Shown here: one piece after another, positions 1 to 64,000 of the stretch
Numbering within the stretch: position 1 is the first letter of the stretch
Layout: each line of letters opens with the position of its first letter
NCBI GenBank assembly: GCA_948567375.1
Contig: OX419760.1
Coordinates: 62,678,911 to 62,742,910, forward strand
Direction: 5' to 3'
From: Lunularia cruciata
Lineage: Eukaryota; Streptophyta; Marchantiopsida; Lunulariales; Lunulariaceae
DNA: 64,000 bases
Translations under genes and position numbers: made by a program
The notes under the pieces: model-generated
What the model saw: only the letters and a program-made list of their open reading frames with translations
The model's database searches: none
What the model was told of the DNA's origin: nothing

Positions 1-1915
1 GAGAGAGGTGAGAGAAACTATTCAATTTCTTAAGTGTAGATTAGGTTATAGGTAAATAGGTTATAAGTGAGTCTCCTCAGTTTTTATTTTCGTTTTACTG
101 GTATCTAAATTGAAGGTTACGAACAAATTATGTGAAGAGAGTCATTCTTTGGTTTTTAATTTGTGTTCTATTGGTATAAAAATTGAATACAATGGAATAT
201 TTCTCCTCAGTTCTTATTTTGGTTTTACAGGTATCCAAAATGAAGTTTATGAAAAATTAAGTGTAAAGATAGTCATTTTTTGGATTTTAATTTACGTTCT
301 ATTAGTACAAAATTGAATACAATGGAAAAATGTTATGTGATAATGTAAATATAATTGGATTATTTGGGTTTCGATTGAATATTGTAGTGTGAGAGTGATG
401 GTTAGGACGTTTTGTTTGTAATTTCTTGGTTACGTGGAACTTGGTTTCAAATCTATAGAGATAAAAGATAGAAGTCAGGAGAATTTATAGTTTTTAAAAA
501 TTGGAGAGTTAGTTATATTTATATAAATATTAATTATATCATATGGGACGTGAGTGAGTGTTTAATTTAGAAATATGATAAGATAAAAAGAATAGAGCTT
601 CTAGTTTTATTACAGTTATTTATATATTGATTGTATTATAATTATTCTTATATTAGCTATAGTTTCATTTTTCATACACGATATGAATATATTATGTACA
701 ATGTATCATAGATTCTTCACTTTGCAATGGATAAAAACCTATGTAAGAAAGACATACAAGAACTATAATTGGATCATTTTGAACTTCTTCAAGTGAGACG
801 AGTGATTGATACATTGGCATTATTGATATTAGAGATTGATATATGTTTTTTTTTTTTTTACAAATCAATTGAGTCATAAGAGTAATTAGTTATCTTTTGA
901 AGCTATTTTAGACTATTTTTTCATATTCACTTTTGTTTTATAGATTTCCTTTCTTTCCTTCTTTATATCACGAGGTTAGACAAGCTTTTCACTTATTATT
1001 TGATTTTTGCTCAAGATCCAATAGACAAATTAACATATATGAGTTAGATATATTAATTGAATCATTCACTTTTATTTTGTAGGTTTCCTTGTAGTTGGTT
1101 ATTTTTTAGACTATTTGAAACTATTTACAATGTCCACGCTTATTCTAAATTTTTTCTTGTACATTCCATGACAAGGTTAGACAAGCTTTCACTTATTATT
1201 CCATTGATTTGATGAGTTAGCATAGTTTTCATTTCTCTTTCTCCCATAATAATATCTTTATTATCTTCATTATCCCCAACATGCCTCTTAACAAAGAGGA
1301 GTGTTGGGTAGAGAAAAATTGCTACAAGATTCTATAGATTCCTAGTTGTGGATTGAATAACCTTACAAGAGGAGTTTATTTGAGCTACACATTTTAAAAG
1401 ACTATTTTAATAATAAAATACTCTATATTCCACTTGATACAATGGTATAGGATATTGGATCATGCTAAAGAATATAATAAACCTACACAAATTCTATATC
1501 TTTTTTTTATAAGTAATCTTATTAACAAGATTATTTTGTCCTCACTCCTCTTACATCCTTTGCCAAATAACAAATATATAACGTCTTGGATTGCCCATTT
1601 GATGAGTTATTATATCTTAATAAATTTCTTTTTACTCATGCATTATGTACAACATAACAATTATGACTACATCTCTCTTCAAGAGGCTTCTTACAACTAT
1701 TTTATGAGCATCATCTTAAAGATTGATTTTACAGAGATGGACCATGTATAATTTTATAGAGTTATTGGCTGTAATAATAGCAAGGAGGAAGATTCATATG
1801 TTAATTAGTGAAGTATTATGTTTAGTAGACTTGTCATAATGGAGAATAATATGAAGAATTTTAGACCAAAGTGTTAGTGGGGAAATTTTATTACATTTAT
1901 TATCCTCAACATCAT
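1..1915 (+). mobile_element. Decayed 5' half of an RLE-type LINE
   Basis: This AT-rich stretch aligns by eye, in order, with the better copy at 42.7-44.2 kb. The block near 371-520 matches 42,890-43,040. The block at 1,125-1,240 (tgtccac, then gacaaggttagacaag, then gatgagttagcat) matches 43,455-43,575. The block at 1,434-1,465 matches 43,755-43,790, and 1,840-1,910 (ggagaataatatgaagaattttagacc) matches 44,155-44,220. It covers the 5' leader and the N-terminal coding region up to the start of the RT. Most differences are C->T or G->A, so no reading frame survives; the small ORFs in it (for example 1,434-1,751) are decayed fragments. The copy starts before the window. Confidence 0.75.
72..325 (+). 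repeat. Two ~128-bp tandem repeats in LINE leader
   Basis: Two successive units share ctcctcag, a following ttt/gttttac...ggtatc segment, gtcattytttgg, and the same closing ttgaatacaatgg (ending near 194 and 325). It lies in the 5' leader of the decayed LINE and may reflect leader subrepeats. Confidence 0.7.
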
Positions 1916-3422
1916 TCTAACTTCCATAAGCATCGTTGTACATATCAAATTAAAGTTAATATCTCCAGAAATTATAAGAGTATAAATATTTGTGGCATTA
2001 AAATACTCGTAGATATCTAAGCAGTTTAGATTGTCTTGTAAATGGATATTGAGAACACTTTTAGTAGTTATCTTCTGTGCATCATATTAAGAAAGATAAA
2101 AAATCATTGATACTTTTTTCCTTTTATGTCAAATTCTGTATCTTGAGTACATGAAAAATCACCTTCATGTATATCACTTGTGTCCTATCTGGATCAATAT
2201 TAAGATACTTAAATACAATATTGACCTCTAGGTGAAATCAAAGCAGACCACAATAAACTCCAGATCAAATCCTCTTCATTGTGATAGTTCTTAATATAAT
2301 ACATGTGCTGTTGGATTCTCATGTTCTTTCCTGCATATATTCTTCACTCTAGTTCTTACATGTATATATACATGAATTTGAGGTTTATGAATTTTGTTCA
2401 TAAACCTCAGAGCTAAAAGAACGAGTTGATACAATGGGGGTTTTAAAGTTGAAATTTATGAGATGACAACGGGAGATGGTCATTTTAAAAATAATTTTTA
2501 CTGGATCTCCAAAAGTTATAGTGAATCCCCATAAACATAAAATATTTTCATCGGTGTAAAAGGCTTTGATAGGTGTTCTAAAGTCAAATCCTCTATAAGA
2601 TTGACTGGCTTTGCCAGGTAAATTAGGTGTGAGTTTAGGCCAGAGTAATATTTATGAAAATTTCATTTTTAATTTGAATATGATGAGAACATGCTAAATA
2701 TATAAATTTGTGAAATTAAAATCATCTAGTTTGGATATATTTTGCCAACTGTCAAAAATATATTTAATTATGATTTTATTAATTAATATTTCTAGATATT
2801 TATAAGTATATAGAATTAAATGACCTCGCCCAAGCGTCATTCATAAATTTTAAAATTATGGAATATGTTAAATCTTGTAACTCCGTTAATTCACCGTACA
2901 AATTCCAATACTTCCCGTGAAAGTTCTCGATATCTCAATGGACTCGTAAAATCAAACCTTATTAAGACCTCCAGCGAGGACAGCTCCCGACGAACAGTAC
3001 GCCGGGATCTACTTCAGACACTTTTCGGAATGTGTAAGTTCAAAGGACGTTCGGTCCGTTAATTGGTGACAATGGGTCCTTTAGAGTATCATGAGGAACG
3101 GAAGGACAGGACAGAGCAGAACAGGGTTGACGGATGAAAAACGGGAGACCAAACAAACGGGAATTCTGGACCGTTAAGTTGGGCCCGCCCGAACGGGGCA
3201 GAGTGCCTGCCAGCTTTTGATGCTTTGGGATCGGCATGGGATGCGGCCTAACCATGTGACCTTATCAGCAACATGGGCCCAACAGTGTACCATGCTACGA
3301 CCAGGGTCTGGTCTATTCAAGCCTGTGGTCATTGGTATCTTTCGGGGTTGGTTAGATATCAAACCCTTGTTATTTACCGTTTGTTCCATCTCTAGTAATA
3401 TATGGATCAAACGACTAGCATA
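1916..3422. other. No recognisable gene
   Basis: AT-rich up to about 2,850, then of more balanced composition. ORFs here are 60-80 codons with no family resemblance. The first part may be more of the decayed LINE, but I could not align it with confidence. Confidence 0.4.
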
Positions 3423-3705
3423 GTTCAGATATTTTAGATATCGTAGAACAGATTTTTCATGTCATTTAAATAATTCAGATATCTTAGCTACTGCAGAACA
3501 GATTTTTCATGCGATTTACATAAATTCAGATATCTTAGGTACGGTAGGTAGGACAGACTTTTCATGCCTATCCTATTAAGCTTAACACCACTTTATCCCT
3601 TGTGTTTTATTCTCGTATGGGCTTGCTGACGAGGTCCTTGTACGGGCAAGATGAGATCCTCCGATCGTTCTTCCTCTCCTACGCGGTTACCCCTCTTTAC
3701 TGTTA
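3423..3705 (+). mobile_element. Diverged LINE 3' end with triplicated segment
   Basis: The last unit, ttcagatatcttaggtacgg and following, matches the LINE segment just before its stop codon (tcggatatcttaggtgcagtagggcagatttctcat at about 45,710). It is followed by relics of the 3' tail: ttgtacgggcaagatgagatcctcc, and cctctcctacgcggttacc near 3,680. The pre-stop segment is present three times in tandem (about 3,423-3,472, 3,473-3,524, 3,525-3,575), each with ttcagatatnttag and cagattttttcatg-like cores. Confidence 0.6.
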
Positions 3706-5639
3706 GCTACATAATAGCTAACAACGGTTAGGTAACCTGCGAACCCATCAAACACAATCATCGTGCAGTCTTTGGATTGTCGTCTTCCCAAAGAAAAACT
3801 TGATATTTCAGTAACTTCCTTACAAATTATATAGCAGCTGGACTCTTACGTGGTAAACGAGATGTCAAGTTCATTGTCTCCATCAAGGCGCTAATAACCG
3901 ATGTAAAGGTACATCTGGTTTGTGTTTAAGCTGAGTTTTTCCATTACTGATTCAGATGTTATCGGCTCGTTTCCAATCATGTCTATCTCATTCATATGCC
4001 GTGAAAAGATTGTTGCCTGAAAAGACTACCCGCCTGACTTAATCACAACTACCAGTGATAGGGTTGGAGTGAAGATAAGGGTTCGTAGAATTTAGAGTCA
4101 TGATTGGAACATCACATCCAGTCTGTGAAACATGCGCTGCTTTTCTTACCTAGTCCGATAAAATTGGCAAAACTTATACCAAAGACAAGGAAGAGCAAAC
4201 TAGATTGCTTGAAACAATAAGCGACGAAAATGTACTTGGAGAAGTGACAAAAATAGTGTAACTACCACATGTGTATGTAGGAAATTCTTCCAACAAAATC
4301 ACATGGATGGAATCCTTAAAGGGAGAATATTTCATCGCCGAGAGAATGATTGTAACAATATATGAATGTTGTGACCGATAAGCCATACTCCAGCATAAAT
4401 TTTAGGTTCGTGCAATCATGTGCATCGACCACAGAACATATAAAATTTCAAGAGGAAAGTCGACCACAGAATGACTGCAGCTATTACTCCAGGAGCACAT
4501 TTCCAGATTCGCAAGAGCACACTCTGTACCAACCACCTGTTGCAACAGCGCATAAAGTCTCATTCCCAGTCTCACTGCTGTGCTTACTAGTACTTTCTAT
4601 GTCCACGTTTAGTCACTAGAAGATCGTAGCACAAAACGAGCGTATTCTGAATTACCGAAGCACAGGGATCAAAGCAAACCATGAAGTCACGGTCTGAAGC
4701 GAGCGGAATTGGTATAGGTCCTGGTCAAAGACAAAGGAACTAATATAATGAATGTATGAACAGTAAACAAAGTAGCATGCACATTAGATCGAGCAGCATA
4801 ACTGTCAGAGTGTGATAACCTAGGAGCATACGAACAAATTCGAAGATAACTGTGCAGTGAAAGCCGTTAGAAGCTTTCGAATGGTAGTCATGCAACAGTG
4901 AAAAGCAGAAGAACGTGCATGAGAACGAAGTAGACCGTGATGGTAGATCTTTGTGGAGAAACATGGAGGTAGGAGACGACCAGTGCAAGTCAATAAGATC
5001 TCACTGGATGTTCGGGTCTCTTCCTCCTGCAAAGTTACTGGCCTCCCCACTTCTCGGGAACTTTGAAGTTTGAACAGAATATCATCACGGGTTACTAGAC
5101 ATACCTTCAACGAATCTCGTTCTAGGAACGAGAGGATCTAAACCCGACTTAAAGCACTGATGTAAATCCCTTCTGCTGGGATTTCATGCGTTCGTTTCGT
5201 GATGCACGAGAGAAGATCTCGATGCCATTTCAACTTCAACAATTGGAAGAAGAAGAATTTACTTGCTCCATAAATGATCATCGATGTAAACAATAGACTA
5301 CGCGAAAATTTACTTCACCATATGGTCATTGATCATTTACAAAACTGGAGCAGATGCAGGAGGGTTCTAAACTTGTAACAATAGACTAGGTGGATTATGC
5401 CACAAAACGATGTCCAATGCCTCTATCTTAGCCATATTTGACAAAAATTCCAAATTTGGATATATATATATATATATATTCTTTGAGTCCTCAACCGTCG
5501 GTACGACACCGATCTGACGTGACATTTTTCATGGCATCACGTACTCAACTTAACTCAGAGGACAAGCAGAAGGAAGACTCACCGATGTTGTACGGCATCT
5601 TCCTTCTTTCATAAAAACTTAACTAGTTTTAATGAATTT
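3706..5639. other. No recognisable gene
   Basis: ORFs up to about 96 codons occur on both strands (for example 4,362-4,619, 4,740-4,988, 4,820-5,110) but overlap each other and show no recognisable domain. A (TA)n run lies at about 5,460-5,480. Confidence 0.4.
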
Positions 5640-5835
5640 TAGGTGCAGGAAAGCAGATTTCTCATATCGATTCTGTTGAGACTTGAGACTTAGTCCCATT
5701 TGATTTATTGTGTTTCACCCTTGTCCGGCTTGATGGGGTCTTCCCATCCTTCGTGTTTTCTATTTTGTTTCACCCTTGTAAGGCTTGATGGGGTTTTCCC
5801 ATCAAGCCCTATTTTCTATGCGGTCGCTCTTTTAC
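5640..5835 (+). mobile_element. 5'-truncated LINE 3' end, tail partly duplicated
   Basis: Begins with ggtgcaggaaagcagatttctcatatcg, the segment before the LINE stop codon. The conserved tail follows, with the second hairpin (gatggggtcttcccatc) at about 5,732. A second partial tail, from ttgtttcacccttgtaagg to ctatgcggtcgc, ends near 5,828, so two tails lie in tandem. Confidence 0.75.
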
Positions 5836-6002
5836 CTTCCGTTTTAATGAGCTCCAACAGGGAAAGTTAAAGTAACGAAATTCCTCGTTCATCTGGAATA
5901 TCTACCGGGCTGAAATTGGTAGGATTCGTCCGTGGTTGATAAAGAAAACGCATTCCTAACTGACCGCTCGCTGGATCTGGCAATAAGGTCCAGTGTATCA
6001 AC

Positions 6003-6127
6003 GACTAAAGGCGATCGCGTAGGAAAAACGAAAAATGGGAAGACCCCGTCAAGTCGTACAAGAGAGAGAAAAAAAAGAGTAACATGGGGCTAAGCCCCAA
6101 TAGAGTCTATATGAGAAATCTGCCCTA
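6003..6127 (-). mobile_element. 5'-truncated LINE 3' end, minus strand
   Basis: Reads on the minus strand as the LINE terminus: pre-stop segment, hairpin ggggcttagcccc (complement at about 6,085-6,097), the second hairpin region and cctacgcgatcgcctt. It includes only the last ~120 bp of the family. Confidence 0.8.
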
Positions 6128-7110
6128 GAGAAACATATTAATAACTTAGCTGTCACCCTCGTACACCATCTCTGCTGTGGAAGAAGCCAATTGCCCACCG
6201 GGAAGCAACCATCTATCACAGAACGCAGTACAACGTGTTTTAGTCCAACTTAATGCAGAAGGAGTATCAGTGTAACCCCGCAGTCATTTGTCAAGGTCTG
6301 TCCAAATTGCAGTCCCTTTAAGAGGACCACGCGATGCATACGTACGGATGAGTGCTGCTGTCAGAGTCTCATGTTGTTATGCCAACACCAATACTACGCT
6401 GACTTGAAGCTCCAAGATTGACACCTCGACTTGCCCGGACCCTAAACTTGTGTGGTTTCTCGCATTCCAAGCACTGACGTGGCCTTGCCTGAGCTTGAGA
6501 GGCTCGGCTTCATTGTGCGGAGCCCTGCTCCGGTGGATGTTTTTGATTAAACGTGTGCTACGAGGCGAACTGTTAAGTCGGTAGACTCACACATACAAAC
6601 CGCTTGGGCAGGACATCCATTGTTCTGCTCGACTTCCTATGCCATGTCAACGGCTCGCCACATCAAGATGAAACGATGCTGCGCCATTCAAGAGCCAAAG
6701 CAAGTCAAAGTTGGATGCGAACGAGTCTGTCCTAAAGTTAGGGCACGGTACGTCGAAGTTTCAAGTTACACTACTCTCAGTTAACCTGTCACTGTACCGG
6801 GACGGGTACTTGCCATTTGCTAGCCGAGGTTCTTATGCAAGGAGGGAAGGACGCATCAACAACAAAGCATCCTCTCTTACCGACCACGTTAGAGCTTCAA
6901 GATTCCATCACCGGCGAACATTCCCGGTGACTGGGAGTCAAAAGCGACAGTCGCTGTTATGAAAAGTCCAGATTGTGACCTCCAAGGTCCGAGTAAGGCC
7001 ATTTCTTCCGGTTGAGCACATAACCGCGGCGGCTACTGTACTCAGTAAGACAACGCAGTAAGGAGATAACAACAGCGGTACAGTATAACAAGAAAACCTC
7101 CTTCTGCGTC
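6128..7110. other. No recognisable gene
   Basis: Sequence of balanced composition with only short ORFs (for example 6,711-6,962, 83 codons). No domain, repeat or RNA gene is recognised. Confidence 0.4.
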
Positions 7111-7368
7111 CTTGTTATCCTACGCGGTCGGCTTTCTCTGTCTGCTCACCTTATCCAATCATGAATGCTACAAAAGAAGGACGGCTTGATGGGTTCTTCC
7201 CATACTTCCTAAACCCTAAACCCTTCCCATCCTTCGTGTTTTCTAAAAAAAAACCGAAAAGAAGACGGGAAAACAATCGAGCCGTACAAGGGAAAGACAT
7301 GGGGTAAAATGGGCTAAGCCCCATTAGTATCAATATAAGGTATCTGCCTAAGACACCTAAGATAATCT
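7111..7368 (-). mobile_element. Rearranged LINE tails with telomere-like insert
   Basis: A minus-strand LINE end lies at about 7,276-7,365 (ggctaagccccattag, complement of the stop-codon hairpin). Tail pieces continue to 7,181, including both halves of the second hairpin pulled apart. Between them, about 7,206-7,226, is cctaaaccctaaaccctt, slightly over two plant telomere-type units. A plus-strand tail relic, cctacgcggtcggc, is at about 7,121-7,134. The order suggests nested or rearranged copies. Confidence 0.6.
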
Positions 7369-9229
7369 ACAATGTTACCAAAGTGTCATGGACGATGTTT
7401 GCTAGGTGCAACTAGCAGCTTCCTGTATATGATTTTACACTTGTTCTAGGAGGAAGACGTCGAATATAAACTCGGGAAAGTGCATGATGGTGGAACCTTC
7501 CTGAAGCGTGGCATAATTTCCTGCAAAAGCTCCGGTAGTTTGGTAGCAGTAGATGGCATAATTCAGGACATATTCTGGACACTCAATAATGATACTGTTG
7601 TCTGATGATGTAAACAGAATTATTCATCCAGAATATGGAAAGTCCTTAGACTCTAAGTAGATGAGATACACGTCTTGTTTCTAACAAACGCCAAATTCAG
7701 ATTAGTTTCTCCTCGTCCTAGTATGTTAATACTGGGGTGGGTTCCATATTCATTTTTTATTTTCTTTCAAACCAAAATCATGTCGAATCTTTGTAAGTAG
7801 TATAAATTCGATGATTGAGCACTTTGATACCAAATGGATTTCTTTATGAATGGACAGTGGAAACATAAATGTCCAAGACATTCAGTAAAAGTTTTCTTTC
7901 CCTTTTCAGTACTCATGTACTATCATGTCTGGCTGTTTGCAAAATCCAAGTCCCATGCAGACGTTGAAGCGTTTTATTCGTGATCAAATGGTCAAAACAT
8001 CTGTTTATTTATCCGCTTGGAGGTTGTAAAACAGGAAAAGACGTGTTTAGCCTGATGACTTCAATCAAACACGTCGTTGCTTATCTATATATATCAGGAG
8101 ACTTTTTAAAACCAGTACCTGTATCTGCAAAAAATTCTATAATGCCAACTTTGACTATTGAAGCATACATTTGTGTCTAATTTCTGCTCTTATTATGTTG
8201 GAAAGGATCCCAAATCTCCCTCAAACTCTCTGAACTTGTCCACTTGTTCCCACACCGAATACTATAAATTTATCCTTCGTATTACTTGAATGTTATGGCG
8301 TACCTATGGTGACACTTTGCACAGAGATGACCACCTTACTGAGCTGAAATATCTGCTCCTTCGGCTACCAGATTTTGGCACTGTGGGATAATGCATTGTT
8401 GGCCTCTCTCTCGGAGAAGCTATTTTGCTAAGCTCACCTACTAGACTATAAGGTGAGCTTAACTACTAAATCTGCATTACGTGTGTTGAAGAATTGGTGG
8501 AAGCAGATAAGTCAGGGAAACAAATCTCAAATGCAGATTAAGTTTGCATTTAGAAAGGTGTTCTGATATTGACAAATGTGTCTCCAATTTGTGCTGCAAG
8601 GGCAAGAAGGTAAGTTGGCCAATGGGTGGGACCCGAGCAACATATTTTGCATCATACGTCCTCTCATCCTTCTATTTAAAAGAGAGAAGTTTTTATGTGG
8701 TTATCGAGGTGTTAAATTTGGATAAAGGATATATTCAGCATTTTAGACGAACTATTATAAGAACACGAAATGATCAAAATACAAAAGAATACCTCTTAGA
8801 TGATCCGCAGGACAATAACACTTTACCTGCTGGTTACTGTCGTGCATTTCCACAAATGTATAGATACACCTCTATCACGTCTAATTGATTATCTACTGAT
8901 CTCTCTCAATAATAGCAAGATGCCATTGTCATTGACAATTTCGTGACTTGACATTACGAAGGAATAGAAGTTTTGTGACTTGATTGTCAAGTATGCACAT
9001 TTAAAATATACCAAGGCCGCAGTCCACCCGGAAATAAAAGAAGAAAACAACATTCATTTCTTGCTGAGACTGCTTCAACCCACTTATGACACTTAGAGCT
9101 CACCTTGTGCAAAATAGCTCCACGAAACAACTTAAATTTAAGCTACAAAGCATCCACAAAGTACTAAACCTTTTTCCAAATCTTTTACTTCACTATCGTC
9201 AGATTGGACTAGAGATTTACAACTTTCCT
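7369..9229. other. Unassigned DNA with one exon-like minus ORF
   Basis: No gene can be supported. Between about 7,448 and 7,604 the minus strand has a ~52-codon open stretch bounded by a cag acceptor-like and a gt donor-like site; it contains CPEYVLNYAIYCYQ and matches no family I know. A 114-codon plus ORF at 8,544-8,888 contains a good donor-like site (aagaag/gtaagt, about 8,610). Either could be a decayed host exon or chance. Confidence 0.3.
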
Positions 9230-9421
9230 TGATGGAGCGACAGTGTGAGCATACTCTAGAGCACGACTAGTCAACTCGTCCATCTCTTAGTCTACTCGTC
9301 CATTCCTCATGCTACTAGAGCATGTCTTCGCTCCTGCTCTGGCAAGGGTGCAAGCTCTTGGATCCTAGCTCTATTGTACATTAGGGCATTCTGACTTGCA
9401 CCAACTACTTTCTCTACAACG

Positions 9422-9945
9422 ATGAGGTTTCGCAAAGGTTTGGTCCACCCATCTACGTTTTCATTACTCACTTGTGAATGTGGTTCTACATTAGATGCAG
9501 CAGCTGTCCACATGACACAATGTCCTTTTGGAGGACATAGGATAGCTACCCATGATGCCATTAGTGACATAGTGTTTGCTATGGCACGAGAGAGTGGATA
9601 CTTGGCTTGGAGAGAGCGTTCGTATGCTTTGCAGGCAACATGTGTCAAGGTAGACTTATACTTGGTCCGAGATGATCAGGTGACATTAGCGGATGTCGTG
9701 GTTACGGACACTACGTGGGATACTGTTTCAGAGGGAGTGATTATCCATCCCCTGGATGGGTGGCGAGTGCAGCACTTTGTCGCAAGGTCTCTAAATATAG
9801 GGGTATGCAGCGAGGTCACCTCTTTGTTCCTCTAACCTTGGAGTTATATGGAGTGATGGACATTGTATTTGACACATTTGTCAGCCGGTGCGCGAGAGCT
9901 TATCATATTAGGCGTCATGGGTATCACTCTCGCTCTCATACTTAG
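9422..9945 (+). pseudogene. LINE C-terminal restriction-like endonuclease, frameshifted
   Basis: The sequence encodes the C-terminal end of a non-LTR retrotransposon protein. The first ORF (9,422-9,835) has the cysteine/histidine knuckle C-x-C-x9-H-x3-C (CECG...HMTQC), then a KVDLYLV...LADVVVTD stretch that fits the (R/K)xD...D signature of restriction-like endonucleases. A frameshift near 9,755 moves the rest, with KVSKYRGMQRGHLFVPL, into the next frame (9,715-9,945). Such endonucleases nick the target for target-primed reverse transcription. This copy is inactive. An ORF on the other strand (9,307-9,648) is its shadow. Confidence 0.8.
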
Positions 9946-9960
9946 TAATATATTTTAGAT

Positions 9961-10190
9961 AATGTGTGTCCATTGCTCTACAAAGTGCAATGGCTTATGC
10001 AATCCATAAGAGAGCAATCACATTAAATGATGTTTCTTCGGATGCTCCAATAATGAATAGACCGTCGATGTTTCTTCGGATGCTCCAATAATGAATAGAC
10101 CGTCAAAGTGCAATGACTCTGCAATCCATAAGAGAGCAATCACATTAGATGATGTTTCTTTGGATTCTCCAATTATGGATAGACCATCCG
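9961..10190 (+). repeat. Internal triplication inside LINE copy
   Basis: The segment gatgtttcttcggatgctcc...atgaatagaccgtc occurs twice back to back (about 10,030-10,104), and a third diverged version with its upstream caatccataagagagcaatcacatta follows (to about 10,190). Other LINE copies have one such unit. Confidence 0.75.
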
Positions 10191-10325
10191 GATATTTTAG
10201 GTGCGAACGAGCAGATTTCTCGTATAAACTCTATTGGGTCTTAGCCCCATGCTACCTTTTCTGTCTCTCCCTTGTACGGTTGAGGGGGTCATCCTTGGTT
10301 TTTCCTTCGCGGTCGCCTTCTTCCA

Positions 10326-13259
10326 AAGTACTAAACACCACAAAAGCCGTCGAAGGTCATTTCTCCGAAACAACAGGGGTAGTCCTTGCCTAGATTTTCA
10401 AGCAGCCGCCCCCCTTTCCTTGTCTTCCTCGAGCTTCACTGTTGTAGGCACATCACACACGAGAGAATGTTTCCGCGACTTCTAGAAGAACGTGAAAAGT
10501 CGCGGTGCGAATCTGGATTTCCGTTGCACAAAGTGACGGAACCAAGAAATGGAGACTTTGTGTCAAACCCCCGCTCGTGGTCTTGACCTCTCACTTTATT
10601 TTAGAGTTGACCGAAGGTGACTTCGAATTTCCAGTCGTCCAATATAGATGGGTCGGATATAAAAGCAGTAATAGACATAACCCACCCCATATTTGGCTCT
10701 TCAAATTGGCCGAACCCCGAGTTGGCAGAAAGACTTGAACACGCCCACACCCACCCACCCACCCCCCCCACCCCCCACTCCTGAAGCATTGACGTGGTGC
10801 GTCAGTCCTATGTGGCAGTGAACACACACGTCAGATCGAGAAAACTGGACCAAGACATCTGAGCAATTGCATGAACAATTTGAAACAATCGCATTGAACA
10901 TTGGTTGCCAGCACGAACTCAATCCATGGCAACTATTACCCCCAACGCTACGTCGGACAACGTGACACTTGGGGGTAGATTAAGTCGAAGTGCCCAATAT
11001 CCGGGTCGGTTAAGTCTTTCACTGGATATGACAGAGGCTTATCTGTTATATAAAATAAAATCATGAACTTGAACGGTTTTGATTTAAGTTTCTGGAGGTA
11101 TGATTGTTGAAAAGCTAGGAACGTCGTAATCTATAGAAATTTTAACTCACTTGTGTGTACTTCTTGCTTAAAACCCTTTTCCATTGACTTTCTTCTTTTG
11201 TTTTGAATGTGATGAAGGGGGAAAAGCTAATCTGATGCATCTTGGAACCTTTTGGTCTATGGAAAGACGTTATTATTTCGTATAAGATTGGGGGTGCTAT
11301 TTTAAAACATAACATTCATGAGTTTTAGAATAGGGCACAAACAAGGGAAATAGAAAAAAGGAAGAGAATCTCTTGTTATTTTTGAGGTAGCTGCTGGATT
11401 CATATGTGTTTCGCGAGGTACTAAACCTTATCAAATATAGGAGTCCATGTGCTTGCAAGGTTACAGTCTGAAGGTAGATTCTTCTATGAACTCTAAAACG
11501 ACAAAGAAAGAAGCAAAGCCAAAGTACCTGACGATCTGAGATCTGAAAACTTCCAGACGAGCTGAAGGTCTTCGATTCTATGGCATGGTCTTCAACTTGG
11601 AAAGGTTGAAGGTGGCCAGTAAAGTCTGACACCCCGGCTCAAAGGTGCAAGTCCTGTAAGCTGTGGGACTGAAAGTAGACTTAGTTTTACTGGCTTAAAC
11701 TTTAAGACTGAGTTCCGCTGATTGGCTCAAACTTTGGTGTACTAAGTTCTCCTTATTGGTTGATACTTTAAGAGTGGTCTCCTCATTGGTGTGGATAACT
11801 GAAGATGACTCAAGACTTGGTCTCCTCGATGGTTTTGATAACTGGAGACCATGTCAGGAGCTTATGGATTGGTCGAGACTGCGATAAAGTATGTCAATAA
11901 GACCAAGCACATCTCTCCTGCAAGCTTAGCGTGAAGTAGTGTCCTTTTCCTAAGGGACAGGAGCAGAAAATGCTCATTAATGGCCAAGGGAAAAGACTAA
12001 TTGTTGATTAAATTAGATGATATTACAAACGTCTTGGTTCCAGGGATGTGGAGGCTGATGATTTGTTTTATCTTCAAACTTTTTTTATCCGGACTGATAG
12101 ACTATCTGAGATACATGTGTATTAGAAATGAAACTGAGTAGATAAGGAAAGTGGGGCTGCATCGTTGAGTCCTCGTGTCGGGGAAAAATAGCAAGTTATG
12201 TGGAAGCACATAAAATAAAATTTTCACTTCTCCACTTTTACGCGGATCGATTTCTATTTAGCTACGAGGTCTAAGTAGCAAATTACCGTGTTCTCCTTTT
12301 CATTCTTCTTCGTTCCCAGCGAAGTTGGTAGAATATTTGGGAAGTTGGTAGAATATTTCCAGGAAGCGAGTTCGTAGCTTCTTGAGTTGTAGTTCAGTAT
12401 TATACGGGAGTTTCAGTCCCAGTCATAACGGGAGTTTTACGCTACAGTCCAGAAAAGTACAGACATCATGCGAGAATTCTCAGGACTATTCAAAAGTAAA
12501 AATAAATTAAATTATATCATTGGAAGTCCGCTAGAACATCGGCGAACAACTTTTATAAGTTACAGGGTCGTTTAAAAGCCAGAAACAGAATCCCAATGTC
12601 ATGTTCATGATATATACGACGTCAATAATTGCTGATTTTCATCCACATTCCGGGTCTGTGGAAAATAGCAATTCAATGATCTCAACACCAAACTATCTTT
12701 ATTTAGGAATGAAAAATTTGATCGGCGCCTGAGTCAGAGTATTTGCACCTCCTTTGTCCCCTGGGACCATGGATCAAGAGAGGGCCATCAACTTGACGTT
12801 CTTTTCGAGTTTTCAAACACCAGTTCGGAAGTTTCAATAATTTACAAAACTTGGTCAAACCTAACGGTATTTATTTACCTCGTCTTGAAAGAACAATGTG
12901 ACTCTGCAACATGGAATCTCGTTGTTCTGGCCGACGCTTGTTCATCTTACTGCTCTCGACTGCAATGCGGCTTGCAAGCTTACACGTCTGAAGAATATGT
13001 CTCTCAAGCGCTGGTTTTCTTAAGGACCAGGTGATTCTACCAAAGCTAATTTCGTTTGCTCGTATATTAAAGCAAGTGGTCCCACCCGCACAAAATTCCG
13101 TCGTGCTTTTTATAGATGAATTTTAAGTTTCTCCCATGAGCATAATATAGCATTCAATATCCACAGTTGTATGCATCATTTGATAAAAGAGGCGTGTTTC
13201 CCCGAAGAAACCAGAGGCTGCATTGAACATAGTGTTAGTGGGTAATAGATGGGCGGGAG
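10326..13259. other. No recognisable gene; one C-rich tract
   Basis: Overlapping ORFs at 10,091-10,922 are not recognised. A C-rich simple tract lies at about 10,743-10,782. From 11,640 to 11,880 there are loose repeats of a ctcctcattggttgataact-like phrase. A 111-codon minus ORF at 11,297-11,632 has no recognisable domain. Confidence 0.4.
10743..10782. repeat. C-rich simple tract
   Basis: A run of (C)nA units, including cccacccacccacccccccc. The complementary G-rich strand has four or more G-runs of three or longer, so it could fold as a G-quadruplex. Confidence 0.8.
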
Positions 13260-15710
13260 CGAGATGTGACAGCGAGGACATGAGAACAGAAGCCGTTCGA
13301 AGAATGGGAATCTAGAACTCATTCAATGCATATGAAGTGCAAATGAAATGTAAACATGATATTGAGAAATGAAGACAAAAGCCGTTCGAGGAACGAACGA
13401 TCCAGAACTCATTAAATGCAAATCAGATACATGATATGTAATGTATACAAAAATTGTGCAAGACGAAATTAGTATAAAACCGGGAAAGAGATGAAATGGA
13501 AACAACTGATCGAATGTAAGCAGAAGAAAACGCCATCTAGAAGCAGTTAAAGAGCAACACTTGTATACCAGTAGCATGCACCGAATAAACGGTAACAGAT
13601 AAATAGCGCATGTATGCATGATATTAGGACATGAGAGCAGAAGCCGGTCGGCTTCTGCTCTCATGTTCGAAGAACGGGGGGTCCAGAACTCAATAAGTGC
13701 ATATGATGTGCGAATGAAATGTAAACATGATAATGAGCAAATCGAGATGAGTAATAAAGCCCTAAAGGAAATGAAGTATAAGATATCTAAGATATCAAAT
13801 GTAAAGCTAAGCACAAACGAAATATAAGTATTTCCTGATCAATAGCAGTAGGGAAGTGATATACATATGGGGCAGAAATCATGTATAGGAACCATGAAAA
13901 CAGATCAACAAAGGTGGGGTGGAGCGAAGTGAGAGAAGAACGCATGGTATCTTGGCTGAGATGGAGCGAAACTTCAAAGGACTGGATAGAGTATATAGCA
14001 AGTCTTGCTTGTTATACATCATGTAATCGATAAGCGCTGAGCAAAACACGTAGTGAAATAGAGCCCATGTAATCGAAGACCAACAAGCAAGACTTGAAAG
14101 ATAAAGTGATCTGAAATCGGAAGACTGCGCAGAAATCATGTATAGGAACCATGAAACAGATCAACAAGCGTGGGGTGAAGCAAAGTGGGAGAAGAGTGGA
14201 TGGTATCTTGGCTGAGATGGAGCGAGGCGTTAGAGGACTGGACATTGGCAGTAGTTGAGGATGGATGGAGTGGGGCGAAGTGCGAAAAGAGGATTGGAAG
14301 GTGTCTTGGTTGAGTCGGAGCGAGACGAAAGGGGACTGGGTATGAGAAAAAGAGAGTAGAAGGCGCTGAGAGAACGGAGGAAGTCGAGCGAAGCGTTAGA
14401 GGACTGGATATGAGTATATCGCTCCATGCGTTATGAACGCTTGAGTCCTAAAACACCAAACACAGAAGGAAGCAGATGGCGATCATAGTAAACCGTCACC
14501 AGAGCACTTATGACTTCAACAGTGCCTAACGCAGTGCCGAAGTAGCGGAGCGAATGTCAGTACCCCTCGTGCCCAGTTCCTGTTCAAAGCTCATAAGTGT
14601 CAAGGAAAACTCGGTTGCTTCCAAAAGTGCTGCTCAAAAACAGTAGCAGTGTTGAGAGAAAATGCTGTTGAGAGAAGACTGCTGAAATAGATATTTGAGC
14701 AGAAGGAAAAAGAAAGAGAACAAAACGCACCTGGTGAAAACCTGAAAGAAGACCGAGATTAGTAGAGAGGCAATCATAACAGCAATTCTAGAGCAAAAGC
14801 AAAGAGAAAATTAGATGAAGTCAAAAGAGGCAGTAGAAAGCGCAAATCGAAGGGATAAGTAGAAATGATAAAGATAAGACAGAAACCAAATGAAAACCGA
14901 AAGAAAGATGGAGGAAGGAAAGAGGGGATTCGAAGAAGAGAGGAGAGCCTCGGATGCTCTTGGGCGATGGGTGACAAGCCACGTGGAGTAGGGTTTCCAG
15001 AACTTATTGAATGCAAATGAGATACATGATATGTAATGTATACAAAAAATGTGCGAGAAGAAATTAGTATAAAACCGGGAAGGGAGATGAAATGGAAATA
15101 ATTGATCGAATGTAAGCAGAAGTAAACGCCATCCAGAAACAATTAAAGAGCAACACTTGTATACCAGTAGCATGCATCTAATAAACGGTAATAGATAAAC
15201 AGCACATGTAGTGAAAACAGCTCAACGGGGACACGACGACCTAACGAGCGAGACGAGAAAGATTATGTTGATCTGAAGTCGGGAATCGTGTAGAAGCCGT
15301 GGTGTTAGCCAAACAGCGCATGTAGTGAAAAAAGCTCAACGGGGAAACGACGACCTAACGAGGCAGAAGAGAAAGATTAAGGTCAATCTGAAGTCGGGAA
15401 TCATGTAGAAGCCATGAAATCGACAGTCGAGGAAGACAGTGGAGTCAGGCAGACCGAGAGTATGAAATCGCTCAGAGAACGGGACTGGATATTGAACGGG
15501 ACTTAGGGACGAGGTCGGGACTGGATATGTGTATATCACAGCAGGTTCTATGACGAGGTTCTATGACCACACGAGTCCCGAGAAGCTAAACACTAGAGGA
15601 GTGCAGTGATAGTACGTATCCTGGTCACACACAGTGCCGAAGGGCTAGGCGAATGCCAATACCTCTCGGTCCTAGTTTATGTTCGAGAGCTCATGAGGAC
15701 CCAAGGCAAT
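13260..15710. repeat. Block of degenerate direct repeats
   Basis: Several phrases recur. A ~215-bp unit at 13,402-13,615 (ccagaactcattaaatgcaaa to gataaatagcgcatgta) recurs at 14,998-15,213. A second unit (gcagaaatcatgtataggaaccatgaaa...gctgagatggagcga) is at about 13,870-13,990 and 14,130-14,245, with a weaker third copy near 14,258-14,345. A ~115-bp unit is tandem at 15,193-15,420 (tagtgaaaa...agctcaacgggg...gacgacctaacgag). A phrase with cagtacccctcgt is at about 14,535-14,600 and 15,636-15,703. ORFs in the block (for example 13,323-13,814, 163 codons) are low-complexity Phe/Leu/Ser-rich and share no domain. Confidence 0.7.
13629..13666. repeat. Perfect 18-bp-arm palindrome
   Basis: acatgagagcagaagccg is followed by two bases and then its exact reverse complement. 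One arm resembles the gacatgagaacagaagccg phrase at about 13,278, so the palindrome looks like an inverted duplication of a repeat-block phrase. Confidence 0.95.
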
Positions 15711-15730
15711 GTGGTTGAGACTACATACTA

Positions 15731-16077
15731 TGTTAGTTTTGATAATCTCTAGTTTAGTAACTAAATACATGATTAATATTATATTAGTTCTGATAATCTC
15801 TAGTTTAGTGACTAGATACCTGATTAGCCTACATACATGATTAAAGTGAAATGAGTGCGCAACCCTAATTAGGGCTATGCAAAACAACTTTCTAGGGTTT
15901 GCTTGTGCATATATATATATAAGTGTTCTCTGCTCATGTTAAGGTAAGTTCTCAAACAAGGATCATTCCCGACACCTTGTATCTTGTTTTGGTTGTGTTC
16001 TATGCTGCTTACCATTGGGGTACTTTTCATTCTACATGAATGCTATTGTATACTATCTTTGAAGGCTCTGAGAGAGA
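15731..16077 (+). repeat. Copia 5' LTR, first part
   Basis: Matches the start of the 3' LTR at 30,289 (cttgtgcatatatat, ggtaagttctca, caaggatcatt, ctatgctgcttaccat). It breaks after ctctgagagaga at 16,077, where the gypsy element begins. A segment near the start (attagttctgataatctctagtttag) is duplicated relative to the 3' LTR. Confidence 0.9.
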
Positions 16078-16201
16078 TGTCGTGCATATATATATCGCTA
16101 CACAAGATACATCGTTGTCAACAACATACATCGTTGTCAACATCATACACTATAGAAGCACAACTCACACATAAGTCATACATAGACTCTAAAGTGCCAC
16201 A
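16078..16201 (-). repeat. Direct repeat outside gypsy 3' LTR
   Basis: Runs from tgtcgtgcatatata to ctaaagtgccaca and matches 16,654-16,758 on the inner side of the LTR (tgtcgtgcgtatata to ctaaagtgccaca). It includes a doubled acatcgttgtcaac phrase. It is part of the insertion, because the copia sequence stops exactly at its outer end. Confidence 0.9.
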
Positions 16202-16651
16202 ATAATCAGATTGCTTACCACTCTCAACTCAACTCAACTCAGATCAGTACTTGATCTGTCACTCTAAAAACTGCCAACAACTGGCCACTGATTACAATCA
16301 AGCAACACACACTCAAGCATAGAGAATCCAAGTGATGCTCGCTGGCCTCTGTCCACCACAGCTAGGAACTCGAAGGCTCAACATCAGAGAAGTGAGCTCT
16401 TTGGAGCTCACTTCGAAACTATACCCCCTAGACTCGAGCTAGCTCCGAAACCCTAACGGTCCCGCTGACGGCACACTTGACAGTGCGAACGATGCAAAGT
16501 GACGGTGGGCCCCACCGTGAAGTCAGCACCCCGAACACAAAATCTAACCATCGGAAAGTAGTCTTTGAGAAACTGTTGAAATAACTCTAACTACTATCAC
16601 TGGAACTCCAATGTTTGAGCATCTAGATGCGGCATTACAAATGGCGTGACA
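16202..16651 (-). repeat. Gypsy 3' LTR
   Basis: Closely matches the 5' LTR at 25,487-25,928. On the minus strand it begins TGTCACGCCATTTG. It is enclosed by two direct repeats (16,078-16,201 and 16,654-16,758). Confidence 0.9.
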
Positions 16652-16653
16652 CT

Positions 16654-16758
16654 TGTCGTGCGTATATACATCGCTACATAACATACATTGCTGTCAACAT
16701 CATACACTATAGAAGCACAACTCACACATAAGTCATACATAGAGTCTAAAGTGCCACA
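16654..16758 (-). repeat. Direct repeat inside gypsy 3' LTR
   Basis: Sister of 16,078-16,201. It lies between the end of the PHD-coding part and the 3' LTR. The same pair flanks the LTR of the second copy at 52.7-53.3 kb. Confidence 0.9.
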
Positions 16759-16928
16759 ATCGCCCTCCCTAGTTGGCGGTTAGGTCCCTCTAACTCCAGA
16801 TAGCCATCTACTCTAAGTATATGATATACCCTCTAATGGGCAAAGATCAGGAGGCCGGGTGCTATGGAGCCCCATTGTTAGTCGCCTGTCTGCAATCTAT
16901 ACCATATAAAGAATGAACTAGCTATAAG

Positions 16929-17261
16929 TCAAGTATATCTAGGACATAACCACTGTCTCTGAGGAACCACCATGAGAGGAGGAGTCATACATGCCATATG
17001 CCATCCTCTCAAATCGCTATCACACACTAACATAGTAGTAGCTCCACCAGAAGAGCCACATAACATACACCTCAAGCCCGCACGTACAAGTGCCAAGCTT
17101 GGGTCCATAGTACCATCAATGTTTGGAAGGTGGCATGGCGTACAATTGCGCACATGATCCTTCCAAACAACACCATCACGTCCTTCTAACACAAGGACTC
17201 CAGATGGCAAAACCTCGCACACTCTCAAGATACTACTGCCGTTAGAAACATCAAGTATCAT
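16929..17261 (-). pseudogene. Integrase C-terminal region with PHD finger
   Basis: The ORF begins in the SH3-like tail of the integrase (SSILRVCEVLPSGVLVLEGR and VWKDHVRNCTPCHLPNIDGT). At the very end is a PHD finger: C-x2-C (CMLC), 11 residues, C-D-S-D where the fourth ligand is Asp, then W-H-x2-C (GWHMAC), then WLCPRY, where the last ligand is Tyr. The copy at 53.5 kb keeps Cys at both places. PHD fingers bind histone H3 tails; most plant gypsy elements of this kind carry a chromodomain there or nothing. Here the family ends directly after the last zinc ligand. Confidence 0.88.
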
Positions 17262-17339
17262 TGATGCCGTCTGATGTAGATATACATAGTCGCCTGGATG
17301 AAATCGACGGATTGAGGGTCTACAACCTCCTCAAATGGT

Positions 17340-18260
17340 AGCATATCATAAAGTATCTCTATGTTGAGCAATTGCCAAGTTCTCAAAGGCCATCGGCATC
17401 ACTCTCCGAAAGATCTCTGCCCGCTGAGAACATGCGCTCATCCATACATCGAGGTCATCCAAGTCCAAAACTACAGTAGCATCTTGACGAATGGCTACAG
17501 GTAAATCTGGATCTCGTCCATCGAGTAGAAAGTATGGAGAGAAGGATGCTAAGGAGGCTTGCCGGCTGAACCAATAGCCCATGGCCAACCAAGGTAACTG
17601 GAGATCCCAATCTCCCAAGTGGCCTCTCTACAAACTATACTTTTACAATCCTCTCTTCACCGTCTGAACCACTCTCTCTGCTAAGCCATATGCCTCAGGG
17701 TGATCTCAGGATGTAGTACAATGATCAATCAAAGCCTTGTCACACAAGACCTGAAACTCCCCCAAGAACTCTGTACCCTGATCAGTCAAAACCTCAGCTG
17801 GTGCACCAAAATGACTAAGAACTCGATCCAGGAACGAGTAAGCTGTCCCTTTACTAGACTTGTCAAGAAGTGCCACCAAATCAATCCACTTGGAGAAGTG
17901 CTACACCATCACCAAAACATATCGATGATGTCTCACAGTCAATGGTAAAGGTCCAGCAAAGTCCAAACTCCAACGATAACCCAATCCCATGATAGGTAAT
18001 GGGTGTAACTGTGGTGTAGGAGCATTGAATGATGCTCTAACTCGGTCACAAACCACACATTTGGCAATAAACTACTGTACCTTGGTCTGCATACCGTGCC
18101 ACCAATAATGACTATGGAGTAAGCTATATGTCCGCTTTACTCCAAAATGTCCTAGCTCCTCATGAGCATGACAGACCACCTGTGGTCTCTGTGCTGGCAG
18201 TGGTACTTCTCGCACTCTACCATCCTCCCATACACGCAAAAGGTGTCTGCCCTCCAATCT
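17340..18260 (-). pseudogene. Gypsy integrase, broken
   Basis: The zinc-binding HHCC part is at 18,257-18,030 (CHAHEELGHFGVKRTY, then CVVCDRV). The catalytic core follows with SLDFAGPLPLT (about 17,965), LTDQGTEF (about 17,785) and GLAERVVQT (about 17,680), giving Asp, Asp and Glu in the expected DDE arrangement. The ORF 17,618-17,346 carries the downstream region (LPWLAMGYWFSRQASL...SPYFLLDGRDPDLP). Stops occur between these pieces. Integrase would join the cDNA to the genome. Confidence 0.88.
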
Positions 18261-18689
18261 AAACTACCTGGCTTGCTGAAGAACACAGTCTCTCTCCTTG
18301 GCCCCAACTGTGCCATCCACAACACCAGTGCGAAGATAGTCCATCACTAAGACATCATCATGAATGTCTCCCTGAACGGTACCAATATCTTCACTCTCTG
18401 GATCTATGACCTCAATAACTCCTCTTGTATGCGCTAAGAGAGATACCACCAAAGCCTCTGCAAATATACACAGAAAGACCGATGCATGCCAACCTGGTTC
18501 CATCTCCTCATCTGTCTCACCATGCCAACGTGCTCCGGTCTGATCTTGCTGGTTGGGACATGGGTTTCTACTCAACCCATCTGCATCATGGTTCACCACT
18601 CCAAGTCTGTGAACAACCGTGAAATCATACTCCTATAAAATCAGAGCCCATCGTGCAAGCTTCTCTGAAAGCTTGTCGGACTCCATCAA

Positions 18690-19990
18690 CCACTTCAGCT
18701 ACTGATGATCAGTGATGAGAGTGAAAGGGTTACCAAATAGATAACATCGGAAATGTGCTACTGCCCAAACTGATGCCAAGCACTCTCCCTCATATGAACT
18801 ATACTTTGCCTCCACTGAATTGTTGGAGCGACTAGCATAGGCCACCACAAACTCCTTCCCCTCATCATCATGTTGGGTGAGCACCTCTCCAAGCCCCAAC
18901 ATACTCCAATTAGTGTGAACCTAAAATAGTCATCCCTTGATCGGTCTCCTCAAAATAGGAGCAGATGTCAACCTCTCCTTGAGCTCTACAAAAGCTCTCT
19001 CCTGCTCATCTCCCCAACACCACTCCTGTATAAGCTTGGTCAGCTTTGTCAAGGCCTTGGCAATGACACTAAATCCTCTAACATAGCGGCAATAGAAGTT
19101 CACCAACCCAAGGAATGCTCGCACTCTGTTCACATCCGTAGGCCAAGGAATACGTGCAATAGCCTCCACCTTGGTCTGCTGGACACCAAGTCCTCCGGAG
19201 TAGATAGTGTGACCCAAACACTCAACCTGCTCGTAGAAGAACCTACACTTCCCAAGATGTAATTTGAGTCCATGAGATCTCAACCTCTCAAACACCTCCA
19301 ACAACTGTCTCTCATGCTCCTCTACAGTAGTGCTATAAACAAAAAATGTCATCAATATAGCACCGAGCAAAATCCAATCCAACTAGGATCCTATCCATGA
19401 CCCTCTGGAACAACAGGAGCGTTCTTCAACCCAAATGGTAAGAACCTCCACTGATAGAACACATCCTTGCCATGAGGATCAATAGCCCAGAATGCTATCG
19501 TGGACTTATTGTCCTCTCTGATCGGCAACTGATGATATCCCGCTTGAAGATCCAAAGTACTGAAGATCTTTGCATGCCTAATCGCATCAAAACTCTCCTC
19601 CGTTGTAGGCATAGCATATCGATCAACCCTGTTCTATCGGTTGATAGGACGGTAATCTCCACACATCTGCCTATTTGTATAGTTGCCATGCATATCCTTC
19701 TTGGCTGGCATCACTGTCGCTGATGCATACTCTCCATGTGAAATCTCCACCAAACCAGCCTCAAAAAGGTCACTACTCCGGCTCTGAATCAATGTCCTCT
19801 CCATCTCACTATATCTATAAGGACGTCGGAAAACTGGTGTGTCGCTAGTCAGCTCAATCCGTATACCAGGTCCCTTTAGAGCACCCAAATCCTTCATACT
19901 GAAGGCAAAACAACTCGTGTGACTCCTCAATAACCTCCAAACCCTCTGTCTTTCCTCTCCAGTAAGCTTGGGTCCAAGATCTGGCTCCCA
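18690..19990 (-). pseudogene. Gypsy reverse transcriptase and RNase H, broken
   Basis: RT starts near 19,930 with IRIELTSDTPVFRRPYRYS and MCGDYRPINR, then KIFSTLDLQAGYHQLPI (first Asp) and WRFLPFGLKNAP. The catalytic YIDD is encoded at about 19,360-19,340 but lies in another frame after a frameshift. The ORF 19,382-18,930 has GLKLHLGKCRFF, LGHTI and RVRAFLGLVNFYCRYVRGFS, the usual RT connection. RNase H is at 18,902-18,699 with VVAYASRSNNSVEAKYSSYEGECLA and FTLITDHQ. RT copies the RNA into DNA and RNase H removes the RNA strand. Confidence 0.9.
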
Positions 19991-20359
19991 AGTATTCCCT
20001 GTAACTGTAGTAGAAGTGGAAGACGTACTGACTGACTGCTACATTGGGCCCTTGGGAGCAATAGTGTCATGCTCCCGACCACTAGAGGTCCTAACCTTTG
20101 TGTGAAAAACTCCCTCCACTCTAGCTGCAAGCTCCACACGTCCTCTAGCTGCATCTTATGTGGACCAAGGGTGTAATGCAAGTAGCCCACGCTCACCTAG
20201 ATGGACTCCAAGTAGACCACTCTCCCTAGTAGCTACTAGATGTGTCCCAAGAATACCATGTCCACTCAGTCCATCGCCCCCAACATGTGCCTGAATTGTC
20301 TCGATAGGCACAGGGCTCACAAGTGTCTGAGTGGTGATGCCTATCAAGTGCATCCTACG

Positions 20360-21370
20360 CTGCTCTGCCAAGCCAAGGCTCACAATCCAAGTCAAACAGT
20401 TCATGTCCATAGCCTGACCTAACACTTGACGCCTGGATGCCTCTGACAATACTAGAACAGCGGTAATACCGGTGCAAAAACCCATCGCCCGCTCTCTCTC
20501 ATCAGCGTTGGGCTCCACCAATTGTTGTAACTGTGAGTCCCAAACAAGTCCAGGTCCTCCCTCTTGAAAAGCATGAGAGCTTGGGAAACTCATGAGTGTG
20601 GGAAATGTAGCTCTAGGTTGTACAACTAGGTTCACCACTGCCATAGGTGACCTATCAGCCACTACCACTGTCTAAGATTGACGCCCAACATCCAAGATAT
20701 CATCAACAAGGATGTGGTCAAGTCACTGAATCCCATCATAAGCGCGCTATAGAACCTCTCTGGATAAGAGGTTCGTCCACCAAATACGAAGATGATGAGC
20801 CCGTGATCCCACTCTAGCTACATCTAACAATACAGCAGGTCCCATCCAAGATGGACCTGATGTGTACTCGCCACCACTCTAGTGCGAGAATCACCCATCA
20901 AAGGGACGTTCTCCAAAAGGTAAGCTGGAGAAACGGATTGATGAACCTGGAGATGTCATAATATCCGTAACATCTCCCAAAACATACCAGAATGGGGATC
21001 CTGAAGACCTAATCCTCTACCAGCACGTGTATGTCCCTGACATGGCTATCCAAAAATCACCAAGTGAATAGGCCCATGTCTCTCTAGGTCATGCGCCCCC
21101 CAGTAAGGAAATGTCTCCTGGTAGGGCCTTCTGGTAACCTCTGACTGTTGACATTGGTAATAACTTCGGATACCGATAGGCCAAGTGTGCCACATGATGT
21201 AGAGAGACTCGCCTAGTTGTCTCATCTCTCTCTACATACAAGTACCTCTGTACTCGTATACCCACCTATAACACCACAGCTAGTTCGATGCTGATCCCAC
21301 CAAACAACTCCAATAGGCATATCCTCTCTATTGGATACTGCCAAGCAATGAGTGTGGTATCCAGAGGTGT
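20360..21370 (-). pseudogene. C5 DNA methyltransferase domain, DNMT3-like, in gypsy pol
   Basis: The motifs of a cytosine-5 DNA methyltransferase occur in order. Motif I is LLELFGGIS (about 21,316-21,293), the AdoMet site. Motif II is YVERDE (about 21,240). Motif III is LPGDISLLGG (about 21,125-21,096). Motif IV is PCQGHTRAGRGLGLQD (from 21,045), with the catalytic Cys. Motif VI is AYLLENVP (20,926-20,903), with the catalytic Glu of ENV. Motif VIII is LLDVARVGSRAHHLRIWW (20,842-20,785), close to the DNMT3 pattern DAxxVSxAHRxRYFW. Motifs IX-X are ERERAMGF and RRQVLGQAMDMNCLTW (20,510-20,390). The order is I to X, unlike permuted plant DRM enzymes. The enzyme would methylate cytosine in DNA. 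Broken here: a TAG after motif I, a frameshift before motif IV, Trp->TAG just before PCQ, and later stops. Confidence 0.9.
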
Positions 21371-22359
21371 CAAAGCAATTGCCTTTGGAGGCTCATCCTC
21401 ACACTCATCTCCTGATGGTACAAAGGCTCCACTCCAAGCCTGCTGCACCATCTGATCTGCATGATGCTGCAATGCCTCCTCTAAACTCCACAATGGAACA
21501 TCCAAGGTGGATGGAATAATCCCACTCGTACTCCAAAGCCGAGTGATCTCCTTTGGTACTGGAGTATCCTCTGCATGGGCGTTCTCCTCCAACAAGTCAC
21601 TAGGCCAAGTAATTGCACCATTGAAAGCTAAAATTGATGCTGCCATGGTCCCGGACTGTAGTGAGCCAAGATTGCCACTACTAAAGCGTACTAGTAGGCG
21701 ACATACCCGTCCCTCACCAGACTGCCAACCAGGTTTATAAGAGGCTGTCTCCTCCCAATAGTCAATGCTGAAACCCATGGGGTATAACACTGCTCCCCCA
21801 ACTAGCACATCATATGACTCAGCTAATGTCGCAATAGCTTTAGCTCTCACTACCGAGCTATCAGTCGGATGACCAGGCTTAACGTGGACAACAAGCTCTC
21901 CATGTATGATGTACTATGTCGAGCCACCACATAGAGATGTCTGGATCTGAAATGGACACCTCTCCACATCGGTCTTCCGTAACTCCAGACCGACAACTGC
22001 AGCCTTCCCCAACATAAGAGGCTGTGCACCAGAGTCTAACAAGACTCTCTGTCGTGTATAGCCCTTCTCTAAAGGTCCCACCAAATGGAAAATCCTCCTC
22101 TGGTTATCCAATGAATGGAGAACACCAGGTATCCAATAAATGGATAACACTAGGTGTGAACCGCACTCTCTCAAAGGCCGGTCTAGCTGGCAACTCCTCT
22201 AGTCTAGCCGCTACTGCCTGCCATAAACCACTGGTTGCTGAATGGATCCCATGCTCCTCAACCAAGTCAGCTCCACTACCAACCACCTCTGCTCTAGTAG
22301 TAGGAATTGCACCATCCCTACTCTCATACAACGTGGCAGCCAACCGGAATATTAGTGCT
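21371..22359 (-). pseudogene. Gypsy aspartic protease, broken
   Basis: The active-site LLDSGAQPLML lies at about 22,050-22,018, with upstream LVGPLEKGYTRQRV. A stop at 21,917 (GGST*) splits it; the rest (21,850 on) has ESYDVLVGGAVLYPMGF, the region after the flap, then SIDYWEETASYKPGWQ. The aspartic protease cuts the polyprotein. After about 21,650 comes a ~90-residue linker rich in acidic residues (ECEDEPPKAIALTPLDTT) that runs in the same frame into the methyltransferase. Confidence 0.85.
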
Positions 22360-24303
22360 AGGTCAACTCCCAAAAACAAAGGACGCCGCATAATCAGTTG
22401 AGCCGCCCCCCAACATCATGCTAGACTTAGTCTGTGTAGTAGCAGGTGGCTGACTAGCAGATAGTCCATCATGTACTCCATCACCACCTACCACACCTAC
22501 ACTGGGACGTCTAAGAACCATGGATGTCATCTGTAATGCCTCACATAGTGTGAAAGATTGGGGAAGTCTGACATGTCTCCCAACCTCTCCTCTTTGTAGG
22601 TCCAACTCCATTGATGCTCCTCTAGGCTCTGGAGCACGTACTGCACTCCTAGTCATTGCTACAGATGCATCCACCTGTGTTGCTCTACACATGAAGTCCA
22701 AAGCATCTCTATCACCAGCATATGAGGTGGAAGCCTCAGCACCCAAATCTGATCTCCTTTGAGCAATAGCCATACTAGCCAATCTCTGCTCCAATTGCTC
22801 AATCCGAGTAGCCATAACTGTGTCAGAAGTAAGGGTAGGTACTGTACCCCTACTAGGTGTAGATCCTCTACCACCACCTCTACCACCTCGTCCTCCATGG
22901 ACTGGAGCTCCTCTACTACCTGCCATAGCAGCCCTACCACTCCGTAACTCCGGGTGTAGGTCAAAACATCGGTCACTAGTGTGACCAAATCTGTGGCAGT
23001 GCTGGTTGTGATGCACCCGAGGTATCAGGTCCACTGCCTTGAGTACACTCTCTCCGATGATGAGGTCCACCACAAGTCCAACAAGCAACACCACCACTCA
23101 CTGGCTGTTGCTGACCCAAAAATGAGGGTAAGGGTCTAACTCCACTAGGCCCTCCACTCGCTCCATAGGATCTGGGCTGTCCACCCTGTCCTCGAAAACC
23201 TACTGGGCATGGTGCACTCTGCTGCACTCTAGAAGAAGTCACAACCGTGGATGAGGTCTCCCTACCAAATCCAGATGTCACCACTCTCTCCTCCACCATG
23301 TTGAGCTCAATATGCTCAGCCAAACCAAAGTGGGCGAAGTAGCCTGCAACAATGTAGCATCACAAACTCTATGTCGCAACTCCCTGTCCAGTATCCCATA
23401 TCAAAATTGGACTGCCTGGGCCTCAGTAACTCCTTGAGTGAAACTGATCAGCCGCCTCATGCGAGTGTATGCCTTGCATAGGCTCTCTCCAGCATTCCGC
23501 TGGAACTCCTACAAGCTCCTCAGCTTGTCAGTCCGTACTCCCTGGTAGTTCTGCCTCAAACATAGGAAGAACTCCACCATGGGGTTAAACCCCGGTACCA
23601 CACTACCTCCTACAGCGGTACCTCCACTCGTAGTAGCACTATCTCCAGCTAGTGCACCTCCACTAGCTCTACCCACACTACTTGAGCTAGAACTCATAGG
23701 TACAGCCGATCTACTCCTGGCCACCAAGCCTGAAATGATGGAGACATAGTGTGGAGACCAATATTGTCTCCATAACTCAATCTCTTCCAAATGAGCTCTC
23801 CTGAACTCATGGTAGTCATCCATCGGCAGACCCTCCAAGTGTTGAAACAACCCCTTCCATGCCATGAAGGGTGTGAACAAAGTTGGGTTCCACATCTGTT
23901 GTAGATCACACCAACTATCAAACTCCTGGATGAAGTCATCAAACTCAATGGTACCCACTGTACCAGAGTAACGTCTAGGGCCTTTGGAGACCCCATAAAT
24001 CTCATCCATGTCCCACAACAACGGTGTGGACATACCAAGTGCACTCTCAACTGAATCAACTCATGTGTTGAACTCCAACTTAGAGTCAATCTCCTCCCTC
24101 ATTGGGACTTGAGATACAGGCTGATACCGAGCACCACTTCGAGTAAACCCACTACGTACTACATGGCTAACTCCTCTAGAATCTTCAAAGAACTCTGTCG
24201 TGACAAAGTAACCCCAACAGCAAACCCGAACCACCAACTGCAATCGCAAGTGCCCCACCAAGTGCCAACACCACCACGTGCCAACACCAACTAAGCACCA
24301 CAC
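22360..24303 (-). pseudogene. Gypsy Gag with zinc knuckles, broken
   Basis: Gag is the RNA-packaging capsid/nucleocapsid protein. The main ORF (24,033-23,509) has SGTVGTIEFDDFIQEFDSWC and FMAWKGLFQHLEGLP, a layout usual for gypsy Gag. After a stop it continues in 23,323-22,976 with CWTCGGPHHRREC (CX2CX4HX4C-like) and in 23,097-22,363 with HCHRFGHTSDRC, a second knuckle, then an RGG-rich stretch (GGRGGRGGGRG) that could bind RNA. The end has RIEQLEQRLASMA, a possible short coiled coil. Stops and frame changes near 23,505 and 23,050 break it. Confidence 0.85.
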
Positions 24304-25486
24304 ACTAATGTAACTCTGACCGAGATAACTACACTATGGGAAAGGGCAACCTGTAACCTGCCATCATAACACACACTCTCACGGTCTGCAGGTCATCACT
24401 TCCTACCTCACGGAAGAGAAACAAAGGTAGTTTCACTAGTCATCACTCTAGCCTCACCACCAAGAGCACACCAGAGCACCAACGCTCAAAAGTTAGGGCA
24501 CCTCACACAAACATGGTACACAAACAGGAAGCAAAGAATGGAGGGGGTCCAATCACAAGAAATCTAAACGAAAACCCTCCATCTCATAACACAACACGGG
24601 ACTGACTCTGCCACCATTTGGCATTTGACATAAGAGAAGTTCATATCTGAGTCCTAAACTACCAGGATCACCAAGAATGTGATCAAACTGCCTCTCCTAG
24701 CCAAAGCTACATGTGTATAGATAACAATGGCACAGTCACTATGACAACAAGTGAGGGTGGACCAGTTGGCTAGGGCACCAGTCTAGGAACAAGAGATCTA
24801 GGGGTCAAACCCTATTGCGCACAATCTAGCAGGAAAGATAGATTTTGCCAACCAATGACCAAGATCTACTCTAAACTAGCTAGTCTCACGCCAGCAAGCT
24901 GGCTTGTTGGCCCTTCTAGGCCTTCGTAGCCTCTCATAGCCCACAGCCCTATGCCTCGAAGCCTCTAAATGCCCAAATGAGGCCTTTCTTGTTGCCACTT
25001 CGAACCTCCTCCAAAATTAGCAAAACTTCTCCAAATCTGCGAAAGTCCTCCAAACTAGCAAAAGTCCTCCAAATCTGGCCAAAATCTGACGTAAACCCTA
25101 AAGTTGGCTGTCCGCCGAATCCCCCGCTAACTTTCCACTCGAGCCAAATTGACAATTTTCCAAATCACAAATTCATGAGAATAGCTTTCCAACTCCACTT
25201 TCAATTTGACTTTCTGAGCCTAACTCGTAGCAAATTGGTCATGCATTCACCTCCTGAGTTCAAAATCACAACCACTGCTCGAAATTTGCTCCTTCTTTGC
25301 TCAAAATTTGGTCAGCACTTCCGCACACCGTCCACCTAACTGCCAAATCTACATCAATTGAACGAGCTTTTGCACACTAGGGAAACATTGAACTTGAATC
25401 GAGCTACCAATGATCCACCGAGCTTGGAGATACCACCAACACTCAAAGTTCTTGCACCCAATTTCCCCCTGACTTCACTTCTCTGA
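24304..25486 (-). other. Gypsy 5' leader
   Basis: Lies between the 5' LTR and Gag. It contains short tandem phrases (cctccaaat/aactagcaaaagt) at about 25,008-25,085. A plus-strand ORF at 24,977-25,339 is antisense to the leader and consists of these Ser/Lys-rich repeats; I treat it as a shadow. Confidence 0.6.
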
Positions 25487-25928
25487 TGTAATCAGATTGC
25501 TTACCACTCTCAACTCAACTCAACTCAGATCAATACTTGATCTGTCACTCTATAAACTGCCAACAACTGAGCACTGATTACAGTCAAGCCACACCCACTC
25601 AAGTATAGAGAATCCAGGTGACGCTCGCCGGCCTCTGTCCACCATAGCCAAGAACTCGAAGGCTCAACATCAGAGAAGTGAGCTCTCCGGAGCTCACTTT
25701 GAAACTATACCCCCTGGACTTGAGCTAGCTCTGAAACCCTAATGGTCCCGCTGACGGCACACTCGACGGTGCAAAGTGACGGTGGGCCCCACCATGAAGT
25801 CAATACCCCAAACACAAAATCTAACCGTCGGAAAGTAGTCTTTGAGAAACTGTTGAAATAACTCTAACTACTATCACTGGAACTCCAATGTCTGAGCATC
25901 TAGATGCGGCACTACAAATGGTGGGACA
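25487..25928 (-). repeat. Gypsy 5' LTR
   Basis: Closely matches 16,202-16,651 (ccgctgacggcacac, gtgacggtgggccccacc, aacatcagagaagtgagctc). On the minus strand it begins TGTCCCACCATTTG and ends CTGATTACA. It contains (CAACT)3 near its inner end. No convincing tRNA primer site follows directly. Confidence 0.9.
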
Positions 25929-26079
25929 GAGAGTGAGTTGAATATTGCTGAGTGTAATCATGAGTGTCTACTTTGGTGAGACTAGGAAAGCTAAGTGCTA
26001 AGATGTCTGATACATAAGAAATCAGAATGACTGAGGATAGACCATCTACTTCAAAAACTAGGAAGAAAGGTTTACATCA
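25929..26079 (+). repeat. Copia 5' LTR, second part
   Basis: Resumes at gagagtgagttgaatattgctgag and ends ggtttacatca, matching 30,560-30,774. The 3' LTR has one extra ~65-bp repeat of gtgagttg...gagactaga. Right after it, ggttataggcac (26,080) is a weak candidate for the primer-binding site. Confidence 0.9.
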
Positions 26080-26101
26080 GGTTATAGGCACACAATAACC
26101 A

Positions 26102-27475
26102 TTGGGGTTGATAGGAGAACTTAGAGAAATAGAGAAACTAGGAAACACTAATTACAAAGCCTGGGCTTTGGATGTGAAGTGTATCCTAGACAGTTATGAC
26201 TGTTTGGACTTGGCATTAGAAGTTCATGATATAGATGAACTTGAGTCCAACAAGGAGTGGAGAATCAATCATTCTACTATTAGGAGGTTCCTGCTAAGGG
26301 CTATGTAAGAGCCAGTCAGAGACCTAATAGAAACTTATGCTTGGAGTTGGGAGATCTGGCGCAAACTCAAGAATTTTTATTCTATTGAGAGGTTGGAAAG
26401 TTCCAGTAGGATCTGGGATGGGATGTGGAACACTAAACTTGCAGATGGTGAAGACTTTACTTTGCACTTGTCAAAGTTACATAAGGTCTTCAAGAGTGTC
26501 AAGGAAGATGGGTGTCCCCTTACAAAGAAATATGAGATCAATCATCTCTTGAAGACTCTCCGTCCAAGCTACCAACCTATCAAAGTAGCTCCAAAAGTTC
26601 TAACTGTTGAAGTTGTCACATGGGATTATGTGATAAATAGATTATTGGTGTTTAGCAGAGACAAAGAAGACCTAGAGATGAAGTTCAATGATTTGGGAGA
26701 TTATGCTTTGTTCAATGCATCTTCTCAGTCAAGGAGAGTGCCAGATAGAAGAGTGAGCAAACCAGAGCAATCTAGAGTGAGTAAATCTGGTAAAGGGGTT
26801 AGTAGTGTTGTTAACATGATATGTTATTTCTATCATGAGAAAGGTCATGTTGCACCTATATGTCCCAAGAGAGGAGAAAGGAGAGAACGAGAGTTGGAGA
26901 AGGTAGGCAAGGGACCTCAACCAATAAGAGGTAAAAAATTTGCAAGTTCAACTTACAACACAGAGGAGTGCAATGAGATAAAGAGCGATAAGGAGGAGTA
27001 CTCAGTAGAAGAGCTAGATTGTGGAATGTTGGCAGAATTGCAGTTGTCCACAAATGGTTCTAGATGGTTCTTGGATTCTAGAGCCACCTCTCATATCTAT
27101 TACCAGAAGGAGCCGTTCTCAACTCTTCAACCTCTGAAGATTCCCAAGAGTGTTCGTTGTGGACTTGGGATTCTAAATCCAATGTTAGGAACTGGCAAAG
27201 TTCCTATTGCCTTCATGACAAGATCTAACACAAGCTATTGTAAGAGCTATTTGGAAGATGTGATCTATGTTCCAGATTACACCAAGAACTTGATATCAGT
27301 ACATCGCCTCATGGAGCATGGAGTGGATGTTCTGTTTGAAAGCAATAGAAATCAATGCACTTTGAAGAAAGGAGAGCTGGTCCTTGGATATGGCATTGCC
27401 AGAGGGAAGCTGTTCAAGTTGATGGAAGCTGATTGTTCTGATTCTGCATTGGTAGCAGAAAACAAAAATGATATC
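26102..27475 (+). pseudogene. Copia Gag and protease, broken
   Basis: The first ORF (26,102-26,308) is Gag-like (KLGNTNYKAWALDVK). The next (26,393-27,529) continues Gag, then a zinc knuckle at about 26,818-26,865 reading CYFYHEKGHVAPIC, where the second Cys of CX2CX4HX4C is Tyr. The protease site near 27,070 reads LDSRATSH in place of the usual LDSGATxH, so a Gly is lost. Gag would package the RNA and protease would cut the polyprotein. A stop at about 26,307 and a frame change at about 26,390 break the gene. Confidence 0.85.
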
Positions 27476-28334
27476 CATCTGTGGCATTTGAGGTTAGAGC
27501 ACTTGTCAATGCGAAACCTATATGCTTAGAGAAGGTAGTGGATGGGTTGAAACTGGATCCCAAAGGAAAACTCAAGTTTTGCATTGGGTGTGCAAAAGGT
27601 AAGGCACACAAGGCTCCTATCCCCAAGAAATCTTCATTTAGAGCTTCTGGTCTTCTAGATGTCATACATTCTGATGTATGGGGATACATGACTGAGAAGT
27701 CATTGAGTGGAGTAGCCTACTATATTTCCTTTGTGGATGATTACAGTAGAAAGAGCTTTATCTATCTCATGAAAAGCAAGGATGAAGTGCGGCAAAAATT
27801 CCAAAAGTTGTAGCCATGACTGAGTTGCAGACTGGGAGGAAAGTCAAGAGATTGAGAACAGATGGAGGCAGAGAGTACAAGAATGAAGAATTCCTCTCTT
27901 TTCTATCAAAGAAAGGAATCCTTCTTGACTGTACAGCCAAAGACAGTCCTGCACAGAATGGAGTTGCAAAAAGGTTGAATAGGACACTGGTGGACAAAGA
28001 ATTGGCCATGCTCCAACATGCCAAGCTGGAGAGAAAGTTTTGGGGTGCTGCAATTAGCATTGCAAATTACCTTAGAAATATCAGTGGTACCACAGCATTG
28101 CAAGGAAGAACTCTTGAAGAATGTTGGAGTGGTAAGAAACCTAATCTTTCAACTTTGAAGGTTTTTGGATGTCCTGCCTATGTTCATATTCCCAAGGAGC
28201 AAAGGAGGAAGTTCCCAAAGAAAGCTGAGAGAATGCTCTTTGTAGGATATGAAGAGGGACTGAAAGGATATCTTCTGTACAATCCTAAGTCTAACAGATC
28301 ATCAGAAGTAGAGATGTACTCTTTGATGAATTGA
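27476..28334 (+). pseudogene. Copia integrase, broken, catalytic Glu lost
   Basis: Starts with the HHCC zinc region (LWHLRLEHLSM, then CIGCAKGK at about 27,580). The core has HSDVWGY (about 27,670) and RTDGGREY (about 27,855), which supply the two Asp of the DDE triad. The third position reads NGVAKRLNRT (about 27,960), where the family has Glu in AERxNRT. Stops at 27,529 and 27,813 interrupt the frame. The GKKP...FGCPAYVHIP stretch downstream is typical of copia integrases. Integration activity is not expected. Confidence 0.85.
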
Positions 28335-28789
28335 GGACTTGGAGTGAGAACAGTGATGAGTTGCAAAAGCAAGCTGATCAGTATGATCAGCCTGATCGAC
28401 CTATCTTCCCAAGCTGCAGAGTCAAATTTTCAGATAAATCATCATAAGAGCAATCTCTACCTGAAGTTGATGGTTCACCAAAGGAGAGTCTGGAGGTGTA
28501 TACAAGAAGGCCTAAACAAACGGTGGTATCTGATTCTGATATCACAAAAGAAGACTCCCAGAAGCAAACTATAGATGCAAAATCTTTGAGTGAGATTTTG
28601 AAGATGTCAAAAGATGACATGAAACTTCTCGGCACAGAGCCAAGAAGATCACAAAGAGATAGAAAACCTATTGACAGACTTGGCTTTCTATTAGAAGAGA
28701 TGTTAGATGAATCTTACATCTGTCATGAAGATTGTGATCCAGACACTTTACAACAAGCTTTGCTCAGACCAGATTCGAGTTAGTGGGAG

Positions 28790-29476
28790 TTGGCTATAGC
28801 AGAAGAGAATAAGTCTCTTCAGACTAATGGTACATGGGTACTAGCTGATTTACCACCAGGTAGGAAAGCAATTGGTTGTAAATGGGATTTTAGGGTCAAA
28901 CGTGGAGCTGAGAATGAGATCCTGAAGTACAAGGCAAGACTTGTTGCAAAGGGCTTTAATCAGAAAGCATCAATAGATTATTCAAAAAAATTTGCACTAG
29001 TTGCCAGGTATGGATCTATTCGCATGCTTTTAGCTCTTGCTGCATAGAGAGATTGGGAAGTGGAGCAGTTAGATGTGAAAACAGCCTTTCTCAATGGAGA
29101 TTTGAGAGAGACTATCTACATGGATGTTCTAGATGGATATACTGAAGGCAAAGGAAAAGTATGCGTGCTTAAGAAGGCTTTATATGGTCTTAAGCAAGCT
29201 CCTAGAGCCTGGTATGAGAAACTAGACTCATACTTGAGAGAACAGGATTTCAAACAAGCAGATTCTGAAATGAGTGTGTATACTAGAGATGATGTATACA
29301 TAGCTTTATATGTAGATGATCTATTACTGTTGAGGAACAATGAAAGTATCAAAGGAGTGATAGATTTCTTGTGTTCTGTTTTTGAGATGACTATTCTTGG
29401 TCCTGTAAAACTCATTTTGGGAATCAAAGTGAGTAGAGATAGAGAAGCAAGATGGATCCGAATTAGTCAACCATAG
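28790..29476 (+). pseudogene. Copia reverse transcriptase, broken
   Basis: Begins in the conserved NGTWVLADLPPGRKAIGCKW region, then KARLVAKGFNQ, a TAG at 29,047 where the family usually has a sense codon, LDVKTAFLNG (about 29,070), LKQAPRAWYEK and the catalytic YVDDLLLL (about 29,310). The active-site aspartates are intact. Upstream at 28,334-28,790 is a variable linker with several stops. Confidence 0.88.
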
Positions 29477-30270
29477 TATGTGAGATCCATACTAGCTAAG
29501 TATCAGATGACAAAGGCGAATCTTGTCTCTACACCTCTTGATATGGGGTGGAAGCACAACAAAATCATAGATGGAGAGATGAATCTTTGTGACAAAGTGT
29601 TGTATCAGAGTGCTCTTGGTTCTCTAATGTTTATCAATGGTCTATACAAGACCAGATATTTGCTATGCAATGGGAGCACTAACTAGATATACTAGCAACC
29701 CTGCACAAGTACATTGGAAAGGTATTAAGAGAGTATTCAGGTACTTAAAAGGTACTCAAGATGCATTCTTGGAGTACAGAAAGCAAGGAAACATACTTGC
29801 TTCTACACTTGAAGCATATACAGATGCTAGTTGGGGAGATGACACAAATAACAATAGATCAACTAGTAGATATGTCATCATGCTTAATGGTGGAGCAATT
29901 AGCTGGCGTAGTAAACATCAAAAATTTGTTGCATTGTCTACTATTGAGGCAAAATTTATGGCTGCCTCAAATGCTACTCAAGAAGTCATCTAGAATAGGA
30001 GACTTCTTAAGGAGTTGGGTTTTGAGCAGGAGAGTCCTACTACATTGTATTGTGACAATACATGAAGTATAGCACTCAGCAAAAACCTTGTACATCACCC
30101 AAGGACTAAGCATATTGAGATTAGAAGAAGATTTGTAGAGGAGAAAGAGAAGGAGAATGTAGTAAAGTTAGTTTACTGTCCTACACAAGAGATGAAAGCC
30201 AATGTGTTTACAAAAGCATTACCTAAAGATAAACACATAAAATGTGCTGTAGAAATGGGAATAGTCCTAT
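29477..30270 (+). pseudogene. Copia RNase H, broken
   Basis: Contains RPDICYAMG...RYTSNPAQVHWKGIKRVFRYLKGT (29,640-29,760), then YTDASWGDD (about 29,818) with the first catalytic Asp, then the ALSTIEAKFMAAS stretch (about 29,935). A TAG at 29,991 lies where the family has Trp, and more stops follow before LVHHPRTKHIEIRR. It ends just before the polypurine tract. Confidence 0.85.
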
Positions 30271-30280
30271 ACTCTCATTC

Positions 30281-30774
30281 AGTGGGAGTGTTAGTTTTGA
30301 TAATCTCTAGCTTAGTGACTAGCTACATGATTAGGCTAGATACATGATTAAGGTGAAGTGAGGCTAATTAGGGCTCTGCAAAGCAACCTTCTAGAGCTTG
30401 CTTGTGCATATATATGAGTGCTCTCTGCTCTAAGGTAAGTTCTCATACAAGGATCATTCTTAGCACCTTGTACCTTGTTTTGGGTGTTCTATGCTGCTTA
30501 CCACTGAGGTGCTTTTCATACTGCATGAGTGCTACTGTGTACTATCTTTGAAAACTCTGAGAGAGAGTGAGTTGCTGAATATTGCTGAGTGCAATCAGGA
30601 TTGTCTACTTTGGTGAGACTAGAGGAAGTGAGTTGAATATTGCTGAGTGCAATCAAGAATGTCTACTTTGGTGAGACTAGAAAAGCTGAGTGCTAGGATG
30701 TCTGATACATAAGAAGTCAGAATGACTGAGGATAGACCATCTACTTCAAAGATTAGGAAGAAAGGTTCACATCA
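30281..30774 (+). repeat. Copia polypurine tract and 3' LTR
   Basis: Purine-rich agtgggag (30,281-30,288) directly precedes the LTR start TGTTAG at 30,289. The LTR runs to atca at 30,774 (about 486 bp). It holds two copies of the gagttg(ctg)aatattgctgagtgcaatca...gtctactttggtgagacta phrase. Confidence 0.9.
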
Positions 30775-30779
30775 TACTA

Positions 30780-31694
30780 TAATGAATGACTTCAACGTGA
30801 TTTATTTCTTGAGTTTCTCCGCACTCATGTCATCTGGCAAATACTCATAGCAAAAGGACTCCAGAATGTGCCATCCAAACATTTCATGTGAGCAACAGCG
30901 ACGACAACAACAACAATGTTTCTCTGATCTTATCTACAAATATCTATTGATATGTAAAGGTATATACAACCTACTGCTTCTCGATTGAGAATTTCATGGG
31001 AGAGCTAGACCTGGTTGACGAGGATACGAACCAGGGTGCAAACGATGATAGCCCAAGTCTGTTCAAGCTCCATGGATGAATGGTATACATCAGTAATGGT
31101 ACAACCACCAGGAGTCTTCCAGGAGTCATTTACAAGGTAAAACCAGTAATTGAAGTTTTTCTCCCTATGAATCCAAGAAAGTCACTCGCATTTAAGACCC
31201 CAGGTCTTGAGATCATCTTAAGCACTTGCAATAAATGTCAGATCTCTTCACCACTTGTTCTCGAGTGTCTGTCGAGGTTCCCAATTGCAAGTGGCAAGAT
31301 CTTTGTTATCCTTTCCCTATATTTCTCAATTAGCTGTACAATAATTGGCGTAGCTGTACTCTTGAAATGCATCAAGCCTAGTCAACTGATGGCACACCAC
31401 CATTAACAGAGACAAAAATGTGACAATTTTTTGATAAACTACAGAACCCTGAACTGCACCTTTGCTTGTCTGAAGATTAACCGTGGGACTCCTGGTCAAA
31501 AACTCGGGCGAAAAATCGTCCCGATTTTTCGACGTTAAGGACAGCAGCTCAGAACAAGGACCTTTGTCCGGATCCTAAATTTCTCTCAGCATCTACCCTG
31601 AAGATTCAAACAATCACAAAGAACCTTTGTCTTAGTCTTAGGCCCGATGATGGCAGACCGTATCCAGAATCCTCTTTTTACTCGCAATTCAATC
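30780..31694. other. Intergenic DNA downstream of AFG1-like gene
   Basis: No gene is recognised. A plus ORF (31,080-31,406, 108 codons) has no domain. A perfect hairpin (cgaaaaatcg, loop tcc, cgatttttcg) lies at 31,509-31,531, on the 3' side of the AFG1-like gene. Confidence 0.4.
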
Positions 31695-31719
31695 CCGATT
31701 ATCTTTAAAAGATAATCGG
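31695..31719 (-). other. Perfect hairpin 3 bases after the AFG1-like stop
   Basis: ccgattatcttt is followed by one base and then aaagataatcgg, its exact reverse complement. On the minus strand it starts two bases after the TGA at 31,724-31,722, so it would fold at the start of the 3' UTR. A role in mRNA 3' processing or stability is only a guess. Confidence 0.85.
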
Positions 31720-31721
31720 TA

Positions 31722-34700
31722 TCAAGTATCAGTACCCGTCGCTGCCGGGTTTGGATAGCGATTGTACGCTGTAGCATGATCCTCTTGATACTCTGAGCTG
31801 TTTATCTCTGTTAATCTGCAGACATGAGTTGTAACAAACCTCAGTTATAGCCATCCGCCTGCTGCAAGGTAGCATGTCAGATCCTTTGCACCAGATACAC
31901 CGATAAAGAAAAACTAAGCTACCTGCTGATGGTGCGGTCCTTTGTGAAGCCCAAGTCGTTATCCACTAGAATATCTGCATCCTCATGGGTCTTTGACCTT
32001 GATGAAGTCCTCCTGGTTTTTGGCGCTTCAGATATTGGGACAACCTTTTCAAACAGTTCCACAGGTGTAGCCTCTGCAGAACACATGAATCTGGCCTTGT
32101 GCTCATACAGTACCTGTATCGGTAATTCCATCAGATCCCTTTTAAACTCGACTGTTTCCAGAATAAAAGGAAGAAATTGATCGATCTAGTAGTTGACACA
32201 AAGCCTTGCACATTATGAACGTTTCAGATGTATGTAGGGTAGGTCCATAACTTCCCCTCATGAGCTTCATCCAATGAAAAGACTTACATCGATCAATGTG
32301 GTAAACCGATAAGCTGCAGCCCGATTATGGGAGCCGAATTTAGGTACCCCGTCCAGTGCCAGGGTATGAAATTTTTCTGCGCAAGATCCAGTTACAGGGA
32401 TTCCGTGAGCAACTTTTAACATAAGAAGAAAGACCTTTTGCAGAAAATCATTGCTACATACATCTACAGCACTTCGTTCAAGGTCATCCCGACTGTCCCT
32501 CTATTCCGGTGAACTGCAATCTATGCCTAATCAGTACAAGAAGCTTCAAGGACGGAAAGGGGGAAGCCGTTCGCTGGTTTTATTGTTCTATTTAGTACAA
32601 AGCATACAGGCCCATTCAAATCCAAGCACGAACTTACGGAAAAGTCCGATGTAATCAGCAGCACCTAAAGGCATCTCGCAAAGCTCATGGAATTGAAATA
32701 GGGCACACCCGTCAGCTGCTAGCGGCACCTGCAAGTCCGCACCAATATCAAGAGGGTTGCAAAAGTCGTGTACCCAACATCTGGAGATTCTGGTCAGTGA
32801 TGAGTGCATTAAACAGTGATTGGCACCGCTTGAATACCTGCAGCTTACGACCCATTCGGAGTTCCACAGTTGTTGGTCGTGGTTCCTCTCCATTTATAGT
32901 CTGACGAAATTTATGCTGCAGATATTCAGATGCCTCTGGTCCTACAAAGTACATTCCTTGTTCGGCCTGGATAGCAACATAATGGTTAGCATCATGTGAA
33001 ACGTGCGAAAAGTTCCGACCCGTTTGCAAGACTTATAGGGGCAGTCAGTGCAATAACAAACACGAGACGTACAGACAAATGACAGCAACTATACGTTCAA
33101 TATGCATAGAGTCAACCTTTCCTGGCACAGACACCAAGTAGTGCTCGTACATAGAAATCGAATGCTTATTTGATAAAATGTTTGGATACTTACTGCTGTG
33201 AGCTTGCGATAATCTGTCGATGATCCAATTTCATGTACCACACAACGACTCTGGACGTTACAGAAAGAGACGAGTTATGCCTTTGTTCGAGCTGAAATTG
33301 CTCTGAAACCTGGTATTCACGTGAACGACCTCACACACAAACCTAGAACCACTGCAGACCTCCTTAGATGATTCCAAAGACAAACTAGTCTTAGGCTTTC
33401 TTTCTTATCTAAGGAACGTACGAAGTATTGGAATTGTCTAATGTTATAATAAGCTCAATTTAGATTACCCCTCAAACACGGTTTCATACCCGAAAGGACC
33501 GACCATTGGTTCAATGGGCATCTTTTGTTTTACTTGCACCTTGTCGGGACTCAGGATCAGACGACGCCATTACATGACAATGGCAGAATACAGTAAAACA
33601 TTGGGAAACCCTTCGCACAGCGCTTTTAGATCATTACAGAAGACAAGTATATCAGAACGAGGGAATGTCTTACTCTATACTGAGTGACAATATTTGTCCA
33701 TTAACTAATCACCGAACGGAAGTAGCCAGACCTTCATTAGAAGTCTGTACGAAAACACTATCACTTCATCGATAGCCTCATAGTGGCGGAGTAGCTGGAT
33801 AGGAGGAGTGCCAGTACCCCTCGTACCGAGTTTCTGCCATAACTCTATAGAGTGTCAGGGCGGGGATCTAAGGAGCATAAAAAGTGTCAGTCGGTGACTA
33901 CACTCTCGGGCATTGTAGAATCTGGGTTCTTCCAATCTTATAACATAGTTTTTTCTCCATTACGCCAGACGTCATTCTGAGATAGACCATTCAATTCTTA
34001 TAGAAAACATAAGCTCCAGAGCGTATACCTTTAAATTAGCGATGAAAGGAAGAAACAAGTCTCGCTGCAGGCCTCCTTCATAAAGTTGATCAGGATGCCT
34101 GTTTGACGTAGAGACTAAAATCTGCACCACCAGCAATCATGAAGTCCGTCAGGACAAATTTACAATATGTCTCTCTCGTTTCGTAGGAACGAAGACATGA
34201 TTTAAGTTGAGTCTGTGTTATTCCAGTAGATTAACTTTTGACAACGAACATCGACGCGAATATTTCACTTTTGTATTTATGCACGAGCTGCGAAGTTTGC
34301 TTGATATTCACATGAGACGGCACCAGGAAGGGATCATTGAGTCTAGATTCACTCACTATTCCCTTTTTGAAGAGATGATCAAAAAGGCGATTCAAAATTA
34401 AAGCGTCCGCTACATCAGTAACCTGTCAACAAGATAGCGAATTCACAGTCAGACTTCAATACAACAGCCAAATTCTTTATAAACTTTCCACTTACTTCGC
34501 TGGAAAAATATAAACCAGATCTGACCCAAGTATCTTGGAAGAGCAAGACGGTCATCCGAAATAAGCAAAATGAAGGAACAAAACCTTCTCCAAGTGAAAC
34601 ATTCTTGCATTGTCGAGAAAGTGTAGATATTTTCTCACCATGAATTCGTCGACACATAACAAAATCGATTCACTAGCAATTTCATCGGCGACAACTGACA

Positions 34701-37250
34701 GAGGATCCGATTGATTCTTGGTTTTCTGACAAAGCAAGAAGGCGCACGAGATAAACTTTAAAAATAATGAACCATGCAAGAATCCAAAGGTCAACTCACA
34801 CGGAGCAAGCACTTATTGTCGATACCAACATACTACACGATCAAAACCATCCTCATCAGTAAGCAGAAACTGCAAAATGCGGATGGGTTTTATTAGGAGG
34901 GAGTAGGTGCAGGTATCCTCAATCTTGGGTCCTTACACTGACTAATCTCTTCTGGACCAGCCATGGGGCTCTGAGTTCGACATGCTCCTGTAACTCAATG
35001 GATTGGCCGCAGAATATAGCTGGCTTATCAATCCCTATAGGTTCAAGAGAGTCCTGATCAAATGCCTCTCACTTTCACCAGCAAACGTCAGCAAACTCGA
35101 CGAGCATGTTGAAATCCTGACTGACAGAGTACATAACCTGCAGGTGTGTACATCTGCGCTCTATGTTAAGATTGAAGTGGGTAAGCATGGAGTGTAACTG
35201 CGGGGTCTGCCCAACCGAGAAATTGTACGACGAATGGCTGAATCTGTCTAACTATCTGAAACTTAAACCGATTGGGCCATTAGGAATCTCTTTGATGTAA
35301 CGGACATGGCAGAGATGAAAGAGTCTATGAGGTTGTGATCAACCTCTCTAGCCTACCCTCTCTGAGCCTAAATCTGCTACCCCAAGGCTTTAGCCTTCAA
35401 TGACTACTTTCTCGAACTGCAGACCGTCTATCCCAATCCTATTCCTGGTTCACCATACCTGCAGGCTGGAATGTACGTCGAGCATGAAGTCGTGAAAATG
35501 GATTCTCTTTTTCCTCCAGGTTTTCGGCCTGCAGAACAGTCATGTAAGGCACAAGTTATATTTTGACAAGTTGGCTTGAGCATCCGTACTTTGCAAGCTT
35601 GATATCAGCTTTTAGTTCAATTGCTAAAAGTCCAAGATAGCTCTATCGCTATCTTTTTCTAACTAGAGAATGAGTTCTCCGCAGCCAATCGTAATCTGTC
35701 ATTTTCTTCCTCTACTCTGAAAGTTTAAAACAGGTAATGAAATTTAGGTCCGTGCTAGTTGGAAAGATGTACAGGATTACTCAAATCAAGCGGCTCGCTT
35801 GCCGGTAAAACGTGTACCGAATGTGATATATACTATAGATGCCAGCCATCGATAGCATGGAAGTCAACCCAACGATTCAATTATAAGCAAATAAAGATGA
35901 GTAGTTGTAACGGCCAGCGATGATAGTGTCTAGGTTCATAATTCTTCCAGATATCCATCAAGTCAGTCTGAGCACAAGAATAAGCGTGAAGAGGACGTAG
36001 TCAAGCCTACTCGAAGCAGCAATAATTTTTAATACATTTGCAATCCTCAAGAGGATTCAACATCTTGGAGGTGCGTCAAATTTAAACATCTACACACCTC
36101 AAGCTCTCCAATGGACTTCTTTGGAAGAAACTTACAGTTCGTCATAAAACATATCCATAAGCATAGTTTTGCCTGTCCCGACGCCTCCGTATAAGTACAG
36201 ACCACGAACGGAAGGCTGTACTGTCCATTGAGGTATCAGCCGTGAAAACCAACCTCCGCTGTAATGATGATACCCGACTACCGTCAGAAACGTCAACAAC
36301 CGACAGATAAATTCTGAATCTTGAACATTCAACTCATGGCCCTGGCGCATGGCAGATCTGATTGAAGTAGAACTAGCGTACGAAACGCCGACGTGAAGCA
36401 AAGCAGGCAAGTTTAGACATTAACTCACCTCGATCCTTCCTGGGGATCCGAAGAACCTTTTTCCAAGCCCGCCTCCGCTGCCGTGCTGAGGAGAACATCA
36501 TACAGAGCTTGAAGAGCTCTTAATGCATCCTCCTGATCATAGACGGACAGTATTTAAAACCAACCAGACTGAGAAATTAAAGACGTGAGCAAAGAAGTAG
36601 AAGAGTCCAAGCGCGAATGGAAGCACAACTTAGAACGTGAGAACGGCGTGCACATCACATAAAGGATATGCAAGGGCAGATAATTCACTAAAGTAGCGAG
36701 ACCTCTTGACACCGAGCACTGATTCCTCCAGCAAAAAAATTATCATCCACGTGTGACTTCAAAATGATTGATGAAGACTAGGCTCACCTGATATTTATCC
36801 CCAGGCTTGAGATCCCCGGTAGCAATTCGACGCTCATATTCTGCCAAAGGACCAACTGCATCACGAGCCCTGAAGCTACTGTCTGCGATAAATCATTCTG
36901 GCACGTCAATGAAAGAATTCGAACACTCGCACACTTGATATCACTCCAAATACTTTGAATGTCAATAAGCCAAATCAACAACAATCCAGAGCTTGCTGAA
37001 AATTGAGCGATACAAACTAGAAGAAAACCCACTGACCTGCGAGAGAATCCGCCGCAGACGACGAAAACTCTCTCCAAGTGCTGGAATTACATGTCTTACT
37101 TATTCCTCTCGAATTGAACTCAAAGTTAATCGGGCCCTCGATCGAAGATTCACTCTGGGAACAGAAAGAACGACTCGAAACAGCAGAGGCGCTCCTCGCA
37201 ACCTGTGCATGCACTCGAATGCCACGAACTAACCTCACGGCAGACCTCAT
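31722..37250 (-). CDS. AFG1/LACE1-like mitochondrial AAA ATPase, 14 exons
   Basis: Members of this family (yeast Afg1, animal LACE1/AFG1L) act at the inner mitochondrial membrane in turnover of respiratory-chain proteins. Joined exons (high to low): 37250-37037, 36882-36788, 36532-36429, 36258-36136, 35528-35459, 34725-34639, 34422-34357, 34121-34029, 33250-33194, 32966-32838, 32728-32638, 32376-32288, 32113-31923, 31815-31722. All introns are GT-AG and the phases agree, giving 1,503 nt and 500 aa, the usual family length. The first ~30 residues are rich in Arg, Ser and Ala without acidic residues, as in a mitochondrial presequence. Walker A GGVGTGKT is at 162-169, Walker B ILLCVDEF at 223-230, sensor STSNR at 257-261; KKRIHFHDFM, EGGLQRDLFLPF, PLGAADY and LGFTKDRTISRLTE are family signatures. 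The start is the first ATG of the open frame of exon 1. It looks functional and is the only intact gene in the window. Confidence 0.95.
33783..33862. repeat. Dispersed repeat phrase in AFG1-like intron 8
   Basis: ggagtagctggataggaggagtgccagtacccctcgtaccgagtttctg resembles 14,535-14,600 and 15,636-15,703 in the repeat block (gccgaagtagcggagcgaatgtcagtacccctcgtgcccagttcctg). This suggests an unclassified interspersed element with an end here. Confidence 0.6.
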
Positions 37251-38189
37251 CTTCTCCAAACTCCTTCTCTAAACTCGTGAACCGCGCAGCTTGTATTGCA
37301 AGCCGCTGTGTCAATCTCCTGATAGTCATGTAGTGGAAAACGCTGCTACGCACTTATTCTTCTCTATCTTTCTCTCGCCCCTGTGCACACAACCTTTCAT
37401 CCGGTCCAACATTCCTGCCTCCTGCTCCACTCCCCGGTTCAGTCAATCAAGCGGAAGTCACATTTACGATTTTCTAAAAATTAGAGAAGACGCCTGCTGT
37501 TTCTCAGGAAGAAGCAAGCAAGCCGGCCTCGTGTTGGCGCTACGTTGTAGCTTGGAAGTTATTTGATCATCATCATTATCATATGTACAAGTACCGGTCA
37601 TAGGGATGGATTATCCCAACTCTCAACAGCACGCCGTACCCGCGGACAAACTTCTTAAGACCCAATATGCGGCAGGAAGAGTCGCAGCAATCTGCGGCAA
37701 AAGTAACCCAGCGCTGCTGCAGAATCTAAAGCTCGTCGTCCGCTCATCAAGATCTTGACACTAAACTCTGCAGCCCTTTTCTCATCGAAAGGAACTGCCA
37801 CGTCTTCTCGCATTCCGCCAAATTTCAGCAGTTGTCCGTCCTTGACTCCATGTGCCGTGGAGGGCCTCCTAAAGCCTTGGCCTCCTCTATTCCCGCCCAC
37901 TAAACCCCCACGTCTACGCTCAGCCATAGCTAGAAGCTCTCAAGGCGCCAAGACAAGCCAAGCCAAACCAAGGCATCCAGTTTTCTCCCGTCGTAGCAAT
38001 TCTAGGGTTTCCTCGAGACCTTCCCCTCTTCGTCCAGAACAAACTTTCGGGCCACTCACAAGTCGCCACCTAGGATTCCGCCATTCTAGACAGTGTCTGC
38101 AACTCGGGTTATTTTCTCGGTCTTTCTCTAATCCAATAGTCTCTTCCACTCCTCGGGTCACTAAAGCATGTTTTCGTTATCAGGTCACT
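37251..38189. other. Upstream region of AFG1-like gene
   Basis: Should hold the promoter and 5' UTR of the AFG1-like gene. No clear TATA box was assigned. It contains the unrecognised minus ORF 37,655-37,927. A plus ORF at 37,755-38,210 (151 codons, Ser/Pro/Arg-rich) is most likely the antisense shadow of that region. Confidence 0.4.
37655..37927 (-). CDS. Unrecognised small ORF, possible exon
   Basis: A 90-codon frame with a basic, glycine-rich start (MAERRRGGLVGGNRGGQG) and a segment DGQLLKFGGMREDVAVPFDE that reads like ordinary protein. I do not recognise a family. It lies 400 bases upstream of the AFG1-like start on the same strand. It could be the first exon of a neighbouring gene cut off by the LINE at 38.2 kb, an upstream exon, or chance. 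Confidence 0.25.
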   Translation of the reverse strand: MAERRRGGLVGGNRGGQGFRRPSTAHGVKDGQLLKFGGMREDVAVPFDEKRAAEFSVKILMSGRRALDSAAALGYFCRRLLRLFLPHIGS

Positions 38190-39130
38190 AGAGCCTTACT
38201 TCGTTCTTGATCCAGCTAGAGCATAGTTTTTTGGATCCTAGCTCGACTGAGCATTAAGGCATTTTGATTTGCACCATCCATTTTGGCATTTTGATTTGCA
38301 CCATCCATTTTCTCTACAGCGATGAAATTTTGCCCAGGTTGGATTCACCAGTATGCATCTTTGTAACTCGCTTGTGAGTGTGATTCTACACAGTAACAAT
38401 GGTCCATATAATGTGATGTCCTTATGAAAGATAGAGGATAGCTACTCGTGATGCCATCAAGGATATAGTGTTTGCTACGGTTCAAGAGAGTGGATACCTT
38501 ACTTGGAAGGAGTGTTCATATTTTTTGCAAATGACACATGTCAAAGTAGATTTATACTTAGTCCAAGATGATCAGGTGATAATGGCGGATGTTGTGGTTA
38601 TTGACTCTATGCGGGATGCATTGTTGGAGCGAGCGATTGCTCATCTTCCTGGATGGGCGGCGAGTGGTGCGATACCACACAAAGTCTCCAAAGTATAGGG
38701 GTATGCAGCAAGGTCACCTCTTTGTTCCACTAGTCTTGGAGTTATATGGAGCGATGGACATGGCATTCAACACATTTGTTAAGAACTGCATAAGAACTTA
38801 TCATATTAGATGCCATGAGGTACTATTCTCACTCTCATACTTTGTAGCATAATTTAGACAGCATGTGTCCATTGCTCTATAGAGAGCATTCGGTGATGCA
38901 ATCCATAGGAGAGCAATCACTCTAGGTGATGCTTCTTTAGAGGATCAAGTAGTTTGTAGACCTCATGACTTGCATAGCTCGGACATCTTGGGTGCGGTAA
39001 GGTAGATTTCTCATATCGACACTATTGAAACCTAGTCCCATTTTACCTCTTTTGTCTCTCCCTTTATAGCTTGATGGGGTCTTCTTAACCTTCTTGTGTT
39101 CTATGAGGTTGACTTTTTTGAAATTTTTTT
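38190..39130 (+). mobile_element. 5'-truncated, decayed RLE-type LINE copy
   Basis: Shares the ttggatcctagctcgactgagc region, the endonuclease part and the tail (cttgatggggtcttcttaacc, ctatgaggttgac at about 39,113) with the other copies. The phrase ggcattttgatttgcaccatccattt is duplicated at about 38,256-38,310. The stop hairpin is degraded. Confidence 0.8.
38468..38852 (+). pseudogene. LINE endonuclease domain, frameshifted
   Basis: The ORF 38,468-38,698 encodes VKVDLYLVQDDQVIMADVVV, the presumed nuclease core. The ORF 38,589-38,852 continues in another frame with SPKYRGMQQGHLFVPLVLELYGAMDMAFNTFV. The upstream Cys/His knuckle is lost by mutation (atgtgatgtccttatg region). Inactive. Confidence 0.75.
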
Positions 39131-40484
39131 AATATCCCATAGTGTAGCTAGGAACATCTGCTAAGTCAAAAGACGACATAATGGTTGGGCTCCTATGATA
39201 GCAATCTCCATTGTCTCTACTTTCCAAAAGTCAAAAACTATTTGTGGGAATCTAGACCGTACATTGGAAGCCTTCAGAAATACCAAAGCAATAAGAATAT
39301 AATATAGAGAATTTTTAGATACATCACACTTTTTTACTTAATATCACACCGCGCACACCATATTACACACTAGATGTGGTGTATTAGTAAAAAATGTGGT
39401 GTATTCTTACAATCTCTCTATATATATATATATACATATATAGTTCATTATTGGATATAGATCTGTCCATGACAATTTGGAGAAGTATAGAACTTACCTT
39501 GAAAGGCTTTCCAAGTGTACAAAATAGTTCGACATTTTAACTTGGATGAGATCACTATCTATTACTAAGAGAACCACTTTCCCACAATATGAAGATAGTG
39601 GGAGGACAACTTTCGACTTACAAGGCTCCAAAAGTCCTTTCTTACACTACCTCTCTCTTGGCAGAACAGTTTAGTCGGAGCCTTTCCCTGGCCAAAAGAT
39701 CCGCTATCCTAGCCCTCTACTATTCAAGATCTAGAAACTATACGTGTACGTAGTTGCCTTCTGCACCGACAAGCTGCCATGGTTGACACAAGTGGCCACT
39801 GCCGATTAGCTAAGAAGAGAAAAAGGCTCACGTAGAAGACATGAGGCATGGGGAGACCCTATTAGAAGAAGGGAGACAAGTGCTTTCGCTAGTACCACGT
39901 GGCAGTGGAAGAAAATTCTCGGTTCTTCCAAAGTTGCACAGGCAGAACGATGTGACGCTATCACACGGATCATGCGTTACGAGAGGCGTGCGCGAACGGA
40001 GCAATGTCTTGTGCAGACAAGTTTGAGTAATCAAGAATCGCAGTGTACAGTAACGTAAGTCACTTGCAATTGCCGTTGACTTCTGTAACTTTAGCCAGGA
40101 GTGAGAGTTGTTCTACGAGAGTGTTAAGAGTTCAAAGTGTCGAAGTTGGGACTCGGGCTCTCTGTCCCTTTTGCTCTTGTTAGTTAGTGCCTTGTATTTC
40201 TTTACGGGCTGTACTATTGGCCATCCGGATCCATTCTACCTATCTAGGATAAAACGAGACACAGACTCCATCTAACGGAAGATGCGAAGACCCCTTAAGA
40301 AATTAAAAAGAACAGGCTCGGCGAGATCTTCGAGCAGGTTGTATGCTGTATCACAAAACCTTTATCCTAGAACGGGAATTATGATACCAAGATTGTGATG
40401 CACACAAAGGGCTGTTGTCAGGGCATGGAGACGGTCATAAATGTAAGTCGAACACCAATTTTTGTAAATACTATTTGCTATTAT
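39131..40484. other. No recognisable gene
   Basis: AT-rich up to 39,520, with a (TA)n run at about 39,419-39,440, then mixed sequence. ORFs at 39,828-40,034 and 39,841-40,026 are antisense to each other and unrecognised. Confidence 0.4.
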
Positions 40485-40565
40485 TGGGTTTTAGCCTCAT
40501 TATCCTTATACAGCTTGATGGGTCTTCCCATCCTTCTTGTTATCGTCCTCGGTCACTGTTTCCCA
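40485..40565 (+). mobile_element. LINE 3' tail fragment
   Basis: ttgggttttagcctcattatcc resembles the stop hairpin and downstream region. cagcttgatgggtcttcccatccttcttg holds the second hairpin, with one G fewer in the loop. It ends near cctcggtcac. Confidence 0.65.
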
Positions 40566-40861
40566 TTTTGTAAATCATAGCAATCCAAAGAAGTTCGTCA
40601 GGGTCTGGCGAAAGACAGCGGTACTTATAACGTGTTATCCAGTAGACTCTTATGGATGTCCTTTAGAGCACTATTTCTGTACTTTATAAGCAAAACTGCA
40701 CATGCAAAAAGCGGTAGATTTGTCAGAGGTCAACTGTTTATATTTGCAGTCTCAAAGTACTCGTAGAGAAATGAAGCTTTTGAACTTTTAGTGTTTTCTA
40801 TATAAGACTCATCCTTCCCTCATAAGAAGACTCGTCCTTTCTATATAAGACTCATCCTTCC

Positions 40862-40967
40862 CATGGGGCTTAGCCCCATGTTACCTTTTTTGTCTCTCCC
40901 TTGTAAGGCTTGATGGGGTCTTCCCATCCTTCATTTTTCCTACGCAGTCGCCTTTTTTCCCTCCTGA
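40862..40967 (+). mobile_element. LINE 3' tail, truncated at the stop hairpin
   Basis: Starts exactly at ggggcttagcccc (40,865-40,877) and runs through the second hairpin (gatggggtcttcccatc) to cctacgcagtcgcctttttt. It forms a close inverted pair with the tail of the next copy (41,012-41,125), with about 55 bases between them. Confidence 0.85.
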
Positions 40968-41094
40968 GCTATCACACTGCACTTCTTTTACCATCTGGGC
41001 GAAGAGAACGAAGAAGGAGACCGCGTAGGAAAAACGAAGGATGGGAAGACCCCATCAAGCCGGACAAGGGAGAGACAAAAAAGGTAACATGGGG

Positions 41095-41750
41095 CTAAGC
41101 CCCAATAGAGTCTATATGAGAAATCTGCCCTACCGCACCTAAGATAGCCGAGCTATGCAAGTCGCAAGGTCTACACACAACCGGAGCATCCAAAAAAACA
41201 TCACCTAATGTGATTGCTCTCCTATGGATTGCACCAGTCACTACACTCTGTAGAGCAATGGACACACGCTGTCTAAAATATGCTACAAAGTATGAAAGTG
41301 AGAGTGGTACTCCTTGGCGCCTAACATGATGAGCTCTCGTGCACTCCTTGACAAATGTGTCAAATGCCGTGTCCATCGCTCCATATAAGTCCAAGGCTAG
41401 AGGAACAAAGAGGTGACCTCGCTGCATGCCCCTATACTTGGAGACCTTGCGACCTGCTGCTGCACTCGCCGCCCCTCCAGGGAGATGGGTAATCACTCCC
41501 TCCGAAACTGTATCCCGCGTAGGGTCCGTAACCACGACATCCGCTACTGTCACCTGATCATCTCGGACCAAGTATAAGTCTGCCCTAACACGTGTCATCC
41601 ACAAAGCATACGAACGCTCCGTCCAAGTCAAGTATCCACTCTCTCGTGCCATAGCAAACATTATGTCTCTAATGGCATCATGGGTAGCTATCCTCTGTCC
41701 TCCAAAAGGACCCCGTGTCATGTGGACCGCTGCTGCATCTAGTGTAGAAC
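41095..41750 (-). pseudogene. LINE endonuclease domain cut by LTR insertion
   Basis: Open from the LTR junction to the family stop codon, in the GGGGCTTAGCCCC hairpin. It has VRADLYLVRDDQVTVADVVVTD, which fits the (R/K)xD...D catalytic pattern, then KVSKYRGMQRGHLFVPLALD. The first Cys pair of the knuckle is beyond the LTR, and the last Cys reads Gly (HMTRG). The 42,484-42,735 part continues the protein upstream. The open frame up to 41,802 includes LTR-derived codons. Confidence 0.85.
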
Positions 41751-41755
41751 CACAT

Positions 41756-42492
41756 TGTAATACTTCAAGGACAAGAGAAGAGAGAAAACACAGATTGTAC
41801 ACTCAAACATTCGATGCCCCAAAGGAGCACCTTCTCTTTATTATATAGACAAAGAGGATCTCCTCCAAGGAAGCTCCACCATAGGATTAGGGACACAGAT
41901 AGGTGATATGTCAGCAAGCTCCACCCTTGGATTACTTACTTGGATGGGTGACATGTCTGGTCTAGGTCCTATTTGGTTGGTCAAACAAGCTTTGACCGGA
42001 GGGTATCTTTTAGGGAATCTTCTTGTAGGAATCTCAGAATCACGTGAGTAAGGTACCGTTGGAAAGCTCTCAATGAGACAAACAAGGGGGAGGGAAGGCC
42101 AACCTTTCTTCTGTTGGGGGGGGGATCTGCACATTTTTTAGGCCTAATTCATCCGTTTAGGCCTCCGAAATTGCCTTCAAAGATTTCAAGCATATTTTGG
42201 TTCCTACTCTATTAGTAGAAGTCCCCTTTTGGTGATATCTCTTTCTGATCTGTTTAGTCCATCATGTGTAACATCCTTCCAGATGTTACCAAACCAATTC
42301 TCACCTTTAAATCATATGTCTAGCTATTGGTTCTAAGGTTCTCAAGTCTATTTCTATTCTGCCCTATTAGTAGAAGTACTCTTTTGGTGATACTTCTATC
42401 TTATCTATTTTGACCATCATGTATGACATCATTCTAGATGTTACCAAACCAAATTTCACATCTAGATCATATGGCTAGCTCTTGGTATTACA
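41756..42492 (-). mobile_element. Solo LTR inside LINE copy
   Basis: Begins TGTAATAC and ends GTATTACA, so it has TG...CA ends and an 8-bp perfect inverted terminus. It is flanked by cacat (41,751-41,755) and cacac (42,493-42,497); the uninterrupted LINE has cacac once at that place, so this is a 5-bp TSD with one change. A TATA-like tatataata lies on the minus strand at about 41,848-41,856. A ~150-bp internal unit is tandem (about 42,205-42,340 and 42,360-42,484: ctattagtagaagt, ttttggtgatat, ccatcatgt, agatgttaccaaacca). No coding capacity. Confidence 0.8.
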
Positions 42493-43184
42493 CACACTCA
42501 CAAGTGAGTAATGAAGATGCAGATGGGTGGACCAAACCTAGGCAAAACCTCATCGCTGTAGAGAAAGTAGCTGGTGCAAGTCGGAAAGTCCTTATGCACG
42601 GTCGAGCTAGGATCCAAGAGCTTGCACCCTTGCCGGAGCAAGAGCAAAGACGGCAAAGCAGAATAGTGGACCAATTATGGGAGATTGTAGAGGCTGCTGG
42701 AGAGTGTGGAGACGAGAGAGGAGAGGGAGAGACATGAGACAATATCTATATTTTTTGAGGGTTCTCTAGTACGTAGCACTCAAGTGAATAGTATATTATT
42801 TTTGTTTTTCAATTCTAGTTCCATTGGCACCTAGATTGAAGCTATAAAGAATGGAGTAGAAAAATATGAGGATTTTTAGTTTTTTTTAGGGTTTAGATTG
42901 ATCATTATACATTGAGAGTGATGGGTCAGAAATTTTCATTTCCAATCTCTTGGTTTTCATGATTAAGGTATATGGGAATTTAGTTTGAAAACTTTGGAGA
43001 TGGAAATTGAAAGTTATGAGAGTTATAGATTTTAGGGTTTGGAGAGATTGTTTTCTTATGTGAGTTGGGATATGAGGGGTTGTGGTTTTGCAGATATGGG
43101 GAGATATGAAGAGGAGTAGCATGTGTTACTATCATTATTCTTGTGCTAGCCATGGCTACACTTGCCCATGTGGGGTTGCCTAGA

Positions 43185-43830
43185 GCGGGTCAGGATACAC
43201 CATGCTCGGTGTGTCACTGATGCTTTACCTCACAAGGGGTAAAGACCCATGTGGGAACGATGCACAAGGACTATGATTGGACCACTTGGGATGCTCACAT
43301 GAGACAAGCAACCACATTAACAACAATGACACTCGGGATTATACACGCTTCTTTCATCCCTTCGTTGATCGTTCCAAGGATACCGATTGAGTCGTGGGAG
43401 TGGTTAGCTTCTCAGGCGGGTTGCATTTTGGGGTTATTTGAGACTAGTTTTCCATGTCCACAGCTATTCCATAGGCTACTCCGCACACTCCATGATGAGG
43501 CTAGACAAGATTTTCGCCTACCACTTGATTGTTTGGCACGTGATCCCTTGGATGAGTTAGCATGGTTCTTATTCCTTTTACTCCTTTGATGGTGTCTTTG
43601 TTGTGCTAGAGGAGGACGTGCAGGGCATAGAGAGGTGGCTGCTAGATTTTGTTGATTCCGAGCGGGGTATTGGGCAGCCCTTTAGGAGGAGTCTATTAGG
43701 GCTACATGATTTAGGAGATAGGCATCCCCACATGATACCACACAGTCCACTCAATTACGACGATGTAGGACATTGGGTCAAGCGGGAGAGTTTAGTAGAG
43801 CAGCACGAGCGCTACACCCTTTGTCTATAG
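43185..43830 (+). pseudogene. LINE N-terminal part with C2H2 zinc finger
   Basis: At about 43,200-43,263 the frame reads TPCSVCH, one stop, CFTSQGVKTHVGTMHKD: a C-x2-C-x11-H-x4-H zinc finger of the kind found at the N-terminus of R2-like elements, where it helps choose the target. After it come DYDWTTWDAHMRQ, then the ORFs 43,251-43,589 and 43,603-43,830 with no known domain. This region aligns with the decayed copy at 1-1.8 kb. Confidence 0.7.
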
Positions 43831-43997
43831 CGAGTCCTACTGATGAGACTATCTCTTACCTATGCTCACTACATCCTATAGCAGGAGAGGGACTACCACT
43901 AGAGGTCTTAGCTTATTAGCCTGAGCAGCCTTTATGTCTTGATAGGTCGCTATTTTCACAAGCATTGTGCATTGCCTCTCGCCTTTCCTAAGGAGGC

Positions 43998-44900
43998 TTG
44001 TCAAGGATAGTTTATGAGGACCTTAGAGATTGCTTCCAGGTAGATGATCCTTTTAGTGGTTTTACCAAGTTGTTTCAAGTGGCTACAGCAGTAGCAAGAG
44101 GAGACACTCCCATGTCTATTAGTCGAGTGTTAGGTGCTAGTCAACTTCTCGCAATGGAGAATGACATGAGAGGCATTAGACCGATTGCTATTGGAAAGAT
44201 CTTTTTGCATTTGGTTAGTCATACCATTGTCTTTCAACGTTGTTCTCACTTTAGACAATACTTTAGTCCACATCAGTTTGGAGTAGCTACACTTGGTGGA
44301 TGTGAAGCTATATCTCTAGGCATTAGAGCACTCCTAGATATCCATCCGGAGTGGGTTGTCCTATAGGTGGATGTTGAGAATGCTTTTAATAGCGTCTCAC
44401 GGGCATCCATCTTTAGAGAGCTTAGGGAGGCTGGTGGATCCTTAGCGAGTCTCATTCCTTTTGTGCATTCTTTTTACAGCTCTCTTGCTTCCCTTTACTA
44501 CCAGCATGGTGGTTCACAGGAAGGAGTCACCATCTTGGAGTCAGCTGTTGGTACACGTCAGGGAGATCCTTTTGGGGGGGGAGGCTTATTTGCCATGGCT
44601 CACTTTAGAGCTCTCCTATCTACTACTTTGGCCATGCCAGGTTGTGTATTTCCCTCCTTGGTAGATGATACACACATCGTATGCCCTATAGATCAGATTA
44701 GGCATGCCTTTGACTACTTGACTACCAAGTTACATCTAGTAGGCATGAGAGTCAAAGTGCAGGGCATGGTCCCCTTTAGGTATCCCTCCCCACCTTGAGC
44801 TTCTAGAGGGGTGTATCACATCCACATATGGACTTTGTGTTCTTGGAGTGCCAGTAAGATTGGAGGATTTTATCACACACTTCCTAGATGTTGCCCTTGT
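43998..44900 (+). pseudogene. LINE reverse transcriptase, broken
   Basis: Motifs in order: MRGIRPIAIGKIF (about 44,167), FSPHQFGVATLGGCEA (about 44,268), then a TAG at 44,364 just before DVENAFNSV (motif A, first Asp), GTRQGDPFGGGG (motif B, about 44,552) and LVDDTHIV (motif C with the catalytic Asp pair, about 44,657). The TAG is one change from the CAG expected before V-D-V. The ORF 44,367-44,798 continues into the thumb. This RT would copy the element RNA at the nicked target. Confidence 0.85.
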
Positions 44901-44983
44901 AGAGGATGTTCTCCATGTGGATGACCTTCAATTATAGGAGATCCGCATGTGGCATTTGGTAGACTCTCTTCCAATATTTCTCG

Positions 44984-45763
44984 TTGATCATCCTACCTCA
45001 TCCCATTAGGGCATTCCGACTAGCACCAACTACTTTCTCTATAGCGATGAGGTTTTGCCTAGGTTTGGTCCACCCATCTGCATCTTCATTACTCACTTGT
45101 GAGTGTGGTTCTACACTAGATGCAGCAGCGGTCCACAAGACACAGTGTTATTTTGGAGGACAGAGGATAACTACCCATGATGCCATTAGGGACATAGTGT
45201 TTGCTATGGCACAAGAAAGTGGATACTTGGCTTGGAGGGAGCGTTTGTATGCTTTACAGACGACAAGTGTCAAGGCAGACTTATACTTGGTCCAAGATGA
45301 TCAGGTGACAATAGCGGATGTTGTGATTATGGACCCTACACGGGATACAATTTTGGAAGGAGTGATTACCCATCCCCTTGGATGGGCGGCAAGCGCAGCA
45401 GCTTGTCGCAAGGTCTCCAAGTATAGGGGCATGCAGCGAGGTCACCTCTTTGTTCCTCTAGCCTTGGACTTATATGGAGCGATGGACATGGCATTTGACA
45501 CATTTGTCAGGGAGTGCGCGAGACCTTATCATGTTAGGCGTCAAGGGATACCACTCTCACTTTCATACTTTGTAGCATATTTTAGACAGTGTGTGTCCAT
45601 TGCTCTACATAGGGCAGTGGCTGGTGCAATCCATAAGAGAGCAATCACATTAGGTGATGTTTCTTTGGATGCTCCAGTTGTGTGTAGACCTTGCGACTTG
45701 CATAGCTCGGATATCTTAGGTGCAGTAGGGCAGATTTCTCATATAGACTCTATTGGGGCTTAG
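44984..45763 (+). CDS. LINE C-terminal knuckle and endonuclease, open frame
   Basis: A 259-codon stretch without stop, the best kept endonuclease part in the window. It has FRLAPTTFSIAMRF, the knuckle CECGSTLDAAAVHKTQC (C-x-C-x9-H-x3-C), VKADLYLVQDDQVTIADVVI (proposed nuclease core), KVSKYRGMQRGHLFVPLALD and FVAYFRQCVSIALH. It ends at TAG 45,761-45,763 in the loop of a perfect hairpin. The family pattern suggests a DNA nicking enzyme for target-primed reverse transcription. The start shown is the first ATG; in the full element this is the C-terminal part of a longer protein, so it is not an independent gene. Confidence 0.75.
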   Translation: MIILPHPIRAFRLAPTTFSIAMRFCLGLVHPSASSLLTCECGSTLDAAAVHKTQCYFGGQRITTHDAIRDIVFAMAQESGYLAWRERLYALQTTSVKADLYLVQDDQVTIADVVIMDPTRDTILEGVITHPLGWAASAAACRKVSKYRGMQRGHLFVPLALDLYGAMDMAFDTFVRECARPYHVRRQGIPLSLSYFVAYFRQCVSIALHRAVAGAIHKRAITLGDVSLDAPVVCRPCDLHSSDILGAVGQISHIDSIGA

Positions 45764-45767
45764 CCCC
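45755..45767 (+). other. Stop codon inside GC hairpin (LINE)
   Basis: GGGGC-TTA-GCCCC. The TAG stop (45,761-45,763) occupies the last two loop bases and the first base of the 3' arm. Copies at 6.09, 40.87, 41.09 and 46.2 kb keep the same 13 bases. Confidence 0.95.
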
Positions 45768-45801
45768 ATGTTACCTTTTTTGTCTCTCCCTTGTTTGGCT
45801 T

Positions 45802-45818
45802 GATGGGGTCTTCCCATC
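45802..45818 (+). other. Second 3'-tail hairpin (LINE)
   Basis: GATGGG-GTCTT-CCCATC, a perfect 6-bp stem. It is found in the tails at 5.73, 40.9, 41.05 and 47.47 kb (loop change only). A site for recognition of the RNA by its RT is a plausible role. Confidence 0.9.
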
Positions 45819-45840
45819 CTTCGTTTTTCCTACGCGGTCC

Positions 45841-46177
45841 ACTTTATTTCTATATACATTAAATTGTATCCATAGATATGTATTTAAGTGAACCGACTAT
45901 ATGTACTTTTCGACTCAAAAAGAAGAAATACAATTTGAGAATCAGATGATTCTTGCCGGGCTATACTCAAGTGGAATGTCTATCCCCTTGCACCAAGATT
46001 AATTTCGATCATTGGGGTTTGTCTTAGAGTTGAAATGGCAATAGAACTCCCGATCTCATCTAAACCAGTTTATCCTCGAAGTTTTGTACTTGATCTCGAA
46101 ATATGTGTGAAGACAAGGAAATGGATTATATGACTATGGAACATGCATGATCTGAACATCGTCTATCCCATCTAATG
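45841..46177. other. No recognisable gene
   Basis: Sequence between the LINE and a short LINE tail; nothing recognised. Confidence 0.4.
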
Positions 46178-46191
46178 AGTTTGTAGTTTCT

Positions 46192-46284
46192 ATTTGGGGC
46201 TTAGCCCCATTTACCTCTTTTCCTTGTAAGGTTTGATCGGGTCTTCCCATCCTTCTTGTTATCCTGCGCGGTCGCCTTTTTTAC
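46192..46284 (+). mobile_element. 93-bp LINE tail with 14-bp TSD
   Basis: The insert starts at the base of the stop hairpin (ggggcttagcccc) and ends ggtcgccttttttac. It is flanked by agtttgtagtttct (46,178-46,191) and agtttgtagtgtct (46,285-46,298), one mismatch in 14. Confidence 0.85.
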
Positions 46285-46298
46285 AGTTTGTAGTGTCT

Positions 46299-47422
46299 CA
46301 TCAGTTTCATCTATTTTGCAAATACGTCGGATCTGGTTATGGTTTTTCTTCCATTTTCATATCTTTTGACATGAATAGCTTTGGAAGCAAACGTATAATC
46401 TATCAATCGAAGCAATGAAACTTTGTGCCCGGTGAATCAAACTGACTTATGGAGTATGATGTCCTGTAAATCGGCACCATCAGAAATATACTTGTAGCAA
46501 ATATAGCCCAAGATTTACATGCAAGTTATGTGTATTGAAACGTTTAAGAAGAATGACACGACATTTTTACGTGATTGTATGTACTCAAATGGTGTAGTGC
46601 AAGTCTGGCGTTTCGAGCAGAACTTGGGATTCCTGATGTCATTCATGGTGATGTCTATAAGCGAAGACATGCACAAAAGAAGAGTATAGAACATTCTTAG
46701 GCCCACAATGTCAGTTTGTCACCAAATTTCAAGAAATGCTTTGGATCATATGTATGTCACGAAGAGCAAGTCAAAGACGGGACGACGATATATTTCAAAG
46801 ACCAAAGTAGATGTCGCACAAAAGGGTGACATTCCTGTCATTACTTCTGTTTTACATGTGAAAATATGAGGGAAGGTTGCAACTAAATGTCTACCGGGGA
46901 CAGGTGCAAGATGGACCTAGTGAAGGGTCATGGTTTCACTCACGGTAGAGTTTTCTACCAAAATATTTGATCCAAAAGCTACGGTCTCGGACAAACGCAT
47001 ATTTAAGCGAACACAACAACGAGCAACATGTAGCAAATGTTCAAATGTTCAGGCACATCTGCTAAATGATTGAGGATGGACTACCAATCGTAAATCTGAG
47101 TAATGGGTGAGCTTAATTTTCGTCCTTCTTGCAGAAATCCGGAGACGGAGAAATCCGGAATACCTTCGTGCTTGAGGTGTAGTCATTGGCTTAAACATCT
47201 AACCAATGTGAAACAAGGCCACTCGCTAGTTTAGGAGATTGACAGCGAAGCTATCTGTCAATTAACTTTTATGTGAGGAGGCCATCACATAAAACTTGGG
47301 TGTCGGATTGTTATTGAGAAAGGGTACAAATTTGACGAATGAACGTAATTAATCAGCACAAGGAGGTTGTCATAGTCGGATCCAAGCGTAACATCTGGCA
47401 AGCTTCAGGAGTTGTCAATAAA
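46299..47422. other. No recognisable gene
   Basis: Only short ORFs (46,233-46,418, 46,515-46,706), not recognised. Confidence 0.4.
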
Positions 47423-47437
47423 CGGAGTCGGTATTGA

Positions 47438-47490
47438 AGAGAAAAAGGCGACCGCGTAGGAAAAATGAAGGATGGGAAGATCCCATCAAG
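47438..47490 (-). mobile_element. 53-bp LINE tail with 15-bp perfect TSD
   Basis: Flanked by cggagtcggtattga at 47,423-47,437 and 47,491-47,505. On the minus strand the insert holds only cttgatgggatcttcccatc (second hairpin) and the terminal ccttcatttttcctacgcgg and gtcgcctttttctct. It defines the family 3' end to within a few bases. Confidence 0.92.
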
Positions 47491-47505
47491 CGGAGTCGGT
47501 ATTGA

Positions 47506-48760
47506 TAGTTACCAAGTATACTAGCAAGTCGTAGTGCTGTCTTATGACCCAATCCCATTTCGCTCCTCATCAGGACCTGTCGGATGAATAGGATGCTGCC
47601 TTCAGCAGAGGACTTCTATATCGAAAGTGATTTTGAGTTCCAGACTCGGTAGCAGTAACTGAAATCTTGGGGCAGACGAGATGACAGGCCTGCACGATGT
47701 AGAGTGTACCTGCCATGCTCCAGGAATCTTAGGGCTCATTTAGTGCCTAAGCGGGAGGTGTTGTGGTGTTTCTGTCATAGAATATAGGAATCTTAGCCTG
47801 TTACAGCTGGACAATACTAAGGAGCATGCAGTACATGCCAAACTTGGTCCAACTAAGACCACGGTGTAGGGGGTTTCAGAAATAAAGTGATGAAGCTCAG
47901 TATATTTTCTTCACGATATTTACAAATTCTATGAAAAATCAATATGGGGATCTCCTCAAAGGAAGAAAAAGACCTGTTATCATCTTCCATCCAAGTTCCT
48001 TATTTGGTGGATAGCAAACTCCTTAATAGGTGGATCTATGATGTGTATAGTAGGAAATAAACGATAAAAGTTTTCCATCATCACACTGCAAAACATTGAC
48101 TACATTTTAGGGTTAATGGAACGCTTGATTTGATTTGAATCTAGGTGCTAGTTAGTTCGAGAGGGAACTGGCAGCGTGGACTGAGGGGTCATGAGGGAAT
48201 CCATTGCAGAGCGGTCCATTTTCCTTGATTTCTTGGTCCAAACGGTTTCTCCCCAAAGAGTGTGAATCCATGGCCGAGCAGCGCTCCACTTTCCTCCAAT
48301 TCTTTGCTCGAGTTCTCTCCAACAAGGAATCCTCTGAATAGCACTTGATTTCCTTCAATTTCTTGCACTTGCTCTCGAATTTATTATTCTTTTGAAGTAG
48401 GCCGGGAGGGAATCCAATGGTTTTTTCATGGGTGGGATTCCAATACACTTGATTTCTTGCTAGAGGTCTCGATCTCCATTTCTTTCTCCACAATATTAGG
48501 AGTGCTAGTTTTCCTTAGATGCATTTTTGCCTTTTGGCTTTATCCAATGTCGAGGAGAGTTTAGAATAACACATAGAGGGATTTGACTATTTCTAAGGTA
48601 TGCTAGAATCTAGAATAATCAAGTAGAGCATGCCAAGGGGTAGCAAGCATGGAGAACTCACCAGAAACATCACGAAATGTATGCAATGGATTATCCAATT
48701 AATTGAATTTCCAAATTCCCAAATTGGATCGCCAAATCTAATTTGTAGAGATAGTTTGAT
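47506..48760. other. No recognisable gene
   Basis: A 113-codon minus ORF (48,152-48,493) is basic and low in complexity, with no domain; the plus strand has ttgatttcttgc-like repeats there. Not supported as a gene. Confidence 0.4.
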
Positions 48761-48769
48761 GAAAATGAA

Positions 48770-49990
48770 AATGAAGAGGTAGATTTAGATATGCTAGAAT
48801 TATTGCTTATTGTGTGGGAGTATGCACATTCCTATAGATACATAGAACAGAGAGTTACATATCCTCATAGTAGGGAAATTGTGATTAAATATTTCAGAGG
48901 CCTAGATATGAATGCATTTTGTTAATTGACTAGAATGGCCATTTGAGTCTTTTTCAACATTAGTGGATCTTATAAAGGATCATAGAATATTTCAAAAGAA
49001 CTTTAGGCAAGAGCAAACGTTATCGTGGATCCAAGTAGCTCTTGCTCTAGATAGATTTGTACATCATAGTAATGGAGCTTATGTTATAAAAAGGCTAAAC
49101 ATGGGGTGATTAATGTTAGTTCAACCATTGCCTTTATAAAACAAGTCATGATGGCATATTAAGCATTATGCGGAGTCAAGTGGAATGGCTGGAGGATCAC
49201 AAGAGAAATATCTGCAGTTTTTGCACAAAAAGGTTTCACTAGTTATGTAGATTTGGTAGATGGAACATTGTTTCCTCTCGCAACTTGACTTTGATGGATG
49301 GAGAAATGTATTATAGTAGGGCTCTTATTTCCTAAATGACCAATTGATTTGTGATGATAAAAGAAAAATTATAATTTGTCAAGAGGTAAGTGTTTTGATG
49401 GTTCAATATATAATTCTTCTTTCTTAATTCAAGTTTTTTGCAATTGATTAATTTTGTGCAGCTTCAAGTTTGATTTTATTTATTTGGAGGAATGCTAAGG
49501 TCATGTCATGACATGACTTGTTAAAAAGTCATCATTGTGGAGTAATTTGAATCAAAGAGGGAGTTGCCATCATTTTGAGGCCAAAGAATATCTTTTAGGT
49601 GATTTTGGTTATGTACCCGCGCATCACCTAGTCCACACCTTCAAGTAAGTCCAATCAAAGGACAAACAAGAGTTCAACAAATTTTTGGCAAAGGCTCGTG
49701 TGATTAATGCGCATTGTATAGGAGTATTGAAAGCTAGATGGAATTCACTTTGGGAGTTGACAATGAAAATTAAAGACAATATTAGAAATGCATATTGGTA
49801 AAGTGTGTTTCAATTTGTATTATTTTACATAACTTCTATATCAATAGGCTGGATGTTTGGTTAGAAGACAATGGTAGATTTATAGAGGAAACTCAAGTAG
49901 ATATAGAAATTTCTCTAAATGGAATGGAGCTTGGTAGGAAGAAAGTAGGTCAAGCATGATACAACAATGCTTTACTTATCATCTCAAGGA
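48770..49990 (+). pseudogene. PIF/Harbinger transposase remnant
   Basis: Translating across frames gives the family layout. QVALALDRFVHHSNGAYVIK (about 49,030-49,090) matches the N-terminal helical region. GFTSYVDLVDGTLFPLA (about 49,230-49,285) corresponds to the IDGT block with the first catalytic Asp. EAKEYLLGDFGYVPAHHLVH (about 49,580-49,640) gives the second Asp region, and FNKFLAKARVINAHCIGVLKARW (about 49,675-49,740) the third block, where the usual Glu reads His. A possible intron (gtaagtg at 49,385) lies between blocks. Many stops; dead. Terminal inverted repeats were not found. Confidence 0.8.
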
Positions 49991-52708
49991 AATTGAATTT
50001 CTCTTATGCTTCATGATGTAATATCCTTTTGAGAATGTTAAGCATAAGTCTTGTTCTTATGCATGAACCTGTTTTGTTTAGAATTTAGGATTGCATGAAC
50101 CTCTTTGGTTAAACCCTTGGATCTAGGTTTAGCACACGTCTCATGGAAAAGCTAGCTGGTTGTTTAGAAGCATTCCAATATGGTGGCACCAAACATTGGT
50201 TGTGTGGTTGGTGCAGGTTGATGCTCAGTGTTGATGCTATCAAAATTGCATGGATCATACTGGATGCATCAATTCCCATTGCATGGATTATACTGGATGT
50301 GTAGATGGCACTGATGGACATCCATTGTCTTTGGAAGGTGCTAGTTGGCACCTATCCTTGAGGCACCATTAGGATAGTGCAAATTGATGATGTGTTTATT
50401 GCATTTTGGCAGCAATTGACGCTCAATATTCAAATTTTTTGAGTTGTGAATTGGATTTTCTTCTTGAGAATATAAACTTAAGAGTGAGTGTAGGTCTCTA
50501 TATAAACTCACCATTTCTCATAGACTTGTAGTAGGAGAGCACTTCACCAAAGAAGAAGAGTGCAATTTGGGATATTCAAAGAAAGAGAGTGCCATTTGGG
50601 AGGGGTTGCAAGAGAAAGAGAAGGAGAGAGGAGAATATAGTTAACACAAGACAACTTTGCAAGTGAGCACAATTTATAGGAGAGAAGATGCTCTATAATT
50701 TGTGGATTTTTGAAGGAGGAGAGTACAAGGATAGTTACCAAGAGAAGGAGAGCAAGAGAGAAGACAACTTTGTAAGATAGCAAAATTAGAGGAGAGCATT
50801 TTGAAAGAGAGTAGTTTTATTTGTTGTAGTACCTTTTTGGGTAGGAGTTTAGTTCAAAAGAGAGGGTAGACACCAAAAACCAATACATTTTGGTATTGAG
50901 TTGAGTTTGAATAGAAAATACCCAACATAATAGAAATTTAGGGTTATGAGAATTTTTTTGATGATGAGGATATGAACAATATGCATGAAGGAGATTGGTA
51001 ATTGTGTTTCACATAATTCATCACTCAACAACCTTCATAAAATGGTTGTGGATGGATAAACACCAAGTGCAATTTGTCATTGTTAGAATCAAGGAGGTTG
51101 ATTTGGATGTTCTTGGCTTGAAAAAAACCATTAGGTTACCCTAATTCAAAGGTATCTTTTGACCTCCCATCCTCTTTTCTTTTTTGTCTATTTGCTATTT
51201 TTTTTTATCATTTATGAATTTTGGTTGTTTTCTTGAAGTCAAACCATTAACACCGATCCATTTTGACAGACTTATCCTATAGTATCAATGGGCATTACCT
51301 CGATGCTAATTGACTTTTGTGCTTGTTCCACAATGTCTTTGAGCATCAACCTAAAAACCCATAAACCCAATTCATGTTTCACAACATTGTTTGGTGCTTT
51401 CCAACATCTTTGGGGATCATTATCTTCTCTCACAATGTTGGCATGCAACACTCTACATTGGCCACCTTGGCTATGTTGGAATTTTCCTATCTAAGTGCTG
51501 GCCAAGAGCTTCTTTTGTATTATGGTTTCTTACCCTTGTTTCTTTCTAGGTACTTGCATGTATGGAGTTTGTGCAACTGTGGGACAAGAATCCTTTCACA
51601 AGGACTGCTAAAGGGAGGCCATTTTAGTTGACATTAGATGTAATTTGAGATGCACTTGGAATGCCAAGAGTGAGGACACCAAGGAGGACAATGATTCCTT
51701 ACACAATTATTTTAGCTTGGTTTCTATAGAGAGATTGGGTTGCAAAGAGGTATTTGGCAAGAGAATATGTGTATCTTGCATTCAATGCCGTTGTCTAGAT
51801 GATGTGTGCACTTTTGGCACCAATGATTTGGCCCAAGATTGTACATGGGTATTTGGTTCCCAACACCAAAACTAAGTTGAGGAGATTTGGTATGGAGGAT
51901 TATGATTGGGATGCGTTAGCATTTCAATGCATTACTATAGAGGTGAGGAGTTTTCAAAGCTAATTGAAATTACCTAATGGGGATTGGTTCAGATTCATCT
52001 TCCTTGGGCAGATTTTCACTCACCTCTTTGTGGAGACAGGTTACATTTATGACGAGGAGATGTGCGACTTGAATGAAGGAGAGGAGGAGATTATATGCAA
52101 CAAAGAGGGTGGTGATGATGAGAATGGAGAGGATGAGGATAAGAGTTTTGATGATGGAGAGGATGAGGATGGTGAGTGATTGATTAGTGATGTTTTGGTG
52201 TATTGAGTTTTGGCATATTTTGTATATTTTCTTTGTTGGAAACATACAAAGTATTTATTGTATAGACCTTTGCAAAATTTCATAAATGAGTTAAACTAAT
52301 TTAAATTAATTAATGAACCTTCATATTTACTTAATAGATGACTATATGTTACCTATTGTGAATATGTGTTCAACAAATTCATGTTAAGACACATGCCTTA
52401 CCAATAGTGAGGTTAGGGAGTGATAGGTATCTTGAAAGAGATCCTTGTACACCTTCATCCTTTGCGAGAACTCCTTCTCCCTCTTCTTCCCCCTCTTCTC
52501 TCTAGAGAAGGCACCTCCACCTTGCATTAGAGAGCCCCTTCACCCTCTTGTTCTATCAACATAGAGTGGTGAGATGATTGTGTCTAAGTGGTTGAGGAGC
52601 AAAAGAGACTCATTGTTGAGCATGAGTAGACTAAAATTTTTAGAGGAGCTAGAGAGATCAGTACTTGAGCGTGAGAGTAGATTGGAGAGTTTAGAGGAGT
52701 GAGAGATT
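49991..52708. other. AT-rich DNA, no supported gene
   Basis: ORFs at 51,288-51,631 and 51,645-51,875 are not recognised. One at 51,964-52,179 (71 codons) ends in a strongly acidic tail (EDEDKSFDDGEDEDGE), which may be a decayed gene end. A purine-rich stretch lies at about 50,520-50,810. Confidence 0.4.
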
Positions 52709-54624
52709 TGTTGTGCATATATACATTGCTACATAACATACACTATAGAAGCACAACTCACACATAAGTCATACATGAACTCTAAAGTGCCACACTAATC
52801 ATTTTATTTTTCCACTCACATCATACTCAAATCAGATCTATACACAATCTCTCACTCAACATTTGCACACAATCGGGCATTGATTATAGTTAAACCACAC
52901 CAACTCTAACTTAAGAGACTCCAGGTAATGCCCGGCTTTTGTCCACCGTAGCCAGGAATTCAAAGGCTCAACATTAGAGAAGTGAGCTCTCTAGAGCTAC
53001 ATTGAAAATTATGTCCCTTGCTTGACCTAGGTCTTGAGCCCTAATGGCACTATTGATGGCACATCCAATGGTGCAAAAAATGTAAATGACAATACCATAT
53101 GATCAATAGCCCTAACATAAAATCCAACCACCAACAAATAGTCCATGAGTAATTACCAAAATAACTATGACTAACAATATTTGAGCAAATTGGCTTTTGA
53201 ACTACAAATATTGTGATAGTTGTCATGCATATATACATTGTTATCATTATAGAAGCACAACTTACACATAAGTGATACATGAACTTTAAAGTACCACATT
53301 TGATTCCCTAGTTAGAGGTTAGGTCCCTCTAACTCCATATAGCCATCTACTCTAAGTATGTGATATGCCCTATGGTGGGCAAAGATCAAGAGGCCGAGTG
53401 CTATCAAGCTTTATTGTTAGTTACCTGTCTACAATCTATATTACATAAAGGGTGAACTAGCTATAGGTCAAGTACATCTAGGACATAACCACTATCCTTG
53501 AGGAACCATCATGAGGGGAGGAGTCAAACATGCTATATGCCATTCTCTCAAACAATTATCACACACCAACATAGTAGTAGCTTCACTAGAAGAGCTACAT
53601 AACATACACCGCAAGCCTTCATGTACAAATGCCAAGCTTAGGTCTATAGTGCCATCAATGTTTAAGAGGAGGCATGGCACACAATTGTGCACATAATCCT
53701 TTCAAACGACACCATCATGTCCTTCAAACACAAGGACTCCAAAAGGCAAAACCTCATGCACTCTCAAGATAGTGCGGCCTATAGTAGCATCAAGTGTTGC
53801 TGAGGTAGTCTACTATAGATACACATAATCACATGGATGAAATCAACGAATTGAGGGTCTATAACCTTCTCCTCAAATAGTAGCATAGCTTAAGGTATCC
53901 CTATGTTGAGCAATTGCTAAGTTCTCAAAGGCCATTGGCCACTCTCCAAAAGATCTCTATCCATTGAGAAACATGTGCACCCATATGTCTAGATCATCTA
54001 ACTCCAAAACTACAATAATACCATAACAAATGGTTGTAGGTAAATCTAAATCTTGTCCATAAAGTAGAAAGTAAGGAGAGAAGGATGCTAAGAAGGCTTG
54101 CCGACTAAACCGATAGCCCATGGCCAACCAAGGTAATTAGAGATCCCAATCTCCCATGTGGTCTCTCTACAAACCAGACTTACACAATCTTCTCTTCACC
54201 ATTTGAACCACTCTATCTCTACTAAGCCAATTGCCTCTGGGTGATCTCAAGAGAAAGTATGATGATCAATCAAGGCCTACTCAAACAAGACATGAAACTC
54301 TCCCAAAAACTCTATACCTTGATCAATCAAAACTTGAGCTGGTGCATCAAAATGACAAGAACCCAATCTAAGAACAAGTAAGCAATCTCTTCATTGAACT
54401 TGTCAAGACGTGCAACCAACTCAATCCACTTGGAGAAATTCTCTATTGTAACTAAAACATATTGATAATGTCTAATAGTCAATGGTAAAGGTCCAACAAA
54501 GTCCAAACTCAATGGTAATCCAATCTCATGATAGATAATGAGTGTAATTGTGGTATAGGAGCATTAAATGATGCTCTAACTTGGTCACAAATCACACATA
54601 TGGCAAAAGATTGTTGTACATTAG
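52709..54624 (-). mobile_element. Truncated second copy of PHD-bearing gypsy
   Basis: Matches 16,078 to about 18,080 in order: outer repeat (52,709-52,795), LTR (about 52,796-53,217), inner repeat (about 53,219-53,298), PHD-coding part, integrase C-terminal region and integrase core (SLDFVGPLPLTIRHYQYVLV in 54,512-54,327). It stops in the integrase zinc region at 54,624, where the next LTR begins, so the methyltransferase part is missing. It is more AT-rich and more diverged than the first copy. Confidence 0.88.
53480..53692 (-). pseudogene. PHD finger with all zinc ligands, second gypsy copy
   Basis: Reads CMLC, 11 residues, CDNCLREWHIAC, LTPPLMMVPQG, a TAG, then WLCPRCT and the terminal stop. 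The ligands follow C4HC3: C-x2-C, C-x2-C, H-x2-C, C-x2-C with Trp two before the last pair. This matches canonical PHD fingers, which bind histone H3 tails. The internal TAG (CAG->TAG beside Trp) breaks the frame. It restores the two ligands that the 17-kb copy has lost, so the family had a complete finger. Confidence 0.9.
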
Positions 54625-55084
54625 TGTAACAATATGTAGTTTACCAATGAGTTAGTCAAGGCTAAGGAAGTAGCAAATAGGCCAAATTAGCATAAAATAT
54701 TCTAGAAGTATCTAGGAAGCTACTTGGTACCTTCTAAGTATTAAGTAATGTGCATGCCAAGTGGCAACTTCTAGAAGGAAGCTTTTTGGGAAGCTTCCCA
54801 ACTTTCTTAGTTTGCACTCCAAGTAGATAGCTTCTAGAAACTTTTAACTAGCTTAGCTTGCATGCCAAGTAGGTGACTTCTAGAAGGAAGCTTCTTGAGA
54901 AACTTCTTGGATGACTTTGCTTGCACTCCAAGATAGTGGCTTAAGGAAGCTTCTCAAGAGCCTTATATGCTCCTTATAAATACCAAAGTAAAAGCTTATG
55001 CTAAGCATTTGGAATTTCTTTCATTCAAGTGTCCTAATGTGGTCTCCTATTCTCCTATTTTCTCCTTGATCTTTGTCTTTTACA
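54625..55084 (+). repeat. LTR of a third gypsy element, HSE-rich
   Basis: Starts TGTAACAATATG and ends ctttttaca-like (gtcttttaca). ttggtatatgagtagg follows directly (55,085 on) and resembles the initiator-Met primer site TGGTATCAGAGC. TTCTAGAA occurs at 54,700, 54,769, 54,832 and 54,879, the last continuing as ggaagcttcttgagaa. A TATA-like ttataaata is at about 54,973. Confidence 0.8.
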
Positions 55085-56829
55085 TTGGTATATGAGTAGG
55101 AATAGGATGGATGGAATTTATGGATCATCAAATCCATTTTCACCAAACCATTAGAATTTTTGTCTTTGTACTACCTAAGCATCATTTCATGCAATTCATC
55201 ACCTACGCTTTGGGCAGAATTTTTTGAATGTGAATCACCTTGTCGGAGGAACCTTTGGTACTTTTGGTTGTAACTTATGGAGAACATTGGACTTATGGTC
55301 TTGCATCTTTGTGTTAATTGAGATAAATTGGGAGTAGTGTGATAAAGTAGTAGCTATGGTGGCAATACTTGAGGTTAACATAATTATGCAACAATAGATT
55401 GAGCACCTTACTTGATTGTTGAATGAATGAGACTATCAATGACAAGATCCCATAGCGAGAGCACCATTTCTAGAAGGAGAAGAGCAAATCTGATTTCAAA
55501 AATCCAAGGTATTTGATGGCAGTAGTATGATAGAATAGTAGCCATGGTGACAATACTTGAGGTTAAAATTACTATGCAATAACAAATTGAGCACCTTTCT
55601 TGATTGTTGGATGAACAAGACTATCAAACAACAAGATCCCATAGAGAGAGCACCATTTTGAGAAGGAGAAGAGAAAATCTGATTTCCAAAACCCAAGGTA
55701 TTTGATGGGAAGAATCTCTCAAGCACAATAGAGAATTTTGTATTTGATTGTGAATGTTCTTTTGATGCTACAAATCTTCAAGATGAATGGAAACATATTC
55801 ACTTAGCTTCAAGCCAATTGGATGGAGTGTTAAAACTATGGTGGAAATTCCAAGAGGAGTGAGCTAAAAGGCAATTTTTTATGCCAATCTTGACATGAGA
55901 AGAATTCAAGGATACAATAATTAAGCAATTCCAAACAATAAATGTCACACAAGCAACACAAGATAAGTTAGCAGAGTTGAAGCATATTGGTTCTATAAGA
56001 AGCTAAGTCATGTAGTTCCAAAACATCTTTATGTAGTTTATAGATATAATTGATAGTAAAGTTGTTGATCAATTTGTGAGGGGCTTGAATTCACAAACCA
56101 AATTGGAAGTGACTATGCAAGAGCCAAAACACTTGGAAGAAGCCATGCAATTGGTTGAGCACTTTAATTCCTTAGTTGTGACAACATGGTCTTGATCTCA
56201 ACCATCACAAAACCTACCAACACATTACACATGAGTAGGTAGAGGGGCAAGCATCAATGGAGATTGATGCTATCCAACAGAGACTACTTGGCACAACAAT
56301 TTGGGAAAGATTATGAAAAAATGGTGATTGCTTTTATTATCACCATATTGGACATCACATTGCTGAATGTCCACTCAAGAATAGTCAACCTCAACAAATC
56401 GCCCAAATGAAGTTTATGAAGCAAAATAATGAAACAAGGAATCCCAATAGGAGATTTCAAGCCATCTATTGGGAATTTGATTAGTTCCAATAAGATTTAA
56501 GGCTCAACCTATGCAAGTTTGCTTCACTTGCAAGGTACAATATTTAATTGTGGTTGTAAGATTTTGGTTGGTTTTGGAAGTTCAGAACCATGTCTATGCA
56601 ATTAGCAAAGGATTTAAGTATTCCTATCAAGCCAATAATCAGAAATAGATTGATGATGGTGGATGGTAGAAAGGGTTCTACATTCTATACCTTGCATCTT
56701 ATTACTTTCAAGATTGGGAAAGAGTATTTGGAGTGTATGAGGTTTGTAGTAGCACCTCTACATTATGATGTCATTCTAGGTCTACCTAAGTTTGAACGTC
56801 ATAAGGTTCAATTTGATTGGGACCAATGA
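55085..56829 (+). pseudogene. Gypsy Gag and protease remnant
   Basis: Follows the LTR on the plus strand. Gag remains at about 55,690-56,430, with a knuckle reading CYYHHIGHHIAEC (second Cys lost). The protease part ends in the ORF 56,590-56,829: AKDLSIPIKPI, RLMMVDGRKGSTFYTLHL, then YDVILGLPKFERH, typical of retroviral-type proteases; the active-site DSG reads GFG just upstream. Pol is missing: the next element starts at 56,871. Confidence 0.8.
55333..55709 (+). repeat. Tandem duplication (~188 bp) in gypsy leader
   Basis: Two units share gtagtrtgata, atggtgrcaatacttgaggtta, ttgagcacct, acaagatcccatag and ccaaggtatttgatgg (ends near 55,517 and 55,708). Confidence 0.85.
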
Positions 56830-56872
56830 CAAGTACAACACGTACAAATACAACACATACAAGTACAACATG
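56830..56872 (+). repeat. 15-bp tandem repeat at protease end
   Basis: aagtacaacacgtac, aaatacaacacatac, aagtacaacatgt: nearly three units directly after the protease stop and before the next LTR. Confidence 0.85.
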
Positions 56873-57550
56873 TATTGTGAGCCTGCCTATCTCCCACTTA
56901 GGATGGACATCTAATGGCTATTATAGTAGCGTACCATGTACTAAGAAAGCAAAGAACCCCAACTCCATGATACTCTTCCAAGGCTGACACTCCAAGAATC
57001 AAGACATTGCTCACTAAAGAACTCAATGCAAGAGATAGTTGTAAATGAAAGGATGATGAGTACTTCCTCACCCCTTGTTTATACACTTGTGAAATAGTTA
57101 TGCACTAAAGTTACTATTTACCAAAGTAACTCAAGTCACTAGGCTAAAAGTCAAGTAAAGTCAAAAAGTATAAAGGAATATCCATCCACATGGGCATATT
57201 CCACTAAGCATGTGATCTTATCTTGACCAAACAACTAAGTCAAGGATTCCTTCACATGGGCTATCCTTGGAATATAGAAGAATCCAAAACAAAAAGGCTT
57301 ATGGGCCCAAGAGTTCTCAACTCTTTCCTCAAAACCAAACACCTAAGAATAGTACCAAGTCAACACACGAGAATCCAAAATATTAGTGCTTATCTTTTCC
57401 ACTTTCTCTAAAGTAAGGTCCAATCTATCTTAGCTATGACTAACTTTAGCTAATCATGACTAATGTAGAACCTTCCTTTATCTATATAAATAATATCTCT
57501 CAAGTACTTGTTATAGTAAGCTAAATATCACAATACCACACACATGCACA
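56871..57550 (-). repeat. 3' LTR of fourth gypsy element
   Basis: Matches the start of the 5' LTR at 63,893-64,000. The inner boundary is uncertain (about 57,540-57,570); on the minus strand a purine-rich gggagtaaa lies just upstream (about 57,571-57,579). Confidence 0.75.
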
Positions 57551-57878
57551 AATGAGTGTTATATTTACTCCCGGACTAAGTTTTCACTTTGTCCTCAAAA
57601 AGAAGGTCTCTTTACTTTCTATGATACATTTTCAACTTATCATGGTTAATCCTCTCAAAGTGTCTCCTTCCCAACTCCTTGAGATCATAGGTGTAATTGC
57701 TCCATACCTTCTCCACTATGAAAGGTCCAAAGTACTGAGGCAAAAACTTCTTTTGCACTCTCTTGAATCAAATGGAATAAAACAACATTACCCAATCACC
57801 TTCTTTGAAATCCTCCACCTTCTTCTTGCTTTGCCTCTTATTATAGCTCTCCTTTTTCTTCCTCTAGGTTTGCTCCAC

Positions 57879-58778
57879 TCAAACCATAACAACTTCTCTT
57901 GCCTCTTCCAACTCCATGAGTTGATCCTTCCTTGACTTCTTTGCATCACCTCCTTGTGCTTTCTTCAATCTCCTATGAATGCTTTGGAAGGTCTGAAGAT
58001 CAAAGTGAATAGATAAGGTAGACTCAATACCATATACCAATTGAAATGGAGAATATCTAGTGGAAGTCTTCATGGTTGTCCTATACTTCCACAAAACTGC
58101 ATGAATCCTCTTGTCCCAATGATGTTTAGCTCCCTCTATTTCTACATCTTTGGCCAACATCATGCACAAGGTCTGATTGGTTCTCTCTGCCAAGCTATTG
58201 GAATTTGGCTTATAGGATGTAGTTACTCTATGTGTGATACATAAATGTTGTAGCATGGATGTAGTGATGCTTCTTGTAAACTCTCCTCCTCTATTAGAAA
58301 CCAACTCCAAAGTGCATCCAAACCTAGTTATAATGTGTTCATAAAGAAATCTACCCACTTCATCTTCATTCTTGTCCCTCAATGGTCTAACCTCAACCCA
58401 CTTGGTAAGGTAGTCAATAACTACTCCAATGTACCAACTGTTCCTTGGGGTTCTACTAAGAGGACCTGCAAAATCAATTCCTCACTTCTCAAAAGGTCCA
58501 AGCAATAGAATTGATCTAAGTGGTGGAGTGGATGTAGACTTTCTAGCAAAAACTTGACAAACATGACAAGTTTTGCAATAATCAAGAAAATCCTTGAAAA
58601 TCCCTCTCCAATGGTAACCTACGTCTAGAATCTTGAAAGTAGTCACCTTTCCTGCAAAGTGTCCTCCATACACCAAACCTTCATGAAACTCCTTTATGAG
58701 TAGGATAGACTCTTCCTTTCCCATTGCTCTTTGAAGTAGACCATATGCTCCTTGGTGAAAAAGAATATCTTCCACCAT
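57879..58778 (-). pseudogene. Integrase of fourth gypsy element
   Basis: The ORF 58,778-58,482 has the zinc part (HEGLVYGGHFAGKVT, then CKTCHVCQ). After a stop, GIDFAGPLSRTPRN gives the first Asp. The ORF 58,382-57,879 has LVSNRGGEF, where the second Asp reads Asn, and NSLAERTNQTL with the Glu, then YRTTMKTSTRYSPFQLVYG, typical of gypsy integrases. Two stops and the lost Asp make it inactive. Confidence 0.88.
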
Positions 58779-60611
58779 CTTGTAAGGTCTAGATCTTGCT
58801 GCAAGGCCTTCCTCTCCTTAGCATGTATCCCTTTTGGATAGTTACCTCTTGTCACAAAATCCACAATCTCCTCATACTCCATTGGAACCTCTTGAGGGAT
58901 TGAGATTTTCATGAGCTCCTCCTCTGAGAAGGAATCATCCATTGACTCATCTCCATCATGATCATAGGCCCTAGATAACAAATCTGCATATTTCTTCTCT
59001 CGCCTATCCTCAATGGTGTAGTTATACTCAGACAAGAGTATCATCTACCTTGCTAGTCCTCCTTCCACATTAGGCTTGTTGAAGATGTACTTCAAAGCCT
59101 TGTGATCCATGACAATTGTGGCTTTTGCTCCAATCAAGTAGTGTCTAAACTTCTTGAGACCAAATATCATTGCCAACCCTTCTCACTCTGTGATAGAGTA
59201 GTCCTTTTCTGCTGAAACCATCTGCCTACTAGCATAAGCTATTGGATGATCATGCCCATCCTGGTCTAATTGACTAAGAGTGCATCCTATAGCTACATTA
59301 GAAGCATCAGTGTAGAGGATGAAGAGCTTACTCCAATTAGGTTTAGCAAGAATTGGAGCTACAACAAGGGATTGCTTGAGCTCCTCAAAAGCTTTGAGAG
59401 CCTCCTCATCTTCCAAAATCACCATGTAATCTACACCCTTCTTCATGTAGATTGCCAATGCATAAGCCTTGTTGGAAAATGAGAAGATGAACATCCTATA
59501 GTACCCAACCATCCCCAAGAATTCTCTTAACTCTATCAAACTTGAAGGGAATGGAAGGTCTGAGATTTTCTTCACCCTCTCGAAATCAACTACTTTTCCA
59601 TCCTTGGAGATGATGTGCCCCAAAAGTAGACCTTCTTCACATCCAAAAATGCACTTCTTTGGATTGAGTCATAAAAAAGACTTCATGGATGACTTTTGTG
59701 TGACAAATGACATTGATGACAAATTTTCCAATGAAAGATTTGAATACTTTATTTATGAACCGTTGGAATGTAGCTGGAGCATTGCAAAGCCCAAAAGGCA
59801 TGACCTTGAAAGTGTAAGTTCTCCAAGGTGTGGTGAATGTGGTGATTTGTTGATGCTCTGGTGCAATCTTGATCTGGTTATCTCCACTATAACCATCTCC
59901 AAAACTATACCTCTCATGACCTACAACCTCCTCCAAGATCTCATTAATGAATGGTAATGGGTAGTAGTCCTTCTTTGTAACAACATTGAGCTTCTTGTAA
60001 TCCACACATATCCAAAGCTTGCCATTCATTTTCTTCACAATCACAATTGGAGACATCCATTTTGAATACTCCACCTCAAAGATAAATCTAGCCTCCTTGA
60101 GCTTATCAATCTCCTCCTTGACAACTAAAGCTATTGGCGGGCTAATGTGACATTGCTTTTGGCGGACTGGTCTTGCATGTGACTCCACCTCAATCTTGTG
60201 CTCCTCCAAGATGACTTCCTTTAGATCCTTGTAATTGAAAGCAAACACATGGATGAACTTGCAAAAAATCTCCTCAAATCTCACCTTCTCCTCCTTGGTA
60301 ACATTTGGACCATACTTGAAGGTAGATAACCTCCTTTCTATCTCCTCAAGTGTCAATGGTGATTTATGTGGGTCCTTCAAAACTTTTGGCTTAGGTGAAA
60401 AATCCATAGCATATAAGGGATACACATGTGAATAAGATTCAGATTCATCCTCCTCTGTGGAAGCCTCCTCCTTCATGCTTGTGTTCACACCTAAAGCTCC
60501 TTCTTCTGAATGTGATTCCCAATAATCAAAAGATGGTGTATCTGAATGTGAAGTGTTGGTGGTGGTAGTCACAAGAACTATGACTCTATGGTTTGATGGC
60601 CCAATCCTCAA
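58779..60611 (-). pseudogene. RT and RNase H of fourth gypsy element
   Basis: RT: CHISPPIALVVKEEIDKLKE, MSPIVIVKKMNGKLWICVDY, YSFGDGYSGDNQIKIAP (one change from the usual LDGYSGYNQI), FKVMPFGLCNAPATFQR (60,611-59,637). The YxDD region near 59,690 is not readable. RNase H and connection: LREFLGMVGYYRMFI and FILYTDASNVAIGCTLSQ (59,623-59,183), then MILLSEYNYTIEDRREKKYADLLSR (59,044 on), the usual link to integrase. Confidence 0.88.
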
Positions 60612-61362
60612 GTACCCTTTGTGCTGTTCTCAACCATGGGCTCCAAAGAAGCAAATCATAGCTTGAATCCTTCAAGACTTGGAAAGTTATGAGATTTTGA
60701 ATGCCTATAATTGAAACTACCACCTTATCTATCACCCTTACTGGTTGAACTTGTTGCTTAGTTGCCATGCTCACCACAAATGTTGAAGGTCTAGAGGGTA
60801 TCATATCCAACTTACTCATCAACCTTTCTGACATGGCATTCATTGCTAATCCTCCACCAACCAATGCATCCTTGATGTTGTGACCATTCACTCTCACATC
60901 AATCTTGGAGGTATATTCACAAGCCTCCCATGGTGTTGGTTTAGCATCCACCACCCCCATTGATATTGGAACTTGTGCCTTCTTCTTCCTCTTGCTCCTT
61001 GTAGAACTCAAACCACCTCTAAGCTCCTTTCTCAAAGTAGGATTCAAAGCAATCAATTGGCCAATTGTGATATTAGCCCTGTGGCTACTAACATCCTCCA
61101 AGACATTGTAGTTCCATTGTTGCTTTGAGATTAAAAAGTCTTCCTTCTCCAACTTCTTCCTTGGAGTCTTTGTTGTTGATGGTGTTGAAGTGCTTTTGCA
61201 AGTGCTCCTAGTAGGCATAGGAGTATCTTGGCTAGGAGTAAATCCTTGAGAAGAGTGCACATCCTTTGCAAAACAAGCTCTCTTCTTCTCTTGTGCAAAA
61301 AGATCCAAATGAAGACCTTTGGACTTTGAGCATTCCTCCTTCTCATACTTGCTCTCAACCAC
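60586..61362 (-). pseudogene. Protease region of fourth gypsy element
   Basis: VNGHNIKDALVGGGLAMNAM is the active-site region, where the usual Asp-Gly-Gly reads Val-Gly-Gly-Gly, so the catalytic Asp is lost. VVSMATKQQVQPVRVIDKVV and the flap-side sequence SYDLLLWSPWLRTAQ follow. The upstream part is a Lys/Ser-rich linker. It overlaps the end of the Gag ORF in another frame. Confidence 0.8.
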
Positions 61363-62360
61363 ATCATGGATGCTATCCCCTTTACCTTGTTTGGATTAGA
61401 AGCCACTTGGGTTTGACTTCCTCTCTCTTTCCCTCTATTGGCTCCCTCATAACCCCTTCCTCCCTGGTAAGTAGAATATGGGTAATTCCTTTGGATATGG
61501 CCTCTTCCTCCACAACCAAAACAATTTTTCTTATTGAAATTTTTGGTTGGTTGGCCTCCTCTATATGGAAAATTTCCATAACTCCTAGGCCCTCTCCCCA
61601 CATTCTGATCTACCTCTCTCTTCTCCCATAGTTGCACTACATTGATCTTGAGATCTGCAAGTTGTTCAATGATAGTTTGAAGTGGATCCTTTGGTAGGAG
61701 TGCAAGAATTGGAGCGACTACTACTTGTGGTGCAACTCTTGTCACCAAAGTATTAGAAGTTCCACCATACTTGTAACATTGAGGAGGATGCACAATCTCC
61801 TTCACCACCAAATCACTCATCCACTTCCAAAGTCTCCTCCATACGAATCACAATCTTGATAGCTTCAACCTTGGAGAAGGTTTCTCTTGCTTCTAATTTG
61901 TGGTCTCAATCCTCCCACAAAGTTCTTGGTGAGCTTGGCCCATATGCCAATCATAGTAATCTCCACATCATCCACACCTTTCCTCAACATTGTGCAAAAT
62001 CTAGACTCTAACTTTTCCACTCTTTCCACATAGACTCTCACTTTCTCTCTATCTTGTTGCTTGAGAGAGGTTCCCTCACTCATCAATCTCTCATAACTCT
62101 CATTTGGAAGAAAGTTCTCAACGAGTGCTGAAGTCAAACTCTCCCAAGACACTTCTTGCCCATCTCTCCTCTCTCACTTTTGGTATTCTGACTCATACCA
62201 TGTATATACTGCATCCTCAAAGAAATTTGGTAATAATGAGGCCCACTCATCCTTTCTCCTCTCATTTTTTCCTATGCAAGCTCTCTTGAAGCCTATCACA
62301 AAAGCCTCCACATCTTCTCTATCCTTGCCAAAGAAAGTTGGAAGTTTCCTCATTTTAACC
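61131..62360 (-). pseudogene. Gag of fourth gypsy element
   Basis: Capsid region: LPTFFGKDREDVEAFVIGFK (about 62,350), WESLTSALVENFLPNESYER, VRVYVERVEKLESRF (62,152-61,865). After frame changes, the ORF 61,820-61,131 has a zinc knuckle CFGCGGRGHIQRNYP, where the last Cys of CX2CX4HX4C reads Tyr. Inactive. Confidence 0.85.
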
Positions 62361-63876
62361 CCTCATTATCTTTCTTTTCTCTTTTTTTTTCTCTCACTCT
62401 TTAACCAATAGATTATATATGCGACTAACACCATTTGAGAGTAATCCACCCTAGAGAACACAAAAGGTTTAGGTTGCTCCAAGATTTCTATAGCAACATC
62501 AAATCCTAGAGTGCATATTAATTGAACCCTCATGGATAGTTTATCCATAAGTTGAAAGATTATCTCCATTACTAATCTTGAGAACTAGCCAATGAAGGTA
62601 GTAGTATTTCTATAGTTGTACTAAGACTCCCTCCAAGATTCTTCACCAAAGTTTCCAAATTTTTTTTTTGCTCCACTACACTCATGTCCTTTTGGAAGTC
62701 AAACCTCATACAACTCCTTGGTCTTAGATCTTCTCCCTCCCAATCTTGGTGAAGAAGGTCCAACATGCAAACCCAAGTTAAGTAAGACTCTCCTTTCCCT
62801 TAATCTCTTTCTCTCAAAGGTGAATGGACATGAACTTGCCTTATGTCCTTTCTCTCCATCTAGAAAGCACTTAGACTCACCTTTTCCTCCAAGTGGTGTA
62901 GGTTTTTGGATCCTCTTAACACTCTCTTCAAATTCTATTCTAAACTCTTTCTTTCTCAAATCCACCCCTAAAATCACCTCAAACCCTTGGGGAACCTTCC
63001 ATATCCTTAATTTCCACTCTTGGTGACCCTCCATGTTCCCAATATGAGTCCCAACACTCAAACATGCCTTTTATTGCTCTCACACTCCTCATGCATGAGA
63101 TCTAAACTCTATAGAATTGACACTTCCTCATAGTGTCATTCAGATATCTTTAAATTGTATGTCATAGTCCTTTGAAATGTTGCACACTTGACCACAACTC
63201 TAGGGCATCTCTCCTTGCAAAATTTCAGATCTTTTCATTGAGCCATTTGGCCTAAGCACCTTTCTATTCAACACACATATTTCAGATTTTGTTTGAAAAC
63301 CACCCCCTCACTTTAAAAACTCATAACTCTTTGTGCAAGAATGATCTCTCTCTAAATTGTGTGTCAAGTGGTGAGATACAATTAATTGAAGTTTCTTTGA
63401 AATTTTTAGAACAATCCGTTGAAAATTGAAGAAATGGTAAACTCTGTATAATTTTCCAAAGAGCATGCAATTGTTGGAGCAATTTACCCTATCAACTTCC
63501 AAAATTTTTAGCCTAATGTGCATAGTAGCTCACATAATAATTCCAAGTATTCTAATTGAAGGATAACACAAACTATCATGTGTAGAAATTTCAAATTCAA
63601 ATCTCAAACTTGAGATTTTACCCAAAATCACCTTAATCTCCTAAATATGCAATCCACCTCACACAATCTCTCCAAATCCTCTCATGTGTACAAGATGTAT
63701 AAAATCACCTCAAAGACATCATAATGAACTATAAGGTATAAAAATGGATCCAAGTTCTCTAACATAAGTTTAGCCATCTCCTCCCCTAAAGTTCTCTCCA
63801 AATGAGCTCTCATAGCCTTCTTCTGTCTAATATAGAATTGTACATAGAACATTATCTTGCATTTTAGAGAGGTCAT
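62361..63876 (-). other. Leader of fourth gypsy element
   Basis: Lies between primer site and Gag. It holds ORFs at 63,061-62,699 (120 codons, with CFLDGEKGHKASSC, a CX4-type knuckle-like phrase) and 62,569-62,366, neither assigned. The first could be an extra small ORF of the element. Confidence 0.5.
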
Positions 63877-64000
63877 GGCAACGGAACCAAAATGTTACCC
63901 GATCTGTTTCTCACTCAAGATGAACCTCTGATGGCTATTATGGTAGCGCACCATGGACTAAGAAGGCAAAGAACCCCAATTGTATCATACTCCTCCAAGG
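63877..64000 (-). repeat. Primer site and start of 5' LTR, fourth gypsy
   Basis: On the minus strand the LTR ends GGGTAACA (63,893), and TGGTTCCGTTGCC follows after three bases (63,889-63,877), as expected for a primer-binding site starting TGG. The tRNA is not identified. The LTR continues past the window end. Confidence 0.8.

What the first reader, a model, noticed from the sequence alone, without database searches (positions are those of the whole stretch)
20360..21370. Cytosine-5 DNA methyltransferase built into a Ty3/gypsy pol region
Motifs I, II, III, IV (PCQG), VI (ENV), VIII, IX and X are found in order on the minus strand, between the protease and the RT, in the linker frame that follows the protease. 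The DNMT3-like order and the motif VIII phrase set it apart from permuted plant DRM enzymes. Retrotransposon-borne C5 methyltransferases have been reported in dinoflagellates and charophyte algae (de Mendoza and colleagues, 2018, from memory). If the host is neither, this extends the range; if it is a charophyte, this is a member of that set. An element that methylates its own cDNA or new insertions would be hiding from, or cooperating with, host silencing.
Basis: partly seen in the sequence, partly recalled or inferred. Interest (0 to 1): 0.95.

Follow-up and report, generated by a model that had tools for sequence, protein, structure and literature searches.

The report
Liverwort retrotransposon carrying DNA methyltransferase
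A jumping gene in a plant genome that is probably a liverwort carries its own DNA-methylating enzyme, apparently made together with its capsid protein, which extends a phenomenon so far described in algae to land plants and raises the question of why a parasite would carry a silencing enzyme.

Summary
The window carries a decayed 9.85-kb Ty3/gypsy-type element (16078-25928, minus strand). A non-permuted, DNMT3-like C5 methyltransferase lies between its protease and reverse transcriptase. In this copy the domain is broken (2 frameshifts, 6 stops), but the family is abundant: 19 of 20 copies chosen by their reverse transcriptase keep the whole domain, 7 of 20 without stop or frameshift. Three further features emerged: (1) split direct repeats, A-coding-B-A-B, with TGTC...GACA ends and 4-bp target duplications; (2) a conserved leaky-stop motif, UAG-CAR-YYA, between methyltransferase and reverse transcriptase, so the enzyme belongs to the Gag-protease frame; (3) a PHD finger ending the integrase. 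Relatives occur in Marchantia, Riccia, Calypogeia and Sphagnum; more distant ones in green algae carry the methyltransferase between RNase H and integrase. The methyltransferase is the best conserved part of the first frame in 8 of 8 comparisons; its catalytic cysteine is kept in 159 of 161 full-length domains. The closest published element is KnitGypsy-Dnmt3 of the charophyte Klebsormidium nitens. I judge this a new variant of that known kind. Enzyme activity, readthrough and the enzyme's purpose remain untested.

The parts
16078..25928 (-). whole element, 9851 bp, ends TGTC...GACA
   Evidence: flank comparison of copies, terminal letters read
25929..25932 (-). 4-bp target duplication, 5' side (TCTC)
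   Evidence: also TAGC in L009 and CATA in L011
16074..16077 (-). 4-bp target duplication, 3' side (TCTC)
25489..25928 (-). repeat A1 (left end)
   Evidence: self-comparison, 91.1% to A2
16654..16759 (-). repeat B1 (106 bp)
   Evidence: D5
16203..16651 (-). repeat A2
16078..16202 (-). repeat B2 (right end; 125 bp in this copy)
22408..24288 (-). Gag with two CCHC knuckles (frameshifted in this copy)
   Evidence: tblastn with the 1428-aa frame of L009; knuckles read from the translation
21691..22123 (-). aspartic protease (LDSGAQ)
   Evidence: position computed; no Pfam match in this family's frame, a weak Asp_protease_2 below cut-off in relative L041
20336..21334 (-). DNMT3-like C5 methyltransferase domain, broken here (2 frameshifts, 6 stops)
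20033..20041 (-). leaky-stop motif TAG-CAG-TCA (type I UAG-CAR-YYA)
   Evidence: same motif in L041
16932..19996 (-). RT-RNase H-integrase frame (broken here)
   Evidence: Pfam domains in sister copies
16932..17078 (-). PHD finger at the C-terminus of the integrase (two metal-ligand cysteines changed in this copy)
   Evidence: PF00628 6.4e-7 in the window, 6.3e-11 in L010; letters compared

Best explanation
This is a decayed copy of a large family of Ty3/gypsy-type retrotransposons with split direct repeats. The main translation product is Gag-protease-methyltransferase; reading through a UAG-CAR-YYA stop in a minority of passes would add RT-RNase H-integrase-PHD. Shown here: the order of parts, the conserved stop motif, the repeats, the integrase-type ends with target duplications, the conservation of catalytic residues, and the long coexistence of methyltransferase and Pol. 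Inferred: ribosomes read through the stop; the enzyme is therefore packaged at near-Gag amounts in the particle; there, or after nuclear entry, it methylates the element's double-stranded cDNA, most likely at CG, before or during insertion; the PHD finger ties the integrase to histone H3 tails of a particular state. New copies would then arrive already methylated in matching chromatin, which may protect the cDNA from being treated as foreign or may limit damage to the host so that the element persists.
For: Non-permuted domain closest to DNMT3A/3B among solved structures (2.2e-10, against 5e-4 for M.HaeIII and 0.012 for DRM2). The domain is the best conserved part of the first frame in 8 of 8 relatives compared: 74% to Marchantia P0002, against 68% Gag, 62% protease, 46% linker, 26% tail; 52% to P0015, against 24% Gag, 43% protease, 13% linker, 8% tail. 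Motif IV Cys in 159 of 161, motif VI Glu in 161 of 161, motif VIII Arg in 158 of 161 full-length domains. UAG-CAR-YYA in 20 of 20 copies plus the window, in 19 of 20 RT-chosen copies (the twentieth keeps the TAG and has changed the next codon), and as TAG-CAA-TCA in the divergent L041; 0 of 98 in-frame decay stops carry CARYYA and only 2 of 2214 TAG triplets of the window do. The motif is the type I readthrough signal of plant viruses (PMC5382211, passages). DNMT and Pol distances among 37 elements correlate (r 0.82, 0 of 5000 permutations as high). PHD in the window, L010 and L041.
Against: No activity was measured here. In the 2018 paper the KnitGypsy domain gave no methylation in yeast, which its authors call inconclusive, while SymbioDIRS domains were active. 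dN/dS among young copies does not set the DNMT apart: 0.37, against 0.44 and 0.51 in its flanking stretches and 0.22-0.56 elsewhere; 0.45 in RT-chosen copies. Most sampled copies are broken: 13 of 20 RT-chosen domains have a stop or frameshift or are truncated. Some annotated gene models of relatives (Marchantia P0005, P0008, P0010, P0014 and Sphagnum P0022) run from DNMT into RT without a stop; whether by predicted introns was not checked. Readthrough, packaging and PHD ligand are untested. Deamination is high at CHG as well as CG, which points to host silencing enzymes acting on the copies and says nothing about the element's own enzyme.
Confidence: 0.55

Rival explanations
1. The enzyme acts on nuclear DNA in trans rather than on the element's own cDNA: it reinforces silencing of relatives or nearby chromatin and so limits copy number, or competes with host methyltransferases.
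For: Encoded in the Gag-protease frame, so potentially abundant. Copies carry C-to-T decay at CG 46/266 and CHG 63/493 against CHH 66/2040 in the window, so the copies do become methylated.
Against: CHG decay is nearly as strong as CG decay, which fits host chromomethylase-type silencing better than a DNMT3-type CG enzyme (inference). No localisation data.
Confidence: 0.2
2. The enzyme methylates RNA (the genomic RNA or the tRNA primer) or serves as a nucleic-acid binding part of the particle.
For: de Mendoza et al. raise RNA methylation for the LINE type (discussion). Stoichiometry with Gag would suit a packaging role (inference).
Against: Nearest solved relatives are DNMT3A/3B; the first tRNA (DNMT2-type) enzyme has E 0.033. 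Catalytic Cys and Glu are kept, which a binding-only role would not need.
Confidence: 0.12
3. A passenger: a host gene captured by chance and carried along without function, or an assembly or nesting artefact.
For: The window copy itself is broken, and 13 of 20 RT-chosen copies are broken in the domain.
Against: Present in 19 of 20 RT-chosen copies, in other liverworts, Sphagnum and green algae, and more conserved than Gag and protease over deep divergence.
Confidence: 0.03

Closest known systems
KnitGypsy-Dnmt3 of Klebsormidium nitens (de Mendoza et al. 2018, PMC5890265)
   Same: Gypsy domain composition, non-rearranged DNMT3-like domain, repeats arranged as in DIRS elements, copies methylated in the host (sections 9-11 and passages read; here methylation is inferred from C-to-T decay).
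   Different: Host is a charophyte alga; the DNMT is described as inside the Pol ORF; the main text has no occurrence of 'PHD' and the passages and sections read name no leaky stop. Figures and supplements were not seen. No Klebsormidium sequence could be compared here.
SymbioDIRS-Dnmt3 and SymbioLINE-Dnmt of Symbiodinium (same paper)
   Same: Retrotransposons carrying cytosine methyltransferases; A-coding-B-A-B repeats in SymbioDIRS; two domain orders coexist.
   Different: DIRS type uses a tyrosine recombinase and LINE type an endonuclease; this element has a DDE integrase (rve) and 4-bp target duplications.
Chromoviruses (chromodomain Ty3/gypsy elements)
   Same: Histone-reader-type module at the integrase C-terminus (recalled for chromoviruses).
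   Different: The module is a PHD finger; no chromodomain was found in L010 or L041. One distant relative, P0114, is listed with both a chromodomain and a PHD finger.
Cellular plant DNMT3 and DRM
   Same: Same catalytic motifs as DNMT3.
   Different: About 35% identity over 54 residues to the host's own DNMT3-like exon L001; DRM-like locus L002 is permuted.

Membership tests
KnitGypsy-Dnmt3-type element | non-rearranged DNMT3-like domain | tested here: met
   linear order against profile, DNMT3A best among PDB chains
KnitGypsy-Dnmt3-type element | Gypsy RT-RNase H-rve integrase composition | tested here: met
KnitGypsy-Dnmt3-type element | DIRS-like repeat order A-coding-B-A-B | tested here: met
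   two B copies in 19 of 21 examined (20 loci plus window); L017 and L025 showed one B only
KnitGypsy-Dnmt3-type element | DNMT inside the Pol ORF | tested here: inconclusive
   here in frame with Gag-protease, separated from RT by a conserved UAG-CAR-YYA
KnitGypsy-Dnmt3-type element | common descent with the K. nitens sequences | not testable with these tools
   no row named Klebsormidium among the hits listed (41; 113; 120 listed of 275)
DNMT3 family | motifs I, IV (PCQ), VI (ENV), VIII, IX, X in linear order | tested here: met
DNMT3 family | tree position within cellular DNMT3 | tested here: inconclusive
   only two partial cellular rows as outgroup
DRM (rearranged) methyltransferases | permuted motif order | tested here: not met
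   host locus L002 is the permuted control
DIRS order | tyrosine recombinase, no target duplication (recalled) | tested here: not met
   rve integrase and no recombinase match; 4-bp duplications in 3 of 3 copies tested
Chromovirus | chromodomain at integrase C-terminus | tested here: not met
   Pfam shows PHD and no chromodomain in L010 and L041

The most novel reading that the evidence does not exclude
One capture of a DNMT3-like gene founded an ancient green-lineage clade of split-repeat Ty3 elements, perhaps older than the split of chlorophyte and streptophyte algae and including the K. nitens elements. The enzyme has since moved within the polyprotein (between RNase H and integrase in algae, between protease and the leaky stop in bryophytes). 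The element carries both a histone H3 reader (PHD on the integrase) and a DNA methylation writer made at capsid amounts, so that each new copy is installed already marked. This would be self-imposed epigenetic placement as a lasting transposon strategy.
Probability: 0.3. Interest if true: 0.85.

Novelty: new variant of a known kind. Interest (0 to 1): 0.62.

Why it matters
Silencing by cytosine methylation is a main host weapon against transposons, yet this family has kept a methyltransferase better conserved than its own capsid and protease. Relatives are encoded by several proteins each in liverworts and Sphagnum, including the model Marchantia polymorpha (14 of 41 rows), for which the gene list quoted in PMC5784723 (passage) names five methyltransferases of the MET, CMT and DRM types. 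That makes the question of what a transposon gains from methylating DNA testable in a genetically tractable land plant. The leaky stop gives a concrete, easily tested prediction about the enzyme's dose, and the PHD finger one about targeting.

Tried and rejected
Rejected readings. Chance motif matches: rejected by the ordered profile matches and by sister copies with long open frames. A nested host gene or assembly chimera: rejected because the domain is present in all 20 copies fetched around a DNMT match and chosen for long frames and in 19 of 20 chosen by RT. A DRM-type enzyme: rejected on motif order. Ordinary LTRs: the pair A1/A2 first looked like LTRs, but A2 is flanked by B1 and B2.

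Weak or negative results. Per-copy dN/dS does not separate the DNMT from its neighbours and was not used as the main evidence. A scan of viral contigs gave 12 loci matching short stretches only (26-42% identity), not pursued. Rfam found nothing in the window at gathering thresholds. A PBS was looked for by eye and not identified just after A1. In the DNMT tree the Gag-protease-DNMT group is one side of a branch with low support (41), one B-type row (P0038) lies next to it, and two C rows join it at 86; in the Pol tree the B type is one clade (98) but the three C rows fall in two places. The copies were chosen for long open frames, so their stop counts are biased low. Genome-wide copy counts by pattern did not complete. 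One PDB search used wrong coordinates and hit nothing relevant (repeated correctly); the L012 stretch was cut short and so missed the PHD finger.

Full report
What is there. The window lies in an unnamed 565,766,749-base assembly. On the minus strand, 16078-25928, is a 9851-base retrotransposon copy with ends TGTC...GACA and a 4-bp target duplication TCTC. Comparison with a sister copy's 1428-residue frame and a 1037-residue Pol frame shows nearly the whole coding region present but broken by frame changes and stops. Its A1/A2 repeats are 91.1% alike. A1/A2 pairs longer than 280 bp were found in 16 of 20 fetched copies and range from 91.7% to 100%; L009 gave only a short pair and L016, L017 and L025 none. 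This copy is therefore among the older ones.

The methyltransferase. Window pieces match a profile of homologous domains in the linear order of DNMT3, between the protease and RT. In a sister copy Pfam DNA_methylase exceeds its cut-off. Among solved structures the nearest are DNMT3A and DNMT3B. Host locus L002 gives the permuted order with the same profile, as expected of a DRM, and a separate cellular DNMT3-like exon (L001) is about 35% identical over 54 residues. The element's enzyme is thus neither of these.

The family. A Pfam search of the genome scored 123 of 2161 candidates; by the profile segment matched, about 116 of the 123 are of the element type by my count of the table. Of the eight loci cut out, L005-L008 are element copies and L001-L004 are not. 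A search with the 1428-residue protein scored 33 of 24461 candidates, all nearly full length at 97% identity or better, 7 of 33 without stops, one of these being the query copy itself. By stop and frameshift counts 7 of 20 domains are open over their whole length, 6 of them also without alignment gaps; 13 of 20 have a stop or frameshift or are truncated.

Leaky stop. In all 20 long-frame copies and the window, a TAG followed by CAG-YYA stands between methyltransferase and RT. In L011, L012, L013, L016, L017 and L028 long open frames in the same register meet at this one codon. In the RT-chosen set 19 of 20 have the motif; in the remaining one the TAG stands and the next codon has become TAG as well. 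A divergent relative, L041 (DNMT 53%, Pol 68% by alignment), has two open frames separated by TAG-CAA-TCA. In-frame decay stops never carry the motif (0 of 98) and only 2 of 2214 TAG triplets in the window do. UAG-CARYYA is the type I readthrough signal of tobamoviruses and others (PMC5382211, passages). Marchantia models P0002, P0003, P0006 and P0007 end 67-69 residues after the domain, as a stop there would predict, but P0005, P0008, P0010, P0014 and Sphagnum P0022 run on into RT; whether their models splice out a stop was not checked. That the stop is read through is inferred.

Repeats. Around the 3' end the order is B1-A2-B2, with A1 alone at the 5' end: A-coding-B-A-B. Two B copies are visible in 19 of 21 examined; L017 and L025 show one and were not followed. 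The B1-A2 junction carries two extra bases between GACA and TGTC that are absent from the outer ends. Target duplications of 4 bp are seen in 3 of 3 copies tested (window, L009, L011). The 2018 paper says of KnitGypsy-Dnmt3 that its repeats have the structure of a DIRS element with Gypsy domain composition.

PHD finger. The integrase ends in a PHD finger (window 6.4e-7; L010 6.3e-11; L041 4.3e-10). Its nearest solved relatives include CHD4, KMT2D, PHF12, KDM5B, PHF21A, AIRE and UHRF1 (80 matches, 60 shown). From recall several of these bind H3 tails unmodified at K4 or R2; the ligand here is unknown. In the window copy two metal-ligand cysteines are changed.

Distribution and evolution. Three protein searches gave 41, 113 and 275 proteins (120 of the 275 listed). 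Named sources include Marchantia polymorpha and M. paleacea, Riccia sorocarpa and Calypogeia fissa (liverworts), Sphagnum fallax, S. troendelagicum and S. tenellum, and the chlorophytes Monoraphidium neglectum and Cymbomonas tetramitiformis (lineages of three of these). Many rows are unnamed metagenome proteins. No row named Klebsormidium or a vascular plant was seen in the listed rows. Among 141 proteins (the first two searches plus the query), Gag-protease-DNMT layouts are those of bryophytes and some unnamed rows, while RT-RNase H-DNMT-integrase-CTD-PHD is the commonest layout (68 of 141). In a Pol tree of 43 rows the latter type is one clade (SH-aLRT 98) and the bryophyte type another (100); three rows with DNMT before RT fall in two places. 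In a DNMT tree of 59 rows the picture is similar with weaker support: the Gag-protease-DNMT group has 41. DNMT and Pol distances among 37 elements correlate at r 0.82, with 0 of 5000 permutations as high. The simplest reading is long coexistence and one relocation; two insertions of related enzymes, and horizontal transfer, are not excluded.

Selection. Catalytic residues are kept: motif IV Cys 159 of 161, motif VI Glu 161 of 161 full-length domains among the 260 proteins held. In the first frame the methyltransferase is the best conserved of the six segments in 8 of 8 relatives; two of these lack Gag and L041 holds only part of it in the frame used. dN/dS among young copies is uninformative: DNMT 0.37, neighbouring stretches 0.44 and 0.51, RT 0.31, RNase H 0.22, integrase core 0.56; DNMT 0.45 in RT-chosen copies. 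Private substitutions are mostly C-to-T or G-to-A (window 175 of 254; pooled 582 of 773), concentrated at CG and CHG: the copies have been methylated, by whom is not shown.

Host. The nearest named relatives are liverworts. The assembly total is close to the 565.6 Mbp printed for Lunularia cruciata in PMC12885004 (passage), whose genome is described as enlarged by Ty3/Gypsy bursts (PMC9985172, abstract and passages, which gives an assembly of 580 Mb).

Literature. Searches and 123 of the held open library, of which I saw listings, abstract starts and passages of some papers, showed no report of methyltransferase-bearing retrotransposons in land plants, of the PHD finger in these elements, or of the leaky stop. 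PMC12344493 (passages) repeats streptophytes and dinoflagellates. Subscription papers, preprints and supplements are not covered, so the absence is provisional.

Verdict. The finding is real. It belongs with the known phenomenon of DNMT-carrying retrotransposons and most resembles KnitGypsy-Dnmt3, but it extends the range to land plants and adds the leaky-stop layout, the PHD finger and a second domain order in algae. I score it as a new variant of a known kind.

Noticed in passing
window 53471-54625, minus: Fragment of integrase-CTD-PHD about 64-72% identical per piece to this family's Pol, a second, more diverged subfamily; no methyltransferase match at E 1e-3 next to it.
   Followed up: partly
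window 26309-28334, plus: Ty1/copia-type gag and pol remains beside the element (Pol_BBD and copia gag in 26309-27526).
   Followed up: no
window 57879-61847, minus: Another Ty3/gypsy-type element, RT and rve matches, without a methyltransferase match.
   Followed up: no
L001 (G000:C7:31988337-31991654): Cellular DNMT3-like exon(s) in the host, although the Marchantia polymorpha list quoted in PMC5784723 names only MET, CMT and DRM types.
   Followed up: partly
L041 (CADCWO010000201.1): A 9.3-kb contig binned as a Synechococcales cyanobacterium is a eukaryote-type DNMT-PHD retrotransposon, and gag pieces lie at both contig ends as if circular: probably a mis-binned element. Similar MAG labels: P0111 (Minisyncoccia), P0148 (Obscuribacterales).
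   Followed up: partly
B1-A2 junction of the copies, e.g. window 16646-16661: Near-palindromic GACA-NN-TGTC with two bases not found at the outer ends, like an unprocessed end-to-end junction; how an integrase element replicates with split repeats is unexplained.
   Followed up: no
161 methyltransferase domains; P0114: The proline of motif IV (PCQ) is glutamate (ECQ) in 54 of 161 domains. Relative P0114 is listed with both a chromodomain and a PHD finger.
   Followed up: no
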